NCBI GenBank assembly: GCA_022826245.1 | Contig: JAJDVG010000003.1 | Location: 38,489 to 102,488 of the forward strand | Origin: Gammaproteobacteria bacterium | Lineage (GTDB): Bacteria > Pseudomonadota > Gammaproteobacteria > Steroidobacterales > Rariloculaceae | Reading direction: 5' to 3' | Length of the DNA: 64,000 nt | Shown: positions 1-64,000 of the stretch, piece by piece | Layout of the letters: every line of letters begins with the position of its first letter | Position numbering within the stretch: position 1 is the first letter of the stretch | Translations under genes and position numbers: made by a program | Notes under the pieces: generated by a model | Told to the model about the DNA's origin: nothing | The model's input: the letters and a program-made list of their open reading frames with translations, nothing else | The model's database searches: none

Positions 1-34
1 CCCAGGCAACACCCGCTATCATGTGACCAGTTTA

Positions 35-293
<259 letters not shown>

Positions 294-311
294 TACCGGC
301 CGTCATTTCCG

Positions 312-761
312 ATGCGTTATTTCGATACCAGTTTCCTCGCCCCCCTGATACTCCCCGAAGCCAGCAGCGAGCCGATCGCCGCTTTTTTCGAGGAACTGTC
401 GGGCGACGACCTGGCGGTCAGCCATTGGACGCGCGTCGAATTCGCGTCGTTGCTGGCACGCGAAGTTCGCATGGGCGGGCTGGATGCAGAGGCGGCGAGC
501 GCGGCAGCATCACAGTTTGAAGCGATGGTCGATGAGTCCTTTGTAGTGCTGTTACCCGACCCCGACGACTTCGACCGCGCCCGGGACTGGCTCGGCCAGT
601 TCGAGACCGGCCTGAGGGCCGGCGATGCGCTGCACCTCGCCATTGCAAACAACCGCGGGGCGGACGCGATCCACACTCTCGACAAGGCGATGATCGCAGC
701 GGGAAAACTCCTGGGCTTACCGACCCGCGCAGGGATCGCCCTTCCTGGCTACGGAAGTTGA
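312..761 (+). CDS. PIN-domain ribonuclease toxin, VapC type
   Basis: A 149-residue PIN-domain protein. The N-terminal strand carries the first acidic metal ligand (MRYFDTSFLAP, Asp5), a middle helix supplies an acidic residue (VEFASLL), and the C-terminal half holds the other ligands (GDALHLAIA and HTLDKAM). Together these form the Mg2+ site of VapC-type RNases, which typically cleave tRNA or rRNA. The length is normal for the family and no catalytic acid appears lost, so an active toxin is expected. It follows the antitoxin by 18 bp. No strong Shine-Dalgarno is visible, so translation may depend partly on the upstream gene. Confidence 0.85.
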   Translation: MRYFDTSFLAPLILPEASSEPIAAFFEELSGDDLAVSHWTRVEFASLLAREVRMGGLDAEAASAAASQFEAMVDESFVVLLPDPDDFDRARDWLGQFETGLRAGDALHLAIANNRGADAIHTLDKAMIAAGKLLGLPTRAGIALPGYGS

Positions 762-813
762 CGGCGGCCGAGTTGATTCGCCATTTCGAATCGCCTGAAT
801 ACTCGGCTCCTTG

Positions 814-1995
814 CTAATCGACGTCAATCGTAGTCGACGCCGGCTCGCCCGAGCTTTCATGGAACGCGACGATCCGGTAGGACCTGTCGGGTAGCAGGAG
901 AGGCAGGGATTCTCCGGGCCAGAGCATCACGCGGTCGATCGGAACTGCATCGATCGGCTCATCCAGGTACCTGGCTTCGACGATGGTGCGGCCGCTCTCG
1001 TTGATCAGGCCATCGGGAATCGCAACCATCTTCACTTGGCCTTCGGCGCGCCAGGCAGGCCTCCCGTCGATGAATCGCATGTCAGGATGTCCGACCACCA
1101 GATCGAACTGCCCGTCGACGTGCCGTTCACCCTGGGCCATCAATCGCGATTCGTCGCTGCCGGAGCGACAAGCCGTCTGATCGATAGTGAGCGGGTCGAT
1201 TCCACTCAGTCGTTTGAGCCGCGCGGCCATCCATTCGAACGGGCTCCCGTCGACTCCCATGACAGGAACTTCCGACGCATGCGAATAACCGACGTGAATG
1301 AGTATCCGGCCGGATTCGGGCAGGTCCGCAACAACCTCGGCCAAGCGTAGCGCCTGCCGTTCTTCACGCCGATCGATCTGTTCGGCGATGTCCAGGTTCG
1401 TGTCCTCATCGACGCTTTTGGCGTCGTAGGCGATCATCGTAAGCTTGAGATCCTTGGCGGTGCGAACCAGGCTGCCGAAGACCGGTTCGCTTACGTACGT
1501 TCCGAAGTCGGTACGCGCGTAGGGAAGCCGGTCGTTCTCGAAGGTGTCAGGATCGAAGGCTTCGGCGGCGAAATGCGTGTAGCCCAGCGGCGCGATCGCT
1601 GCAGCCAAGCGCCTGATGAACTCCCTGTGATGCGGGCGATCGTGCGCCTCGTTGACGATCACGATTCGAGTGTCCGCGGCGCGGCTCGCTATCGTGGTCA
1701 ATACGTTTCCATCGTAATCATCCAGCGCGGCACATTGCCCAGCGATGATCGGCCAGTCTTCCACTTCCGCATGTCGATCCTCTCTTCCCACCGCAGGAAG
1801 GGTCTGCATCTGGACGTCACCTTCAGGGAAGCGCAGATCTGTTGGATCGGTGAGATCAACTCGACGGAACATTTCGTCAATGTACTGCGGCCTTGCGAAC
1901 GAATCTGCGGCGAGGTCGGCAAAACCGTCCGGGCCGCCGTCCGTGCAAGACGTCGCCAGAACGAAAAGAGCGACGAGAAAGCTCGCGCGTTTCAC
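814..1995 (-). CDS. Putative lipoprotein of the erythromycin esterase/ChaN-like fold
   Basis: A 393-residue protein with a lipobox signal peptide (LFVLATSC, Cys17), so probably an outer-membrane-anchored periplasmic lipoprotein. Residues about 100-300 carry motifs resembling the EreA/ChaN/TIKI superfamily: NEAHDRPHHREF, an AEAFDPDT segment and HVGYSHASE. In that superfamily Glu/His pairs line a hydrolase or haem-binding site. Translation starts with GTG at 1995. Its AGGAG Shine-Dalgarno overlaps the TAG stop of the upstream ABC permease, so the two are translationally linked. The substrate is unknown; family placement is by motif only. Confidence 0.6.
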   Translation of the reverse strand: MKRASFLVALFVLATSCTDGGPDGFADLAADSFARPQYIDEMFRRVDLTDPTDLRFPEGDVQMQTLPAVGREDRHAEVEDWPIIAGQCAALDDYDGNVLTTIASRAADTRIVIVNEAHDRPHHREFIRRLAAAIAPLGYTHFAAEAFDPDTFENDRLPYARTDFGTYVSEPVFGSLVRTAKDLKLTMIAYDAKSVDEDTNLDIAEQIDRREERQALRLAEVVADLPESGRILIHVGYSHASEVPVMGVDGSPFEWMAARLKRLSGIDPLTIDQTACRSGSDESRLMAQGERHVDGQFDLVVGHPDMRFIDGRPAWRAEGQVKMVAIPDGLINESGRTIVEARYLDEPIDAVPIDRVMLWPGESLPLLLPDRSYRIVAFHESSGEPASTTIDVD

Positions 1996-2007
1996 AAGCG
2001 GTCGCTC

Positions 2008-4473
2008 CTAGCCTTGCCGAAGCAACTGTCCGGGCACCGTGCGGCGGGCACGTTGCATGGGACGAATGCTCGCAACGACCACCATGCAGATCGCGATCAG
2101 CGTGACGATGATGGTTGCAACGGCCGGTGAAACGACGCCGGACAGGTAGTCTGCGCTCAGCCAGGCGACGGCGATGAAGCACAGCAGGCTCCCGAAGACG
2201 ATACCGGGCAGGCCCATGATCAGCGTTCGGAGCGCCACGAGCCGGCCGAGCGCCCTGGGGCCGGCGCCGAGAGCGGAATGAATCGCGTACTCCCGGTTGC
2301 CGCTTGCAAGCAGGTAGCTCTGGGTGCTGTAGATGCCAAAAGCCGCGATAAGGATGCCGATGACGGCGGCGGCGATCGTGATTGTCGTTCGCGCGTTGTC
2401 CGCCGCGAACGTGCGCCGCCAGATCTGCGCGAGCGGCTCCACGCTCTCCAGTTCGATGCCGAGTGCTCCCGCGTCGATCTGATCCTGCAACAGGCGGGCC
2501 ACCGCGGTACTCGAGAGCGGGCTCTCGAGCAAAATGGAATCGAAACGTGACGAACTGACGGCGCGTCTGTAGGCCAGGGGCTCGAGGCCCGACGAAGGTC
2601 CGCCGTAGGCGATATCGCGAACCACACCAACCACTTCCACGTCCCCGAACAACAGTTCTCCGACGACATCGGTTGTTCCCCACACCTGATTGGCCAGAGT
2701 CTCGTTGATGAGGATCTCGTTCGAACTGTCGGATTCAAGCCCCCTCCCGCTCACGAACACCATGCCCAATAGCTCCGGAAACATCACGCCAGCAGAGACA
2801 ATCCCGAATGAAGTACGGTCTTCCGGGGAGTTCGGCGTGGGAACGATGTACAGATCACGCCTGACGGTGCGGCCGGGTACGCCCGTTCCGAAGGCGACGC
2901 CTGCAATGCCCGGCAGACTGCCGATAATCGGTCTGCGACGATCCCTCTCGACGAAGGTGCGCTCACGCTCGTCGCGAAGACGCCGCATCAGGGTCTCCGA
3001 GTCCTCACCGCCGGCAACAATCATTCTTTCCTGGGCACGCACAGTAGCCACATGAACGTCCGTCGCGTCGAAGCCGTGATCCGCCGTCACGAGATCCGCA
3101 AGGTGCCAGGCGAACCCCAACGCGGCCCCGGCAAGCGGGCCAATCGCGGCGAGCTGGATCGTTGCAGCGACCCGCTGCCCGCTACCGGCGCGCGCCGAAA
3201 CAACCCGCGTGTCGGCTTCGATGCTCACGCGCTTCAGTGCCAGGATCGGCGCTACGGACACAAGCAGCGTCACGATCAGCGTCGCGATTCCGACCAGGGC
3301 GAGCACCCGCCAGTCGAGCACGGAGACGTCGCGCCAGTCCGCTGCACTCAGGATCGGCGAGTCCCGCAGTACCGCGGCGAGCCAGAGACTCACGACCACG
3401 CCGAGCGCGCTTGCGAATCCGACCAGCAGACCCGCCTCGCTCCCGAGCTGCAGCGCCAAGCGTTTCCACGTCGCGCCGACCGCGACCCGGATGGCGAGTT
3501 CGCGTTTGCGCGACGGCGCTCGCGACAGCAGGAACAGGCTGATGTTGGACGCGGCCAACAGCACCAGGAGAACGCTTCCGCCGAGGAACAACAGTACCTG
3601 GCCTTCGGCTTGGAGATGCGCGCCGATGTCGCGAATCACACCAGGCCGGACTTCCATGCGGCCACTGGAGTCCCTCAGCAAATCGGAGTAGTCGGCACGG
3701 TCGGCTTCGAGTTCCGCGCGCACCGCCGCAAGGCTCGCACCTCGCGCCGGTCGCGCTATCGCCCTGAGCGTCGAAGAACTCCGCATGCCATCCGATCCCC
3801 CGGGCCATGCGGCGATTGCACTTTCGAACGGAATCAACAGATCCGTTTCGGTGCCCAGGATTCCCGTCATTCGCGGCGCCAGGATTCCGACGATCCGGTA
3901 ATCCGTTCCCGAATCCGACGGCTGTCCGGCGGCCGCGCGGGGATCGAGGAACGAGGGTGGCATCACATGAATCGCTTCCCCGATGACCGCCTGGCGACCG
4001 CCGAATTTCTCTTGCCAGAAGCGGTGCGAGAGGATTGCCGTCGGGGCCGCACCAGGCGCATGATCGGCGGCGTCGAAGCGCCGTCCCATCGCCATGTAGG
4101 GCCCAAGTTCCGAAAAACCGCGGGTCACGAGCTCCACTTGCGACTGCTCGGGCCGACCGTCGAGTACCGCCGGCATGGGCCAGATCCGCACGCCCGCGAT
4201 CGATGTCAGCGATGTGCTGCTCTCCCGAACGGCCTCGACGAAATCCAATGAGAACCAGAGATGCCGCGTACCGTCGGTCTGATCCAGCGTGACGAGTTCG
4301 CGGCTTCGCTCGAAACCGGGATGGGGCTTCAGGGACAAATCCGTCCAGAGCGTCAGCATGCTGGCGATGCAGCTCATCGCAACGGCCAGGATGACCAGGG
4401 CGAGCATGCTGCTGGCCGGTGTCGCGGCGTAGTGCCTTACCGCATGGCGCAGATCTGCAAACGTCCCGTTCAC
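2008..4473 (-). CDS. MacB/ADOP-type ABC transporter permease
   Basis: An 821-residue permease. One N-terminal transmembrane helix (about 18-45) is followed by a large periplasmic MacB-type core (about 50-280) and FtsX-type three-helix bundles near 285-420. A second periplasmic domain and a last membrane bundle (about 690-815) complete it. This duplicated layout, with the N-terminal phrase LRHAVRHYAATPASS, is that of the ADOP permeases of MacB-like exporters. It starts with GTG at 4473 behind a GGAG motif. No ATPase is fused to it; the likely ATPase and adaptor are encoded divergently at 4539-6514. The lipoprotein gene follows within 12 bp. Substrate unknown: peptides, lipids or drugs are all possible. 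Confidence 0.8.
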   Translation of the reverse strand: MNGTFADLRHAVRHYAATPASSMLALVILAVAMSCIASMLTLWTDLSLKPHPGFERSRELVTLDQTDGTRHLWFSLDFVEAVRESSTSLTSIAGVRIWPMPAVLDGRPEQSQVELVTRGFSELGPYMAMGRRFDAADHAPGAAPTAILSHRFWQEKFGGRQAVIGEAIHVMPPSFLDPRAAAGQPSDSGTDYRIVGILAPRMTGILGTETDLLIPFESAIAAWPGGSDGMRSSSTLRAIARPARGASLAAVRAELEADRADYSDLLRDSSGRMEVRPGVIRDIGAHLQAEGQVLLFLGGSVLLVLLAASNISLFLLSRAPSRKRELAIRVAVGATWKRLALQLGSEAGLLVGFASALGVVVSLWLAAVLRDSPILSAADWRDVSVLDWRVLALVGIATLIVTLLVSVAPILALKRVSIEADTRVVSARAGSGQRVAATIQLAAIGPLAGAALGFAWHLADLVTADHGFDATDVHVATVRAQERMIVAGGEDSETLMRRLRDERERTFVERDRRRPIIGSLPGIAGVAFGTGVPGRTVRRDLYIVPTPNSPEDRTSFGIVSAGVMFPELLGMVFVSGRGLESDSSNEILINETLANQVWGTTDVVGELLFGDVEVVGVVRDIAYGGPSSGLEPLAYRRAVSSSRFDSILLESPLSSTAVARLLQDQIDAGALGIELESVEPLAQIWRRTFAADNARTTITIAAAVIGILIAAFGIYSTQSYLLASGNREYAIHSALGAGPRALGRLVALRTLIMGLPGIVFGSLLCFIAVAWLSADYLSGVVSPAVATIIVTLIAICMVVVASIRPMQRARRTVPGQLLRQG

Positions 4474-4524
4474 CGTGGTACTCCGCCGAATTGCGGCCTA
4501 TGATACAAAGAACGCCAATATACC

Positions 4525-4530
4525 TATAAT
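4525..4530 (+). promoter_or_regulatory. Candidate -10 element (TATAAT) for the exporter adaptor operon
   Basis: A perfect TATAAT lies 8 bp upstream of the adaptor ATG at 4539, in the 65-bp divergent spacer between the permease and adaptor genes. The hexamer 17 bp upstream (GATACA) matches the -35 consensus only in its second half. The very short leader would give a near-leaderless transcript. Confidence 0.45.
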
Positions 4531-4538
4531 CGCACAGG

Positions 4539-5792
4539 ATGGACGTCCAGCTACCCGCAACCAAAAGCCGGCGCGTACGCCGGAACGTACAGGTGGGCGC
4601 GGTGGTTCTGGCGCTCGCCGTATTGACGGTCGTGGCCGCGCAGCTCGCCGGACGCCCTCCGAGCATCTCCGGGGACGAACTGTGGACCGCCCGCGTGACC
4701 CACGGCGAGTTCGTACACGAAATTGCGGGCACGGGCACGCTCGTCGCGCCGGAAATCCGTTCGATCACGAACCGAAGCGACGGCCTTGTCGAGCGCGTTG
4801 CCGTATTGCCGGGTCATCCCGTCGAGCCTAACGACGTGCTTGTTGAACTGTCGAGTCCGCAACTGGCCTACGATCTTGAGGATGCGCTCTGGGAGTTCGA
4901 ATCGGCCGAGGCGGAGGAACGGCTCCGCCGGGCCCAGGCGGCCGACCGGCTGCTCGACCTGCGTGCCAGCGTTGCGATCGCCGAAGCGGAGTACACCACC
5001 GCCAATCTCGAGAGCGAAGTGAAGACCGCGCTCGGCGAGTCACAGATCGTATCTGCGCTCGAGATTCAGCAGGCGCAGATACGCGCCGAGCAACTGCTCG
5101 AACGACTCCAGGCCGAGCGAGCCAAGCTCGAGCGCTATCCCGAGACGCGCGCCGCCGAAGACGCGGCGGCGGAAGCCGGGCTCGCGCAAAAGCGGCAACG
5201 GGTCAGGCGACTCGAGGAGCAGGTGGGCGACCTGAACGTCCGCGCCGGAGTCACGGGAATCGTTCAGGAAGTCAATGTCGAAGTGGGCGAGCGGGTTGCA
5301 GCCGGTACCGATATCGCGCGCATCGTGAACCCCGAGTTGCTGATCGCGCGCGTGAGAATCTCCGAGCGCGACGTTGCCAGGGTCCTCGTCGGCCAGGCGG
5401 TGCGCCTCGAATTGGGCCGCGACACCATCGCGGGCCGGGTCTCCCGAATCGATCCCACGGTGCGCGAGCGCTTCGTCACGCTCGACATCGACCTCATCGA
5501 CCGACCGAAGACGCCGCCGCGACCCGACACCACCGTCACCGCACGCATAGAACTCGCCCGGGTAGCCGACGCCCTGCTCGTCGACCGCCCCGTGCAACTG
5601 CGCGACGACGCGACGGACGTCTCGGTCTTTCGGCTCGCCGGTGACGGCAACTCGGCCGAGCGCGTGAGCATCGAAGTGGGACGAATCTCGTCACGTCAGG
5701 TCGAGATCCTGAACGGCCTCGAGCCGGGCGACGAGATCATTCTCTCGGATGTCGGCGACTGGAGCGACGAGCCCGTCGTCCGGATTCGTTGA
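4539..5792 (+). CDS. HlyD/MacA-type periplasmic adaptor (membrane fusion protein)
   Basis: A 417-residue membrane fusion protein. An N-terminal membrane anchor (about residues 22-42) is followed by a lipoyl-like half (GTGTLVAPEIRSIT), then a long Glu/Ala/Arg-rich coiled-coil hairpin (about 105-215). The second lipoyl half (VRAGVTGIVQEVNVEVGERV) and beta-barrel/membrane-proximal domains follow to the C-terminus. Such adaptors bridge an inner-membrane ABC permease and an outer-membrane channel. The stop overlaps the TTG start of the following ATPase gene (TTGA), showing tight coupling. With the divergent permease at 2008-4473 it would make a MacAB-like exporter. No outer-membrane factor is encoded in the window. 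Confidence 0.85.
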   Translation: MDVQLPATKSRRVRRNVQVGAVVLALAVLTVVAAQLAGRPPSISGDELWTARVTHGEFVHEIAGTGTLVAPEIRSITNRSDGLVERVAVLPGHPVEPNDVLVELSSPQLAYDLEDALWEFESAEAEERLRRAQAADRLLDLRASVAIAEAEYTTANLESEVKTALGESQIVSALEIQQAQIRAEQLLERLQAERAKLERYPETRAAEDAAAEAGLAQKRQRVRRLEEQVGDLNVRAGVTGIVQEVNVEVGERVAAGTDIARIVNPELLIARVRISERDVARVLVGQAVRLELGRDTIAGRVSRIDPTVRERFVTLDIDLIDRPKTPPRPDTTVTARIELARVADALLVDRPVQLRDDATDVSVFRLAGDGNSAERVSIEVGRISSRQVEILNGLEPGDEIILSDVGDWSDEPVVRIR

Positions 5793-6514
5793 ACGCGATC
5801 CACGCAACAAACGCCGCAAGGAACGTGAACGATTCGAATCCGTTGATCGAGCTTCGGGATCTGCGCCGCATCTACACGACCGATGTCATCCAGACACACG
5901 CGCTCGCCGGCATCGATCTCACCATCGCGCGCGGCGACTACGTGTCCATCGAGGGACCGTCGGGCTGCGGAAAATCCACGCTGCTTACGGTCGTCGGCCT
6001 GCTCGACGAAGCCACGTCGGGAGACTACCGGCTCGCCGGTGTGCAGGTCGCCGATATCGATGCCGAGGAGCGCGCGCGGCTGCGCAACCGCGAGATCGGC
6101 TTCGTCTTTCAGAGTTTCAACCTGATTCCCGAAATGAGCGTGACGGAGAATGTCGGGCTGCCGCTGAGATACCGCAACGACATCGGGAAGGACGAACGCG
6201 GGCGTGCCGTGGCGCAGGCGCTCGAGCGCGTCGGCATGACGCAGCGAGCGGAGCATCGCCCGGCCCAGCTCTCAGGCGGTCAGCAGCAGCGTGTCGCGGT
6301 GGCCCGTGCGCTCGTGGGCAAACCCTCGCTGATCCTCGCCGACGAACCCACGGGAAACCTGGACCAGGCGAGCGGAGACCAGGTGATGGACCTGCTCGAC
6401 GAGCTCCACGCGGACGGGACGACGCTCGTCATCGTCACGCACAACCCCGTCTACGCCGCGCGCGCGACCCGGCGCATCCATATGCTCGACGGATGCCTGA
6501 GGGATCGGGCCTAG
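5789..6514 (+). CDS. ABC transporter ATP-binding protein (MacB/LolD type)
   Basis: A 241-residue ATPase with Walker A (GPSGCGKST), Q-loop ([10 protein letters not shown]), signature LSGGQQQR, Walker B ([12 protein letters not shown]) and H-loop (VTHNP). The PTGNLD ending and the [14 protein letters not shown] phrase are typical of the MacB/LolD/FtsE group that drives mechanotransmission exporters. The assigned TTG start overlaps the adaptor stop; GTG at 5825, behind AAGGA, is an alternative that would shorten the protein by 12 residues without touching the fold. It probably powers the divergently encoded FtsX-type permease. Confidence 0.9.
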
Positions 6515-6593
6515 GCGGTCCCGCCCGCACGGGAACGACCGCCTCGCCGCCGCGAAGCAGCGAATGCACGAACCCCAAGGAACCGCATAAGCC

Positions 6594-7835
6594 ATGAGCC
6601 TGTTCGAGATCGGCGCCTTTCTGATTGGACTCTCGGCGCTCTTCGGTTACATCAACCACCGCTACCTGCATGCGCCGCATACCATCGGCCTCGTTCTGAT
6701 CGCGTTGGCCGCCTCCCTTTCCCTGCTCGTCATCGAGTCGCTCGTGCCGGCAGCCAACGTCGACACGCTGATCACCGAAGTGCTCGGTCAGATCGATTTC
6801 CATGAAGCGCTGATGCACGGCATGCTGAGCTTCCTGTTGTTCGCCGGCGCGCTGCACGTCGATCTCGGCGCGCTGCGCAAACGGCTCCGCGCCATCGGCG
6901 TCATGGCGACTGCGGGAACGTTGATTTCCACGTTATTCATCGGCATCGGCACGTGGCTGCTGGCCGGCTTGGCCGGGCATCCGTTGCCCTTCATCTGGGC
7001 ACTGGTATTCGGTGCACTCATCAGCCCTACCGATCCCGTGGCGGTGCTCTCGCTCTTCAGGACCGTTCCGGTGCCGTCGACATTGAAGGCGACGCTCGCC
7101 GGGGAGTCGCTGTTCAATGACGGTATGGGCGTCGTAGTGTTTACCGTCTTCGTCGGCGTCGCCGTGCAGGGAGGTGAGCCGGAACTGCTGCACATCGGCG
7201 AACTCTTCGCGGTGGAGATTCTCGGCGGCGTGCTGCTCGGGCTGGCGGCGGGATACGTCGGCTACCGCGCCATGCACCTGCTTGACGAGCCCAACCTCGA
7301 GGTCCTGATTACCCTGGCGGTGGTCATGGTGTGCTACGCGGCCGCTGTCCGTCTGAACGCCAGCGGTCCGATCGCCATGGTGGTCGCAGGGCTCTTCATC
7401 GGCAACAAGGCCATGAAGTTTGCGGTGAGCGAGCGCTCCCGCGACTACCTGCAGAAATTCTGGATGCTGCTCGACGAGATTCTCAATTCCGTGCTCTTCC
7501 TGCTCATCGGTCTGGAAGTGCTGATCATCGCCCGTACCGGTTTCGACTACTGGATGGGATTGCTGCTCATTCCCGTCGCCCTGACCGGCCGCTGGCTCAG
7601 CGTTTTCCTGTCCATCGCGGCGACGCGCCGCTGGGAGGCGTTCACGAGTGGCGCCGTGCCGGTCCTGACCTGGGGCGGGCTCAGAGGCGGGATCGCCGTC
7701 GCGTTGGCGCTGTCGCTGCCGGCGAACGAGTTCCGGCCGTTGATCCTCAACGTCACCTACGTCGTGGTGCTGTTTTCAATCATCGTGCAGGGCTTGACCG
7801 TCACCCGCCTGGTCCGGCGCGTCGTCGCGAAGTAG
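6594..7835 (+). CDS. Na+/H+ antiporter, CPA1 (NhaP/NHE) family
   Basis: A 413-residue integral membrane protein with 12-13 hydrophobic segments across its whole length. Family motifs include FAGALHVDL, ALISPTDPVAV, the ESLFNDGMGVV segment carrying the ND ion-binding pair of electroneutral CPA1 exchangers, and a TWGGLRGGIAVALAL segment near the C-terminus. It has only a few residues after the last helix and therefore no cytoplasmic regulatory tail. The expected role is Na+ (or K+) for H+ exchange in pH and salt homeostasis. AAGGAA lies 11 bp before the ATG. It is 79 bp from the exporter ATPase and may be transcribed with it. Confidence 0.9.
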   Translation: MSLFEIGAFLIGLSALFGYINHRYLHAPHTIGLVLIALAASLSLLVIESLVPAANVDTLITEVLGQIDFHEALMHGMLSFLLFAGALHVDLGALRKRLRAIGVMATAGTLISTLFIGIGTWLLAGLAGHPLPFIWALVFGALISPTDPVAVLSLFRTVPVPSTLKATLAGESLFNDGMGVVVFTVFVGVAVQGGEPELLHIGELFAVEILGGVLLGLAAGYVGYRAMHLLDEPNLEVLITLAVVMVCYAAAVRLNASGPIAMVVAGLFIGNKAMKFAVSERSRDYLQKFWMLLDEILNSVLFLLIGLEVLIIARTGFDYWMGLLLIPVALTGRWLSVFLSIAATRRWEAFTSGAVPVLTWGGLRGGIAVALALSLPANEFRPLILNVTYVVVLFSIIVQGLTVTRLVRRVVAK

Positions 7836-7900
7836 CGCGGCAGTTCACGCGCATGCGGCGGTGCGGACCGCAAGCCGAGCCGCTCGCGCAATTCCATGAT

Positions 7901-7923
7901 CCGGCGTGCGCCGGTCTTTGCTT
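7901..7923 (+). terminator. Weak rho-independent terminator after the antiporter
   Basis: A CCGGC/GCCGG stem (7901-7905 and 7910-7914) with a four-base loop is followed by TCTTTGCTT. It lies in the 107-bp gap between the convergent antiporter and ATPase genes. The stem is short and the T-tract interrupted, so efficiency is doubtful. Confidence 0.4.
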
Positions 7924-7942
7924 AGCCGATGACCGACGCCGT

Positions 7943-9646
7943 TTACATCGCCTGCATGACGCTCTTGAGAACAATCGAGCAGGTACGATCGATTTTCGCG
8001 CTGCGTGCAGCAAGATCGGAATACAGGATGCGCTCACCAAGATTCGCCAGAGGCGCGTCATCGATGGCAACGCCGCGCGAGAATCCCTCGCCGTCAAGAG
8101 ACCAGGCGAGAGTCACTACCAGCGAGAGATCCGGCTCGCCGGGAGCCGCGGACCTGCTAAAGGTAAACTTGCGACCGATCTCCAGGGGGCGCTCGGCACT
8201 CATATCGAACCCCTTTCGCACGATGTACTGCTCCTTTGTCCGCTCCCAGTGACCGGCGTCAAGAAGGCTGCCGGAATTTACGGTGCGGCCACCGGAGCGC
8301 ACCCACGAATCAGACTGCAATTCGGAAAACATCGGAGCAACCTGCTGGCCCATGGAGGACTCGAGCTCATCGAGCGTGGGTCGGATGTGTTTCATGTACA
8401 CGCTGTCGAGAATGTTTACACGGGACTCGTTCGGCAATGGCGGCGTGTTTTCTTTCGCGAAGGCGGCTATCTGCCGATCGACCTCGAAGCGGTCCAACAG
8501 GTCACAAACGTCACCGAACGGCACAATCTCACCGGCACTGCGCGACTGACGAGTTGCGCCCCCATAGACGACAACTTTCCTCGAGATTTCCGGGATCAAT
8601 TGTTCGACAGCGGTCATGGAATCGAAAAAGTCCGCAGCGACTGTCGCTCCGGACTTGATTTCCAAAGCGATCATATTGCCTGCAGCCTCGAACAACAGAT
8701 CGCACTCCAATCCGCGGCTGTCCCGGAAAAACGAAAAGTTGCCTGGTCGACCACGATTGAAGCGATGCTTCAGCAACTCCACCACGACCATGTTTTCGAA
8801 CAACGCGCCGCGCAAGGGATGAGTCGCAATCTGTTCGGCGCGTTCGATGCCGACAAGATACGAAACGAGTCCGACATCGTAGAAATACAGCTTGGGGGTC
8901 TTGACCAGGCGCTTTCGAATATTGGCGTGAAACGGAGGCAATCGGAAAGCGATGAAGCTTGCCTCAAGCGTGTTCAGCCAGTGCCGCGCCGTCGCGTGAG
9001 AAACACCAGCATCCGATCCAAGCGCGACGAGGTTGGTCAACTGACCGATCCGGCCAGCGCAGAGCCTCACGAACCTTTGAAAGCTGGACAAGTTGCGGAT
9101 TTCGCCCAATCGGCGCACATCGCGCTCGACATAAGTCTCGAAATAATCGGAGTACGCCTGATGAGGATCTATGCCTTTGTCGTAAATGCGCGGGTAGAAC
9201 CCTGCGTACAGAATCTCGTCCGCCAGGCTGCTGGCTCCGGTGCGTAGCCTTTCAGCAAGCGAAAAGGGCAGTAGTCGAAGCAGCCCGGTGCGTCCCGCGA
9301 GCGACTGAGTAATGGCCTCGGAAAGCTTGAAGTGTTCGCTACCGGTCAGGATGAATAGGCCGTTGCGACCCTTCTCGTCCGCGAGAACCTGAAGGTAGGA
9401 AAGAAGATCGGGAACTCGCTGAATCTCGTCGAGGATGGCGCCGTTTTCGATATGCGAGAGAAAGCCTCGTGGATCGGATTGGGCAAATTCGCGTTGGTCC
9501 GGTGCTTCCAGATTGACGTACTTCAGATAGGGAAACGTCGCCCGGCATAACGTCGTCTTGCCGGATTGTCGTGGTCCGGTCACGGTAACGAAGGGATATT
9601 GCTCGAAGAGCCGGGTCAGGCTTGAAGTGATGTCTCGCTCGATCAT
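7943..9646 (-). CDS. AAA ATPase with DUF4143 domain and an extra C-terminal region
   Basis: A 567-residue protein. Residues about 1-130 form an AAA_14 ATPase with Walker A (GPRQSGKTT) and Walker B (GAILDEIQR) motifs. Residues about 175-375 match DUF4143, including its PD-(D/E)XK-like signature (ECDLLFEAAG followed by ALEIKSG). Single-domain family members usually end near residue 390. Here about 170 further residues follow, with no motif I recognise. The DUF4143 family is widespread and variably distributed, of uncertain function. A TTG three codons upstream is also possible, but the ATG at 9646 is preferred because a TATAAT box sits just before it. The gene stands alone and is convergent with the antiporter. 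Confidence 0.8.
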   Translation of the reverse strand: MIERDITSSLTRLFEQYPFVTVTGPRQSGKTTLCRATFPYLKYVNLEAPDQREFAQSDPRGFLSHIENGAILDEIQRVPDLLSYLQVLADEKGRNGLFILTGSEHFKLSEAITQSLAGRTGLLRLLPFSLAERLRTGASSLADEILYAGFYPRIYDKGIDPHQAYSDYFETYVERDVRRLGEIRNLSSFQRFVRLCAGRIGQLTNLVALGSDAGVSHATARHWLNTLEASFIAFRLPPFHANIRKRLVKTPKLYFYDVGLVSYLVGIERAEQIATHPLRGALFENMVVVELLKHRFNRGRPGNFSFFRDSRGLECDLLFEAAGNMIALEIKSGATVAADFFDSMTAVEQLIPEISRKVVVYGGATRQSRSAGEIVPFGDVCDLLDRFEVDRQIAAFAKENTPPLPNESRVNILDSVYMKHIRPTLDELESSMGQQVAPMFSELQSDSWVRSGGRTVNSGSLLDAGHWERTKEQYIVRKGFDMSAERPLEIGRKFTFSRSAAPGEPDLSLVVTLAWSLDGEGFSRGVAIDDAPLANLGERILYSDLAARSAKIDRTCSIVLKSVMQAM

Positions 9647-9654
9647 GTCGAGCA

Positions 9655-9702
9655 ATTATAACGACAGATGCACAAATTGAAAATACCAACTTCAATTTGT
9701 GC
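9655..9702 (-). promoter_or_regulatory. Promoter with a perfect palindrome over the -35 region
   Basis: On the minus strand a perfect -10 TATAAT (9655-9660) lies 8 bp before the ATG at 9646. Its likely -35 (TTTTCA, 17-bp spacing) falls inside a perfect 12-bp inverted repeat: arms 9670-9681 and 9691-9702 with a 9-bp spacer. The repeat is AT-rich in a GC-rich background and has no T-tract, so it looks like a repressor operator rather than a terminator. Transcription would start close to the ATG, giving a near-leaderless message without a Shine-Dalgarno. Confidence 0.6.
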
Positions 9703-9761
9703 AAGTCAGTTTCTTGCCAACGACTGCGCAGCGGCTGCCGTTGCCGCACGCACCGCCCGCA

Positions 9762-11204
9762 CTACTCGAAACTGAAGATGTCCTCGTCCCCTGGCCGCTC
9801 CATGCCCTGCTCGTGGAACTCCTCCCAGATCCGGGCCCAGGGACGGCCGTACATGTCAGGCACCTCGAAGTCGATGACGGTGCCGGGCGACACGGGCGTC
9901 GCGATTCCGTCGATGGGATAGATGGTCTGCAGACACTCGATGAAGGTGAAGGGGTCGCCTTCGTCGTAGCCGCTGATCCTGACGAGGTTGCGGACCATGC
10001 GGATCGGTTCGACGAGCCCCTCGGGGTCGTAGAAGATGCCCTCGTGGTTGAGGCCGGTGAGCGTACCGTTCCCGTCCCGGTTCGGCGTGTAGATCTCGAT
10101 CGTCTGCAGGCGGTTGGAGAAGTCGAAGTTGCCGTGCACCTTCCAGCCCTGGATGTTCGACGCCCAGGTGATGAGCACCTCGCCGTCCCAGAAGCCGATC
10201 GTCTCGCCGTACCAGCGCGGCACGTCGGCGCCGAGCCTGGGAACGGCGCCCTCCATGTTGAACGACCGGCCGACATGGACGATCGAGAGCACGTTCTGGA
10301 CGTCGCCGGCCAGGACCTGCACGAAATCCGGCGTCACCGTGATCCAGTGCGGCTGATTCGTGACCGCATGGTAGTGCCAGCGCCGCATGAAGCCCTCCGG
10401 CCAGCAATACTGGCCCGGCCACTGCGCCGCGTTGGAATGGGCGTTGTGATACGCCTCCTGGACCATGCGGGTCCGGTATTCCTCGGTCAGCAGCGACAGG
10501 ATCGTCGGCACCTGGTTCCAGAGCAGTTCCGCGTACCAGTTCTGGCCGCGCGGCCAGACGTAGCGGCCGTTCCAGTCGCCCGGAACGGTGGCGTAGCTGT
10601 GCTCGGTCGGGCCGCCGCGTTCCCGGGTCTCCTGGAGCAGCGCTGCGTAATGCTCCTCGGCCGTCTCGAACGGATAGGGACTGACGATCGCTTCGCGCGG
10701 GTAATCGCGGTCGCAGTAGCCCCAGGCGGCCGTGGCCGGCGGAGCGTCGCCGATCGTGCCCGAGCTCCACGCCGCTTCGATGGCGAAGCTGCTGTTGCAG
10801 CGGAAGTAGCGCGGGTCGCTCCAGAGCTCACGGTCCCGGTAGAAGTCCTCGCTCGTGAAGATGTCGACCTCGAGCGGCTCGACGCCCTCCGGAGCGGCGC
10901 CGTTCCAGGCCGACCCGGCCCGGATCTCGACGGACTCGCCGTCGTCGCCCTCGCGATCCACGATGTACGGCCCGACCATCCAGTATCGTTCGGCCAGACC
11001 GTCGATCTCGTCGGGCGGATACCGTTCCGTGTCGGCCATGTCGGTAAACGATTCCGACGGTATCGCGACCGGCAACGGCGCCCCGCGGCCGACGCTCGTG
11101 AAACCGATGTCGGCGGTCCGCTGCGCTTGGGCAGTCGAAGCAAGACCGATCGCCGCAAGCACCGTAGCCGCGGCGGCGACCCTACTCGTCGTCGGGCTCG
11201 CCAT
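9762..11204 (-). CDS. Secreted protein of unknown function, DUF6152-associated
   Basis: A 480-residue protein with a Sec signal peptide (cleavage after STAQA, about residue 27). I recognise no enzyme. The middle-to-C-terminal region ([15 protein letters not shown], then beta-rich sequence) resembles the G-x-W-E-x-D-x-L-V-V-E-T region of three other secreted proteins in the window (at 11764, 46776 and 48945), so the four appear to be paralogues. It also has a Trp/Tyr-rich central part (about 210-290). ATG 11204 was chosen over a TTG at 11234; both overlap the DUF6152 gene upstream, which implies coupled translation. Periplasmic or extracellular location is inferred from the signal peptide. Confidence 0.6.
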
Positions 11205-11661
11205 CGGTGCGACCGAGCGACGTGCCGTCGGCAAGTTCCACGCCGACGTAAAGCCCGCCCTGACTGCCGTCGTTGAGCGTGATGGCGTTGCGCAGCGGAT
11301 TGACGTAGACCGTCACCTCGTCACCGACTCTGAGCGAAGTTCGTCGCCAGCCCTGGTTTATCAGTACGTTGGCCGCGGTCATCTCGACCGTCCAGAGCCC
11401 GTCGGGCGCATCGCCGTCGGACACGCCGTCGACCTTGAACGACGCGTGCGGATTGATCCAGCGGAACTGCGTGACCGTGCCCTCGATTCGCACGACAGAT
11501 TCGTTGTCGAAGGCCGCCGTGGAGTGGTGAGACCACGCGGCGGTGGCCCCCAGGATGCCGAGCGCTGCGATCGCCGCGGCCGACACAGCCGTTGCGACCG
11601 ACGCAAGCGGCGCAAGCGCAGAAACAGCCGCCGAAAAACCGGCATCCAGAATTCTCTTCAT
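11182..11661 (-). CDS. DUF6152-family secreted protein
   Basis: A 159-residue protein with a long Ala-rich signal peptide ending ATAAWS, directly followed by HHSTAAFD. The family pattern is then visible: a charged strand, [16 protein letters not shown] and a small OB-like beta domain ([11 protein letters not shown]). The conserved HH pair at the mature N-terminus and the NPHA motif recur in the DUF6152 proteins at 47634 and 48456. Function is unknown. ATG 11661 was preferred to the upstream start at 11709 because it gives a normal signal peptide. It sits between two members of the secreted paralogue family, all on one strand. Confidence 0.75.
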
Positions 11662-11763
11662 CGTCCCGTACCTCGTCTCCTTCGTTTCCGGGCACACCAG
11701 TTGCGACAACCCGACCTGACCGGCCTGCGTGCCCGGCGGATCGCCGCTCGTTTCCCGGCGCGC

Positions 11764-12588
11764 CTACTCCGAGAGCCCCACCTGGCCGGCCTGCGTGCTC
11801 GGCAGATTGTCGTTCAGGTCAGGCAGGCACTCGACCTCGCCGATGTCCGTGTAGTCCACCCTGAGCCACCGTTTGGTGTTGCGCCACTCCCCGACCCAGC
11901 CGTTCGGATCCGTCATGATGTGCTCGATCTCGAGCACCTCGCCGTCCTCGAGCAGCCTGATGCGCTCCTGCATCCGGAATTCCTCCGAAATCGGGATGCC
12001 CGAATCGATGAAATGGTTGAACGTCTCGATGTAGCGCGTGTTGACGACGAGGGTATCGTCCTCCCAATGGCCGAGCGACTCGCCGTTGTAGGTGTAGATT
12101 ACGTAGTCGGGGTCCGAGTATTCGCGCCCGTCGAGGAAAATCTGCCGGAAGCTGTTGTTGAAGTTCGAGACCATGTAGATCACGGTCGGCAATTGGATCA
12201 TCGCGATGGGCCACACGCGCGTCATGATCATCGGGATGCCGGCCGGGTAGCACTGCCCGATCGCGTCGCGGTAGGGGCGGCCCTCGGCGCGGGCGCGCAT
12301 GCCTTCCTCGAAGTCCAGTCGCGCCTGACCGATGAACTCCGGATACGGCGGCCCGTACCGGAAGTTCGCGAACCCTTCGCTCAGGTCGACGAACCAGGTG
12401 CCGGTCAGATCGAACGGCGGTTCGGGGCGCTCCATGTTGAGGTTCTCCGGCGCCAGCGCGCCGAGAAACTCCGGATGCTGCGGGATCATCCCGCTCAGCG
12501 CTTCGCGCCGCTCGGCGGCGGTCTGCGCAAGCGCGAGGACGGGAGCCGCGATCAGGCCAATCAGTGCGAAATGTCTGAGTCGTGACAT
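11764..12588 (-). CDS. Secreted protein of unknown function, DUF6152-associated
   Basis: A 274-residue protein with a signal peptide cleaved after ALAQ (about residue 22). The C-terminal half contains GESLGHWEDDTLVVNTRYI followed by a beta-rich segment ending in W-R-N-T-K-R-W. This pattern is shared with the proteins at 9762, 46776 and 48945. The upstream sequence AGGTAGGAA supports the ATG at 12588. Only about 100 bp separate it from the DUF6152 gene, suggesting one operon with the two genes downstream. No catalytic motif was recognised; periplasmic location is inferred. Confidence 0.6.
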   Translation of the reverse strand: MSRLRHFALIGLIAAPVLALAQTAAERREALSGMIPQHPEFLGALAPENLNMERPEPPFDLTGTWFVDLSEGFANFRYGPPYPEFIGQARLDFEEGMRARAEGRPYRDAIGQCYPAGIPMIMTRVWPIAMIQLPTVIYMVSNFNNSFRQIFLDGREYSDPDYVIYTYNGESLGHWEDDTLVVNTRYIETFNHFIDSGIPISEEFRMQERIRLLEDGEVLEIEHIMTDPNGWVGEWRNTKRWLRVDYTDIGEVECLPDLNDNLPSTQAGQVGLSE

Positions 12589-12712
12589 CGTTCCTACCTC
12601 GGATCGTTCGAAAACACGGTGCCGATCCGGCGGCCCGGACCGGGCGCTCGACCCACGAAAAGCCCGTGTCGGCCACGGACCCGGTCGTGGAATCCGCGCA
12701 GCGGACGTTCTC

Positions 12713-13117
12713 TCAGGCGCCGGCGATGAGCCAGGCCGGGCGGCTCGCGTCGAGCAGGATCAACGCGATCAAGCCGCCCGCGATCGACACGTTCTTCCAG
12801 AACAACACCCACTGCAGGAAATCGATCGTGCCGTCCCGGACCATGTACCGGAAATGGTAGAGGTAGCTTGCCGGGACGAGAAATATGAGCCAGGCCACGC
12901 AGACCAGCCAGACGTGGTAGTCGACGATGAGCATCAGCGAACCGACCATCTCCAGCGCAATTACGATCGGCAGGCAGACCCGCGACAGCGGGATCCCGTG
13001 GCCCTGCATCTCCTTGATGGTGTGCTCGAAGTGCGTGGCCTTGTAGGCGCCGGCCGCGACCCAGATTCCACAGGTCAGTATTCGGGCGATCAGATAGGCG
13101 ATTTCGACTGAGGTCAT
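12713..13117 (-). CDS. DoxX-like small membrane protein
   Basis: A 134-residue protein with four predicted transmembrane helices (about 5-25, 47-65, 70-92 and 105-127). The arrangement ILTCGIWVAAGAYKATHF...IALEMVGSLML matches the DoxX/DoxD-like family. Some members partner with quinone oxidoreductases or sulphur and redox enzymes; many have no known role. It lies upstream of and collinear with the DUF6152 operon but 124 bp away, so membership is uncertain. The spacer upstream (13118-13257) contains an AT-rich stretch near 13190-13215 that could hold its promoter. Confidence 0.6.
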   Translation of the reverse strand: MTSVEIAYLIARILTCGIWVAAGAYKATHFEHTIKEMQGHGIPLSRVCLPIVIALEMVGSLMLIVDYHVWLVCVAWLIFLVPASYLYHFRYMVRDGTIDFLQWVLFWKNVSIAGGLIALILLDASRPAWLIAGA

Positions 13118-13257
13118 CGGCTTGTCCCTGTCATTGCCGCTGGCGTGCGTTGGCGCCGAGTTGCGCCAGTGTCCTGTCCGGGAATTTCAAGTTCTTTTAT
13201 CTTATTGATATTGGAAGGAAAGTTACGGTTTCTTCGGACGAAATCCCGGACGCTGAA

Positions 13258-13983
13258 CTAGGGCGACGACTCGTCGAGCACCGCCAGCAGTTGATCGGGC
13301 GGAAGGTAGCCGCCCAGCAGTTCGCCGGAAGCGGAGAAAATGGACGGTGTGCCGCGCACGCCGACTTCGATGCCGAGGTCGAAGTGCGCGGTTACGGGCG
13401 TTTCCGAACAGGTCTCTTCGGGCACGACGCCGCCGACGGTCGCGTCCGTGAACGCCGTGTTGCGGTCGTCCGCGCACCAGACCTTGTCGGCCTTGTCCCA
13501 GGATTCCGTGTCGGGCCCCGTGCGCGGATAGAACAGGTAGTGCACCGCGATCCCGAGCGCGTTGACCTGGTCGATCTCGCGGTGGAACTGCCGGCAATAG
13601 CCACAATCGATATCGGTGAAAATGGTGACCGTGTGCCTGACCTCGCCGTCGGGCGGGCTGAAGACGAGGATCGTGTCGGGATCGACCGAGGCCAGCATAT
13701 CGGTGCGCGTGCTCGCCCGGACGTTTTCGGTGAGGTTCCGGCTCGTTTCGACGTCGTAGATCTCGCCGCGCATCAGGTAACGCCCGTCCGCCGAAACGTA
13801 GGCCACGTTCGTGCCGACAGTGATCTGGTAGAGGCCCGAGACCGGCGATTCCGTGATATCCGCTGCCTCAACGCCGATGAGCTTCGCCGCGATATCCTGC
13901 TTGAGGCGCTCGGTGGCCTCGTCCTGGGCGAGCGCGGGGGGTAGCCAGACGCAGAGTGTCAACGCGACGAGGATTCTGTTCAC
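13258..13983 (-). CDS. dsbC: Periplasmic thiol:disulfide isomerase DsbC
   Basis: A 241-residue precursor. A signal peptide ending LPPALAQ is followed by the N-terminal DsbC/G dimerisation domain (about 25-85) and a thioredoxin-like domain with active site CGYC in the phrase FTDIDCGYCRQFH. The cis-proline loop is seen as RGTPSIF. It reshuffles wrong disulfides in exported proteins, kept reduced by DsbD. GTG at 13983 was chosen because a GGGAG Shine-Dalgarno precedes it and it gives a clean signal peptide; the longer frame to 14088 adds an uncharacteristic leader. The xerD-dsbC order matches the enteric xerD-dsbC-recJ cluster, but recJ does not follow here. Confidence 0.92.
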   Translation of the reverse strand: MNRILVALTLCVWLPPALAQDEATERLKQDIAAKLIGVEAADITESPVSGLYQITVGTNVAYVSADGRYLMRGEIYDVETSRNLTENVRASTRTDMLASVDPDTILVFSPPDGEVRHTVTIFTDIDCGYCRQFHREIDQVNALGIAVHYLFYPRTGPDTESWDKADKVWCADDRNTAFTDATVGGVVPEETCSETPVTAHFDLGIEVGVRGTPSIFSASGELLGGYLPPDQLLAVLDESSP

Positions 13984-14251
13984 TGCGGTCTCCCGAACGT
14001 GGCTCGAGCCCATGTGCAGCGGACATTCTAGCAGGAAAGGCCGCGCCCGGAAGCAGCCCGCCGGATGCGTGCCGTCAGAGTCATCCAAAGTTCGTCAGCG
14101 ATCAATTTCGCTACCTCGGATGCGCAATAGAGTGTTAATTATCAACATATTTTCGCAATTGTATTCCGAACTGCCCGGGTTTTGAACATCCTTGGCCTGG
14201 CCAGAGACTCATTTTTGGGCCCGGTGTGCGCGTTCCCCCGAAACCGTCGAA

Positions 14252-15160
14252 TCAACCGCGCGGATGGTGCCGGCCGTGCAGTTCCTTCATGCGTTCCTGC
14301 GCGACATGGGTGTAGATCTGGGTCGTGGAGACGTCGCTGTGGCCGAGCAGCAACTGCACGACGCGCAGGTCCGCGCCGTGGTTGAGCAGGTGCGTCGCGA
14401 AGGCGTGGCGCAGCGTATGCGGCGAGAGCTTCTTCGTGACGCCCGCCCGGGCCGCGTAGCGCTTGATGTTGTGCCAGAACGCCTGCCGCGTCATGTGCTC
14501 GCTCTGCCGCGTCGGAAACAGATAGTCGGTCTGCCGGCCGCGCAGAATGTCGGACCGCGGACCCGTGACGAACTTGCGCAGCCAGTCCTGCGCCTCGTCG
14601 CCGAGCGGCACGAGCCGCTCGCGCCGGCCCTTGCCGACGATACGCAGCACGCCCTGATTGAGGTTGACCTGGCCCATCCTGAGATTGACGAGCTCCGATA
14701 CGCGCACGCCCGTGGCATAGAGCACTTCGAGCATCGTGCGGTCGCGGTGTCCGAGCGGCTCGTTCGTTTCGGGCGCGGCAAGCAGCGCCTCGACGTCGCT
14801 CTCGGTCAGCGAGCGCGGCAGCGGGCGCCCGAGTTTCGGCATCGCGATGTTCGCGGTCGGATCCTCGCGGATCAGCCCTTCCCTGAGCAGGTAGCGATAG
14901 AAGCGTCTGAAGCTCGATAGCTGGCGCGCCGTGGAGCGTGCCTTGGCCCCCGCCTCCACGCGCGCGGCGATATGGTCGAGCAGATCGGCGCGGCGCGCAT
15001 CGATGAGCGGTACGGACCTCGCGGCGAGCCGCTTGCCGAGCGCGTGCAGGTCCGCCCGGTAGGCGCTGAGCGTGTTCTCCGACAGGCCGCGCTCCATCCA
15101 GACGGCGTCGAGGAACCGCGCGATCAGTTCGTCGGAATCCGCTGTGAGTCCGGCTGACAC
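14252..15160 (-). CDS. xerD: Site-specific tyrosine recombinase XerD
   Basis: A 302-residue recombinase of standard XerD length. The N-terminal SAM-like core-binding domain (about 10-95) contains MERGLSENTLSAYRADL. The catalytic domain carries Arg (YATGVRVSEL), Lys in GKGRRER, the H-x-x-R box (SPHTLRHAFATHLL), the second His (LLGHSDVSTTQIY) and the nucleophile Tyr in TQIYTHV. With XerC it resolves chromosome dimers at dif. A GTG start at 15160 is used. It lies upstream of dsbC on the same strand, 268 bp away. Confidence 0.93.
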   Translation of the reverse strand: MSAGLTADSDELIARFLDAVWMERGLSENTLSAYRADLHALGKRLAARSVPLIDARRADLLDHIAARVEAGAKARSTARQLSSFRRFYRYLLREGLIREDPTANIAMPKLGRPLPRSLTESDVEALLAAPETNEPLGHRDRTMLEVLYATGVRVSELVNLRMGQVNLNQGVLRIVGKGRRERLVPLGDEAQDWLRKFVTGPRSDILRGRQTDYLFPTRQSEHMTRQAFWHNIKRYAARAGVTKKLSPHTLRHAFATHLLNHGADLRVVQLLLGHSDVSTTQIYTHVAQERMKELHGRHHPRG

Positions 15161-15504
15161 GTCTTACCGCGCCGCCGTGAGTGCGATCTTCATGGACCTG
15201 AATGAGGTTGACAAGCTGACGAGTGCGACACGACGACGGCGACTGCCGCCGACGCGCCGCTGCGGTTAAGATCATCCGCCATGGCGCAAGTCTACCGCGC
15301 GCCGCGCCGGTTCACTTGCGAGCCCGGCGGGCCGCGAGGAGCAGGCATCTTGAACGGGAACGAACGACAGGCCATGCCGTCCACGCGCAAGGCATCGGCG
15401 CCCGATTTGCCGTATTCGGTCAGGCGGCCGAGCGTCTCATGCGATGCGGCTTCGCCGGCGGCCTGCTTTGCCCCGCCAGCTCGCCGCCCGCAGGCAAGTT
15501 CCCG
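15161..15504 (+). other. Intergenic stretch without a convincing gene
   Basis: About 340 bp separate xerD from the divergently oriented acyltransferase gene. Open frames exist on both strands, but they are arginine/proline-rich, lack a ribosome binding site and match no family I know. A TTGACA at 15208-15213 has no matching -10. Promoters of xerD or the acyltransferase may lie here. Confidence 0.5.
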
Positions 15505-16398
15505 ATGTCCGCCCAGCACGCGGGGGCCCGCGGCCTGACCATGCAGGGGCGGGCGGCTTCCTCGTTGCCGGTGCGGATCGTCTACGGTTGCTACGCCTGG
15601 ATGGCGCTCCTGATCGCGTCCACGCCGGTCGCGCTGGCGATGCTCGTGACTCCGGGCGTCCTGCGGCGGCGGCAGGTGGCCCGCCTCGGCGCGCGCGCGT
15701 TCTTCTTGCTGATCGGCAGCCGCATCCGCACGTTGGGCGGATCGCTCCCGGCGAGCGCATCGTGCGTCGTTGTCGCGAATCATGCGAGCTATCTCGACGG
15801 CATCATCCTGACCGCCGCCCTGCCCGCCCGGTTCACCTATGTGATCAAGAAGGAAATGACGGCCGTGCCGCTCGCGGGCTTTGTCCTCAAACGGCTCGGC
15901 TCGGAATTCGTGCAGCGCGACGATGTTCCGCAGCTGCAGCGGACGGCGCGGCGCCTGCTCGACGCCGCGGCCGGCGGCAAGGCGCTCGCGTTCTTTCCCG
16001 AGGGGACCTTCGAGGCGGAGCCGGGACTCAAGCCCTTTCGCGCCGGAGCGTTTCGCACGGCATGGCGCGGCGGAGCGGACGTCGTCCCGGTCGTGATTCT
16101 CGGCTCACGCCGCAAGCTGCCGGCGGGCGCATGGCTCGCGAGCCCCGGGCCGCTGGCCGTGCGCGTCTGCGCGGCGCTGCCGGCCCGCGACCACGAGAGC
16201 GCCGACGGCTTGATGCGAGCGGCTCGGCAGGCCATGCTCAAGCATCTCGACGAACCGGATCTCGCGGCAAGCCCGGTCAGCACGGACCCCACCGGAAGCC
16301 CCGGCCGCACGGATTCCACCGGAAGCCCCGACCGCACGCACCCCGCTGACAGCGCGCTCGGCTCCGACCGGGCGGGTACCACTGACAGCACGCCATGA
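15505..16398 (+). CDS. 1-acylglycerol-3-phosphate acyltransferase-like protein (PlsC family)
   Basis: About 297 residues. The PlsC fold is shown by the HX4D catalytic box (NHASYLD) and the acceptor-binding motif FPEGTF, with a P-V-V-I-L-G strand after it. One or two hydrophobic segments near the N-terminus anchor it to the inner membrane. It probably transfers an acyl chain to lysophosphatidate or a related lysolipid. The start is uncertain between ATG 15505 and ATG 15541. The last 45 residues are Ser/Thr/Pro/Gly-rich and encoded by a 27-bp tandem repeat, unlike usual PlsC proteins. Its stop overlaps the start of the acetoacetyl-CoA synthetase gene (ATGA). Confidence 0.8.
   Translation: MSAQHAGARGLTMQGRAASSLPVRIVYGCYAWMALLIASTPVALAMLVTPGVLRRRQVARLGARAFFLLIGSRIRTLGGSLPASASCVVVANHASYLDGIILTAALPARFTYVIKKEMTAVPLAGFVLKRLGSEFVQRDDVPQLQRTARRLLDAAAGGKALAFFPEGTFEAEPGLKPFRAGAFRTAWRGGADVVPVVILGSRRKLPAGAWLASPGPLAVRVCAALPARDHESADGLMRAARQAMLKHLDEPDLAASPVSTDPTGSPGRTDSTGSPDRTHPADSALGSDRAGTTDSTP
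16281..16334 (+). repeat. 27-bp tandem repeat, two full copies
   Basis: Two adjacent 27-bp units (16281-16307 and 16308-16334) differ at only three positions. A decayed third copy starts at 16335. They encode the Thr-Asp-(Pro/Ser)-Thr-Gly-Ser-Pro-(Gly/Asp)-Arg tail of the acyltransferase. A multiple of three keeps the frame, so copy number could vary without breaking the gene. Confidence 0.8.
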
Positions 16399-18371
16399 CG
16401 GACGAACCGATCTGGACCCCTGACGCGGAACGCGTTGCCGCGAGCAACATGCACCGCTTTCTGACGCGCCACGCCGAACGTCTCGCGGCCCCCGACTACG
16501 CGTCGCTGCATCGCTGGAGCGTGGATCAGCCCGCCGAGTTCTGGGCCGCGGTCTGGGACTTCTGCGGCATCCGCGCCCGCGCGCCTTACCGGACGGTGGT
16601 CGAGCACTTCGACCGGATGCCCGGCGCGCGCTGGTTCGACGGCGCGCTGCTCAACTACGCGGAGAACCTGCTCGACCACGGCCGGGAGGGCGTCGCCCTC
16701 GTCTTCGTCAACGAGCGCGGCGATCGGGTGACCGTAAGCTGGTCGGAACTGCGCCGCCAGGTCGCGAGCGTCGGCGCGGTGCTGCGCGCCCTCGGCGTCG
16801 GCCGCGGCGACCGCGTGGCGGCCCTGATGCCGAACCGGCCCGAGACCATCGTCGCGTCGCTTGCCGCGGCAAGCATCGGCGCCACGTGGTCCTCGTGCTC
16901 TCCGGACTTCGGCGTGCGCGGCGTGCTCGACCGTTTCGGTCAGATCGAGCCGAAGGTGCTGTTCGCCGTCGACGGCTATTTCTACAACGGCAAGAGCATC
17001 GATTGCCGTGCCGCCGTCGCCGAAATCGCCGCGGCGCTCGACGGGCTCGAGGCCGTCATCGTCACGGCCTACCGCGAAGCCGCGCCCGATACGCGCTCGA
17101 TACCGAACGCGATCGACTTCAACGAGACGGCCGCTGCGGATGCCGAACCCGACTTCGAACCGCTGCCGTTCGCGCACCCGCTCAGCATCCTGTACTCGTC
17201 GGGAACGACGGGCGTTCCGAAGTGCATCGTCCACAGCGCGGGCGGCACGCTCCTGCAGCATCGCAAGGAACACGTGCTGCATACGGATATCCGCCCCGGC
17301 GACGTCGTGTTTTATTTCACGACCTGCGGCTGGATGATGTGGAACTGGCTCGCGTCGACGCTCGCCTGCGGGGCGACCGTCGTGCTGTACGACGGTGCGC
17401 CGCTGCACCCCGATCCCGGCGTTCTCTGGCGCATGGCCGAGCGGGAATCGATCACGGTGTTCGGCACGAGCGCGAAGTATCTCGGCGCGCTCGAAAAGAC
17501 CGGCTACAGGCCGCGCGAGCATGTCGGGCTCGACGCCCTCAGAACAATCCTCTCGACCGGTTCGCCGCTTGCGCCGGCGAGCTTCGATTACGTTTACGCG
17601 CACATCGGGGACGACGTCCAGCTCGCGTCGATCTCGGGCGGAACGGACATCGTGTCCTGCTTCGCGCTCGGCAACCCGCTGCTGCCGGTGCATCGCGGCG
17701 AACTGCAGTCGCGGGGCCTCGGCATGAACGTCAGCATCTTCAACGACGCCGGCGAACCCGTCGTGGCCGAAAAGGGCGAGCTCGTCTGCACGGCGCCGTT
17801 CCCGTCGCTGCCCCTCGGGTTCTGGAACGATCCGGACGAACGCAGGTACCGCGCGACCTATTTCGAGCGATTCTCGGGCGTGTGGTGGCACGGCGACTAC
17901 GCGGAACTCACCGCGCACGACGGCATCGTCATGCACGGCCGCTCCGACTCCGTGCTCAACCCGGGCGGCGTGCGCATCGGCACGTCGGAGATCTACCGCG
18001 TCGTGGAGCAACTGCCCGAGATCGTCGAGAGCATCGTCGTCGGCCAGGAGTGGGAGGACGATACGCGCATCGTCCTGTTCGTGCGCCTGCAGGACGGCTG
18101 TACGCTCGATGCCGAACTCGAGCGGCGCATCCGCCGGGCGATCCGCTCCGACGCCTCGCCCCGCCACATCCCGGCAGCGATTCTCGCCGTCAATGACATT
18201 CCGCGTACCCGCAGCGGCAAGATAGTCGAACTCGCGGTACGCGACGTCATCCATGGCCGGGAGGTCGCGAACCTCGACGCGCTCGCCAATCCCGAGGCGC
18301 TCGAGGAATTCAGGAACCGGCCGGAACTCGCTTGGCCCCGTCCCATCGAAGGGAGCGGCAAACCGGACTGA
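16395..18371 (+). CDS. Acetoacetyl-CoA synthetase
   Basis: A 658-residue ANL-superfamily ligase of the size of acetoacetate-CoA ligases (about 650). Features include the AMP-binding P-loop YSSGTTGVPKCIVH, the FYFTTCGWMMWN segment characteristic of the acetoacetyl/acetyl-CoA synthetase branch, the SISGGTDIVSCF motif, the hinge around HGRSDSVLNPGGVRIG and the catalytic-lysine tail RTRSGKIVELAVR. It makes acetoacetyl-CoA from acetoacetate, ATP and CoA, which could feed ketone-body or PHB metabolism; a PHA locus lies about 17 kb away. It is translationally coupled to the upstream acyltransferase. Confidence 0.9.
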   Translation: MTDEPIWTPDAERVAASNMHRFLTRHAERLAAPDYASLHRWSVDQPAEFWAAVWDFCGIRARAPYRTVVEHFDRMPGARWFDGALLNYAENLLDHGREGVALVFVNERGDRVTVSWSELRRQVASVGAVLRALGVGRGDRVAALMPNRPETIVASLAAASIGATWSSCSPDFGVRGVLDRFGQIEPKVLFAVDGYFYNGKSIDCRAAVAEIAAALDGLEAVIVTAYREAAPDTRSIPNAIDFNETAAADAEPDFEPLPFAHPLSILYSSGTTGVPKCIVHSAGGTLLQHRKEHVLHTDIRPGDVVFYFTTCGWMMWNWLASTLACGATVVLYDGAPLHPDPGVLWRMAERESITVFGTSAKYLGALEKTGYRPREHVGLDALRTILSTGSPLAPASFDYVYAHIGDDVQLASISGGTDIVSCFALGNPLLPVHRGELQSRGLGMNVSIFNDAGEPVVAEKGELVCTAPFPSLPLGFWNDPDERRYRATYFERFSGVWWHGDYAELTAHDGIVMHGRSDSVLNPGGVRIGTSEIYRVVEQLPEIVESIVVGQEWEDDTRIVLFVRLQDGCTLDAELERRIRRAIRSDASPRHIPAAILAVNDIPRTRSGKIVELAVRDVIHGREVANLDALANPEALEEFRNRPELAWPRPIEGSGKPD

Positions 18372-18416
18372 CTTGCGGAACGCTTGCAGGCGCCGGGCAC
18401 CTGCACCCGCTCGAAG

Positions 18417-19277
18417 CTACTCCCCGATCTTCGTGCGAACGGCCGCAAGCTCCGGAAAGAAGGTGATGTCGATCGCCTGCTTCAGGAACGGGACCCCCGA
18501 CGTGCCGCCGGTACCCTTCTTGAAGCCGATGATGCGCTCCACCGTCTTCATGTGGTGGAAACGCCAGGCCTGGAAGTTCGTCTCGACATCGACGAGGTTC
18601 TCGCAAAGCTCGTAGGCCGCCCAGTATTCGTCGGGACGCTCGTAGATGATCTTGAGCACGTCGACGACGCCCGGGTGCATGACGTACGGTTCGGTCCAGT
18701 CGCGCTCCACGCATTCGTACGGCACGCGATGACCCACTCGATACAGGTACCGGAGGAACTCGTCGTAGAAGCTCGGACTCTCGAGCGCGTTCTTGAGCCT
18801 TCGGTAGTGTTCGAGCTTGTGCCGGAACATCGGCAGCATGGTCTTGTCCTTGTTGCCGAACTTGAACTCGAGCACGCGGTACTGCGGCGACTGGATGCCC
18901 GACGACGTGCCGAGCGCGTCGCGAAAACCCGTGTACTCGCTCGGCGTCAGCGTCGCGAGCACCGACCACTGGGAGATGAGCTGGTACTGCACCTGCTTGA
19001 GGCGTTTTACGACCTTGATGCTGCGCGCGATCTCGTCCTTCTTGAGGCAGTCGATCGCGGCGTCGAGCTCGTGCAGCGCGAGCTTGAACCAGAGCTCGGC
19101 GACCTGGTGCTGAATGATGAACAGCATCTCGTCATGACGCGAGGGATCGCCCACGGGTTCCTGCGCGTTGAGCACCTTGTCGAGCTGCAGGTAGGACTCG
19201 TAATGGATCTGCGATTCAGGCGACGGAACCGTATCGGTCCGGGGCTTGCGCTTGCGTTCGCTCGTCTTCGTGGCCAT
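18417..19277 (-). CDS. kynA: Tryptophan 2,3-dioxygenase
   Basis: A 286-residue haem dioxygenase. Characteristic segments are HYESYLQLDKVLNAQ, DEMLFIIQHQVAELWFKL (distal-side residues), SGIQSPQYRVLEF and FQAWRFHHMKTVERIIG with the haem-ligating His, followed by GTGGTSGVPFLK. It opens the indole ring of L-tryptophan to N-formylkynurenine, the first step of the kynurenine pathway. ATG 19277 was chosen because AGGAAG lies six bases before it; the longer frame adds 13 untypical residues. No other kynurenine-pathway gene is adjacent. The cyclase-family gene at 33355 is only a distant relative of kynurenine formamidase. Confidence 0.93.
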   Translation of the reverse strand: MATKTSERKRKPRTDTVPSPESQIHYESYLQLDKVLNAQEPVGDPSRHDEMLFIIQHQVAELWFKLALHELDAAIDCLKKDEIARSIKVVKRLKQVQYQLISQWSVLATLTPSEYTGFRDALGTSSGIQSPQYRVLEFKFGNKDKTMLPMFRHKLEHYRRLKNALESPSFYDEFLRYLYRVGHRVPYECVERDWTEPYVMHPGVVDVLKIIYERPDEYWAAYELCENLVDVETNFQAWRFHHMKTVERIIGFKKGTGGTSGVPFLKQAIDITFFPELAAVRTKIGE

Positions 19278-19397
19278 GGCGTCTTCCTGGCGTGCCGGCG
19301 ACCCTGTTACCGACATTGTAACCGGCCGGGCGCTTCACCGGTCGCGCCGCGGCGCGGGACTTGTGCCGCGGGCGTCAAGCCCGAACAATAGCGCGCC

Positions 19398-20159
19398 ATG
19401 AACACGCGACCGCAGCCCGGAAGACTCGTCATGGTCCGGCACGGACAAAGCGAGTGGAACCTCGAGAATCTGTTCACCGGCTGGACCGATGTCGACCTGA
19501 CCGAAAGGGGCGTCGCCGAAGCCCGCGATGCCGCCGCGACGCTGCGCGCCGAAGGCATCGTCTTCGATGTCGCTTACACTTCCGTGTTGGTGCGCGCCAT
19601 CCGTACGCTCTGGCTCATGCTCGACGAGATGAAGCTCATGTGGATACCGGTCGTCAGGGACTGGCGGCTCAACGAACGCCACTACGGCGATCTGCAGGGG
19701 CTCGACAAGGCTGAAACGACGCGGAAATTCGGGGCGGAGCAAGTCCACGTCTGGCGGCGCAGCTACGACATACCGCCGCCGCCCCTTGCAGACGACGACC
19801 CGCGCCATCCGCGCCAGGACCCGCGCTACCGCGGCATCGACGCGAGCGCCCTGCCGGCAACCGAATCGCTCAAGATCACGCTCGCGCGGGTCGCGCCGTG
19901 CTGGGAGGAGCGCATCGTCCCGGAACTCAGGCAAGGCCGCAACGTGCTCATCGCAGCCCACGGCAACAGCCTGAGAGCGCTCGTCAAGATGCTCGAGGGC
20001 GTCTCGGACGCCGACATCACCGGGTTCAACATCCCGACGGGGGCGCCCAGGATCTACGAGTTCGATGCGGCGTTCGAACCGGTGCGCGGCGAGTACCTCG
20101 GCGACGCCGAAGCGATCGCCGCCGCGGCAGCGGCCGTGGCCGCGCAGGCCAACGCCTGA
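19398..20159 (+). CDS. gpmA: 2,3-bisphosphoglycerate-dependent phosphoglycerate mutase
   Basis: A 253-residue histidine phosphatase-superfamily protein with the phosphohistidine motif VRHGQSEWN (His15), followed by [23 protein letters not shown] substrate residues ([16 protein letters not shown]) and the second catalytic His in [13 protein letters not shown]. This pattern and length define the dPGM/GpmA branch, which interconverts 3- and 2-phosphoglycerate in glycolysis. An alanine-rich tail ends the protein. No Shine-Dalgarno is obvious before the ATG. Confidence 0.93.
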
Positions 20160-20178
20160 GAGCGACCCGCACGGATCG

Positions 20179-20208
20179 ATATGATCTCTTATATGAGCTA
20201 GTATATGG
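20179..20208 (+). promoter_or_regulatory. Three ATATGR direct repeats at 12-bp spacing before the antitoxin gene
   Basis: ATATGA at 20179, ATATGA at 20191 and ATATGG at 20203 are spaced exactly 12 bp apart, the last including the ATG start. The block is AT-rich within GC-rich DNA. It probably combines promoter elements and antitoxin-binding half-sites for autoregulation of the toxin-antitoxin operon. Confidence 0.5.
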
Positions 20209-20459
20209 TCATGATCAAGATCAATATTGCCGAGGCGAAGGCGCATTTCTCACGTTATATCGAGACGGTCGAACGCGGCGAGACGGTAACCGTCTGCCGC
20301 CGCAACGTGCCGGTGGCCGAAATCCGCCCGGTTTCACGCCCTCCCCGCGGCAAGCGCCGCGTCGGCATCGACCGCGGCATGGAGATTCCCGACAGCTTCT
20401 TCGAACCGTTGCCGGATGATCTGCTCGCCGCTTTCGAGGGCGACAACGACGTACGGTGA
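20205..20459 (+). CDS. Phd/YefM-family antitoxin
   Basis: An 84-residue antitoxin. The N-terminal fold (INIAEAKAHFSRYIETVERGETVTVCRRNVPVAEI) is the Phd/YefM DNA-binding dimer. The C-terminal half (about 50-84, acidic with Phe and Leu, e.g. PDSFFEPLPDDLLAAF) is the toxin-binding arm. ATG at 20211 is an alternative start two codons in. It overlaps the PIN toxin gene by four bases (GTGA). It differs clearly from the antitoxin at 54-293, so this is a second independent module rather than a recent copy. Confidence 0.85.
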   Translation: MVMIKINIAEAKAHFSRYIETVERGETVTVCRRNVPVAEIRPVSRPPRGKRRVGIDRGMEIPDSFFEPLPDDLLAAFEGDNDVR

Positions 20460-20842
20460 GGTTGCTGCTCGACACGTGCACGTTTCTTTGGCTGGCCGCC
20501 GACAGCCCGCGGTTGTCCGAAACAGCCCGAACGCACTGCCGCGAACCGGGCAACGAAGTGTTTCTGAGTTCCGTTTCGGCCTGGGAAATTGCAATCAAGT
20601 ACCGGCTCGGACGTCTGGAGCTTCCGGAACGACCCGATCGTTACGTCGCCAGCCGCCGACGTTGGCTCCAGGTACAAGCACTCGCTTTCGATGAGGAAAG
20701 CGCCGCGCACGACGTTCTGCTGCCGGACCGCCACCGCGACCCGTTCGATAGAGCGCTCGTCTCCCAGGCAATCCTTAATGGACTGACGATCGTGACTCCG
20801 GATGCGGCGATCGCCCGTTATCCGGCGCCCATCCTTTGGTGA
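20456..20842 (+). CDS. PIN-domain ribonuclease toxin
   Basis: A 128-residue PIN protein with the acidic ligands of the Mg2+ site: LLLDTCTFLW (Asp5), SAWEIAIKY (Glu), DPFDRALVSQA (Asp) and VTPDAAI (Asp). This layout, with SSVSAWEIAIK and HRDPFDR, matches the subgroup of PIN toxins that pair with Phd/YefM-type antitoxins. It starts with GTG inside the antitoxin stop (GTGA), so toxin synthesis is coupled to antitoxin translation. All catalytic acids appear present, so an active RNase is expected. Confidence 0.87.
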   Translation: MRLLLDTCTFLWLAADSPRLSETARTHCREPGNEVFLSSVSAWEIAIKYRLGRLELPERPDRYVASRRRWLQVQALAFDEESAAHDVLLPDRHRDPFDRALVSQAILNGLTIVTPDAAIARYPAPILW

Positions 20843-20891
20843 CCAGGCCGCACGTGCGCCTGCCACGCCGAAGCGTTTGACGCGAACCGGT

Positions 20892-22031
20892 TCAGCCAGC
20901 CGAAACCTCGCTCGATTCCCGGCGATCCGGGGTCCCAAGTCTGATCAGCCAACCCGCCAGGGGAACTGCGGCCTTGACCGCGATCCACAGGAACACCAGC
21001 GGCAGGGCGATGTTCTTGATCGCTATGACGACCAGCAGGCGCGACAGCAGTTCCATGACCTCCCCGGCGATGGCCCGTACGGCTTCCAGATCCGGTAGTT
21101 CCGGCAGAATGTCGTCGGGCAGCTCGGGCAGGTTCACGCCAGAGAACAGCTCGAGCGCCGCATCCTGGGCTTCGGACAAGCCGCCGAGAAGGCCGCCCAG
21201 GAAACTCTCATCATCTGCGGGAGTCGGTTCCTCCGCGTCCGCGCTGCCGGGCGCCGGTTCCGCGGCGTCCGCGTTTCCGGGCGGCGCTTGCGCATCCCGC
21301 GCGTCGCCGGACGCTGCCGGCGAATCTTCATCGTCAGCGGTCGCCGCGTTCTGCCGCCCGGCGGCCCCTGCCCCGTTCGCCTGCTCGTCCGCAATCGGCT
21401 GTTCGTCCGGGATCGCCGCTTCACCGCCGAAAATCTCCGCCGACAGCGCTGCCAGGTTCGCCCGGTGCTCGTCGATCTCCGGTTGCAGTACGACGTTGCT
21501 CACCGTGCCGCTCGCGGCCAGAAAAACCGGTACGAAAAAACGCACCATCGCGGCGGCGACGAGGAGTCGTACGAGCCAGCCGCGGTAGCGGTTCACGCCG
21601 GGCGCGGCAGGGCTTCGCGACCGCCGTCGTTCGAGCCACAGCAGAAGCGGCACGGCGACGACACAGACCGCGACGAAACCCCACTGGAAGGCGGCGCTCG
21701 ACACGACCTCGAGCGCCGTACGCTGCAGCACCAGCGAACCGACCGCCCAGACAATGACCGTGGACAGTCGTTCAACGGCATCGTTGATCGGATCCAGCCC
21801 CGCGCCGACGACGGGCACGTTCTGTAGCGCCGAAACGCCCGCGTCGAAGCCCATCGACACGAGCAGTATGCCGATGGACTCCGCCGTCGTGGCCGCGACG
21901 AAGTCCTGGCCGAACTCATCCAGGACGCCAAGGGCGGAGACGATCGCCAGCACCAGTGCGAACGCCGCAAAAACCAGTGTGCGATAGCGAAGGCGGTTGC
22001 CGACGCTTCTGTCGTCCGTCCAGTCCTGCAT
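20892..22031 (-). CDS. Membrane protein of unknown function with a long acidic linker
   Basis: A 379-residue protein I cannot assign. Hydrophobic helices lie near residues 20-40, 48-66, 90-112, 118-135 and 155-180. A low-complexity region follows (about 200-275), rich in Ala, Asp, Glu, Pro and Gly, then a short amphipathic stretch (SFLGGLLGGLSE) and one or two C-terminal helices (about 325-368). The linker probably sits on one side of the membrane as a disordered loop. ATG 22031 is favoured over TTG 22046 because GGAGG lies six bases before it. It is divergent from the PhoD gene with a 56-bp spacer. Confidence 0.55.
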   Translation of the reverse strand: MQDWTDDRSVGNRLRYRTLVFAAFALVLAIVSALGVLDEFGQDFVAATTAESIGILLVSMGFDAGVSALQNVPVVGAGLDPINDAVERLSTVIVWAVGSLVLQRTALEVVSSAAFQWGFVAVCVVAVPLLLWLERRRSRSPAAPGVNRYRGWLVRLLVAAAMVRFFVPVFLAASGTVSNVVLQPEIDEHRANLAALSAEIFGGEAAIPDEQPIADEQANGAGAAGRQNAATADDEDSPAASGDARDAQAPPGNADAAEPAPGSADAEEPTPADDESFLGGLLGGLSEAQDAALELFSGVNLPELPDDILPELPDLEAVRAIAGEVMELLSRLLVVIAIKNIALPLVFLWIAVKAAVPLAGWLIRLGTPDRRESSEVSAG

Positions 22032-22087
22032 GTCATTCCTCCGCAACCTGAATCGGTTATCGTTATGGCCGATGTCAAGTGAGAAGA

Positions 22088-23632
22088 ATGACGGAAGCGG
22101 CGACGATGCGCTATTCGCGGCGTGAACTTATCGCCAACGGGCTGGGCCTGGCCGGCCTCGGAATCGTACCGGCACGCTTGCTCCGCGCCCAGGCGATCGA
22201 GTTCGCCGCGGACCCGTTCTCGCTCGGAGTCGCGTCGGGCTACCCCGAACCCGGCGCCGTCGTGCTCTGGACGCGGCTCGCGCCCGAGCCGCTGGCGCCC
22301 GGCGGCGGCATGCCGCGCGACGCCGATGCCGTGCCCGTGGACTGGGAAGTCGCCGAGGACGACGGCTTTCGCCGCATCCGCCGCAGCGGCCGGACTTACG
22401 CCACCCCCGATTGGGCGCACTCGGTGCACGTCGAGGTCGCCGGACTCGAACCCGGCCGCGACTACTGGTACCGCTTCACGAGCGGCGGCGCGCGCAGCCC
22501 CGTCGGCCATACCCGCACGGCGCCCGTCGACCCGAGTTCGCTCAGGCTCGCCGTCGCGAGCTGCCAGCAGTACGAAGGCGGCCACTACGCGGCATACGCC
22601 GCCATGGCGCGCGACGACCTCGATCTCGTGCTGCATGTCGGCGATTACATCTACGAAATGCGCGGCCGCACCGACCGCGTGCGCTCCCACGACACGCCGG
22701 AGTGCTACACGCTCGACGACTACCGCCTGCGCTATGCGATCTACAAGTCCGACACGCAGCTTCAGGCCGCGCATGCGGGCTGCCCGTGGATGGTCACCTG
22801 GGACGATCACGAGGTCGACAACGACTACGCCGACCGCCGTTCGCTCGAAGGCGATGCCGAGGAACTCTTCCTCGCGCGCCGGGCGGCCGCGTACCAGGCC
22901 TACTACGAACACATGCCGCTGCCGCGCCGCCTCGTGCCCTTCGGCCCGCACCAGCGCCTGCATGCCCGCCGCGGTTTCGGCGAACTGGCCGAGGTCTGGA
23001 CGCTCGACGGCCGCCAGTACCGCAGCGTGCACGCCTGCGGCACGGGCCTCGTGAGCCCGTGCAGCGCACTTTACGCCGAGGAGCGAACGATGCTCGGCGC
23101 GCAGCAGGAGCAATGGCTCGGCGCCGGCTTCCAGCGCAGCCGCGCACGCTGGAAGCTGCTCGCGCAGCAAACCGTATTCGCGCACATGGACCAGGCGGCG
23201 GGTCCCGACACCGGTTACTGGAGCGACGGCTGGAGCGGCTATCCGGCAGCGCGCCGGCGACTGGTCGACTTCATCGCCGAGCGGAACGTCGCGAACCCGC
23301 TCGTCCTGAGCGGCGACATCCATGCCTTTCTCGCGAACGAGGTCCATGCCCGGCCGGGCGATCCCGATACGCCGATCCTCGCGACGGAATTCGTGACGAC
23401 ATCCATCAGCTCGCCGGGTCCACGGCAGGCGGCGCTTGATTCCTGGGTGCCGGAAAACCCCAACGTCCGTTTCGCGCGCGGCGAGGTGCGCGGCTACGTG
23501 CGCCTGTCGCTCGAAGCGGAGTCCGCGCATGCGGAGTTCGTGGGTATCGACGACGTGAGCCGCGCGGACAGCGGCACGCATGTCGTCACGACGTTCGACG
23601 TCGCGGCCGGCGAGCCTGGTCTGCAGGTCTGA
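22088..23632 (+). CDS. PhoD-type alkaline phosphatase/phosphodiesterase
   Basis: A 514-residue protein with a Tat-like signal (YSRRELIANGLGLAGLG) for folded export, an N-terminal Fn3-like domain (about 30-135) and the PhoD metallophosphatase domain. Metal and catalytic residues are visible in VASCQQYEGG, HVGDYIYE, TWDDHEVDNDYAD and VLSGDIHAFLANE. PhoD enzymes hydrolyse phosphate mono- and diesters with Ca2+/Fe3+ in the periplasm or outside the cell. ATG 22088 and ATG 22106 are both possible; the latter starts just before the twin-arginine motif. A perfect palindrome at the 3' end (around 23634-23648) could act as a weak transcript-end hairpin. Confidence 0.9.
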   Translation: MTEAATMRYSRRELIANGLGLAGLGIVPARLLRAQAIEFAADPFSLGVASGYPEPGAVVLWTRLAPEPLAPGGGMPRDADAVPVDWEVAEDDGFRRIRRSGRTYATPDWAHSVHVEVAGLEPGRDYWYRFTSGGARSPVGHTRTAPVDPSSLRLAVASCQQYEGGHYAAYAAMARDDLDLVLHVGDYIYEMRGRTDRVRSHDTPECYTLDDYRLRYAIYKSDTQLQAAHAGCPWMVTWDDHEVDNDYADRRSLEGDAEELFLARRAAAYQAYYEHMPLPRRLVPFGPHQRLHARRGFGELAEVWTLDGRQYRSVHACGTGLVSPCSALYAEERTMLGAQQEQWLGAGFQRSRARWKLLAQQTVFAHMDQAAGPDTGYWSDGWSGYPAARRRLVDFIAERNVANPLVLSGDIHAFLANEVHARPGDPDTPILATEFVTTSISSPGPRQAALDSWVPENPNVRFARGEVRGYVRLSLEAESAHAEFVGIDDVSRADSGTHVVTTFDVAAGEPGLQV

Positions 23633-23696
23633 TCCGCCGATCGGCGGGACGCACGGCGAAGGGGCGGATGAGAGCGCCAAGGAGAGTATTGAACCT

Positions 23697-23727
23697 GCAG
23701 CCGCAGATTCCTGCGGCGCAGGCTCCT
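23697..23727 (+). repeat. Half copy of a dispersed inverted-repeat element
   Basis: The 19-bp core at 23708-23726 is identical to the arm at 33199-33217, and the preceding GCAGCCG block is also shared. It lies between the convergent PhoD and thiolase genes. The partner arm is missing. Confidence 0.7.
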
Positions 23728-23729
23728 GG

Positions 23730-24896
23730 CTACTCCCGGGTCAGGATGTGCGTGACGACGGTCGCGCCGCTGCCGCCGATGTTTTGCGTCATCGCGACTT
23801 CCGCTCTTGCGACCTGATTGCCATCGCCCTTGCCGGCGAGCTGCTGCGCCGCGTCGACGACCTGGTAGACGCCGCTCGCGCCGACCGGATGGCCGCGGGC
23901 CTTGAGCCCGCCCATCGTCGCGATCGGCAGCCGGCCGCCGATGTCGAGCTCGCCGTCGGCCGCCACCCGGGTTGCCTCTCCGCGCCGCGCGAAACCGGCC
24001 GCCTCGAGGCTCAATGCGGAAATGACGGTGAAAGCATCGTGCAGCTCGAAGAGATCAATGTGCTCGGGCGCCATGCCGGCCTGCTCGTAAGCCTCGCGGC
24101 TCGACCGTTCCGCGGCCGGCAGCCTGATCGCGCGGAGCCGGTCACCGACGCCGACGACGTCGGTCGCGACGGCCGACGCACGGATCCTGACGCGCGGAAG
24201 GGAGGAATGCAGCGCCGCCGCGGTCTTGCCGTCGGCCAGAACGACAGCGGCGGCGCCGTCGCAAATGGGCGGCGCGTCCATGATGCGCATCGGCTCCACG
24301 AGCATCCTCGAATTCAGATAGCCGTCGACGTCGAGCGGGCTTTTCAGCAATGCGTTCGGGTTGTTCACCCCGTTCTTGTGAGCGGTGATGGAGAACGGCG
24401 CGAAGGAGACATCGTTCAGACCGTGGGCTTCGGCGTATCGACGCATGAGACTCGCGTTGAGGGCAACGAAGGATTTTCCCCGGCCTCCCTCGGCCGGCCA
24501 GTCGGATGCCGTTGCGAGGGCCCGGGCCACATCCGCGCTCGGCGTGTGGGACATCTGTTCCGTGCCGCAGATCACGACGATGTCGTGGAACCCGCCCGCG
24601 ACGGCCATGTAACCGGCCCGGAGCGCGCCGGCCCCCGATCCGCAACTGGCCTCGATGGTCAGCGCCTCGATGCCCTTGAGGCCCGAGGCGTATGCGCAAT
24701 GCGCGGCCAGTTGCTGTTGGTGCTCGAGGATTCCGGCCAGCATGTTGCCGAGGTAGAGCGCCGACACATCGCGCGTCGGGATTGCCGCGTCGAGCATCGC
24801 GGCGCGGATCGCATCGGCGGCCAATTCGTGCGCACCAAGACCACGGCCCCGGGTGACCGGAGTCTGGCCGCTACCGATGATGAAAACGTCGCGCAT
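23730..24896 (-). CDS. Thiolase-family protein (acetyl-CoA acetyltransferase-like, SCP2-type)
   Basis: A 388-residue thiolase-fold protein. The nucleophilic Cys is in the phrase IEASCGSGAGAL; the NEAF-type motif is replaced by ELHDAFTV and the GHP motif is RGHPVGASG. The second catalytic Cys found in degradative thiolases (C-x-G near the C-terminus) is replaced by Gly in QNIGGSGAT. This places it with the SCP2/SCP-x-like thiolases, which act on sterol or fatty acyl-CoA derivatives or have lost Claisen activity. ATG 24896 begins the conserved RDVFIIGSGQTPV. A TATAAT box lies upstream at 24982-24987. It is unlikely to be a simple PhaA. Confidence 0.8.
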   Translation of the reverse strand: MRDVFIIGSGQTPVTRGRGLGAHELAADAIRAAMLDAAIPTRDVSALYLGNMLAGILEHQQQLAAHCAYASGLKGIEALTIEASCGSGAGALRAGYMAVAGGFHDIVVICGTEQMSHTPSADVARALATASDWPAEGGRGKSFVALNASLMRRYAEAHGLNDVSFAPFSITAHKNGVNNPNALLKSPLDVDGYLNSRMLVEPMRIMDAPPICDGAAAVVLADGKTAAALHSSLPRVRIRASAVATDVVGVGDRLRAIRLPAAERSSREAYEQAGMAPEHIDLFELHDAFTVISALSLEAAGFARRGEATRVAADGELDIGGRLPIATMGGLKARGHPVGASGVYQVVDAAQQLAGKGDGNQVARAEVAMTQNIGGSGATVVTHILTRE

Positions 24897-24981
24897 CCTT
24901 GAGTGTATCGTCAGGCCCCAAGCTCCATGGCCAATTGAAACACCAGCTACCGACCTGACGGCATCCTTTCTCTGGACGCCC

Positions 24982-24987
24982 ATTATA
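24982..24987 (-). promoter_or_regulatory. Candidate -10 element (TATAAT) for the thiolase gene
   Basis: A perfect minus-strand TATAAT lies about 85 bp before the thiolase ATG, in the 190-bp spacer after the fused spermidine-synthase gene. No good -35 hexamer lies at 16-18 bp, so the promoter may be activator-dependent or the match fortuitous. Confidence 0.35.
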
Positions 24988-25086
24988 CGATGAATTGCCT
25001 GACGCTTTCGCCGGCAAGCCGATTCCCGCGGAATTCCCGGCCGTCACCGGCGTGTTTGCCCGGGGGCCGGACGACCGGATCGACCG

Positions 25087-28000
25087 CTAACCGGCGTCCC
25101 TCGCGAGCACCTGCATCCGGGTCACGAGCCGCTCGATCCGCGCGGCGACCTCGGCCGAAGACGCGTTCGGATCGTCGCTGAGACCGAGCAAATCCGCGCG
25201 CAGCGCGATGAAACGGCGAACGTTTAGATCGAGTTCGGCGCCCGAGATCGCGGCTGCGCCGGCCGTCCCGTCCTCTAGTCTGGCCTCGAGCGATTCGGCC
25301 GCGCGGCGGCAGGATTCGATGAACGCATCGCTGTCGTCGAGCATTTCGGCCGCGGCCGCGCGGAGCAGGAACAGGTCGACATCCGGCCTGATCGGCGCCA
25401 CCCGGTCGATCATGCGCAACGCATCGAATGCGAATTGCGATTCGCCGACGATCCGCGCGCGCCAGTCGGCCCGGAGCCGCGTCGCATGCGGATACCACAG
25501 GTCCGTGACGTTCGAGCGCGCAAGTTCCGCATCGAGCCGGGCGAGGCCCTCGTAGTCGCCGTTCCGGGCGAGCGTCCAGCCCCTGGGCACAGCCGCCGAC
25601 GCACCCGTGAGCGTCGCGGCCAATTCGCGCACGTCATCGCTCGCCCGATCCGCGGCCAGCGCGGCGAGTTCGGGCTCGAGCAGCGCGAACCGTGCGTCGT
25701 CGTTGCCGGGATCCGCGCCGAGCGCCGCGAGCCAGGCCTCGCGAACGCCTTCGGTCCGCCCGGCGGTGCCGCGCACGAGACCCGTGATCATCGCGCGATC
25801 GGAGTCGTCGGCAACCGCGAATGCGAGCTGCGCCGCACGGTCGATCTGGCCGTCGGCCAGCAGCCTGCCTGCGATGTAGCTGAAGTTGAGCTCGGCGCCG
25901 AACCGTTCGTGGATCCAGCTATCGCCGTCGACGAGCGGATCGTAAGGTTCGAGCAGCGCCATGAGCTCTGCCGGGGTGAGTCCGTCGCCGAGTGGCCGGC
26001 TCGCGGTCGCCATGAGATTGCGGTCGTCCGTGCTCGGGCGTGCGCCGGCTGCGAAGCGCTCGGCGCCGTTCTCGTCGAGAACGAGCGCCGCGACGAAATC
26101 CTCAACGCCGTTGAGGCCGAGATAGCTGTAGTAGAGCAGATTCGCGGCGAGCGGCCGGCCCGTTCCCGCGAGCTCGAGTTCGAGGTCGAGCGGCCCGTCG
26201 GACGCCAGCAGGAACAGCACGGACGAGCCGCCGTGGTACAGGCGCACGTTGTCGAAGACCGCGAGCAGGGTCGCTGCGAGGCTGCCCAGCAGCCCGGCAT
26301 CGACGAATTCCGCGCTCATCCACTGCGCGAACACGCCGTCGTCGTTCAGGTGCGCCTTCGCCAGGCTCACGAATTCCCGCGTATACAGGTGAGAGGCGCC
26401 GGGCGTCCACGGATGCGACGGCTGGGAAACGATCGCATCGTAGCGCTTGTCCGTGAGCCTGAGCGCGTTGCGCGCATCATTGACGATCACGTCGATGCGC
26501 TCGTCCTCGAGCGGATCCGCAGCGCGCAGGCCCGCAAGGGATCGGTTCGCGGAGATGACCTCCGGCTCGATCTCGATCGCATCGACATCCGTGAGCGAGG
26601 CCGGCAGGTTTTCCAGCGCAACGCCACCGCCAAGGCCGACCATGAGCATCGACCCGGCATCGGGACGGGCCGCGAGCGGCAGCGCAGTGAGCCATGGCTC
26701 CGCGAGACCGGCCGGGGGCGAACCGCGCGGGCTGATCGTCGCCTCCGGCAGACCGTTCGTGCGCAGCTCGAATCGGCCGTCGCGCTGCCTGAGGAGCACG
26801 GTCGCCGAACGGCCGACAGCGTAATGAACCTCCTCGACGCTGCCCGTCTCGGGAATCGGGAAGCCCGTTGCGGTGATCACGGCCTGCGGGCGATCCGGTC
26901 GATAGCCGATCAGCACCGCGGCCAATGCCGCCGACGCGAAGCCCACGGTCAGCTTGCCGGCCGGAACGATGAAGACCAGTGCGAGCGCCGCGATGCCCAG
27001 ATTGACGAGCACCGCCAGCCTGATCGAACCCTCGAAGCCGAGTGCCGGGATGAGCAGAAAACCGGCCAGCAGGGCGCCGGCGATCGCTCCGGCGGTGTTC
27101 CACGCGTAAACCGAAGCCGTCGCGCGGCCCGCTTCGGATTCGTCGCGGGCCAGTATCCGCACGGAGAGCGGAAACGTCGCGCCGATGAACACCGTGGCCG
27201 GCAGCATCACGGCCACTGCATAGGTCCCCAGGCGCAGCATCTCGCGCGACTCCGGAACCAGCGGCTGTACCCAGGCGTAGACGCATGCCGCAAGCACCGC
27301 GATCGCCGCCTGCACGGCGGCGAAAAGCCTGCCCGCATTCTCCGCGCGCTCGGCGGGTTTCGCGGCCAGACCGCTGCCGAGCGCGATCCCGGAAAGAAAC
27401 GCCGCAAGCATCGTCGCGAACGCGTAGATGCTCCCGCCAAGCACGTGCGACAGCATGCGCGTCCAGAGGACTTCGTAGAGGAAGGCGTTGGCGCCTGAGA
27501 GCGCCATGAGAGGAAGGATCACGGACCGTCGCGCCGCAAACGCGCGACCGAATCCGGAGGGCAGCCGGGGAACGCCCGGCCCGACCCGCTCGGCCCGGTG
27601 ACCGGCGTCGGCGACCGGCTCGGCCAGCGAGTCAGCGGAGCGCGCGTCATCGGGCCGCGCGTCGCGCCGGTTGCGGGCGAGCCACGCGGCCAGAACGAAA
27701 ATGAGAACGTTGACGGCGATACCGACCCGGAGCGTCGCGCCGAGCCCAAGCGCGGGTAGCAGGACGAACGCCGCCGTCACCGCGCCCGCAACGGCGCCGG
27801 CCGTGTTCACCGCGTAAAGCAGCGCCACGCGCGGACCGACCTGCCGCTCGGTGCGCACGGCGTATCGCGTCAGCAAGGGAAGCGTCGCGCCCATGAAACC
27901 CGTCGGCAGCGCCAGCACGACGAAGGCCGCAGCGACGAAATACAGCGGTTGCCCGAAGGCGCCGGCCGCGGGCGGCTCCGGCTGGCCGCCGAGCATCAAG

Positions 28001-28356
28001 GCGTAGAGCGCGCCGGCGCCGGCAAGCAGCAACGGCACCGCCAATGCGGAACCCGCAACGCCGGCCTCGAGCAGGCCGTAGACGAGCACCGGCCGGCGCA
28101 CGCGTCCGAGGAAGCGTCCCGCGATCGCAGCGCCCGCGGCCAGACCGCCCATGTAGGCGGCAAGCACGGTCGTTACGGCGAGTTCCGTCGTGCCGAATAC
28201 GAGTTGAAACTGGCGCAGCCAGGCCGTCTGATAGAGCAGCGCCGCAAGACCCGAAAGCAGAAAACAGGCGAGGACGCCCGCGAACACGAGCGTTTCGCCC
28301 GGCGCTCGCGGCTGTCCCGCGCTCGCCGGTCCCCGTGCGACGCGGGATCTGGCCAC
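25087..28356 (-). CDS. Membrane protein fused to a spermidine-synthase-like methyltransferase fold
   Basis: A 1089-residue protein. Residues 20-485 hold about 14 hydrophobic helices in two similar halves; MGATLPLLTRYAV near 155 echoes IGATFPLSVRILA near 391, and YAVNTAGAVAGA echoes YAWNTAGAIAGA. Residues about 495-800 form a spermidine-synthase-like Rossmann domain: VGLGGGVALENL (573-584), EIEPEV (595-600), VNDARN and SQPSHPW. The usual aminopropyltransferase Asp is replaced in SQPSHPW, as in the fused MFS/spermidine synthase family, so polyamine synthesis is doubtful. About 290 helical residues follow. It starts with GTG 19 bp after the TonB receptor gene. Confidence 0.75.
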   Translation of the reverse strand: MARSRVARGPASAGQPRAPGETLVFAGVLACFLLSGLAALLYQTAWLRQFQLVFGTTELAVTTVLAAYMGGLAAGAAIAGRFLGRVRRPVLVYGLLEAGVAGSALAVPLLLAGAGALYALMLGGQPEPPAAGAFGQPLYFVAAAFVVLALPTGFMGATLPLLTRYAVRTERQVGPRVALLYAVNTAGAVAGAVTAAFVLLPALGLGATLRVGIAVNVLIFVLAAWLARNRRDARPDDARSADSLAEPVADAGHRAERVGPGVPRLPSGFGRAFAARRSVILPLMALSGANAFLYEVLWTRMLSHVLGGSIYAFATMLAAFLSGIALGSGLAAKPAERAENAGRLFAAVQAAIAVLAACVYAWVQPLVPESREMLRLGTYAVAVMLPATVFIGATFPLSVRILARDESEAGRATASVYAWNTAGAIAGALLAGFLLIPALGFEGSIRLAVLVNLGIAALALVFIVPAGKLTVGFASAALAAVLIGYRPDRPQAVITATGFPIPETGSVEEVHYAVGRSATVLLRQRDGRFELRTNGLPEATISPRGSPPAGLAEPWLTALPLAARPDAGSMLMVGLGGGVALENLPASLTDVDAIEIEPEVISANRSLAGLRAADPLEDERIDVIVNDARNALRLTDKRYDAIVSQPSHPWTPGASHLYTREFVSLAKAHLNDDGVFAQWMSAEFVDAGLLGSLAATLLAVFDNVRLYHGGSSVLFLLASDGPLDLELELAGTGRPLAANLLYYSYLGLNGVEDFVAALVLDENGAERFAAGARPSTDDRNLMATASRPLGDGLTPAELMALLEPYDPLVDGDSWIHERFGAELNFSYIAGRLLADGQIDRAAQLAFAVADDSDRAMITGLVRGTAGRTEGVREAWLAALGADPGNDDARFALLEPELAALAADRASDDVRELAATLTGASAAVPRGWTLARNGDYEGLARLDAELARSNVTDLWYPHATRLRADWRARIVGESQFAFDALRMIDRVAPIRPDVDLFLLRAAAAEMLDDSDAFIESCRRAAESLEARLEDGTAGAAAISGAELDLNVRRFIALRADLLGLSDDPNASSAEVAARIERLVTRMQVLARDAG

Positions 28357-28361
28357 GGACT

Positions 28362-28375
28362 TGCGGCGCAGGCTC

Positions 28376-28376
<1 letters not shown>
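28362..28376 (+). repeat. Short remnant of the dispersed inverted-repeat element
   Basis: A 15-bp block identical to the inner part of the element arm at 33203-33217 occupies most of the 19-bp gap between the TonB receptor stop and the next start codon. It places an AGGAG-containing strand upstream of that GTG. Confidence 0.5.
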
Positions 28377-30826
<2,450 letters not shown>

Positions 30827-31035
30827 GATCCACCCCCTTCGTCAGATGCTGCGCCTGGACGGACGCGCCTTCGGCCGCCACGGGACCGAACGCCGTCCTC
30901 GCGTCGCATCAATTCAGGATTGTCTGGCATTCTGATGCGTATGCCCAGAGTATACGTGCTGCGCGCAGCCTCCCCAAACGGCTGCGATCAGGACCGGAAT
31001 TCGGCGTCGGCGGGTCTTCCGGACAGCGGCCGCGT

Positions 31036-33120
31036 TCAGGCCGAGGGCTCCTTCACGGCTTCGGTGCCCGCGATGTAGCCGTGCACGTGGCCCTTGCCGA
31101 GCCCGTGCTTGTTGAAGCCGCCGACGGCCTCGCCGCCCGCGTAGAGCCCCGGAATCGGCTGGCCCTCCATGTCGATGACCTGCTGGCGGCCGTTGACGCG
31201 CAAGCCCCCGTAGGAGTCGTGCCAGATCACCATGATCGCCAGCGCATGGAACGGCGGCGTCGCGATGCGCTGCATCGGCGCCTCGGTCTCGCGCTCGAAT
31301 TCGGGATCGGCGCCCGCGTCGACATAGCCGTTCCAGGTCGCCACGGTCTCGGCCAGATACTTGAGCGGCACGCGCTGGTATTCGTGGCCGGCCTCGATCT
31401 TCGCGGCCAGCGCCTCGATCGTGTCGGCCGTGAAGAAGTAGCCATTGTCGGCCACAAAGGGATAGCGCAGCTTCCACTCGTTTCGCTCGACCGCCGCCTG
31501 GTCGAAGATCGCCCAGAGCGGTCCCGAATAGTAGTGCGGAGGTTCCGAGCCCTCGTTCATCGCGAGCGCCGCGTCGAGCCCGTGATCGTAGTCGTACATC
31601 TGCCGGACCCATTCCTTGCGGCAGTTGCGCCAGTCGACGGGCTTGTGCTCGAGTCCGCGGCCCGGCGCCCCGCCATCGCCGGGATAGCGGTTGAGCCCCG
31701 GACGCACCGGCAGCCTGACCTCGTTGAAGAAGCGCTTGCCGACCTGGTTCACGGCGATGAACTCCTCGAAGCCGGCCGTGCCGACGTCGAGACCCGCGGA
31801 ACCGCGGTAACCGAAGGTCGGGTGGCCGGGCATCATGGCCGTGTACGCATCGCGGGTACCCAAACGCGTCGCGATGTGAAACGTCGTCGAGTAGGACAGG
31901 TTCTGCTGCATGCCGGCGAGGTTTGCGCCGATGCGCAGGCCCGCCTTGAGCGCGCTCGCATCCTGGCTGTGCGGGCCCTGCAGCGCCATGCCGCTCGTCG
32001 GGAAGGCCGGTTCGCGCATTGCCGGATAGAACATGCCGCGAACTTCCGGGTTGCCGGCATGTCCGCCCGAGGCCAGGATCACGGCGCGCCGCGCCCTGAT
32101 GTGCACGACGTCGCGCCGCTCGTCGACGTTGCCGTTCTGCCAGTAACTCTCCAGCCGCTCGCCCGTGTCCGGATGCATGCGCGGCGAGTAGTGCGCCCGG
32201 ATGCCGAGAATCCGGCCCGCGAAGGGCTCCTCGCGGATGAGTTCGTCGAAACAGCGGTGCAGCATGAACTCGACGCCCTTCTCGCGCGCGGAGAACTCCA
32301 GCGGCCGCGACAGCGCGACGCCGTTGGCGACGGTGTTCGGCCCGGCGAAGGGGCTTGCGCTGTACATCTGTACCGGAGCGAACGCGCTCGTGCGCTCGGG
32401 ATCGGCAAGGCCCGCGTCCTCGGCCGTGATCGTGCCGGCCTTCATGTCGGTCCTGTCGCCGAGCATGAAGATGCAGCGTGCGCCGCGCGCCCGCGACAGG
32501 CCGCCGCCGCCATGCGTGCCGTTGATCCGGCTGAAACGCACGTAGTTGTCCATGAGGAACTGCCGCGTCGCCGGGCAGTTCTCGGCCCAGGCGCGTACGA
32601 GTTCGCGCTCGTTGTAGCGGTAGGGGTTCTGGGCTTTGACGTCGAGGACCGACCAGTCGGTGATGTCGGTGAAGAGCAGTTCGATGTCGTCGTCGAGTTC
32701 CTCGGGACTCTCGAGCGGCCTGACGGTGACATAGCCGTCCTGGTCGCTCTCGCCTTTCATGTCCCTGAGCTGGACCGGATCGCCGCCGCCGAGCGAGATG
32801 AAGGACCCGCTGTGCAGCATCCGGCCGCCGAGGTCGAAGTTCTGGTCGACGACGAGCACCGACGCGCCGAGATCGCGTGCCCGGATCGCCGCCGTCAGGC
32901 CGGCGCAGCCGCCGCCCGCGATGACGATGTCGGCTTCGTGGTCCCACTGGATCTGCCCGGCGCCCGCCGATGCCTGCTGCGCCCGGGCGGCGCCCGCCTC
33001 GACCATTGCCGCCGCGCCGAGTCCGGCCGCGGCGGCCTTCTTGACGAAGTCGCGCCGGCTTACGCCGCGCTTGTCCCGATGCCCTGAGTCGCTGCGCTCA
33101 TCGTCGCGTTTCCCGGCCAT
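31036..33120 (-). CDS. Tat-exported FAD-dependent oxidoreductase (fumarate reductase/ketosteroid dehydrogenase type)
   Basis: A 694-residue flavoprotein. The N-terminus carries a twin-arginine signal (SRRDFVKKAAAAGLGAAAM). The FAD-binding fold begins with ADIVIAGGGCAGLTAAIRA and closes with IPGLYAGGEAVGGFNKHGLGKG. The overall pattern is that of the FAD_binding_2 family: fumarate reductase flavoproteins and 3-ketosteroid dehydrogenases. The Gly-rich HGGGGLSRAR stretch and the long insert around 300-420 differ from classical fumarate reductases. ATG 33120 is preferred to ATG 33144 because GGGGGG precedes it at better spacing. A periplasmic dehydrogenase is likely; the substrate is unknown. Confidence 0.8.
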   Translation of the reverse strand: MAGKRDDERSDSGHRDKRGVSRRDFVKKAAAAGLGAAAMVEAGAARAQQASAGAGQIQWDHEADIVIAGGGCAGLTAAIRARDLGASVLVVDQNFDLGGRMLHSGSFISLGGGDPVQLRDMKGESDQDGYVTVRPLESPEELDDDIELLFTDITDWSVLDVKAQNPYRYNERELVRAWAENCPATRQFLMDNYVRFSRINGTHGGGGLSRARGARCIFMLGDRTDMKAGTITAEDAGLADPERTSAFAPVQMYSASPFAGPNTVANGVALSRPLEFSAREKGVEFMLHRCFDELIREEPFAGRILGIRAHYSPRMHPDTGERLESYWQNGNVDERRDVVHIRARRAVILASGGHAGNPEVRGMFYPAMREPAFPTSGMALQGPHSQDASALKAGLRIGANLAGMQQNLSYSTTFHIATRLGTRDAYTAMMPGHPTFGYRGSAGLDVGTAGFEEFIAVNQVGKRFFNEVRLPVRPGLNRYPGDGGAPGRGLEHKPVDWRNCRKEWVRQMYDYDHGLDAALAMNEGSEPPHYYSGPLWAIFDQAAVERNEWKLRYPFVADNGYFFTADTIEALAAKIEAGHEYQRVPLKYLAETVATWNGYVDAGADPEFERETEAPMQRIATPPFHALAIMVIWHDSYGGLRVNGRQQVIDMEGQPIPGLYAGGEAVGGFNKHGLGKGHVHGYIAGTEAVKEPSA

Positions 33121-33150
33121 GTCCGATTGCCCCCCGGTGACCATTGCCCC

Positions 33151-33218
33151 GGGAGCCTGCGCCGCAGGAAGTCGCGACAGCGAATTTGCAGCCGTGAATT
33201 CCTGCGGCGCAGGCTCCA
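33151..33218. repeat. Complete dispersed inverted-repeat element
   Basis: Two perfect 19-bp arms (33152-33170 and 33199-33217) face each other across 28 bp that include GTCGCGAC and TTTGCAGCCGTGAA blocks. Other copies, whole or partial, lie at 23697-23727, 28362-28376 and 45835-45935. The structure is like REP/BIME palindromic units or a very small non-autonomous element. It lies between the flavoprotein and cyclase genes. Confidence 0.85.
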
Positions 33219-33310
33219 GGACGCTGTTGTTGTCCGATCACCGTAACAGGGCCCGCGACCGCGGACAATGGCGCATCGCGCGCGCCCGGCACGACCGCCG
33301 CCCGGGCAGT

Positions 33311-33340
33311 CGGCCTGCGGCGAGGGACGCCCGCAGGCCG
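33311..33340 (-). terminator. GC-rich hairpin downstream of the cyclase gene
   Basis: A perfect 10-bp inverted repeat (33311-33320 and 33331-33340) with a 10-base loop lies 15 bp past the cyclase stop. No T-tract follows on the minus strand, so it may stabilise the transcript end or work with Rho rather than act alone. Confidence 0.45.
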
Positions 33341-33354
33341 GGCGGGCGCGCGGA

Positions 33355-34320
33355 TTACCAGATCGCGACGGGATTGATCATCATCTGCACGGCGCCCTTG
33401 AGCCTCGGCTGACCCAGCACGAACGCGAACTCGCTGACGCGTTCCTCCGCCAGCCGGCCCGTGTTCATCGTCTCCAGGATGTAGATGCCGTTCTCCTTGA
33501 GCAGCGTCACGTGGCCGTAGAAAACCCGGTCGCCGGGCGCGGCCGGCACCGCTTCGACGCCCCAGGTATCGGCGCCGACCGCAAGCGGCCCCTGCGCGGC
33601 GAGCCAGACGGCCGCTTCGTTCGTGATGCCGGGTTCGGCGGCGACCCAGGCGGCCGGGTCGGATTCGAGATAAGCGTCGGTCCAGCCCGTGTGAAACAGC
33701 ACGACGTCGCCCGTCTGGATCTCGACGCCCTGCGCCTCGGCGGCGGCCTGCACGTCACCCGCGTCGAAGGCCTGACCGCCGTCAAGCGCGGCAACGCCGA
33801 AGTGCCGCGCCATGTCGATGAGCACGCCGCGCGCGACGAGCGGCGGGATCCCGTCGATGCCGAACTTCTCAAGCCCCGCGATCGCCGCGAAATCGCTGCC
33901 CGGAGTGCAGTTGTAGAACATGCCGTCCTCGCCGAGGTGGCCGAGGCCGTCGATCTGCGGCCCCATGCCCCACCAGAGCTGGCTCACGTCGTCGTTGTAG
34001 CTCATCGGCCAGCCGAAGTCGCCGTCGAGCGAACGGCCGTGATGCTGCCCGGGCTGCACGACCTGCAGCATCATCCGGCGCGGCGCGAACGCCGGCATGT
34101 CCGGGTCGATCACGATGCCGAGCGGATGGACCTCGCCGGCTTCGACGAGGCTCAATGCCGCAAGGACGCGCTCGGCCGTGACCAGGTTCGCCGCGCCGAT
34201 CTCGTCGTCCGCCCCGAACCGCGACGGCGCGCATTCCTGGGCATGCGCGGCGCCCGCCGCGAACACGAGCAGCAATGCCGCCCGGACAGCGCGGCTCATC
34301 GTCATGATCGTCATCCTCAT
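33355..34320 (-). CDS. Secreted cyclase-family protein (kynurenine formamidase fold)
   Basis: A 321-residue protein with a signal peptide ending AAGAAHAQ. The cyclase/Kyn-formamidase fold is suggested by WWGMGPQIDGLGHLGEDGMFYNC, where the usual metal-binding HxGTHxD is changed to a DGLGH-type motif, and by GDVVLFHTGWTDAY and IYILETMN. Such proteins are metal-dependent hydrolases or dehydratases of small cyclic or amide substrates. GGAGG lies seven bases before ATG 34320, deciding among several nearby Met codons. It follows the PHA depolymerase gene by 35 bp and could be the last gene of that operon, although a periplasmic enzyme has no obvious role in granule metabolism. Confidence 0.7.
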   Translation of the reverse strand: MRMTIMTMSRAVRAALLLVFAAGAAHAQECAPSRFGADDEIGAANLVTAERVLAALSLVEAGEVHPLGIVIDPDMPAFAPRRMMLQVVQPGQHHGRSLDGDFGWPMSYNDDVSQLWWGMGPQIDGLGHLGEDGMFYNCTPGSDFAAIAGLEKFGIDGIPPLVARGVLIDMARHFGVAALDGGQAFDAGDVQAAAEAQGVEIQTGDVVLFHTGWTDAYLESDPAAWVAAEPGITNEAAVWLAAQGPLAVGADTWGVEAVPAAPGDRVFYGHVTLLKENGIYILETMNTGRLAEERVSEFAFVLGQPRLKGAVQMMINPVAIW

Positions 34321-34355
34321 TCACTTGCCTCCAGGCAATCGTGGGTTGTCGAAGC

Positions 34356-35186
34356 TCAGGCGCGCAGGGCTGTCACCTTGCCGACCCGCCTGCGGCCGCG
34401 CTCGATGAAGCGCCCGATGCGCTCGCCGGTGTTGCGCGCATCGTCCCAGAGAAACAGGTGGCCCGCGTCCGGCACGATATCGAGTTCGGCGCGCGGAATC
34501 CGCCGGGCGAGCAACTCGGGATTGACCGGCGGGATCAACGGATCGTCGTCGCCGCAGATCACGAGCGTCTCCTGGCGAATCCGGTCCAGAAACCCGAGAC
34601 TCGACCAGCACATGCCCGCGCAAAGCTGCATCGCGTAGCCGTGGTAGCTCGGCGGGTGGGCGCGCCGGGCCAGCATCATCCGGTGGCGGATCCGCGGGTT
34701 GCGCGCCGTGCGGCCGCCGTAAGCCTCGGCCGCCGTGCGATTGAAATACCGCGGCGAGTAATAGCGAAACGGTGTCGCGAGCACGACCATCGCCTGCGGC
34801 GAACCGAGCACCATGCCGACTCCGCAGGTCGTGGCGGCGAGCACGAGCCGCTCGATACGCTCCGGATGGTCGAGCGCCAACTGCTGCGCGACTCCGCCGC
34901 CGTAGGAATAGCCGATCACGTCGGTGCTCGAAATCCCGCAATCGTCGAGCACGGCGGCCGTGAGTTCGGCGAGTTCGGCGACCGACACCGGATAGACCGG
35001 CGTGCTGGAGCGCCCCGTCCCCGGCGCGTCGTAGCGGATGATGCGGCGCTCGGGCAGGTAGCTCAGGAACGGGCCCCACATCTCCGTGTTGCAGCCGAGA
35101 CCGGCGATCAGCAGCAGGGGCTCGCCGACGCCGGCTTCCGCGATGTGAATGCGGTGACCGCACCAGCTCATGTAGCGGCTAGCCAT
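34356..35186 (-). CDS. phaZ: Intracellular PHA depolymerase-like alpha/beta hydrolase
   Basis: A 276-residue alpha/beta hydrolase. Ser94 sits in GYSYGGG; Asp in GDDDPLIPPVN (about 213) and His242 in DAGHLFLW complete the triad. The GDDDPLIP and GHLFL phrases, a VLAATT stretch and an RYYSPRYF segment closely resemble medium-chain-length PHA depolymerases of pseudomonads. ATG 35186 lies inside the end of phaC (8-bp overlap), so the enzyme is coupled to the synthase. It would mobilise stored polyester in the cytoplasm. A longer upstream frame to 35333 has synthase-antiphase codons and is rejected. Confidence 0.8.
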   Translation of the reverse strand: MASRYMSWCGHRIHIAEAGVGEPLLLIAGLGCNTEMWGPFLSYLPERRIIRYDAPGTGRSSTPVYPVSVAELAELTAAVLDDCGISSTDVIGYSYGGGVAQQLALDHPERIERLVLAATTCGVGMVLGSPQAMVVLATPFRYYSPRYFNRTAAEAYGGRTARNPRIRHRMMLARRAHPPSYHGYAMQLCAGMCWSSLGFLDRIRQETLVICGDDDPLIPPVNPELLARRIPRAELDIVPDAGHLFLWDDARNTGERIGRFIERGRRRVGKVTALRA

Positions 35187-36276
35187 CGGCGCACGGCTCC
35201 GCGGCGTTTTCGTCCCCGAGAAACTCGACCACCCGCGGCCAGAGCCCCGCCGCGGCCCGTCCGGCGACGATGCCGACATGCCCGCCGCGCAGCCTGACGA
35301 TTTCCGCCTGCGGCACGATGGATTGAATCGCATCGACGCCTTCGGGCGGCGAAATCGTATCCCGGGCGGCCGAGACCGACAGCACGGGCATCGTCACGTT
35401 GTCGAGGTCGACGCCGCGGCCGCCGACCGTGGCCTCGCCGTTCATGAGCCCGTTGCGTCCGGGGCCGAACTGCCGGTACATCTCGGCCAGCAAGCGGCCC
35501 GGCGCGGGCACGACATCGTCGACCCACGACGCCATCGTGCGCACGGCGCGCAGCCGTTCGGGCGAATCGTCGAGCCGGTCCCAGAGGTCGGCGACGCGGC
35601 CGAGTACGCTGTTGGAGCCCGGCGCCAGCATCTCGAACCAGCTCTTGACCTCGATGGCCGGCACGAGGCGCGGCCGCTCGTAGCTCTCGCCCTCAAGCCC
35701 CATGCGGTGGGCGATCCAGGAGATGCCGCCCTCGACGTCGCCGTCGACCGTCGTCGTGAGCAGCGCAAGCCGCGCCACCGTTTCCGGGTAAAGCGCCGAG
35801 TAGAGAAGCGCGAGCGTCCCGCCGAGGCAATAGCCGACGATGCCGACTTCGGAGGCGCCGCTCGTGCGGCGGATCGTGCGTACGGAGCGGCGAATCAGGC
35901 CGTCGACGTAGTAGGCGAGATCGCAGAAGCGGTCTTCGCGCGTCGGCACGCCGAAGTCCGCGATGTAGACGTCGAAGCCTGCCGCCGCGACATGGCCCGC
36001 GAAGGACCGGCCCGGCAGCAGATCCAGGATGAAGTAGCGGCTGACCGGCGCCGGTATGAAGAGGACCGGCGGGCCGTTGCGCGGCTCGCCCGCCGAATCG
36101 ACGAGCCTGAGCAGCCGGAGCTTGTTCTCGCGGTAGACGACTCTGGCGGGCGTGGCGCCGGCGCCGTAATGGCCGGGGGTGGTCAGCACCTCGTGCAGCC
36201 GTTCGAGCTTCGCGCGGCTTTGCCGCGAGAGTTCGATCAGCGATTCGAGTTCGCGATCCTCCGGTACGACGCTCAA
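35179..36276 (-). CDS. phaC: Class III-type poly(3-hydroxyalkanoate) synthase PhaC
   Basis: From TTG 36276 the protein has 365 residues, the length of class III PhaC subunits. The lipase-like box is GYCLGG with catalytic Cys150; Asp306 (AARDTISPP) and His333 (RGGHVGIV) complete the triad, nearly the numbering of the Allochromatium enzyme. Other family phrases are PVLFIPAPVSRYFILDL and FDVYIADFG. The TTG overlaps the TGA stop of the upstream PhaE-like gene (TTGA), giving tight 1:1 coupling. Starting at the longer frame's 36558 would add 94 arginine-rich residues that read over the PhaE-like gene. It polymerises hydroxyacyl-CoA into cytoplasmic granules. Confidence 0.9.
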   Translation of the reverse strand: MSVVPEDRELESLIELSRQSRAKLERLHEVLTTPGHYGAGATPARVVYRENKLRLLRLVDSAGEPRNGPPVLFIPAPVSRYFILDLLPGRSFAGHVAAAGFDVYIADFGVPTREDRFCDLAYYVDGLIRRSVRTIRRTSGASEVGIVGYCLGGTLALLYSALYPETVARLALLTTTVDGDVEGGISWIAHRMGLEGESYERPRLVPAIEVKSWFEMLAPGSNSVLGRVADLWDRLDDSPERLRAVRTMASWVDDVVPAPGRLLAEMYRQFGPGRNGLMNGEATVGGRGVDLDNVTMPVLSVSAARDTISPPEGVDAIQSIVPQAEIVRLRGGHVGIVAGRAAAGLWPRVVEFLGDENAAEPCADG

Positions 36277-36623
36277 GGGTCCTGCTGCTCCTTGCCGTCT
36301 TGCCCGTCCTGCTTGGCGATAAGCTCGTCGAGCGTCATGCGCAGATCCGCGACCTGCCCCTGAAGTTCGCGCAGCGCGAAGAGTATCTGGTCCAGCCGAT
36401 CTGCGGAATCGGATTCCGGCGCCGATGCGGCTGGCGGAACGGGCGTGGGATAAGGTTTGCCCGCGAGCAGCGAACCTCGCATGGCATTGCCGAGGTGGGT
36501 CAGGAATTCTTCGTTGCGGACCATGGAATCGAGATACGCGAGCGTGGTCTTCTGCCACTCGCGCTGCTCCTCGAGCCAGCGCTCGACGAGCGTGGGTTCG
36601 GTATTCGGGTCTTCGTCGGCCAC
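36273..36623 (-). CDS. phaE: Short PhaE-like PHA synthase subunit
   Basis: A 116-residue, mostly helical protein: an N-terminal WLEEQREWQKTTLAYLDSM helix, a Pro/Ala/Ser-rich hinge (about 60-75), and a C-terminal heptad-like coiled coil (RLDQILFALRELQGQVADLRM). Class III synthases need PhaE (usually about 350 residues) and class IV need PhaR (about 200). This is much shorter, but its position immediately before phaC and the terminal coiled coil support the same role. It starts with GTG behind AGGAG. Alternatively it could be a small granule-associated protein; sequence evidence alone is modest. Confidence 0.6.
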   Translation of the reverse strand: MADEDPNTEPTLVERWLEEQREWQKTTLAYLDSMVRNEEFLTHLGNAMRGSLLAGKPYPTPVPPAASAPESDSADRLDQILFALRELQGQVADLRMTLDELIAKQDGQDGKEQQDP

Positions 36624-36729
36624 GCTGTCGCTCCTGTCGACCTGCGTTTCCCCCGCGGGCGCGGCGCTCAGTTTACGTCAGCATGCTCGATCCGGGCCAC
36701 AGCACCGCGTTGGCAGAACGGTGAAAGCG

Positions 36730-36755
36730 AAAAAAAACGGCGCACCGAAGCGCCG
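36730..36755 (-). terminator. Rho-independent terminator between phasin and synthase genes
   Basis: On the minus strand a CGGCGC/GCGCCG stem (36750-36755 and 36738-36743) with a six-base loop is followed by eight T (A-run at 36730-36737). It is the clearest intrinsic terminator in the window. It lies after the phasin stop and before the PhaE-like gene, so most phasin transcripts would end here and only read-through would reach phaE-phaC-phaZ. Confidence 0.9.
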
Positions 36756-36779
36756 CAATAGAGGGAGTCGGGAAACCGG

Positions 36780-37088
36780 TCAGGACTGGGCCTTGGGCTT
36801 CGCCCGCGATGTCGACGAGGACGTCGCGGCCGGAGCAGGCGTCGCGAACAGCCTGTCGGCAAACTTCTGCTGCTGTTTGAGCCACTTGTTCGCAAACGCG
36901 AAATTGGCCTCGGTCATCTCCTGCGGCGTCGGCAGGTCCGTTGCGAATGCCGGAGCGGGCATCGAGGGGAGCTTGCTCATCCAATCCATGACGGGCGCCA
37001 CGGACTTGAGATAGTTCTCCTGCATTTCAGCCACGGCATCCAGGTACTGATCGCCGGCTGCGGTGGCAAGCTTTGCAAATTCTGACAT
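36780..37088 (-). CDS. Phasin-like PHA granule-associated protein
   Basis: A 102-residue protein with an amphipathic helix pattern (EFAKLATAAGDQYLDAVAEMQENYLKSV broken across heptads), a Pro-rich middle and a basic Ala/Ser/Lys tail, as in phasins that coat granules. ATG 37088 is preferred because AGGAG lies seven bases upstream. It heads the PHA locus and is followed by a strong terminator, matching the need for abundant phasin over synthase. Assignment rests on composition, size and context; no sharp motif is present. Confidence 0.6.
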   Translation of the reverse strand: MSEFAKLATAAGDQYLDAVAEMQENYLKSVAPVMDWMSKLPSMPAPAFATDLPTPQEMTEANFAFANKWLKQQQKFADRLFATPAPAATSSSTSRAKPKAQS

Positions 37089-37139
37089 CGTAGTTCTCCT
37101 CCACAAAAACAGCTCAAGTGCAAGGTAATTCCGTAAAGC

Positions 37140-37175
37140 GTGCGTAGTTTGCTACGCACTCGCTCTGCATGTCAA
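37140..37175 (-). promoter_or_regulatory. Phasin promoter region with an inverted repeat
   Basis: On the minus strand a perfect TTGACA (37170-37175) is followed, over the expected -10 position, by an 8-bp inverted repeat (37140-37147 and 37152-37159, GTGCGTAG/CTACGCAC). The -10 itself is poor (CAAACT at 18 bp). The repeat could be the operator of a PHA-responsive repressor. Confidence 0.5.
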
Positions 37176-37220
37176 GCGTTTGGGGAGATTTTTTCGCAAC
37201 GGGCGTTTCGGCGTGGACAG

Positions 37221-39965
37221 TCAGGCGCGCCGCACCGCTCGCGCGTCGGTACCGGTCGGCTCGCGGCGCCCTTCGCCCACTTCGGACTCGGCGAGAAACT
37301 CCGCCAGTGCCGCACGGACCCGGTTCACATGCTCGGTGATGGCCGCGCTCACGTTGTGGGTTTCGCCGCTCTGCAACGCGCGCGTCAGCCCCTTGTGATC
37401 GTCGAAGACTTCCCGAATCGAAGCCGGCGCCACCTCGAGCACGCGGCGCATGAGTTCCGGCAGGTCGATGGAGTTGTAGATCTCGAACAGGCAGGGGTTG
37501 CGCAGCAGGCTCAGGAACACGCGATGGAACGCGTCGTCGGCGCGGATGTAGCGGGCCACGTGCGCGCGGCTCGCGCCCCGGACCAGCGGCGTGAAGGCGC
37601 GCAGGCGCGCGCGCAGCGCATCGCGCTCGGCCTCGACCATGAGCGCCTTGCCGAGCGATTCGGTGATGCCGATCTCGAGCGCCGCGCGGGCGTCGAGGCC
37701 CTGCACGAGCGCGTCCACATCCCCGGCCAGGCTGTCCTGTTCCTTCGCGAAGGCGGCGGAAAGATCCTCGACGACTCCGCCCGGGCGCAACTCGTCGACG
37801 ATCGGGGAATCGCCGCCATCGTGGAGCAGCGCCTTGCGCGCGCTCGACGCCGACGTCTTGCCCCAGGACAGGATCGCCTGAATGGCGCCTTCAGCGTTAC
37901 CGGCCGCGATCGAATCGGTCAGGTACTCGTGAAAGTAGATGACATTCTCGGCCGCCACGGTTTCGTCCCTGAGCGCCGTACGGTAAAGCTGCCGGAGCTT
38001 GAGCGTTTCGAAGCCGGCGGAGAGATGCTCGTTCTCGGCGATCCCGATCACGGCCGCGTGATAGGCCTTGTTGGCATCGAAGAACGCTTCCTTGTCGATG
38101 AACGCCCCGTCCTCGCCGAGCAGCGCGACCATCGCGTGCAGCCGCTCGTAGAGCGTTTCGGCAGTCGACATCGACACGGACCCGCGGCTCAGGCGCAACC
38201 AGGTGGCGCCGGCCTCGAGCACGGCGCGCGCCTCCACGGCCGCGCGCAACTGCGGATAGGAGACTGTCGCGAACTCGGACTCCGCGGCCTCCATCGGCAA
38301 TGCCGCGCCCGTGGCCGTCGGCTGCAGCAGCCGCCGCATGATCTTGCCGCTCGTCGTCTTCGGCAGCTCGTCGAGAATCTCGACGAAACGCGGATACTTG
38401 TAGGCCGCGAGGCGTTCGCGGGCGAACGCCCGGATTTCATCGACGCTGAGCTCGCGACCGGGCTTGACGCTGATCACGGCCTTGATCGTTTCGCCGCGGT
38501 AGGGGTCCGGGATGCCGACCACGGCCGCCTCGCGCACGGCCGGGTGCTCGTACAGGACATCCTCGACTTCCTTCGGCCAGACCTTGAAGCCTGACGCGAC
38601 GATCATGTCCTTGGACCGGTCGACGAGGTAGAACCAGCCCTTCTCGTCCATGAAGCCGACATCGCCCGTGCGCAGGCCGTCCGGCCCGATGGCGCGCCCG
38701 GTTTCCCCGGGTTTCTGCCAGTAGCCCGGCACGATCTGGGGACCCGCGATCACGAACTCGCCGATTTCGCCGGGCTCGGCCTCGTAGCCGGCATCCGTGA
38801 TCACCTTGACCTTCGTGTCGAACACGGGCACGCCGATCGTCAGGGCTCCCGTATGCGAATCGACGGGCGGCTCGGCGTCGTGCGGCGTCATGTGCGTGGG
38901 CGAGGTCGCCTCGGTCAGGCCGTACATCGGGTGGACCCTGACGCCGGTGCGTTCGCGCCACTCGGCGAGAACGCTCGGCGGCGTCGGCGCGCCGCCCGTA
39001 TAGAGCTTGGTCAATGAGCTCACGTCGTACTTGTCGAGCGCGCCGCTGTTGAGAAGCGCGATGAACGCCGTAATGGCCGATACGCAGAAGGTCGCCCCGT
39101 GGCTCGCCGCCAGGCGCATCGCCTCGTCGGCATCGAAACGGTAGAAGAGTATGAGCGGCGCGCCGGTCAGCATCGCGAGCGTGACGTGACCGATCAGCCC
39201 CGTCACGTGGAAGAGCGGCGCCAGACCGAGAATCCGGTCTTCGACGGACAGGCCGATCCAGCGCTCGTACACCGTCGTCGCAAAGACGACGTTGCGGTGC
39301 AGGTTCATCGCGCCCTTGGGATCGCCCGTGGTCCCCGAGGTATAGACCATGAATGCGACGTCCTCGCCGCTGATCGCGACCGGTTCGGGCGCTTCGCCGC
39401 GATGCCGCTCGATGAGTTCGAGCATGTCGGGCGCTCTCACGCTGCGCTGCCGCGTGATGCCGGCGAGCATCTTCGGCAAGGGCTGATCGTCCGGCAGGAA
39501 ATCGAGCGCCGAGGTCGTCACCGCAAGTTCGACCGCCGTCTGCGGCAACGCCGCCTGGGCGACGTCGGCGTAGAGGTCCTCCTGACAGATCAGCACGCGG
39601 CTGCCGGACCCGGCGAGCACCTTGGCAAGTTCCGCTTCGCGCAGCATGGGGTTGCAGGGCACGATGACGGCGCCGCACTTCCACGCGGCGAGCACGGCGA
39701 TCAGCACCTGCGGCACGTTCTGCAGGTACATCGCAATGCGGTCTCCGGGCTCCACCCGGCCCGCCTGCAGTGCGACGGCGAGCGCGTCGGACATCGCGTC
39801 GATCTCGCCGGCGGAAATCGCCGCATCGAAATACAAGGCGAGCGGCGCATCGGGGTCGCGCGCTGCGGTCGCGCGGAACATCGCGAGCGCCGTCGAAGTC
39901 TCGGGCTCGATCGTTGCGGGTTTCGACCCGTAAAGCCCAAGCCACGGTTGTACAGGCGTGTCCAT
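37221..39965 (-). CDS. Acyl-CoA ligase fused to two FCD ligand-binding domains
   Basis: A 914-residue protein from ATG 39965. Residues 1-555 are a complete fatty/aryl acyl-CoA synthetase: YTSGTTGDPKG (208-218), YGLTEATSP, the TGD motif in LRTGDVGFMD and the catalytic Lys in KTTSGKIMRR (541). Two regions follow (about 571-712 and 746-894) resembling the all-helical FCD domain normally found C-terminal in GntR/FadR regulators. The second keeps the D-x3-H (RADDAFHRV) and two further His of the metal/ligand site; the first is degenerate. No winged-helix domain is present. The pairing suggests an enzyme regulated by a small acid or acyl-CoA. It lies beside the PHA genes. Confidence 0.75.
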   Translation of the reverse strand: MDTPVQPWLGLYGSKPATIEPETSTALAMFRATAARDPDAPLALYFDAAISAGEIDAMSDALAVALQAGRVEPGDRIAMYLQNVPQVLIAVLAAWKCGAVIVPCNPMLREAELAKVLAGSGSRVLICQEDLYADVAQAALPQTAVELAVTTSALDFLPDDQPLPKMLAGITRQRSVRAPDMLELIERHRGEAPEPVAISGEDVAFMVYTSGTTGDPKGAMNLHRNVVFATTVYERWIGLSVEDRILGLAPLFHVTGLIGHVTLAMLTGAPLILFYRFDADEAMRLAASHGATFCVSAITAFIALLNSGALDKYDVSSLTKLYTGGAPTPPSVLAEWRERTGVRVHPMYGLTEATSPTHMTPHDAEPPVDSHTGALTIGVPVFDTKVKVITDAGYEAEPGEIGEFVIAGPQIVPGYWQKPGETGRAIGPDGLRTGDVGFMDEKGWFYLVDRSKDMIVASGFKVWPKEVEDVLYEHPAVREAAVVGIPDPYRGETIKAVISVKPGRELSVDEIRAFARERLAAYKYPRFVEILDELPKTTSGKIMRRLLQPTATGAALPMEAAESEFATVSYPQLRAAVEARAVLEAGATWLRLSRGSVSMSTAETLYERLHAMVALLGEDGAFIDKEAFFDANKAYHAAVIGIAENEHLSAGFETLKLRQLYRTALRDETVAAENVIYFHEYLTDSIAAGNAEGAIQAILSWGKTSASSARKALLHDGGDSPIVDELRPGGVVEDLSAAFAKEQDSLAGDVDALVQGLDARAALEIGITESLGKALMVEAERDALRARLRAFTPLVRGASRAHVARYIRADDAFHRVFLSLLRNPCLFEIYNSIDLPELMRRVLEVAPASIREVFDDHKGLTRALQSGETHNVSAAITEHVNRVRAALAEFLAESEVGEGRREPTGTDARAVRRA

Positions 39966-40197
39966 CAGCGTCGGGTCGCTCGTGTTCGGAAAATCCTGAG
40001 GTGTCGCCGGAGGTGCGCGACCGAGGCGCCGTTGCGGTTGGCGACAGGAACTACGGCTCGTCCTGCCGGCCTTCATGGCCTCGCCCGGATCCTCCATGAC
40101 CCGGCGATCGCGCCACCCGTCAACGCGGGCGCGATCATGCCCAGCGGCAACTGCCCTGTCAACGCAATTTCGTGAAGGTCACGAAAACTTCATGGAA

Positions 40198-40551
40198 TCA
40201 GACGTCCTCGCCGAGCAGCGACCGGTAGACCCGGATCAGCGTCTCCTTCTGGGCAGGCGCCAGGCGTTCGTCGAGCCGGATCGCCAGTTCGACGGACGTA
40301 GCCTCGGTCGCATCGTCCTCGTCGAAGAAACCGAGCATCGTGTAGAGCTGTTCGGGCTTCATGCCGAAGGCCTGCGCCAGCGCCTTGACGACCTGGGGGG
40401 ACGGCCGGTAGTGGCCGCGCTCGAGCTGACTCAGGTAGGAATCCGAAACGCCGGTCATTTTCGCCAGATGGCGCTGCGACACCTGTGCGAGCTTGCGCTG
40501 CGCGCGAACGAATTCGCCGAAGGCGACGAGCATGGCGTCATTGTCCTGCAT
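40198..40551 (-). CDS. XRE-family transcriptional regulator
   Basis: A 117-residue protein with a canonical Cro/CI helix-turn-helix (about 10-65): AFGEFVRAQRKLAQVSQRHLAKMTGVSDSYLSQLERG, broken by its turn after LAKMT, then PSPQVVKALAQAFGM. The C-terminal 45 residues are acidic and helical (about 70-115). ATG 40551 was chosen; the longer frame adds 65 arginine-rich residues overlapping the neighbouring gene. It lies on the same strand between a secreted protein and the FCD-fused ligase, about 3 kb upstream of the phasin, so a role in regulating these lipid genes is plausible but unproven. Confidence 0.8.
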   Translation of the reverse strand: MQDNDAMLVAFGEFVRAQRKLAQVSQRHLAKMTGVSDSYLSQLERGHYRPSPQVVKALAQAFGMKPEQLYTMLGFFDEDDATEATSVELAIRLDERLAPAQKETLIRVYRSLLGEDV

Positions 40552-40606
40552 GCGGCAATTGTAGCCGCGCTCGCCGGGCGGCCGCCACGAACGGGTTCGT
40601 CCCCGG

Positions 40607-41533
40607 CTACAGCAGGCGCTCGAGTTCCTCGAGCTGCCTGAGCAGGATGCCGGCCTGGGTATGGACCTCCGTCGCGAAGATGTGCTTCGGCGCCGGCAGC
40701 TCCGGCCGCATGAGCGGCGCGTTGCGCAGGCTCGCCAGCGCCGCAAGGTCCGCCGTGAGCAGCCGCGCCACGTCGACGATATGACCGGGCGTGATGTCGT
40801 CGGGAATGTTGCGGCGCGAGTTCAGTCCCGCGACCGGCAGGTCGACCTTCGCGGCGACGCGGATCATGACGTCGATGCACTCCGTGAGACGGCGGTAGAC
40901 ATCGGCCGGACGCCGGTAGCCGTCGAACGGCGGCGCGTCGGGTACCGCAACGGCGCCGGGAAAGGTGGCGAGCAGCGAACCCGCATAGGTGATCGCCGTC
41001 GCGATTTCGTCATAGACGTCGGAGTCGCCGATCGGCACGCCGAGCATGAGGTTGAGCTGGCGGTTGATGTCGATGACGACGAGAAAGACGCCCGTCGGCG
41101 ACAGCGGCGCGCCGCGCGGCGCGATGTCGACCTGCTCAGTGATGCCGATGGCGTCGGCGACATGCCGGATCTGTTCGAGCGCGTCTTCGAGCAGGGCATG
41201 CACGTCGGCGGCCTGAATCTCGCCCGAGGGCACGAGCCCCGGCGGCCTGGGCGAGGCGCCGGCCAGTTCCCGGGCAAGCTGGTTCACCTTGCGCAGCAGC
41301 AACTGGGTCTGGAAGTAGAGTTCATTCTGGGTAATCGCCGACACGGGCAGGCGCGGACTGTCGTCGTAGGGGCGGCCCATGCGTTCGCGCACCAGTTCCA
41401 GTTCGTCGGCCAACTGGTTGGCCAGCGCATAGACGGTCGCGTTGTCGATCTCCTGCGGCTGCGCCGCCGCAAACGGCATCTGCGCCATCGCGGTGAGGGC
41501 GATGAGTATCGTCAGGGTATTGCGGGTCCACAT
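40607..41533 (-). CDS. Periplasmic protein of unknown function
   Basis: A 308-residue protein with a signal peptide ending MPFAAAQ (about residue 25) behind a GGGAGA ribosome site. The rest is helical and rich in Leu, Ala, Arg and Asp, with no motif I recognise. Repeated helix pairs (e.g. VYALANQLADELELVRERMG, later TECIDVMIRVAAKV) suggest an all-alpha fold. It is 44 bp downstream of the DUF5916 gene and 55 bp upstream of the XRE regulator gene, so these form one likely operon. Confidence 0.55.
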   Translation of the reverse strand: MWTRNTLTILIALTAMAQMPFAAAQPQEIDNATVYALANQLADELELVRERMGRPYDDSPRLPVSAITQNELYFQTQLLLRKVNQLARELAGASPRPPGLVPSGEIQAADVHALLEDALEQIRHVADAIGITEQVDIAPRGAPLSPTGVFLVVIDINRQLNLMLGVPIGDSDVYDEIATAITYAGSLLATFPGAVAVPDAPPFDGYRRPADVYRRLTECIDVMIRVAAKVDLPVAGLNSRRNIPDDITPGHIVDVARLLTADLAALASLRNAPLMRPELPAPKHIFATEVHTQAGILLRQLEELERLL

Positions 41534-41577
41534 ATCGGTTCTCCCATGCTTTTCCTGCTCGCGTACCGTGACATTCG

Positions 41578-43767
41578 CTAGAAACGGAAAGTGTAGCTGT
41601 ACTTCACGGTCACTTCCGAAAAGGTCGATACGAAACTGTTGTCGCGGTCGGGGTCCGCGAGGCTGTGGTTCAGGACCAGGAAGGCCTCGCGCCCCGCGCG
41701 CGGAATCCAGTGCAGGCGACTGTTGACGCCGATCGTCTCGGACACGTTGTCGTACTGGATCTGGTTGATCCAGGAGAGCGTCGCGGAGAACACCGCCTCC
41801 AGCGTGACCCGCGCGACGCGCGTCGCGAAGCTGCCGCCCGGCAGGTCGATCTCATTGTACTGGTAGCTCAGGTTCGTCCGGAAATGCCGGCTTGGCCGCC
41901 AGTTCATGAAGGTGCCGACACTGGAACGGTCGCCGTTGTAGAACTCGCCGCCGTTCAGGAACACGCCGCCGCCCATCGCGCGCTGGTTGCCAGCGCGGAA
42001 CGACAGGTTGTAGTTGTCGAAGGTATATAGCCCGGGCTCGATGACGATGCCGCGCGAGATCCGAAACGGCCGCCTGAGACCTTCCCGGTCGCGCGAATAG
42101 CTCAAGCCGAAGGAATCCTGCGAGTTGAGGTTGATGTCGACGACCTGCAGATTGAGCCCTTCGCTCTGGATTTCCCCGCTGTCGAGCCAGTCGATACGGT
42201 TGTAGTTGAAGCCGGAATAGAAAGTCCGGATGAAACCGCCCTGCGGCCGCCAGGTGTGGCCGACATCGAAGCGGATCTGGTCGATGCCGGTGCGGCGCAC
42301 GAAGCCGAGGGCCGGGTTGTAGTTCTCCTCGATGCGCGTCATGCCGAAGCCGCCGCGCAATCCCGAGTTGCTCGGCACGCGCATGTTGAAGCCGAGTGCG
42401 CTGTCGTCGCCGTCGAGCCCGGGGGTACTCGATTGCTGCAGCCAGGCGACGCCCTCGAGTCCCCGACCGCCGGCGAAGCGGCTGTTGAGGTAGCGGAAAT
42501 CGACGCCGCCGACGCTGTTGTCTTCGTTCGAACCCGGATTGCCGTGGGTCACGATCATGCCGACGCTCGACTGCTCGAGCACGTTCGCGGCGACCCGGCC
42601 CACGAACGCCGTCGTCGCATCGATGTCTCCGTGGGCTTCCTGGCGGACGGCGAGCGCGCCGACGTCGAAACGCCCGACGCGGCCGGACAGCTTGCCGCCG
42701 AAATCGAGCGGCACCTCCTGGCCCCTCGCGCTGATGCCGAGCCGCCGCGAGAAGAACGGCCGGCCGTCCTGATCGAGCTGGCCGAAGCGGAAGATGTCGA
42801 CGTCCTGAAGGAAGAAATCGCGCTGCTCGGGAAAGAACAGGCTGAAGCGGGTCAGATTGACCTGCCGGTTGTCGACGTCCACCGCGGAGAAATCCGTATT
42901 CAGCGTCAGCGACGCGTTGAGTTGCGGCGTGACCTTGTAGAAGACATCGATCGAGGGTTCGACTTCGCTGATCGCCGCATTGCCGCCGATGGGGCGCCGC
43001 TCGCGCGCGCTCGCCGTCGGCACGATGTCCAGCCCCCTGCCCTGTTCGATCTGCGAAATGCCGCGAACATCGCCCATCGCGCTGAGATCGGTGGACCGGT
43101 TGCGCGAGAGCCAGGCGATGCTCTCGTTCCTGCGCTCGATGTTGCGCGTGAAGTTCATGCGCCAGTTCGGAGCGGACGGGTCGAAGGAGATGGTCTTGAA
43201 CGGAATCTCGATCTCGACGACCCAGCCCTGCTCGTCGATGCTCGCGGCCGCCTGCCAGATGCCGTCCCAGTCGAACTGCCGGTCGGTCGGCCCCTCGTAG
43301 ATGCCGTCGTAACGCACGCCGTTGGCGTTGACTCCGAAGGCGTAGCCGCCGCGGCGCGTGTTGAACGGATCGATATGCACGAAGAAGCGGTCATCGGAGC
43401 CGATCGGCTGGTTCTGGCGCAGGATGCGGGCATTGATCCGCTCGGGCTCGCTGTCGTAGAGCCGGGCGCCGATGTAAAGCGCATCGCGGCCGTAGAGCAC
43501 GCGAATCTCCGTGCGCTCGGTCGGCGCCGCGTATTCGATCGGATTGACCTGGTGCAGGTCGTCGATGACCGGCGCGCGCAGCCAGATCTCCTCGTTCATG
43601 ACGCCGTCGATCACGGGCGGCTCGGCCGTGCGCTGGATGCGCACGGACTTCGTGATCTCGACGAGCGGCCGCTCCGGCTGTGCCCGCGCGGCAAACGGCA
43701 ACGCCGCTGCCAGCACGGCGCCGGACAGCAACAGGACGACCAACGGGAGCGTCGGGAGATGCGTCAT
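41578..43767 (-). CDS. DUF5916 protein with N-terminal carbohydrate-binding-like domain
   Basis: A 729-residue secreted protein from ATG 43767 with a signal peptide ending FAARAQ. Residues about 35-235 form a CBM9-like sandwich: AEPPVIDGVMNEEIW, ALYIGARLYDSEP, DDRFFVHIDPFNTRRGGYAFGVN with its segments. The remainder is the DUF5916 region: a long series of amphipathic strands ending in the aromatic VKYSYTFRF, as in outer-membrane beta-barrels. Function is unknown. A TATAAT lies at 43837-43842, about 70 bp upstream. The longer frame to 44061 crosses the promoter region and is rejected. Confidence 0.8.
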   Translation of the reverse strand: MTHLPTLPLVVLLLSGAVLAAALPFAARAQPERPLVEITKSVRIQRTAEPPVIDGVMNEEIWLRAPVIDDLHQVNPIEYAAPTERTEIRVLYGRDALYIGARLYDSEPERINARILRQNQPIGSDDRFFVHIDPFNTRRGGYAFGVNANGVRYDGIYEGPTDRQFDWDGIWQAAASIDEQGWVVEIEIPFKTISFDPSAPNWRMNFTRNIERRNESIAWLSRNRSTDLSAMGDVRGISQIEQGRGLDIVPTASARERRPIGGNAAISEVEPSIDVFYKVTPQLNASLTLNTDFSAVDVDNRQVNLTRFSLFFPEQRDFFLQDVDIFRFGQLDQDGRPFFSRRLGISARGQEVPLDFGGKLSGRVGRFDVGALAVRQEAHGDIDATTAFVGRVAANVLEQSSVGMIVTHGNPGSNEDNSVGGVDFRYLNSRFAGGRGLEGVAWLQQSSTPGLDGDDSALGFNMRVPSNSGLRGGFGMTRIEENYNPALGFVRRTGIDQIRFDVGHTWRPQGGFIRTFYSGFNYNRIDWLDSGEIQSEGLNLQVVDINLNSQDSFGLSYSRDREGLRRPFRISRGIVIEPGLYTFDNYNLSFRAGNQRAMGGGVFLNGGEFYNGDRSSVGTFMNWRPSRHFRTNLSYQYNEIDLPGGSFATRVARVTLEAVFSATLSWINQIQYDNVSETIGVNSRLHWIPRAGREAFLVLNHSLADPDRDNSFVSTFSEVTVKYSYTFRF

Positions 43768-43836
43768 ATCGAAAAATGGTTGTCGAGCGACGGGCCGGTA
43801 ATCGGCCGCGCCCTGCTCCCCCGATGCAGACCGGCG

Positions 43837-43842
43837 ATTATA
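43837..43842 (-). promoter_or_regulatory. Candidate -10 element (TATAAT) for the DUF5916 operon
   Basis: A perfect minus-strand TATAAT lies 69 bp before the DUF5916 ATG in the divergent 281-bp spacer. No convincing -35 is visible. Confidence 0.4.
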
Positions 43843-43944
43843 AACGAATGCCGTCCTCGATCGGGGCTGTCGCGGCCACGGCGCGGCGAATTTTTTCGTC
43901 TGACCGCCCCTGGCGGCGACGGTCGGTCGCGGATTCGATTCGGG

Positions 43945-43950
43945 TACAAT
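43945..43950 (+). promoter_or_regulatory. Candidate -10 element (TACAAT) for the aldo/keto reductase gene
   Basis: TACAAT preceded by a G-rich extended region (CGGG) lies 98 bp before the reductase ATG in the divergent spacer. No -35 hexamer at 17 bp is convincing. Confidence 0.35.
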
Positions 43951-44048
43951 CCGCAGCCTCACCGTTCGTGGACAGCCGGGACGTTCAATCGTTCCGGGAC
44001 AGCCGCGGAAACGCGTTTTCGACGGATATATCAACGAGGGGAAAGACC

Positions 44049-44969
44049 ATGCCGATGACACGACGCGACGCGCTCAGGGCCGGAGTGGGCGCCGCAGTCA
44101 GCCTTGGAACGCCGCAATTGCTCGCCCAATCCGATCAGGCGGTCCTCAAGCCCATCCCGTCGAGCGGCGAGACGATCACGCCGATCGGCATCGGCACGAA
44201 CCGCTACGGCGTCGGCGAGTCCGAGGACGAGCGCGCGCCGCTGCGCGATACGATGGCGAGGTTCATCGAACTCGGCGGCCAGGTCATGGATACCGCGGCG
44301 GCCTACGGCACGTCGGAAGCCGTGATCGGCGATCTCGCGATGGAGCTCGGCATCACCAGCGAACTCTTCCTCGCCACGAAAACGGATATCCGCGGCCAGA
44401 TCCGGGGCGTGGAAGGCTTTCGCAATTCCTTCGAGCGGCTCAGGGCCGAGCAGATCGACCTCATGATGGTGCACCAGCTCGTCAACGCCGACACCGAAAT
44501 CCCGATCATGCGCGAATGGAAGGCCGCGAACCGCTTCCGCTACATCGGCGCGTCCGTGTCGTCGCGCGACCAGCACGGGGAGATGGAGCAGTTCATGCTC
44601 GACAACGACGTCGACTTCGTGCAGTTCAACTACTCGCTGGGCGACCGCGATGTGGCCGAGCGCCTGCTGCCGACCGCGGCCGACCGCGGCATCGCCGTGA
44701 TGATCAACCTGCCGTTCCGCGGCGCCCGACGGTCGCTCTTCAACGTCGTCGAAGGCCAGGCGCTGCCCGAGTGGGCGGCCGAGTTCGACTGCACGAGCTG
44801 GGCGCAGTTCTTCCTCAAGTACATCATCTCGCACCCCGCCGTGACCGTCGCAATCCCGGGAACGCGGCAGGTGCGCCATGTCGAGGACAACATCGGCGCC
44901 GCGCGCGGCCGCCTGCCGGATGCTGCCGAGCGGCGCCGTCAGGAGGAGCTGTTCGACAGCCTGGCTTGA
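44049..44969 (+). CDS. Tat-exported aldo/keto reductase
   Basis: A 306-residue protein with a twin-arginine-like leader (MTRRDALRAGVGAAVSLG) and an aldo/keto reductase barrel. The catalytic tetrad is visible as Asp and Tyr in MDTAAAYGTSE, Lys in FLATKTD and His in MMVHQLVN. The NADPH-binding end is seen in VAIPGTRQVRHVEDN. It probably reduces or oxidises a carbonyl/alcohol pair; the physiological substrate is unknown. An AGGGGAAAG site precedes ATG 44049. The longer frame to 43680 crosses the promoter spacer and is rejected. It is followed by an intradiol dioxygenase, 158 bp on. Confidence 0.85.
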   Translation: MPMTRRDALRAGVGAAVSLGTPQLLAQSDQAVLKPIPSSGETITPIGIGTNRYGVGESEDERAPLRDTMARFIELGGQVMDTAAAYGTSEAVIGDLAMELGITSELFLATKTDIRGQIRGVEGFRNSFERLRAEQIDLMMVHQLVNADTEIPIMREWKAANRFRYIGASVSSRDQHGEMEQFMLDNDVDFVQFNYSLGDRDVAERLLPTAADRGIAVMINLPFRGARRSLFNVVEGQALPEWAAEFDCTSWAQFFLKYIISHPAVTVAIPGTRQVRHVEDNIGAARGRLPDAAERRRQEELFDSLA

Positions 44970-45127
44970 AACGGCGCCGCGCACTCACCCGATCGTCGAG
45001 AGGACCGATTTTCGCGGCAAGCGGCGTCCGCCGCCGCGTTCGCTTTCGCTTGCCCGCAGCCCGCCGCGGGAGTAGGCTGAACCCGACGCACGAAGCAATA
45101 CACGACACAAGACATGGGGGAACGATC

Positions 45128-45829
45128 ATGTTGACGAAACGCAGGTTCCTGCACGGCATGACCATCGGCGCTGCGGCATTCACGGTCCCCGGCGCATTCG
45201 CGGCCACACTGACGGAAACGCCAACCACGGGCGACGGCCCGTTCTACCCGGACAGGATGCCGCTCGATACCGACAACGATCTCCTGATCATCAACGACAA
45301 TGTCACGCCCGCGATCGGCGAGATTACGCATCTGACCGGAAAACTGCTCGGGCCGACCGGCAGCCCCGTGCGCAACGCGTTCATCGAGATCTGGCAGTCC
45401 GACATGCACGGCTCGTACATCCACACCGAGGGCCGGTATCAGGACAGGCTCGACAGCAATTTCCAGGGCTACGGGCGGTTTCTGACCGATTCCGAGGGGC
45501 GCTACTACTTCCGCACGATCAAGCCGACCTCATACACGCTCGGCGGCACGTTCCGCGCGGCGCACATTCACGTGGCGGTCAGCAAGGCGGGACGCCGCAT
45601 CATGGCGACGCAGGCGCTCGTCAAGGGCCTCGAGGACAACGCGCGCGACCGCATCCTCAGGCGCATCGGCGACGCGGAGGCGATCGACGCGCTCATGGTC
45701 GAGTACCTGCCGCTGCCGGGCTCGACGATCGGCGAACTCAGCGCCAACTTCGACATCGTGCTCGGCCGCACGCCCGAGGAGCGCGAGGACGGCACGATCG
45801 GCGGCATCGGCGAGCCGCCGCGCGGCTAG
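45128..45829 (+). CDS. Secreted intradiol ring-cleavage dioxygenase-like protein
   Basis: A 233-residue protein with a Tat-like signal (TKRRFLHGMTIGAAAF). The intradiol dioxygenase fold is shown by GDGPFYPDRMP, LTGKLLGPTGSPVRNAFIEIWQ (split by its turn), GRYYFRTIKPTSY and RAAHIHVAV. These contain the Tyr/Tyr and His/His ligands of the Fe(III) site. Catechol-type substrates are cleaved between the hydroxyls in this family. Extracytoplasmic members exist and usually have unknown substrates. GGGGGAACG lies before ATG 45128. It is collinear with the aldo/keto reductase and VOC genes. Confidence 0.85.
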   Translation: MLTKRRFLHGMTIGAAAFTVPGAFAATLTETPTTGDGPFYPDRMPLDTDNDLLIINDNVTPAIGEITHLTGKLLGPTGSPVRNAFIEIWQSDMHGSYIHTEGRYQDRLDSNFQGYGRFLTDSEGRYYFRTIKPTSYTLGGTFRAAHIHVAVSKAGRRIMATQALVKGLEDNARDRILRRIGDAEAIDALMVEYLPLPGSTIGELSANFDIVLGRTPEEREDGTIGGIGEPPRG

Positions 45830-45834
45830 CAAGC

Positions 45835-45935
45835 CCGGCCGCGGGAATACACGGCTGCAAATCGGCTCCGGGCGGAAAACCGCCTGACCGCAGACGGCCG
45901 GTTCGCGACTTCCCGCGGTGCAGGCTCCCGGCTGC
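45835..45935. repeat. Diverged full copy of the dispersed inverted-repeat element, opposite orientation
   Basis: Block 45910-45928 matches the 19-bp arm at 33199-33217 at 17 positions, and the flanking TCGCGACTT is shared. Block 45843-45865 is the reverse complement of the TTTGCAGCCGTG...ATTCC block of that element. The spacer is longer (about 45 bp) than in the copy at 33151. Confidence 0.7.
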
Positions 45936-45979
45936 AACCGTTGCGCAGCCCGGCGCCAGACGAGGCGAAGGAGACTGGC

Positions 45980-46768
45980 ATGAGTAAATTCTTCCGGCTG
46001 CTGGCCGGTTCTGTCCCCCTGCTCGCGTTGCCGGGCCTGGTGCTCGCGCAGAGCACATTCACCCACGTTCACATCCGCGTGCCCGACGTCGAGGCCGCGG
46101 CCAACTGGTACGGCGAACTCCTCGGCGGCGAGGTCAGGCCGGGCGGGCCCGGGTTCTTCGTCGTGCAGTCGAACGGCTTCGTCGGCACGATGCCGAACGA
46201 AGGCAACGCCGGACGGAGCCAGGAAACGGCGATCGACCACTTCGGTTTCGGCTTCGACGACCTCGAAGCCGCGGTCGAACGGGCGCGGCAGCTCGGCGCG
46301 CGCATCGACGAGGAACCGCGCCCCGGCATTACGGCGCCCATGATCGCCTTCATCGAGGACCCCTGGGGCGCGCGAATCGAACTCATGCAGGACGCCGAGC
46401 ATCCCCGCATCAACCACGTGCACCTGTTCGTCGAGGACAAGGACGGCGTCCGCGACTGGTTCCTGGACATCTTCGGCGGCGAGTTCGTACCCGAACAGGG
46501 CGGCGACAACTTCCACTGCATCCTTTACGGGAACCTGTGGGTGCAGATCTCCGAAGTCGCCGCCGGGGAACGGGCGCCAAGCCGCGGCCGCTCGCTCGAT
46601 CACATCGGTTTTCGCGTGTCCGAAGCGTTGACCGACTTCGCCGCGCGAATCGAGGCGACCGGTTACCCGCCCTACCTCATCCGCCCGAATCCCCCGGGTT
46701 CGGACCTGCTGTTCTTCGAGGGGCCGGGCGGCGTCCACTTCGAGATCGTGGAGCGGATGCCCGAGTAG
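45980..46768 (+). CDS. Secreted VOC-superfamily (glyoxalase/dioxygenase fold) protein
   Basis: A 262-residue protein with a signal peptide ending GLVLAQ, then two VOC modules. Module 1 (about 27-145) has THVHIRVPDVEAAANWYGELLGG split at its strand turn, and FIEDPWGARIELM. Module 2 (about 150-260) has NHVHLFVEDKDGVRDWF and FFEGPGGVHFEIVE. His and Glu residues at the usual metal-binding strand positions are present (HVHIRV, RIEL, HVHLFV, FEIV), so a metal-dependent isomerase, lyase or dioxygenase is possible. It ends 7 bp from the convergent DUF6152-associated gene. The pathway is unknown. Confidence 0.8.
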   Translation: MSKFFRLLAGSVPLLALPGLVLAQSTFTHVHIRVPDVEAAANWYGELLGGEVRPGGPGFFVVQSNGFVGTMPNEGNAGRSQETAIDHFGFGFDDLEAAVERARQLGARIDEEPRPGITAPMIAFIEDPWGARIELMQDAEHPRINHVHLFVEDKDGVRDWFLDIFGGEFVPEQGGDNFHCILYGNLWVQISEVAAGERAPSRGRSLDHIGFRVSEALTDFAARIEATGYPPYLIRPNPPGSDLLFFEGPGGVHFEIVERMPE

Positions 46769-46775
46769 TACGCCG

Positions 46776-47492
46776 CTACAGCGCCTCGAGCTGGCGCGCG
46801 AGTTCGTCGATGTCGGGCGCCTCGTCGCCGGACCCGAGGTCGATGCAGACCCAGGGACGGATCTCCTCGTGCGGCGCCCAGATCCAGGGCCGGGCGAGCG
46901 TGAACGTCTCGGTGTAGTTCACCGGGTCGTCGACGGTCACTTCGAGCGTGAGATCGAGTTCGCCGGGCTCGCGCCACCAGCGCTCGGTGAGCCGGCCTTC
47001 CGTGCTGAGCGGATAACCGCGGTTATTGAACAGGTAGCCGCCCGACAGGTATGCGGTTTCGATCGTCAACACGTCGCCCTCCCAGCGCGCGACCGAGTGC
47101 CCGAGTCCATCCGGCTCGGCATCCGCCGGCAGGGCGCCGCCGAGCGGGATCGAACGCACGATATTGGCGCGCTCGAAGTGCAGCACGATCGTGCCGTCGG
47201 CTTCGCTGATCTGCATGGGGTTGTTCGACCACAGCACGCCCGGCATGGTGTCCGGCGCGCAGTCGTCGAGCGCGCGCGGGGCGAACTCGAGGGTGCCGTA
47301 GGCGTCGAAGGCGCGCCGGCCTGCGGCCGTGTATGGGTAGGGATCGGGCTGGGAAACCTCCGGCGTGCCGATGAACGGCGCGGCTTCGTAGATTCCCGAC
47401 AAATCCGGCGGGGCGCCGCCGTCCTGCTGGGCGCCGGCCGACGCATGAAACATCGTGCCGGCGGCGGCTACGAAAACTGTCAACACTCGCAT
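46776..47492 (-). CDS. Secreted protein of unknown function, DUF6152-associated
   Basis: A 238-residue protein with a signal peptide ending SAGAQ. The central phrase GLGHSVARWEGDVLTIETAYL and the later beta-rich part (LTERWWREPGELDLTLEV) are shared with the products at 9762, 11764 and 48945. The phrase PPDLSGIYE near the N-terminus resembles the start of the repeat-like lipocalin-sized domains in those proteins. AGGAGAG before the ATG supports the start. It is the last gene of a minus-strand group with two DUF6152 genes and another paralogue. Confidence 0.6.
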   Translation of the reverse strand: MRVLTVFVAAAGTMFHASAGAQQDGGAPPDLSGIYEAAPFIGTPEVSQPDPYPYTAAGRRAFDAYGTLEFAPRALDDCAPDTMPGVLWSNNPMQISEADGTIVLHFERANIVRSIPLGGALPADAEPDGLGHSVARWEGDVLTIETAYLSGGYLFNNRGYPLSTEGRLTERWWREPGELDLTLEVTVDDPVNYTETFTLARPWIWAPHEEIRPWVCIDLGSGDEAPDIDELARQLEAL

Positions 47493-47633
47493 CGAAAACT
47501 CTCCTGCCCGTCCCCTCGGTGCGTCTCATTCCGCCTGCTGCCCGTTCGCGCGGCCCGTCCCGCCCGGCGCCTTGTCGCAATGCCCGCAACGCTCACTTCG
47601 CGATGCCTGTGGCGGCTCCGTCGCTCGTGCCGT

Positions 47634-48254
47634 TCAGCGGGTCGTCTCCGGCTCTATGGGCATCACGTAGCCCATCGGCCCCGGGAACTCCTCCGCGAGT
47701 GCGCGCGCCGCTTCGGCGTCGATCCTGAAGCACTCCGTTCTCTCAAAGCTCTGGTCGATGATGCCGCAGGTGGGCACTCGTTCGCGCAGCCGGCGCATGA
47801 CGGGCGTATCGCCGCGGATGCCGTAGGAGACGAGCAGCCGATCGGCGCCGCCCTCGCCCTTGCCGTGCATGAGCAGTGCCCGAATCCGCGCGCGGCCGGG
47901 CGTGCGGGACCGGTAGATCGCAACGCTGACGGGGTCGCCGGGATCGAGCATCTCGTCGTTCCAGCCCTCGCGTGCGAGCTGCGAGGCGGGACTCAGTTCG
48001 ATGAGCCAGCCTTCGGCCTCGCCGGTCTCGTCCGGCACGTCGACGATCATCGCGCCGTGCGGGTTCAGGATGCGGAACACCCTGACCGTGCCTTCGAGCA
48101 CCTCGATGACCTCTTCGCCGTCCTCTGTCAGCAGCGCCGGGAAGGAATGGTGCGCGGCGACGGGCAGTGTCCAGGCCGCGAGCGCACCCAGCCACATCGC
48201 TGCCGCGAGGCCGCCCATCGTTCCCTGGCCGCTATGCCGTCGGAAATCGCTCAT
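47634..48254 (-). CDS. DUF6152-family secreted protein
   Basis: A 206-residue protein. The signal peptide ends LPVAA and is directly followed by HHSFPALL. The shared EGTVRVFRILNPHGAM block (NPHG in place of NPHA) and a small beta-domain (DPGDPVSVAIYRS) follow. It is longer than the other two members by a C-terminal tail of about 60 residues with two Cys (TCGIIDQSFERTECF), possibly a disulfide. ATG 48254 gives better spacing to the GGGAGA ribosome site than ATG 48260. Confidence 0.75.
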   Translation of the reverse strand: MSDFRRHSGQGTMGGLAAAMWLGALAAWTLPVAAHHSFPALLTEDGEEVIEVLEGTVRVFRILNPHGAMIVDVPDETGEAEGWLIELSPASQLAREGWNDEMLDPGDPVSVAIYRSRTPGRARIRALLMHGKGEGGADRLLVSYGIRGDTPVMRRLRERVPTCGIIDQSFERTECFRIDAEAARALAEEFPGPMGYVMPIEPETTR

Positions 48255-48280
48255 CGTCATTCTCCCTTCACGCCGGCCGT

Positions 48281-48455
48281 TCGGCGGACCGCTGCAAATG
48301 TCCGCTGCCGGGCCCGCGCCGAACCCGGGACGCCGGACGCTGGATTATTGCGCCGAACGCCGGACGCCGAGCCCCGATCACCGCGCGCCGATCGCCAAAC
48401 AGCGAACACCGATCATCGATCGCTCAACACCCGACATCGATCGCCTGACTCCGGA
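48281..48455. other. Degenerate short-repeat intergenic region
   Basis: The spacer between the two DUF6152 genes contains many imperfect CGGACGC/GCCGAAC and GATC-centred words (e.g. CGATCATCGATCGC, CGACATCGATCGC) at irregular 13-18 bp intervals between about 48335 and 48445. No promoter or terminator stands out. The words are too irregular for a CRISPR array. Confidence 0.5.
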
Positions 48456-48902
48456 TCATGGCGCCGACCGTCCGCGCTCGGCGCGATATGCAGCCAACCG
48501 CCGTTCGAGGTAGCGCCTGCGCTCCTCGACCTGGCCGTTGCCGCCGCCGAGTTCGGCCCCCGCGTCGACCACGATGGACGTCCATTCCACGAGGTTCGAG
48601 CCGTCCCGCGACGGATGCCCGACGATCTCGATGCGGTCGCCGGGCTCGAGCTGGTCGATCGTCCAGCCCACCCGTCTCAGGTTGATGAAGCTGTCGCCCT
48701 CCGCCATCCAGGATTCGGTCACGCCCTCGGCATTGACGGCGTCGAAATAGATCCGCGCATGCGGATTCACGGCACGGAACTCCGTCACCACGCCCGCGAT
48801 CGTCATGCTCTCGCCGATCCGGTAGTGCGCCGACGCATTGTGGTGCGCGGCAACGGGCAGAGCAACGAGCACGCCGGCCAGGACGAGTATCGCGCGTTTC
48901 AC
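48456..48902 (-). CDS. DUF6152-family secreted protein
   Basis: A 148-residue protein starting, most likely, at GTG 48902 (GGAGGG eight bases upstream; ATG 48917 is the alternative). The signal peptide (KRAILVLAGVLVALPVAA) is directly followed by HHNASAHY. The shared block AGVVTEFRAVNPHARIYF and a compact beta-domain (LEPGDRIEIVGHPSRDG) follow, ending in a basic helix (about 125-148). It is 43 bp downstream of a paralogue of the partner family. Function unknown. Confidence 0.77.
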   Translation of the reverse strand: MKRAILVLAGVLVALPVAAHHNASAHYRIGESMTIAGVVTEFRAVNPHARIYFDAVNAEGVTESWMAEGDSFINLRRVGWTIDQLEPGDRIEIVGHPSRDGSNLVEWTSIVVDAGAELGGGNGQVEERRRYLERRLAAYRAERGRSAP

Positions 48903-48944
48903 GTCATGTCCCTCCATTCGAGTCCTTTACTCACCTCGCGAGGC

Positions 48945-49853
48945 TTAGCGCTGCCCCGAAATCGCCTCGCAGGGCAGATCCTGCAAGGGCACCTCGGGCG
49001 TGAAGAGCCGTGTGCTCCTGAGCGTCAGCGGCTCGCGGAACATGACCGGGTCATCGAGCGTGAACGTCATGTGCAGCCTGCTGCCGTCCTCGCTGACCGT
49101 GTAACGCTCGACACTCGTGGCCGCGTCGCTGTTGTGGATGTTGAGCGAGTCCTCGGCGATCGCAGCGCTGACGCCAACCGTCTCGACGACGAGCGTCGAC
49201 CCTTCGTAGCGGCCGATCGAGTGCCCCATCGGGGTGGGCCGCAGACCGGCGGGGTGGCCGCGGCCGTCGATGAAGATGGTGCGGTCCGAGGCCATGTCCT
49301 CGCCGCGAATGATGACGCGGTCCGCCTGCTGTTCGAACTCGATGGGATCGGCGTGCAGCAGGCTCCGGAACGCCCCGAACGGCTCGCACTGGATCGCCGG
49401 ATCGTCCCGATGGTCGAAGGCCGCCGCGTAGTCTCGCGCGGCCTCCGTAAAGCGCCCGGCGATGCTCTGCCGGTTGTGCGCGCCGATCTCCCTCAGGATC
49501 TCGGTGGCGGAAAGGTCGTCGCTGGCCGGATCGTTAAGGAGTTCGGTGATCCGCTCGTAGGTTTCCGGCGTACAGGTGCACTGGAAGAGTTCCTCGAGCG
49601 TCCAGGCCGGGTGCTCGAGCGCCGTGACCGTCGTGCTCCAGACGCCCGCGAGCGCCGGGGGCCGATCCTGGGCGTTGGCCGCCGGCAGGCCGACGAGGCC
49701 CGGAATCGCCAACGCCGCCGCGAAACCGCTGACAACGAGGCCACCGCCGATGCGAGCCGCCCGTCTTCGACGGATTCCCGGCAACGCCGGGACCGCGCCC
49801 TGCTCGACTCGCGTCAGTGTCTTTCCCGGTTTTGTTCGTACCAGGAGCGGCAT
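48945..49853 (-). CDS. Secreted protein of unknown function, DUF6152-associated
   Basis: A 302-residue protein from ATG 49853 (GGAG before it). The hydrophobic signal is preceded by an unusually long basic N-region of about 40 residues and ends LPAANAQ. The shared motif reads MGHSIGRYEGSTLVVETVGV, then a beta-rich region. Two Cys occur close together in LFQCTCTPE, which the other paralogues lack. First gene of the second DUF6152 group, divergent from the ACP gene across 148 bp. Confidence 0.6.
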   Translation of the reverse strand: MPLLVRTKPGKTLTRVEQGAVPALPGIRRRRAARIGGGLVVSGFAAALAIPGLVGLPAANAQDRPPALAGVWSTTVTALEHPAWTLEELFQCTCTPETYERITELLNDPASDDLSATEILREIGAHNRQSIAGRFTEAARDYAAAFDHRDDPAIQCEPFGAFRSLLHADPIEFEQQADRVIIRGEDMASDRTIFIDGRGHPAGLRPTPMGHSIGRYEGSTLVVETVGVSAAIAEDSLNIHNSDAATSVERYTVSEDGSRLHMTFTLDDPVMFREPLTLRSTRLFTPEVPLQDLPCEAISGQR

Positions 49854-49927
49854 TGGGGCTCCGTGGCTCTGTGCCTGGCCATTGTACCCGAACGGCGTTG
49901 AACCTACGCGTCGCGCGGCAAGCGGTC

Positions 49928-49956
49928 TTGCCACTGTCAGGTCGCTGCACTATAGT
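49928..49956 (+). promoter_or_regulatory. Sigma-70-type promoter for the ACP gene
   Basis: TTGCCA (49928-49933) and TATAGT (49951-49956) are separated by exactly 17 bp. Transcription would start near 49963, giving a leader of about 40 bases with a small GCCCC/GGGGC stem (49958-49962 and 49973-49977) and an AGAGGAG ribosome site before ATG 50002. It is the best-formed promoter in the window. Confidence 0.75.
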
Positions 49957-50001
49957 CGCCCCCACTGTTTTCGGGGCATTTGCTCAAGAGGAGAAAGTTC
50001 C

Positions 50002-50229
50002 ATGTCGTCAACGCAAGATCGTCTCACACAGCTCATCGACGAGCATCTTGATCTCGGCCGCGATCCCGATTTCGACGCCCAGTTGGGCGACTCCGGGGTT
50101 TCCTCGGTGGATGCGGTCGCGTTCTTCAAGGAGGTGAACAACGTGTTCAGCCTCTCGCTGCAGCCCGAGGATTGTCTGCAATTCAAGACCCTGAGAGATC
50201 TTGTCGCCTATATCGACGCCCAGGGCTGA
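50002..50229 (+). CDS. Stand-alone acyl carrier protein
   Basis: A 75-residue carrier protein with the four-helix ACP pattern. The phosphopantetheine site is DSGVSSVD with Ser35 as the likely attachment residue; the usual DSL is changed to SSV. Helix II and III signatures follow (FFKEVNNVF, LQFKTLRDLVAYI). It has its own good promoter and ribosome site and lies next to a type I PKS whose second KS-AT half lacks an ACP. The likely role is to receive or supply acyl groups in trans to that PKS, activated by the Sfp-type transferase at the right edge. Confidence 0.85.
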   Translation: MSSTQDRLTQLIDEHLDLGRDPDFDAQLGDSGVSSVDAVAFFKEVNNVFSLSLQPEDCLQFKTLRDLVAYIDAQG

Positions 50230-50238
50230 ATTCTCCCG

Positions 50239-50262
50239 GTCGGTCGGAGACATTTGACCGAC
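50239..50262 (+). terminator. Hairpin after the ACP gene (weak attenuator)
   Basis: GTCGGTC (50239-50245) and GACCGAC (50256-50262) form a perfect 7-bp stem 10 bp after the ACP stop. No T-run follows directly. It could partly separate ACP and hydrolase expression. Confidence 0.35.
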
Positions 50263-50327
50263 AGCTCCAGACAGCGAGTAAACTGAATCGGCCGCCTCCG
50301 TATCGGGGGCGGTCGGGTTCCCGGCGC

Positions 50328-50367
50328 GGAACAGGGGTCGCTGCCGCCGAAACCCGTTCCCTGTTCC
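50328..50367 (+). other. Inverted repeat before the hydrolase gene
   Basis: GGAACAGGG (50328-50336) and CCCTGTTCC (50359-50367) are perfect 9-bp arms with a 22-base loop, 34 bp before the hydrolase ATG. A GC hairpin (about 50292-50312) lies just upstream. Either an operator or an mRNA structure is possible. Confidence 0.4.
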
Positions 50368-50400
50368 AGGCAGACGTCAGGGGAAGCCGGCTTTTTCGTC

Positions 50401-51300
50401 ATGACAACGCAAGCCGTGTGGGAGATTCCCGAGCCGGTCTCGGTATGTGACGTACGTCTTGACGAGCACACCGTGACCACCGTGCGGCAGCACGGCAATG
50501 CGTCCGGCCCGCGGCTGGTTCTGAGCCACGGCAACGGACTCGCGATCGATCTCTATTATCCGTTCTGGTCGTTGCTCGCCGACGACCACGAGCTGATCGT
50601 CTACGACCTCAGAAACCATGGCTGGAACAGCGTCGATCGGCCGAAAGATCACAATATTCCCACGCTGATTCGCGACCACGACCTCGTTTTCGAGACGATC
50701 GACAGTGTATACGGGTCCAAACCGACCGTCGGCGTCTTTCATTCCGTTTCCTCGATCATCCCGCTGCTGTCGTTCAGCAACCCCTACTCGGGCCTCGTCC
50801 TGTTCGATCCGCCGCTATGCAAGCCCGGCAAGAATCAGATCGAGCTTCACAACGCCGCCGAACAGGCCGCCGCGAGGATTCGCAATCGGGGGCATCGCTT
50901 CAGGACGAGAGAGGAGTTTTCCGACTTTCTTCGCTACATACCGTCGTTCACGCGCGTCGTTCCCGGTGTCCGGGAACTCATGGCCGAGACAACCCTTCGG
51001 CCGACGGCGGATGGGGACGGGTTCGAGTTGCGCTGCCCGCGCGAATATGAAGCGCAGCTCATGGACTACGCGCGATGCTTCTTCGAGCTCGTCGACCTCG
51101 ATCTGGTCTCCTGTCCCGTCAAGATCGTCGGAGCGGACCCGACCCTTCCGTATTCGTACCTGCCGACCTTCGACCTGAGCTATCTCATGAAGGTGGACTA
51201 CGACTTCATTCCCGAGGCAACGCACTTTCTCCAGCTCGAACAGCCGGAGGAATGCGCCGCGGCGGTGCGCGATTTCCTGAACAGCGGGCAACCGTCCTAG
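50401..51300 (+). CDS. Alpha/beta hydrolase, candidate polyketide-releasing or editing enzyme
   Basis: A 299-residue alpha/beta hydrolase. The oxyanion-side phrase is LSHGNGLAID. The nucleophile elbow is atypical, VGVFHSVSS (Ser115), with Ser in place of the second Gly. Asp246 (VGADPTLP) and His275 (EATHFLQLEQPEE) complete a plausible triad. It has no signal peptide. It lies 171 bp after the ACP gene on the same strand, and its TAG stop shares a CTAG with the stop of the convergent PKS gene. The PKS has no thioesterase, so this may release or hydrolyse its product; an unrelated esterase cannot be excluded. Confidence 0.75.
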   Translation: MTTQAVWEIPEPVSVCDVRLDEHTVTTVRQHGNASGPRLVLSHGNGLAIDLYYPFWSLLADDHELIVYDLRNHGWNSVDRPKDHNIPTLIRDHDLVFETIDSVYGSKPTVGVFHSVSSIIPLLSFSNPYSGLVLFDPPLCKPGKNQIELHNAAEQAAARIRNRGHRFRTREEFSDFLRYIPSFTRVVPGVRELMAETTLRPTADGDGFELRCPREYEAQLMDYARCFFELVDLDLVSCPVKIVGADPTLPYSYLPTFDLSYLMKVDYDFIPEATHFLQLEQPEECAAAVRDFLNSGQPS

Positions 51301-54300
51301 GAAGGACTCCCGGCCTGCCGCTCCCGGGTCGCGATCCAGTGGCGCCGGCGTTCGAAGGGATAGTCGGGCAGCGCTGTCCGGCGGCGCGTCTCGCCCGCGA
51401 AGAGCCCCGCGAACGACACCGCGAGCCCCGCCTCGTAGGCGCCGGCGACGGCTTCCAGGAAGTCGCGGTCCGGGGCGAGATCGATCACCACATCGACACC
51501 CGCGGCCTCCAGCGTCGGGACGCAGCGCTCCAGCGCTTCCGGTCCCGTCGCAACGTGCTGCAGCCATTGCGCCATGTCAGGAGCTTCATCGGGCGCGACC
51601 ACACGGCCGGAAACGGCATCGACGAGAGTCAGCGACGGCGCGCCCATTGCAACGGCCTCCAGTAACGCGCCGGGATCGTCCAATGCCGCTGCCTGCCGCA
51701 CGCCATCCTCGAGGCTCAACGCTCCGGCCGCCTGCGCGGCCGCAAGTCCCCCGACGCCCTGTCCGAGCGCCACGCCCGGCACGACGCCGACACCGGCCCA
51801 CAGCGCCGTGAGCGCGCACTCGAAGGCGTAGACCGCCGGCCGCTCCCACTGCGGATCGCTCAGGTCCCCCGCGGCGCCGGAACGACCGAACATCACGTCT
51901 AGCAGCGAAGCGGCGCGCACTTCGCCGAACACTTCCTCGCAGCGGTCGAGAACCGCCCGCACCACCGGCTCGCTCGCGTACAGTGCGGCAGCCATGCCAG
52001 CCCAACCGCTCCCGTGACCGCTGTAGACGAAAGCGACCTTTCTCGGCGTCCCCGATCGCGATCGCTCGTCCGCTTCGGCGAGCGTACGCAGACGCTCGCG
52101 CAGCGACTCGCTGTCGCTGAAGAGCACCGCCGCGCGATGGTCGAAGTGACTGCGCCCGACGCCCGCGGTCCACGCCATGTCGGCAAGCACGGACCCGGAG
52201 GCCGCAGCGTCGGGCGCAAGCGCCGATTCGCGTTCGTCGAGCCACTCGAGATACCGCTGCGCGAGCTTGCGAAGCGATGCGGCGGATTTCCCGGAGAGCG
52301 GCAGAAGCCGCGTTTCGCGCGGGGCAAGCCCGCCGTCGCCATCGTCTGCTTGCGGCAGCGCCTCGACGGCGCCGGGCAGCGGGACGGCGACCGGCCGGGG
52401 AGCGCCGACGGGATCGGGAGAGACGTCGTTCGGCGTACCGTAGCCCTCGACCACCACATGCGCGTTCGTGCCTGAAATCCCGAAGGCGCTGACTCCGGCC
52501 CGCAGCGGCCGGTCCGGCGCAACGGGCCAACCCGTCGCCTCGGACACCACGCGCACCGGCAGGCGGTCCCAATCCAGGTGCGGGTTCGGATCCTCGAAAT
52601 GCAGGTGCTTCGGGATCAGACCGTGGCGCATGGCCAGGACGACCTTGATCAGCGCGGCGACCCCCGCCGCGGATTCGAGATGGCCGATATTGGTCTTGAC
52701 CGAACCGATCAGCAGCGGCCGGCCACTGTCGCGCCCCCTGCCATAGACCGCACCCGCGGCCTGTACCTCGATCGGGTCGCCGAGCTCCGATCCGGCCCCG
52801 TGCGCCTCGAGGTAGTCGACCTCCGACGGCTCAACCCCCGCCTGCGACAGCGCCTCCTCGATCACCCGCTCCTGCGCCGGGCCGTTCGGCACCGTCGGCC
52901 CTGCCGCCGCGCCGTTCTGGTTCACTGCCGCGCCCCGGATCACCGCCCAGATGCGGTCACCGTCGGCTTCCGCCTCCGCCAGGCGCTTCAGGACCACCAT
53001 CCCGCAGCCTTCGCTGCGCACGAAGCCGTCCGCCGCGGCGTCGAAGGTCTTGCAACGCCCCGCCTTCGACAACATCCCGAGCGCCGCCATCTCCCTCGTG
53101 AGGCCGGCCGAAAGGATCGCGTTCACGCCGCCGACCAGGGCCAGGTCCACCTCTCCGTCGCGCAGCCCCGCGACCGCCTGCTGCACCGTGACCAGCGACG
53201 CGGCGCAGTTGAGGAGCACCGGCATCGCCGGCCCCGTGAGTCCGAGCTTGTACGCGATACCGCCGACCGCCATGCTGCCGGCGGTGCCGAGATAGTTGAG
53301 GCTCTCGCCCCCGGCCATCATCATCAGGTCGCGGTATTCGCTGGCCGCGATGCCTGCGTACACGCCGGTGCGGCTGCCTTTCAGGGTCTCCGGATCGATG
53401 CCGGCGTCTTCGAGCGCCCGCCAGGTCGTCTCGAGAAGCATCCGCTGCTGCGGATCCATCATGCGGGCGCCGATCGGTGTCATGCCGAAGAATCGCGCAT
53501 CGAAGCGATCGATCCCGTCGACGAACCCGCCACGCTCCCAGGTTCCGTCCCCGCTCGCGGGGTCGCCGGCGACGCCGGTCCAGGATGCCTTGTCCTGCCG
53601 TGCGTTCGTCACCGCGTCGTGGCCGGCCTCGAGCTGGCGCCAGAAGGTCGCGATATCCGGCGCACCCGGAAAACGGCACGCCATGCCGACGATCGCGATT
53701 CCGCCGTCGTCGCTTCCGGGCGGCGGCTGCGCACCCGGCTCGGCGCTCGGTTCCGGCGCCGCTTGGGGGTCAGGATCGGCCGCCGCCTCGGGCGCCGGGG
53801 CGGGATCGCCGAGCACATCGACGAGGTGACTGGCGAGATCCGCAATGGTCGGGAAATCGAATACGAGCGTATTCGGCGCCACGTAGGCATCGGAGAAGGC
53901 CCTGTTCAGGCGGTTGCGCAGTTCGACCGCCATCAGGGAATCCATCCCGAGGTCGAAGAATCCGACCGCGGACGCCGGCGCCGAGGGCAGCCTCAGTACG
54001 GCCTGCACCTCCCCCTGCAGGAAGGAAACCAGCAGATCCTCGCGGCCCGCCGAGGGCGTCGAGGTGAGCTGTTCGAGCAGATCCTCGGACGAGGACGAGT
54101 CGTCGTCGTCCGCGTCGACCGCGAGCAGGTCCTCGAGCAGGGAGGGACGGCCGTCGAGGGTCTCGCCGAACACGGGCCAGTCCACGACCGCCATCGCGGC
54201 GCCCGTCGCGTCCTGGTGCAGCAGGCGCTCCAATGCCTTGAAACCCTGTTCCGGCGTGAACCAGCCGGTGCCGGACGCTTCGCGCCGCTCCGCGATCCGT

Positions 54301-57300
54301 TCCCGCTGCTCCTCCGCCTCGCCGAGCCCCGACCACGCTCCCCAGGCGATGGCCTGCGCCGGGAGACCCAGCGCGCGCCGGTGGGCGGCGAGCTGATCGA
54401 GAAAGGCGTTGGCCGCGGCGTGGTTGGCCTGGCCCGGATTGCCCAGAACGCCGGCGACGCTCGAGAACAGGACGAACATGTCGAGATCGCGTCCCGCCGT
54501 CGCCCGGTGCAGGTGCCAGGCGCCGAGCATCTTCGGCCACAGCACGGTCTCGAAGCCTTCCCAGCTCTGGTTGCCGAGGGCGGCATCCGCCAGCACGCCG
54601 ACGCTGTGGATCACGCCCGCAAGCGGCGGCAGCGTCCCGTCCATCCGCTCGAGCATCGCGTCGAGCGCAGCCGCGTCCGTCACGTCGGCGATCTCGACCT
54701 CGATGCCGAAGCCGCGGGCGCGCAGCGCCTCGATCGCTCTTTGCGCCGCGGCGTCCGGCGGCCTGCGGCCATTCAGCACCACCGTGCCCGCGCCGCGCTC
54801 GGCGAGCCATTCGGCGAGCGCGCAGCCGATGCCGCCCATGCCGCCGGTCACGAGATAGGTTCCGTCCGGCCGCAGCCGTCCCGCCCTGAGCGCAGGCATC
54901 GTCAGCACGATCTTGCCGATGTGCCGCGCCGCGCGCATGTAGCCCATCGCGGCGCTCGTCTCGGCGAACGGCCACCGGGTGTGCATGAGCGGCGCGAGTT
55001 CGCCCGCCGCGATGCGCGCCAGCACCTGTTTCAGGGCGGCGCCCGGCCGCGCCGGGTCCTGCACCTTGAGGTTGTAGAGATCGAGGATCGAATAGGCGAC
55101 GTCCGGGCGCGCCGCCGCCATCTCGTCCTCAGTCAGGATGTCGCGCCGTGCGAGTTCGACGAAGCGGCCGTCCTGCGCGAGGCAGGCGAGGCTCGCGTCG
55201 ATAAAGCCCTCGCCCGTCAGGCTGTTGAGCACCACGTCGACGCCGGCGCCGTCCGTCACGTCGAGAATTTCTTGGCCGAACCCTGTCGTGCGGCTGTCGA
55301 ACACGTGCTCGACGCCGAGCGAGCGCAGATACGCCTGCTTGCGCGCGCTTGCCGTGGCGAACACTTCCGCACCGGCTGCCTGCGCGAGCTGGATGGCCGC
55401 GAGCCCGACGCCGCCGGCGCCCGCGTGAATCAGCACGCGGTCCCCGGCCTTGAGCCCGGCAAGCTCGAAGGACAGCACGCAGGTCACGAATACCGACGGG
55501 ATCGTGGCGAGCGCCGTCGCCGACACACCCACGGGTGCGATCGCGACCAGTTCCTCGTGGGTCACCACCTCCGGCCCGAACGTGCCGAACGCGAAGCCCG
55601 CCACCCGGTCGCCCACGGAGACGGCGGTCACGCCGGAACCGATCTCGACGACCCGGCCACAGAACTCTTCGCCGAGCGACCCCTCCTCCTCGACCAGCCC
55701 CATGGCCCGGAACACGTCCAGGAAGTTGAGCCCGCAGGCTTCGACCTCGGCGCGCAGCTCGTTGGGCCCGAGCGCTCGTGCCTCCAGCGGCTGGACGCGC
55801 AGCGTCTCGATCGCTCCACCGTCGTCCGGCGCCAGCACCCAGCTCGCGTCGTCCGGCAACGCGAGGCGCGGCGCGCCGGAATCCGCCCGAACCAGCCGGG
55901 CGGTCTGGCGGCGCTCACGGCGATGCGCGATGTGGTTCTCGGAGTCCGGGAACAGCAATTCGTTCGCAAGCACGGCCTGCGGCTCCGCCGCCTCGGGATC
56001 GAGATCGAGCATCCGCGCCTGCAGTTGGGGCGCTTCCCGCGCCGCCACCTTGCCCAGGCCCCACAGGGGGGCGCCGGCCAGTTGCCCGCTCCGCTCGCGT
56101 TCGAGCACCTGCGCGCCCCGGGTGACGAACCACAGGCCCTTCTCGGGCGCGGCGTCGGCGTCGGCGATGCCCTGCACGAGCGCGAGCGCGCTTGCCGCCG
56201 CCCGTTTCGCGTCTTCGGCCATCTCGGCGGTCGTCGCGCCCGCGCCACGGCCGTCCTGCGCGACGAGATGCACGACGCCCGCGAACGGCACGTCCTGCGG
56301 CAGGCCTTCGACGAGCGATCGCCAGGACCCGCGCTGCTCCATGTCGATCGTTGCCTTGACGATCGTGGCTGCGCCGGCCACCGCCGCGCCCTGCTCCTCC
56401 GCAGCCCTGCCCGCGCGGTCCGAGTCATCGCCCGCGCCCGCCGAGCCATCGGCGGCGCGATCCGGATCGTCAGTCGCACGCTCCGCCGCCGCGCCCGCGC
56501 CCGCCGAAACATCGCCCACCGCCCCTGCCCCGTCCGGCCCACCGACGGCGAGCACGACCCGCTGATTCTTCGCTGCGAGTTCCGCCGCAAGGTGCGCCGC
56601 CACGCCGCCCCGGTCGGCGGCCAGGATCCATGCGCCCGCGGGCAGGTCGATCTTCGCCGGACCCTGCGCCACGATGACGCCTCGATCCGGCAGACCGGCC
56701 GCTTCGGACCGGTCCACGCCAAGGACTTCGGATTCCGCGAAGCCGCTGTCGGCGAGCGCCCGGTTCCAGACCTCTGGCCCGGCGAGGGCGTGGTTGGGCC
56801 GGTAGCGGTCCGCGAAACGCCACCACCCGTCGAGCTGACCGAAGATCAGGTCCATCCAGCCCCTGCCGCGCTGGTTCTCGAGCGCCACGAGCAGCCCCGA
56901 TGGCGCGAGCAGCTCCCGGCAGTGGGCGAGCGTCTCGTCCAGATGGCGCGTGGCGTGCAACACATTGGCCGCGATGATCAGGTCGTAAGCGTGGGGCTCG
57001 AAGCCCTGGTCCATGGGGTCCTTCTCGATGTCGAGCACCCGGTAGTCGATCGAAGCGCCGCCCGTGCTGAAGCGCGACTCCGCCTCGGCGAAGAATCCCG
57101 CGGAGATGTCGGTGTACATGAGGTCGAACCGTCCGGCCGGCAGCAGGGGCAGGATGTACTCGGTCGCCGAGCCGATTCCGGCGCCCACCTCGAGCACGCG
57201 CAGCGTCCTCCCGTCCGGCAATTCGTCGACGAGCGTGCGGACCACTTCGGCGATCATCCGGTTCGCCGCCCGCCAGACCGGCGCGAGACGATACAGGTCG

Positions 57301-60300
57301 CCGGCCGTCGGCTGCGTATCGCCGAACAGCAGCGAAAGCGGGTCCTCGTTGCCGCGGAGCACCTCGGGCAGGGCTCCGGCACAGCGCCGGAACAGCCCGA
57401 TTTCGTTCACGGCATGCGTGAAGCGCTCCGTTACCCCGGTCAGAAAGGCCTCGGAATCGGGCGGCATTCGGTCCGGCAAGGGCTCGTCCGTTCCGACCGT
57501 GACGACGAAGTCTTCGCCCTTCGCCTCCAACACGCCCGAGCGAGCGAGGATCTCGAGCATCCGGCGCAGCAGATTGGCATGCTCGGGCAGGATCTCGAGG
57601 CGCTCGCACAGCTCTGCGGGGTCCACGACCGCACCTGCGCTGCGCTCCCAGCCCAGCGTTTCGAGCGCCGAAAGCGCATAGCACCACGACACGCGCTCCA
57701 TCTCGCCCTGCAGCTCGACCTCGGCGGCGACCTCGACGCCCTCGTCGGCCAGATAACTCGAAAAGAGTTTCGAGCGGGAAGCCGCGGCCGACGGGCTCGG
57801 CAGGAAGTCCGCCGGCGGCATGCCCGGAGGCAGGGGGCAGTCGCGCCAGACGACTTCGTAGAGCAGTTCGTCGATGCCTTCCACGGCAGCCAGCAGCGCG
57901 CTGCGCGTCGCCCGCTTCACCGTGTAGCCGGTCAGCATGCCGATCGGGGCGCCGTCGACGTCGTAGAGAGCGATGTCGGCGCTGATCACCTCCCGTGAAT
58001 CGGCGCCGTCCGCTTCCCCTCTCGTGCGCACATGGCAGAGCAGGCGGTCCGGCAGGCGCTCCGGCAAGGCGAGCCGCTCCCAGCCGAAGGGCAGGTACGT
58101 CACCGGCTCGTCGGCGCCGTCCGGCGCCCGCGCCGCGGCCATGACCTGGAAGCAGCCGTCGAGCATCAGCGGATGGATATCCAGCCCGCCGCGGCCGACG
58201 GCATCCGGCAGGCATATCTCGCCCAAGGCTTCGCCCGGCCGCGACCAGAGCTTCTCGAGCGTTCGGAACGAGGGGCCGAGATCGATGCCGACCTCGGCCT
58301 TGCTGCGGTAATAGGCCTGAAGCTCCACCGCGGCCATATCGGCCTTGAGCCGTGCCGGATCGAGCGCCGCGCCGGCGGCCGGCGAGCCCGGATCGGCGTC
58401 CGTCGAGACCCGGCCCTCCGCATGCAGCGTCCAGTCCGCGTCGTCGGCGCCGCGGCTCAGGATCCGGACGCGGCGCGCTGCGTCCTCATCGGGGTCGTCG
58501 AGCAGCACTTGCAGGCGGCGGCCCTCTTCCTCGCTTGCATCCCCGCCGGTCGTCTGTGGAAAGACGAGCGCGGTCCGCATCTGGAAGTCCTCGACGACCG
58601 CCGCGCCGGGGCTGTCGGCCGTGCAGGCCGACGCCGCCATGGCGCCGTAGAGCGCGCCGGGCGCCACGAGCCGGTTGAAGACGCGGTGGTCGCCGAGCCA
58701 TGCGGGGTCGGAGGGAAAGAGCTCCGTGTCGAAACTGATCTCGCCGCTCGCCGAATCGTGCCGCGCGCCCAGCAAGGGATGCCCGGCGCCGGACCGACGC
58801 CGTCTGGGCGCCTCGACCCAGTAACGCTCGCGCTGGAAGGGATAGCCCGGCAGCTCGATGCGGCGGCGTTCCTCGCCGGCGAAGAGCCCGTCGAAGCGCA
58901 ACGGCAACCCCGCCTCGTAGACGCCGGCGACGGCCTCCACGAAGCCGCCTCCGGACCCCGGCGCCGGCGCATCTTCGCCGGTCGCGGGCCGTCTGAGGCT
59001 CGACACCACCGCGGGCTCGGCAAGCCCTCCCGCATCCGGCCAGGCCAGCGTGGTCATCGGCCCGAGCACCGCATGCGGACCGATCTCCACGACCGCATCC
59101 ACGCCGAGCTCCGCCAGGGTCTCGACGCACGCCCGGTAAGCCACCGGCGCGCGCATCTGCCGGCGCCAATACGCGGCGTCGAGCGCTTCGTCCGAACCCA
59201 CCGTCCGTCCGTTCAGATTGCTGATGAAGGGCAGCGTCGGCGGCGCAAAGGCAAGCTCGGCGAGCGCCGTCTCCAGGTCGTCCATCGCGGGCTCGATCAT
59301 CGCGCTGTGATAGGCGGGGCTCCTGCGCAGCCGCGCGACGCGGATATCCGCCGCTTCCAGAAGCTCGAGGATCGCGGCGATCTCCCCTGCCGGTCCGCTG
59401 ATGACCTGATGGGCCCCGTTGTCGGCTGCGATGCAGAGGCCGACGCCCTGCGCAGCCGCATTGTGCTCGTCGAGCGCCTCTGCGACACGGGAAGCCGGCG
59501 CGAACACCGCCGCCATCGCGCCCTCGCCGGGCAGGGCGCCGACCAGCGCACCGCGCCTGGCCGCAACGCGCAAGCCGTCCTCGAGACCGAATACGCCCGC
59601 GGTGTGCGCTGCCGCGATCTCGCCGAGGCTGTGCCCAAGCACGACGTCCGGCCGGATGCCGAGGCTCGACCACAGCGCCGCGAGAGCGCATTCGAGCGCG
59701 TAGATCGCCGGCTGCTTCCATTGCGGGTCGTCCAGATCGCCCGCCGCGCCGGCGCGGCCGAACATCACGTCGAGCAGCGAGGCGCCGCGCTCTTCGACGA
59801 GCACCGCGTCGCAGCGGTCGAGGACCGCGCGCACCACCGGCTCGCTTGCGTAGAGCGCCGCGCCCATGCCCGGCCACTGGCTGGCCTGGCCGGTGTAGAC
59901 GAACGCGACCGTTCCCGCCTTGCGCGATGCCGCCTGTTCGTCCGTCCCGGCGATCGCCCGCAAGCCCGCGCGCAGCGATCCGGCATCTTCGAACACCACC
60001 CCCGCCCGGCAGCCGAAGTGGCTGCGGCCGATGCCGGCCGACCAGGCCATGTCCGCAAGCAGGGCGTCGGCCGCCGCGCCCCCGGCCGCGAGCGCCTCCC
60101 CGCGTTCATCGAGCCACTCGATGTATCGCGCCGCCATGTCGCGAAGCGCCGCGTCCGTCTTGCCCGAGAGCGGCAGCAGGCGCGTTGCGCGCGGGGCAGG
60201 CGCGTCCTTCGACGGCGGCGACGCGGCGGCAAGCGGCAACGAAACGGCGATCGGCCGCGCGGCGCCGGCGATCCAGCCGCCCGCATCGACGCGGGGCGCG

Positions 60301-61655
60301 GCGCCGTCCGGCGGAGTGTATCCCTCGAGGACGACGTGGGCGTTCGTGCCCGACCAACCGAACCCGCTCACGCCCGCGAGGGGCGGACGGCCTCCGTCTG
60401 CAGGCCATGGCGTCGGTGTTGACGTCACCTGTAGCGGCAACCGTTCCCAGTCCATCTCGGGATTCGGGGTCCTGAAATGCAGGTGCTGCGGGATGATGCC
60501 CCGATTCATCGCGAGCACCGTCTTGATCAACCCCGCGACCCCCGCCGCGGATTCGAGATGCCCGATATTCGTTTTCACCGAGCCGATCAGCAGCGGGCGG
60601 TCCGCATCCCGGCCATCGCCGTAGACCGCCGCCGTCGCGTTGATCTCGATCGGGTCGCCCACCTCGGTGCCGGTGCCGTGCGCCTCGAGATAATCGATAT
60701 CCGCCGCCTCGACCCCGGCACGCTCGAGCGCCGCACGGATCACGCGTTCCTGCGCGGCCCCGTTCGGAACCGTCAGGCCCTGGCTCGCCCCGTACTGGTT
60801 CAGCGCCGAGCCGCGGATGACTCCCCAGATGCGGTCGCCGTCGGCCTCAGCATCGGCGAGCCGCTTCAGGACCAGGATGCCGCAGCCCTCGCCCCTGACG
60901 TAGCCGTTGGCCGACGCATCGAAGGTCTTGCACTGGCCGTCCGGCGACAGCATCCCGGCGTTGGCGCGAAACTCGAGCAGCCGGCCGGAGAGAATGACGT
61001 TCACCCCGCCCGCGAGCGCGAGGTCCGCGTCGCCGCGCTGCAGCCCAGTGACGGCCTGGTGCGTCGCGACCAGCGATGACGAGCAGGCCGTGTCCACGGC
61101 CATCGCCGGTCCCCCGAGCCCGAGAGCGAAGGCGACCCGGCCGATCGCCGTATTCAGCGACGTGCCGGTAACGGCGTAGAGACTCGCGGCCGGCTCCGAC
61201 GGCCCCGCGTCCTCGCGGGCCTCGAGGATCAGCCCCCGGTAGTCGTTGTTGCTGATGCCGGCATAGACGCCGGTCGGGCTGTCCTTGAGAAGATCCGGAT
61301 CGATGCCGGCGTCTTCGAGCGCGCGCCAGCTCGTCTCGAGAATCAGCCGCTGCTGCGGATCCAGCAGTTCCGCTTCGACCGGCGAAATGCGGAAGAAGGC
61401 GGCGTCGAAGCGGTCGATGACGTCGAGGTCGAGATAGGCGCCGAAGCGGCAGGCTTCGATCTGTCCAGTATCGTCCGGAAACAGCGCGCCCACGCGCCCG
61501 ACACCGGACCCCGGAAGGCCCTCCTGCACGGCGTTGCCGCCGCCTTCAAGCAGACGCCAGAAGGCGGAAAGGCCGTCGGCTCCGGGAAACCGGCACGCCA
61601 TGCCGACGATCGCCACCGGCTGTCCGAACCCGGGAAACTCCGGCGAATCCGTCAT
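51297..61655 (-). CDS. Bimodular type I polyketide synthase with a vestigial second AT
   Basis: A 3452-residue PKS. KS1 (12-446): Cys191 in DTACSSS, His326, His366. AT1 (585-870): Ser676 in GHSLG, YHS at 782-784, malonyl-type. DH (955-1245): His990 and Asp1166. C-methyltransferase (about 1320-1650): VGAGIG at 1490-1495. Structural psiKR (1670-1925) with a low-complexity insert. ER (1930-2250): AGAGGVGLAAIQ at 2078-2089. KR (2262-2500): TGGMGGIG; the usual Tyr is His2412. ACP: Ser2573 in GMDSL. KS2 (2652-3070): Cys2817 in the atypical NCAAS, His2952, His2992. AT2 (3205-3440) is truncated and reads GQGVG, lacking the catalytic Ser. No final ACP or thioesterase. The start overlaps the permease stop (ATGA). 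Confidence 0.95.
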   Translation of the reverse strand: MTDSPEFPGFGQPVAIVGMACRFPGADGLSAFWRLLEGGGNAVQEGLPGSGVGRVGALFPDDTGQIEACRFGAYLDLDVIDRFDAAFFRISPVEAELLDPQQRLILETSWRALEDAGIDPDLLKDSPTGVYAGISNNDYRGLILEAREDAGPSEPAASLYAVTGTSLNTAIGRVAFALGLGGPAMAVDTACSSSLVATHQAVTGLQRGDADLALAGGVNVILSGRLLEFRANAGMLSPDGQCKTFDASANGYVRGEGCGILVLKRLADAEADGDRIWGVIRGSALNQYGASQGLTVPNGAAQERVIRAALERAGVEAADIDYLEAHGTGTEVGDPIEINATAAVYGDGRDADRPLLIGSVKTNIGHLESAAGVAGLIKTVLAMNRGIIPQHLHFRTPNPEMDWERLPLQVTSTPTPWPADGGRPPLAGVSGFGWSGTNAHVVLEGYTPPDGAAPRVDAGGWIAGAARPIAVSLPLAAASPPSKDAPAPRATRLLPLSGKTDAALRDMAARYIEWLDERGEALAAGGAAADALLADMAWSAGIGRSHFGCRAGVVFEDAGSLRAGLRAIAGTDEQAASRKAGTVAFVYTGQASQWPGMGAALYASEPVVRAVLDRCDAVLVEERGASLLDVMFGRAGAAGDLDDPQWKQPAIYALECALAALWSSLGIRPDVVLGHSLGEIAAAHTAGVFGLEDGLRVAARRGALVGALPGEGAMAAVFAPASRVAEALDEHNAAAQGVGLCIAADNGAHQVISGPAGEIAAILELLEAADIRVARLRRSPAYHSAMIEPAMDDLETALAELAFAPPTLPFISNLNGRTVGSDEALDAAYWRRQMRAPVAYRACVETLAELGVDAVVEIGPHAVLGPMTTLAWPDAGGLAEPAVVSSLRRPATGEDAPAPGSGGGFVEAVAGVYEAGLPLRFDGLFAGEERRRIELPGYPFQRERYWVEAPRRRRSGAGHPLLGARHDSASGEISFDTELFPSDPAWLGDHRVFNRLVAPGALYGAMAASACTADSPGAAVVEDFQMRTALVFPQTTGGDASEEEGRRLQVLLDDPDEDAARRVRILSRGADDADWTLHAEGRVSTDADPGSPAAGAALDPARLKADMAAVELQAYYRSKAEVGIDLGPSFRTLEKLWSRPGEALGEICLPDAVGRGGLDIHPLMLDGCFQVMAAARAPDGADEPVTYLPFGWERLALPERLPDRLLCHVRTRGEADGADSREVISADIALYDVDGAPIGMLTGYTVKRATRSALLAAVEGIDELLYEVVWRDCPLPPGMPPADFLPSPSAAASRSKLFSSYLADEGVEVAAEVELQGEMERVSWCYALSALETLGWERSAGAVVDPAELCERLEILPEHANLLRRMLEILARSGVLEAKGEDFVVTVGTDEPLPDRMPPDSEAFLTGVTERFTHAVNEIGLFRRCAGALPEVLRGNEDPLSLLFGDTQPTAGDLYRLAPVWRAANRMIAEVVRTLVDELPDGRTLRVLEVGAGIGSATEYILPLLPAGRFDLMYTDISAGFFAEAESRFSTGGASIDYRVLDIEKDPMDQGFEPHAYDLIIAANVLHATRHLDETLAHCRELLAPSGLLVALENQRGRGWMDLIFGQLDGWWRFADRYRPNHALAGPEVWNRALADSGFAESEVLGVDRSEAAGLPDRGVIVAQGPAKIDLPAGAWILAADRGGVAAHLAAELAAKNQRVVLAVGGPDGAGAVGDVSAGAGAAAERATDDPDRAADGSAGAGDDSDRAGRAAEEQGAAVAGAATIVKATIDMEQRGSWRSLVEGLPQDVPFAGVVHLVAQDGRGAGATTAEMAEDAKRAAASALALVQGIADADAAPEKGLWFVTRGAQVLERERSGQLAGAPLWGLGKVAAREAPQLQARMLDLDPEAAEPQAVLANELLFPDSENHIAHRRERRQTARLVRADSGAPRLALPDDASWVLAPDDGGAIETLRVQPLEARALGPNELRAEVEACGLNFLDVFRAMGLVEEEGSLGEEFCGRVVEIGSGVTAVSVGDRVAGFAFGTFGPEVVTHEELVAIAPVGVSATALATIPSVFVTCVLSFELAGLKAGDRVLIHAGAGGVGLAAIQLAQAAGAEVFATASARKQAYLRSLGVEHVFDSRTTGFGQEILDVTDGAGVDVVLNSLTGEGFIDASLACLAQDGRFVELARRDILTEDEMAAARPDVAYSILDLYNLKVQDPARPGAALKQVLARIAAGELAPLMHTRWPFAETSAAMGYMRAARHIGKIVLTMPALRAGRLRPDGTYLVTGGMGGIGCALAEWLAERGAGTVVLNGRRPPDAAAQRAIEALRARGFGIEVEIADVTDAAALDAMLERMDGTLPPLAGVIHSVGVLADAALGNQSWEGFETVLWPKMLGAWHLHRATAGRDLDMFVLFSSVAGVLGNPGQANHAAANAFLDQLAAHRRALGLPAQAIAWGAWSGLGEAEEQRERIAERREASGTGWFTPEQGFKALERLLHQDATGAAMAVVDWPVFGETLDGRPSLLEDLLAVDADDDDSSSSEDLLEQLTSTPSAGREDLLVSFLQGEVQAVLRLPSAPASAVGFFDLGMDSLMAVELRNRLNRAFSDAYVAPNTLVFDFPTIADLASHLVDVLGDPAPAPEAAADPDPQAAPEPSAEPGAQPPPGSDDGGIAIVGMACRFPGAPDIATFWRQLEAGHDAVTNARQDKASWTGVAGDPASGDGTWERGGFVDGIDRFDARFFGMTPIGARMMDPQQRMLLETTWRALEDAGIDPETLKGSRTGVYAGIAASEYRDLMMMAGGESLNYLGTAGSMAVGGIAYKLGLTGPAMPVLLNCAASLVTVQQAVAGLRDGEVDLALVGGVNAILSAGLTREMAALGMLSKAGRCKTFDAAADGFVRSEGCGMVVLKRLAEAEADGDRIWAVIRGAAVNQNGAAAGPTVPNGPAQERVIEEALSQAGVEPSEVDYLEAHGAGSELGDPIEVQAAGAVYGRGRDSGRPLLIGSVKTNIGHLESAAGVAALIKVVLAMRHGLIPKHLHFEDPNPHLDWDRLPVRVVSEATGWPVAPDRPLRAGVSAFGISGTNAHVVVEGYGTPNDVSPDPVGAPRPVAVPLPGAVEALPQADDGDGGLAPRETRLLPLSGKSAASLRKLAQRYLEWLDERESALAPDAAASGSVLADMAWTAGVGRSHFDHRAAVLFSDSESLRERLRTLAEADERSRSGTPRKVAFVYSGHGSGWAGMAAALYASEPVVRAVLDRCEEVFGEVRAASLLDVMFGRSGAAGDLSDPQWERPAVYAFECALTALWAGVGVVPGVALGQGVGGLAAAQAAGALSLEDGVRQAAALDDPGALLEAVAMGAPSLTLVDAVSGRVVAPDEAPDMAQWLQHVATGPEALERCVPTLEAAGVDVVIDLAPDRDFLEAVAGAYEAGLAVSFAGLFAGETRRRTALPDYPFERRRHWIATRERQAGSPS

Positions 61656-63400
61656 GTTTTTCCTCCGCCGGCTGGCGCTGCCACGCGCACCGTCACGATA
61701 TCCGTCCCGCGATATTGCTGATGGTGCACGGAGGACGCGAGTCGGCGCAACAGCCGCAGCGACACTTCGTGCTCGGGAGGTAACGCGCCCGGCTCGTCGG
61801 GCAGCAGGGCAAGCCGGTCCTGGATATTGTCCTCGCGGGACGCGACGACGAACTCCAGCACCGCCCCGCTGCCTTCCCGGTAGGCCACCAGGCGCAGGCG
61901 GCGTTCTTCCTTACTCTCCTGCGCGGCGAGCGTCAGCAGCGTCTCCTCGCAGGCGGCGTCGAGACGCTCCGCCATCGCCGTGTCCCAGCCGCTTCGAAGC
62001 GCGAACCCGGCCAGGAACTCCCGTATCGTCGGCAGGATCGACAGATCGAACGCCACCTCGATCCGGCTCCGGCGCGGTTTGGTCATCTCGACGAAAAGCG
62101 TCATCAGGATGACCGCGATCCCGCCGGTCGTGACCCCGTTGCGCAGCAGGCCGCCCGCGAATTGCGAGACCTGCTCGAAAAACACCATGTCGGTCTGGAA
62201 ACCGACGCCGATCCAGAACGCGATGCCGACGATCAGGCCGTTTCGGGAGTCGATCCCGTCCTGCGTGACCATCTTGATGCCGATGATGAAAAGCATCGCG
62301 AGCAACACGGCGAGATAGGCCGCGAACACGGGACCCGGTATGGCCAGCACCACGGCGAGGACCTTGGGCAGGAAGGCGATCGCGATGAATACCGCCCCGG
62401 TCGCGATACCGACGCTGCGGGCGCCGACGCCGGTGAGCTCGGTCACGGACGTGCCCACCGTCGAAGCCGTGTTCGGCGTCGTGCCCGCGAGACCGGCGGC
62501 GATGTTGCCGACCCCGTCCACGGCGATCGCGCCCTGTACCGCCCGCAGATCGACCGCCCTCGCCGTGCGCCACGAAACGCGCTGGATGGCGACCGCGCCG
62601 CTGATCGTGCGAATCGAGGCGATCGCTGCGACCAGCAGGAAGCCCGGCAACAGCGCCCAGAAGGCCGGCCCGAAATCGAGATCGAAACCCGGCCACTGCC
62701 CGGTCGGGACGCCGAACCAGGGCGCCTCTGCGATCTGGCGAATGTCGTAGAGGCCGAAATAGGCGGCGACGGCGGAGCCGACGACGACACCGATGACCGG
62801 CGCCCAGAGACGCAACGCGCCCGATGCCGTCAGCGCGATGCCGACGATGACCAGTATCACCGCCAGCGCGCTCAGCGGGGCCGCCGACGACGGACTCCCG
62901 GCGGGCACGGCCGTCAGGAGGTCGAAGGCGGCCGGCATGACCGTGACCGGTATCAGCATGACTACGGTTCCCGAAACGGTCGGCGTGAGCACGCGCTGGA
63001 AGAGCGACAGCCGCGCGGACAGCAGCAGCGGAACGAAGGCGGCGACCACGACCAGGGTCGCCAGCAGCGCCGGGCCGCCGGCCTCGACCGCGGTGATGCA
63101 CACGGCAATGAACGCGCCCGACGCGCCCATCACGACCACGTGCCCCGTGCCGATCCAGCGGGCCCGCACCGCCTGCAGCATGGTCGTCGCGCCGCAAATC
63201 GCCACGGTGGCGAATACCGCCCATGCCAGGTAGCCCTCGCTTGCGCCCGCCGCCCGCATCACGATCGTCGGCACCAGTATGATGGCGGCCAGACTCAGCA
63301 CGGCGATCTGCAGGCCGAGGCCGAGAGCGAGCGCCGGCGGCACTCGTTCGTCCGGCTCGTAGCGGAGGCCGCCGTTGCCGTCGGGACCTGCTGCACTCAT
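61652..63400 (-). CDS. NCS2-type permease fused to an RsbW-like ATPase fold
   Basis: A 582-residue protein from ATG 63400 (a TTG at 63427 is possible). Residues about 21-437 hold some 13-14 hydrophobic helices with xanthine/uracil-permease signatures: GATTMLQA, AIASIRTISGAVAIQ, GTTPNTASTVGTSVTELTG (split by its turn), GIATGAVFIA. Residues about 447-574 form a cytoplasmic domain like HATPase_c_2/RsbW: a helix with ERLDAACEETLLTLAAQ in the N-box position, then GAVLEFVVA, EVSLRLLRRLASSVHHQQ and TDIVTVRV. The N-box Asn is missing, so ATP binding is uncertain. Coupled to the PKS gene (ATGA). Cargo unknown. Confidence 0.75.
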   Translation of the reverse strand: MSAAGPDGNGGLRYEPDERVPPALALGLGLQIAVLSLAAIILVPTIVMRAAGASEGYLAWAVFATVAICGATTMLQAVRARWIGTGHVVVMGASGAFIAVCITAVEAGGPALLATLVVVAAFVPLLLSARLSLFQRVLTPTVSGTVVMLIPVTVMPAAFDLLTAVPAGSPSSAAPLSALAVILVIVGIALTASGALRLWAPVIGVVVGSAVAAYFGLYDIRQIAEAPWFGVPTGQWPGFDLDFGPAFWALLPGFLLVAAIASIRTISGAVAIQRVSWRTARAVDLRAVQGAIAVDGVGNIAAGLAGTTPNTASTVGTSVTELTGVGARSVGIATGAVFIAIAFLPKVLAVVLAIPGPVFAAYLAVLLAMLFIIGIKMVTQDGIDSRNGLIVGIAFWIGVGFQTDMVFFEQVSQFAGGLLRNGVTTGGIAVILMTLFVEMTKPRRSRIEVAFDLSILPTIREFLAGFALRSGWDTAMAERLDAACEETLLTLAAQESKEERRLRLVAYREGSGAVLEFVVASREDNIQDRLALLPDEPGALPPEHEVSLRLLRRLASSVHHQQYRGTDIVTVRVAAPAGGGKT

Positions 63401-63432
63401 GGGGCTAAAACGTATCGCGGGGCTCAATCATA

Positions 63433-63502
63433 TGTCACGTCACCGTGTCAGGATGCCACATGTCAGGCTGACTCGTAGACCGCGCTACCTGTCACGGTGA
63501 CA
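63433..63502. promoter_or_regulatory. Cluster of TGTCA words upstream of the permease-PKS genes
   Basis: TGTCA occurs at 63433, 63446, 63461 and 63490, the first three at 13-15 bp spacing. The last forms the perfect palindrome TGTCACGGTGACA (63490-63502). They lie between the phosphopantetheinyl transferase and permease genes. A cluster regulator could bind here; no clear sigma-70 promoter was found. Confidence 0.4.
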
Positions 63503-63562
63503 CGAGCGCCGGCCCCGCAGCGACCAGCGTTACCCGCGCCGGCGGAACGCTTTCTGCCGGGG

Positions 63563-64000
63563 TCAGCTCGATACGGGCGAATCCGGCTTCCGCCAGGCGA
63601 GCGCGGCGGCGAACCGGCGCTCGCCGAGATCGGCAAGCCGCCAGGTCTCCGCGGGCGAGTCGGAAAACCGGTACTCCCCGGTGCGAGCGCCGCGCAATAG
63701 CGGCGCCGGGAGTTCGATGCCCCTGGGCGAGCGCGAAAAGCCCGTGCCGATGGCCTTGATCAGGGCTTCCTTGAGGCTCCAGAGCCGGTAGAACTGATCG
63801 GGCTTGTCCCGCTCCCCGGCGCGCTCGAGCAAGCGCTGCTCGGCCGGCGTGAAGACCAGCCGGCCGATGCCTTCGAGGTCCTCGCGCGGCCGGCGCTCCT
63901 CCACGTCGACGCCGATCCGCTCGTGACCGTCGATCGCGATCAGGCCGTGACGGCCGCTGTGACTGACGTTGAACCCGTGGGCCGCGCGCCGGCCGCCGAC
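63563..64000 (-). CDS. Sfp-type 4'-phosphopantetheinyl transferase, partial (5' end off the window)
   Basis: The frame stays open from the stop at 63563 to the right edge (145 codons visible). The visible protein begins within the conserved core: FNVSHSGRHGLIAID, then GVDVEERRP with the Mg2+-binding Asp/Glu, and WSLKEALIKAIGTG with the Lys/Glu of motif 3. Spacing fits Sfp-type rather than AcpS-type enzymes. It converts apo-carrier proteins to holo form, so it should activate both the PKS ACP and the stand-alone ACP. A GTG at 63904 is internal, not the start, because motif 2 lies upstream of it. About the first 80-100 residues are missing. Confidence 0.9.
   Translation of the reverse strand, partial: VGGRRAAHGFNVSHSGRHGLIAIDGHERIGVDVEERRPREDLEGIGRLVFTPAEQRLLERAGERDKPDQFYRLWSLKEALIKAIGTGFSRSPRGIELPAPLLRGARTGEYRFSDSPAETWRLADLGERRFAAALAWRKPDSPVSS

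Follow-up and report, generated by a model that had tools for sequence, protein, structure and literature searches.

A type I polyketide synthase ending in a ketosynthase with a degenerate acyltransferase, and a possible chain exit through a free acyl carrier protein and a hydrolase

The synthase and its neighbouring genes

The window, by which we mean the whole 64,000-nucleotide stretch of gammaproteobacterial DNA that was analysed, contains a type I polyketide synthase (PKS) of 3452 amino acids encoded by a single ORF on the minus strand (51297-61655), recognised by Pfam profiles and family comparison. The Pfam matches follow in the order ketosynthase (KS), acyltransferase (AT), DH, methyltransferase (MT), ER, KR, acyl carrier protein (ACP), a second KS, a second KS-AT linker and a partial second AT. 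This confirmed, up to KS2, the domain order given in a preliminary description of the locus; psiKR is placed by its position between MT and ER, with no Pfam match of its own. The full reading is KS-AT-DH-MT-psiKR-ER-KR-ACP-KS2-AT2. The protein had also been described as having one internal ACP and no TE, and the Pfam profiles agree: they gave no TE match, one ACP in total and no PP-binding match C-terminal to KS2, so the KS-AT unit is without an ACP. The C-terminus is the post-AT linker, and no DH-psiKR/KR lies beyond AT2.

The first module looks regular. All positions of synthase features refer to the minus strand. KS1 (residues 12-440; 60336-61622) is canonical by Pfam and motif, with DTACSSSL and intact DPQQR and HGTGT motifs. 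AT1 (residues 585-890; 58986-59903) was found by Pfam and has a working AT signature, its Ser, Arg and His each being present in 147/147 aligned proteins (window included). It is followed by the DH (residues 959-1254; 57894-58781; Pfam and motifs), the C-methyltransferase (residues 1321-1600; 56856-57695; Pfam), the putative structural psiKR (residues 1640-1930; 55866-56738), the ER (residues 1946-2255; 54891-55820; Pfam), the KR (residues 2262-2520; 54096-54872; Pfam) and the internal ACP (residues 2535-2615; 53811-54053; Pfam and alignment), whose Ser is kept in 147/147 proteins.

The layout is shared by a family of proteins. Among the best 120 protein clusters, 110 have a length of 3100-3600 aa, and every domain is covered in 108 of these 110, the exceptions being P0101, which lacks part of KS1, and P0108, which lacks ER; the layout is thus not a product of chance. 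As the first set of homologues had been ranked by KS2-AT2 itself, we drew a second one with the central part of the protein as the ranking criterion, to counter selection bias. It brought 42 new proteins; the 36 with lengths of 2800-3600 aa were included, while P0153 (shorter) and five longer proteins were left out. The family alignment comprises 147 proteins with the window included.

Motif comparison showed that the DH and ER motifs are retained. At the position of the catalytic Tyr of KR (residue 2412) we found His in 111/111 family members; the aligned MAS and AmphB chains have Tyr there. We had considered this replacement as the main oddity of the protein, but dropped it because a pattern search in 10 longer, other PKSs located 17 KRs, 13 of which also have His. 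KRs with this His seem to be common and may work, but the replacement casts some doubt on full reduction despite the kept DH and ER motifs.

Past the 3′ end of the synthase, two genes lie on the plus strand. The first encodes a free ACP of 75 aa (50002-50229; PF00550), whose attachment Ser is conserved in 63/63 sequences. In 57 of these 63 the attachment Ser is preceded by another Ser (GVSSVD in the window), where Asp is usual, which may suit the cluster's own 4'-phosphopantetheinyl transferase (PPTase). The second encodes an alpha/beta hydrolase of 299 aa (50401-51300), assigned by PF12697, alignment and fold comparison. Its Ser-Asp-His triad is present, with Ser in 57/57 covered sequences and Asp and His in 58/58 each (window included). 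The hydrolase and synthase ORFs are convergent and overlap by 4 bases. On the other side of the synthase there are two more genes, both on the minus strand: an NCS2-type permease (61652-63427; PF00860) and the PPTase (63563-64000; PF01648), which is cut by the contig end. A genome of the same genus has a longer PPTase copy upstream of the permease. The C-terminus of the permease shows a weak HATPase_c_2 likeness, below the curated cut-off (E 0.0027 in the window and 0.036 in L059:12660-14588), and this domain is not listed for the permeases of L028 and L043; the permease is possibly a transporter fused to a regulator.

The terminal KS-AT unit

KS2 (residues 2660-3095; 52371-53678) was identified by Pfam, alignment and tree, and is 61 % identical to KS1 (249/405). 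Its catalytic Cys (residue 2817; codon 53205-53207) is kept in 147/147 aligned proteins, as are the two His and the Lys in 145/145 of the proteins that cover them, the gaps being P0123 and P0152, which are both cut inside KS2. The motif around the Cys is LNCAASL instead of DTACSSSL. The residue before the Cys is Asn in 143/147 proteins, Thr in three and Ala in one; KS1 has the usual TAC. A tree of 88 KS domains (28 KS1, 28 KS2 and 32 others) places the KS1 sequences in one clade and the KS2 sequences in another, both with SH-aLRT of 100. It is a quick tree with SH-aLRT as the only support and a manual choice of 28 family proteins, and the program issued a warning about long outgroup branches. 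Since each KS forms one clade, a single origin of the tail, preceding the spread of the family, is most likely. A few KS2 domains have other motifs, DMTCASSL in P0149, P0151 and P0154 and DTACASSL in P0108, the protein without ER, in place of NC[AS]SL. The variants present in the tree are early branches within the KS2 clade, and may represent an intermediate or a second type.

The situation of AT2 (residues 3205-3440; 51336-52043) is very different. Compared with AT1 of the same synthase, GHSLGE is changed to GQGVGG, with Gly at residue 3300 (codon 51756-51758) replacing the catalytic Ser. From the catalytic Arg onward about 90 residues are deleted, including the stretch with the YHS His, and a further 41 residues are gone downstream. 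The same holds for the family: the Ser is absent from all 138 comparable proteins (0/138; Gly in 131, Asp in 5 and Gln in 2) and the His from all 143 (0/143), and in five relatives AT2 is almost wholly lost with KS2 retained. An AT without catalytic Ser and His is inactive. As these residues are lost in all comparable proteins, module 2 would be unable to load its own extender. Thus the terminal KS and AT domains of the preliminary description are both there, but judging by its residues the second is not a working AT. AT2 is still folded in the predicted structure of KS2-AT2, where only its part (approximately residues 455-775 of the modelled piece) is usable. The mean pLDDT of this model is 61 and the KS part is poor, and the model gave no readable ACP site.

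We also estimated dN/dS against five relatives. The values were 0.07-0.12 for KS1, 0.12-0.20 for KS2 and 0.12-0.19 for AT1. AT2 gave 0.11 when compared with the closest relative and 0.29-0.36 with the remaining four, and DH gave 0.14 and 0.23, then 0.37-0.41 in three relatives. Because DH is as relaxed as AT2, a high dN/dS by itself is no marker of a dead domain. The pattern of KS2 points to a ketosynthase kept for a role other than ordinary, cis-loaded elongation. With a dead AT2 next to an untouched KS2, annotators should not score such a tail as a normal second module, and within the family the natural decay of an AT can be followed from a dead domain to one that is nearly gone, next to a KS that stays intact.

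Recurrence of the gene set

We compared the best 80 loci from named genomes. Of these, 28 are cut, and the remaining 52 contain an intact synthase ORF above 9 kb together with 5 kb or more of 3′ flank. Among the 52, a free ACP was found in 45, the hydrolase in 44 and both in 42. The permease recurs in 29 and the PPTase in 16, and four loci have none of the set. These counts are lower bounds, since on the upstream side the flanks reach no further than about 2 kb. The hydrolase is not nearby in eight of the 52 loci. Six of these eight were tested and all six genomes carry a copy elsewhere (E <= 4.2e-101). ACP and hydrolase are on one strand in 40 of 42 loci; their order and direction otherwise vary, and the ACP gene lies upstream of the PKS in four of the 52 loci (L033, L050, L066 and L103). 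The gene set is conserved but the convergent order is not: the convergent arrangement described earlier is true of the window and is not kept across the loci.

The link between the hydrolase and the synthase was also seen at the level of genomes. Across 58 genomes, made up of that of the window and 57 relatives, a hydrolase with E <= 1e-100 was found in seven, which are exactly those with a two-KS synthase in one frame; the 58 genomes are mutually related and do not represent independent trials. PKS matches were found in three further genomes. In G016 a contig of 5.2 kb carries a fragment of the synthase, and the hydrolase match is weaker (E 7.4e-50); the PKSs of G028 and G041 are more distant (41-46 % identity), and neither genome gave a match to the hydrolase. 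The earlier guess that the free ACP and the hydrolase belong with the synthase is thus well supported by co-conservation. The recurrence of the PPTase and the permease was missed by the preliminary description.

A recurrent third PKS protein, named in that description as evidence that would point the other way, was looked for in the flanks of all 80 loci (ORF families shared by 6 or more loci, within 10 kb downstream and about 2 kb upstream) and none was found. Among the clustered flank ORFs no gene family recurs beyond ACP, hydrolase, permease and PPTase; the other recurring ORFs, judged by eye, look like shadow frames of these four genes. A second PKS-like ORF is present in nine loci. These are mostly pieces of the same synthase, and L071 and L097 have a second copy, on the opposite strand in L071 and in tandem in L097. 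For the clusters P0095 and P0110 the longest contig is listed with an identical length of 9,419,127 bases. Some genomes seem to have two synthase copies. The DUF6152 protein and the 329-aa protein encoded beyond the ACP in the window (48456-49934) were dropped from the system, as they occur in only one of the 80 loci. The pair recurs in the same-genus genomes L110, L115 and L116, partly as several pairs, and is a small expanded family.

Chain exit and relation to known PKSs

From the conserved residues and the partner genes, KS2 is most likely a chain-exit ketosynthase, which would take the completed chain off the internal ACP and place it on the free ACP, from which the hydrolase would release it. 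For the complete route, in which a methyl-branched, reduced chain made by module 1 goes to KS2 beside the dead AT2, then to the free ACP, and is released by the hydrolase, we consider the chances to be about even. In this route AT1 would load the extenders and the KS1-DH-MT-ER-KR-ACP part would work, presumably iteratively, as its domains suggest. The Cys of KS2, conserved together with the two His and the Lys, would take the chain from the internal ACP. AT2 would load nothing and could survive as a scaffold or docking piece. The step from KS2 to the free ACP may be a plain transfer, or one last condensation with malonyl carried by the free ACP, which would need loading in trans by AT1 or by the stand-alone FabD-like AT of the genome. 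The hydrolase, with its conserved triad and its pairing with the ACP, would then cleave the acyl-ACP, and the PPTase would activate the ACPs.

Mycocerosic acid synthase is a familiar iterative reducing PKS that makes methyl-branched chains, has no TE of its own and releases its product in trans. Its branches come from methylmalonyl, and for release it relies on an acyltransferase from a different family; the second KS and the MT seen here are both absent there. SwfA of sponge symbionts is likewise a reducing type I PKS, mono-modular (KS-AT-DH-ER-KR-ACP) and with the partners SwfB and SwfC; according to the available part of its description, its DPQQR and HGTGT motifs are altered and it has neither MT nor a second KS (PMC3908369). 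We rejected an identity with the Swf PKS, since MT and KS2 are present here, both motifs are intact in KS1 and the partners SwfB and SwfC do not match this gene set; the mono-modular build and the sponge-symbiont origin are features of SwfA.

The preliminary description knew of no characterised pathway with exactly this arrangement, which needs to be qualified because CalA3 is comparable. In calcimycin biosynthesis, chain release falls to CalA3, an ACP-less PKS module with a KS that carries out amidation or hydrolysis; this KS has Cys-His-His and a Lys, the AT Ser is replaced by Gly, and the DH-KR is dead and deemed structural by the authors (PMC10006239). The terminal unit of our synthase shares the lack of an ACP, the Cys-His-His and Lys of the KS and an AT inactivated by a Ser-to-Gly change. 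CalA3, however, stands as a protein of its own, which has a docking domain and the dead DH-KR, whereas the unit described here is joined to a full reducing module, AT2 has also lost about 90 residues, and a free ACP and a hydrolase accompany the synthase. Since no dead DH-psiKR/KR follows the AT here, the synthase is not counted as a member of the CalA3 type, only as one that would work alike. CalA3 shows that a KS of such a type can end a chain. A nearer parallel for an ACP-less PKS end was not found in the literature library searched, which sets the reach of this statement.

CalA3 is also the basis of the strongest alternative, which we regard as unlikely but worth serious attention: KS2 itself could release the chain to water or to an amine or alcohol, with the free ACP and the hydrolase serving another step, for example proofreading or supply. 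The absent ACP and the Ser-to-Gly change shared with CalA3 fit such a role (PMC10006239). Yet direct release needs no dedicated ACP, and one is kept in 45/52 loci; no gene making an acceptor was seen among the four families that recur in the clustered flanks; and the DH-KR that the authors of CalA3 deem structural is missing. Alternatively, the free ACP could act at the start and bring a special starter or extender to KS1 or AT1, with KS2 merely gating or editing the chain. The four upstream cases show that the ACP gene need not lie at the 3′ end of the PKS, but no acyl-activating enzyme is found among the recurring flank families and the pairing of ACP and hydrolase on one strand (40/42) would be left unexplained, so that we find this quite improbable. 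A further PKS subunit encoded elsewhere could complete module 2 as in split assembly lines, in which modules may likewise end at a post-AT linker. This reading is very improbable and, for the window's own genome, largely refuted: that genome (96.5 % complete, so a missing contig could hide a subunit) contains only KS1, KS2, one stand-alone 433-aa KS frame and one weak match. Moreover, no third PKS recurs in the flanks of the 80 loci and AT2 lacks its catalytic residues, and we rejected an ordinary split PKS module on the same grounds. That KS2-AT2 is a decaying, functionless relic of a lost second module agrees with the plainly eroded AT2 but is hardly credible for KS2, with all catalytic residues kept where covered (145-147 proteins) and a dN/dS of 0.12-0.20.

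Returning to exit through the free ACP and the hydrolase, we propose, with somewhat less than even confidence, that the duplicated KS, having shed its own loading domain and carrier and being used as a dedicated exit enzyme in trans with a stand-alone ACP and a hydrolase, is a new type of PKS ending, and that cassette and synthase have moved between phyla, probably as a lipid trait of sponge symbionts. The best 80 loci come from Pseudomonadota (32), Gemmatimonadota (18), Acidobacteriota (11), Latescibacterota (8), Nitrospirota (3), Rhodothermota (3), Chloroflexota (2) and Nitrospinota (1), that is, eight phyla with 78 loci assigned; as only the best 80 loci were kept from the scan, these counts are a floor. 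ACP and hydrolase occur together in the flanks in seven of the eight phyla. Of the two loci from Chloroflexota one has the ACP and neither the hydrolase. Bin names such as RHO, APA, IRC, COS and SB06xx we take to be those of sponge metagenome bins, the host being absent from the record titles.

A type I PKS ubiquitous in sponge symbionts, Sup, is known from several phyla and described as small and monomodular, and methyl-branched fatty acids are proposed, in one paper stated, as its product (PMC4245539, PMC3908369, PMC9426513, PMC9864124). SUP clusters were reported to be independent of taxonomy, with Chloroflexota, Spirochaetota, Proteobacteria and Acidobacteriota named (PMC9426513), and a sponge-specific KS clade has been reported in which Gemmatimonadetes and Alphaproteobacteria lead (PMC10308959). 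In the parts of the surveyed literature available to us, no release step is described for Sup-type PKSs. Our family resembles Sup in being a type I PKS spread over several phyla, and Sup is a proposed maker of methyl-branched fatty acids. It may differ in having one full module and KS2-AT2 where Sup is called small and monomodular, the two being compared by description. By this comparison the fit is good and the family is probably Sup; if so, its exit route would be directly testable with a few proteins, namely KS2-AT2, the two ACPs and the hydrolase.
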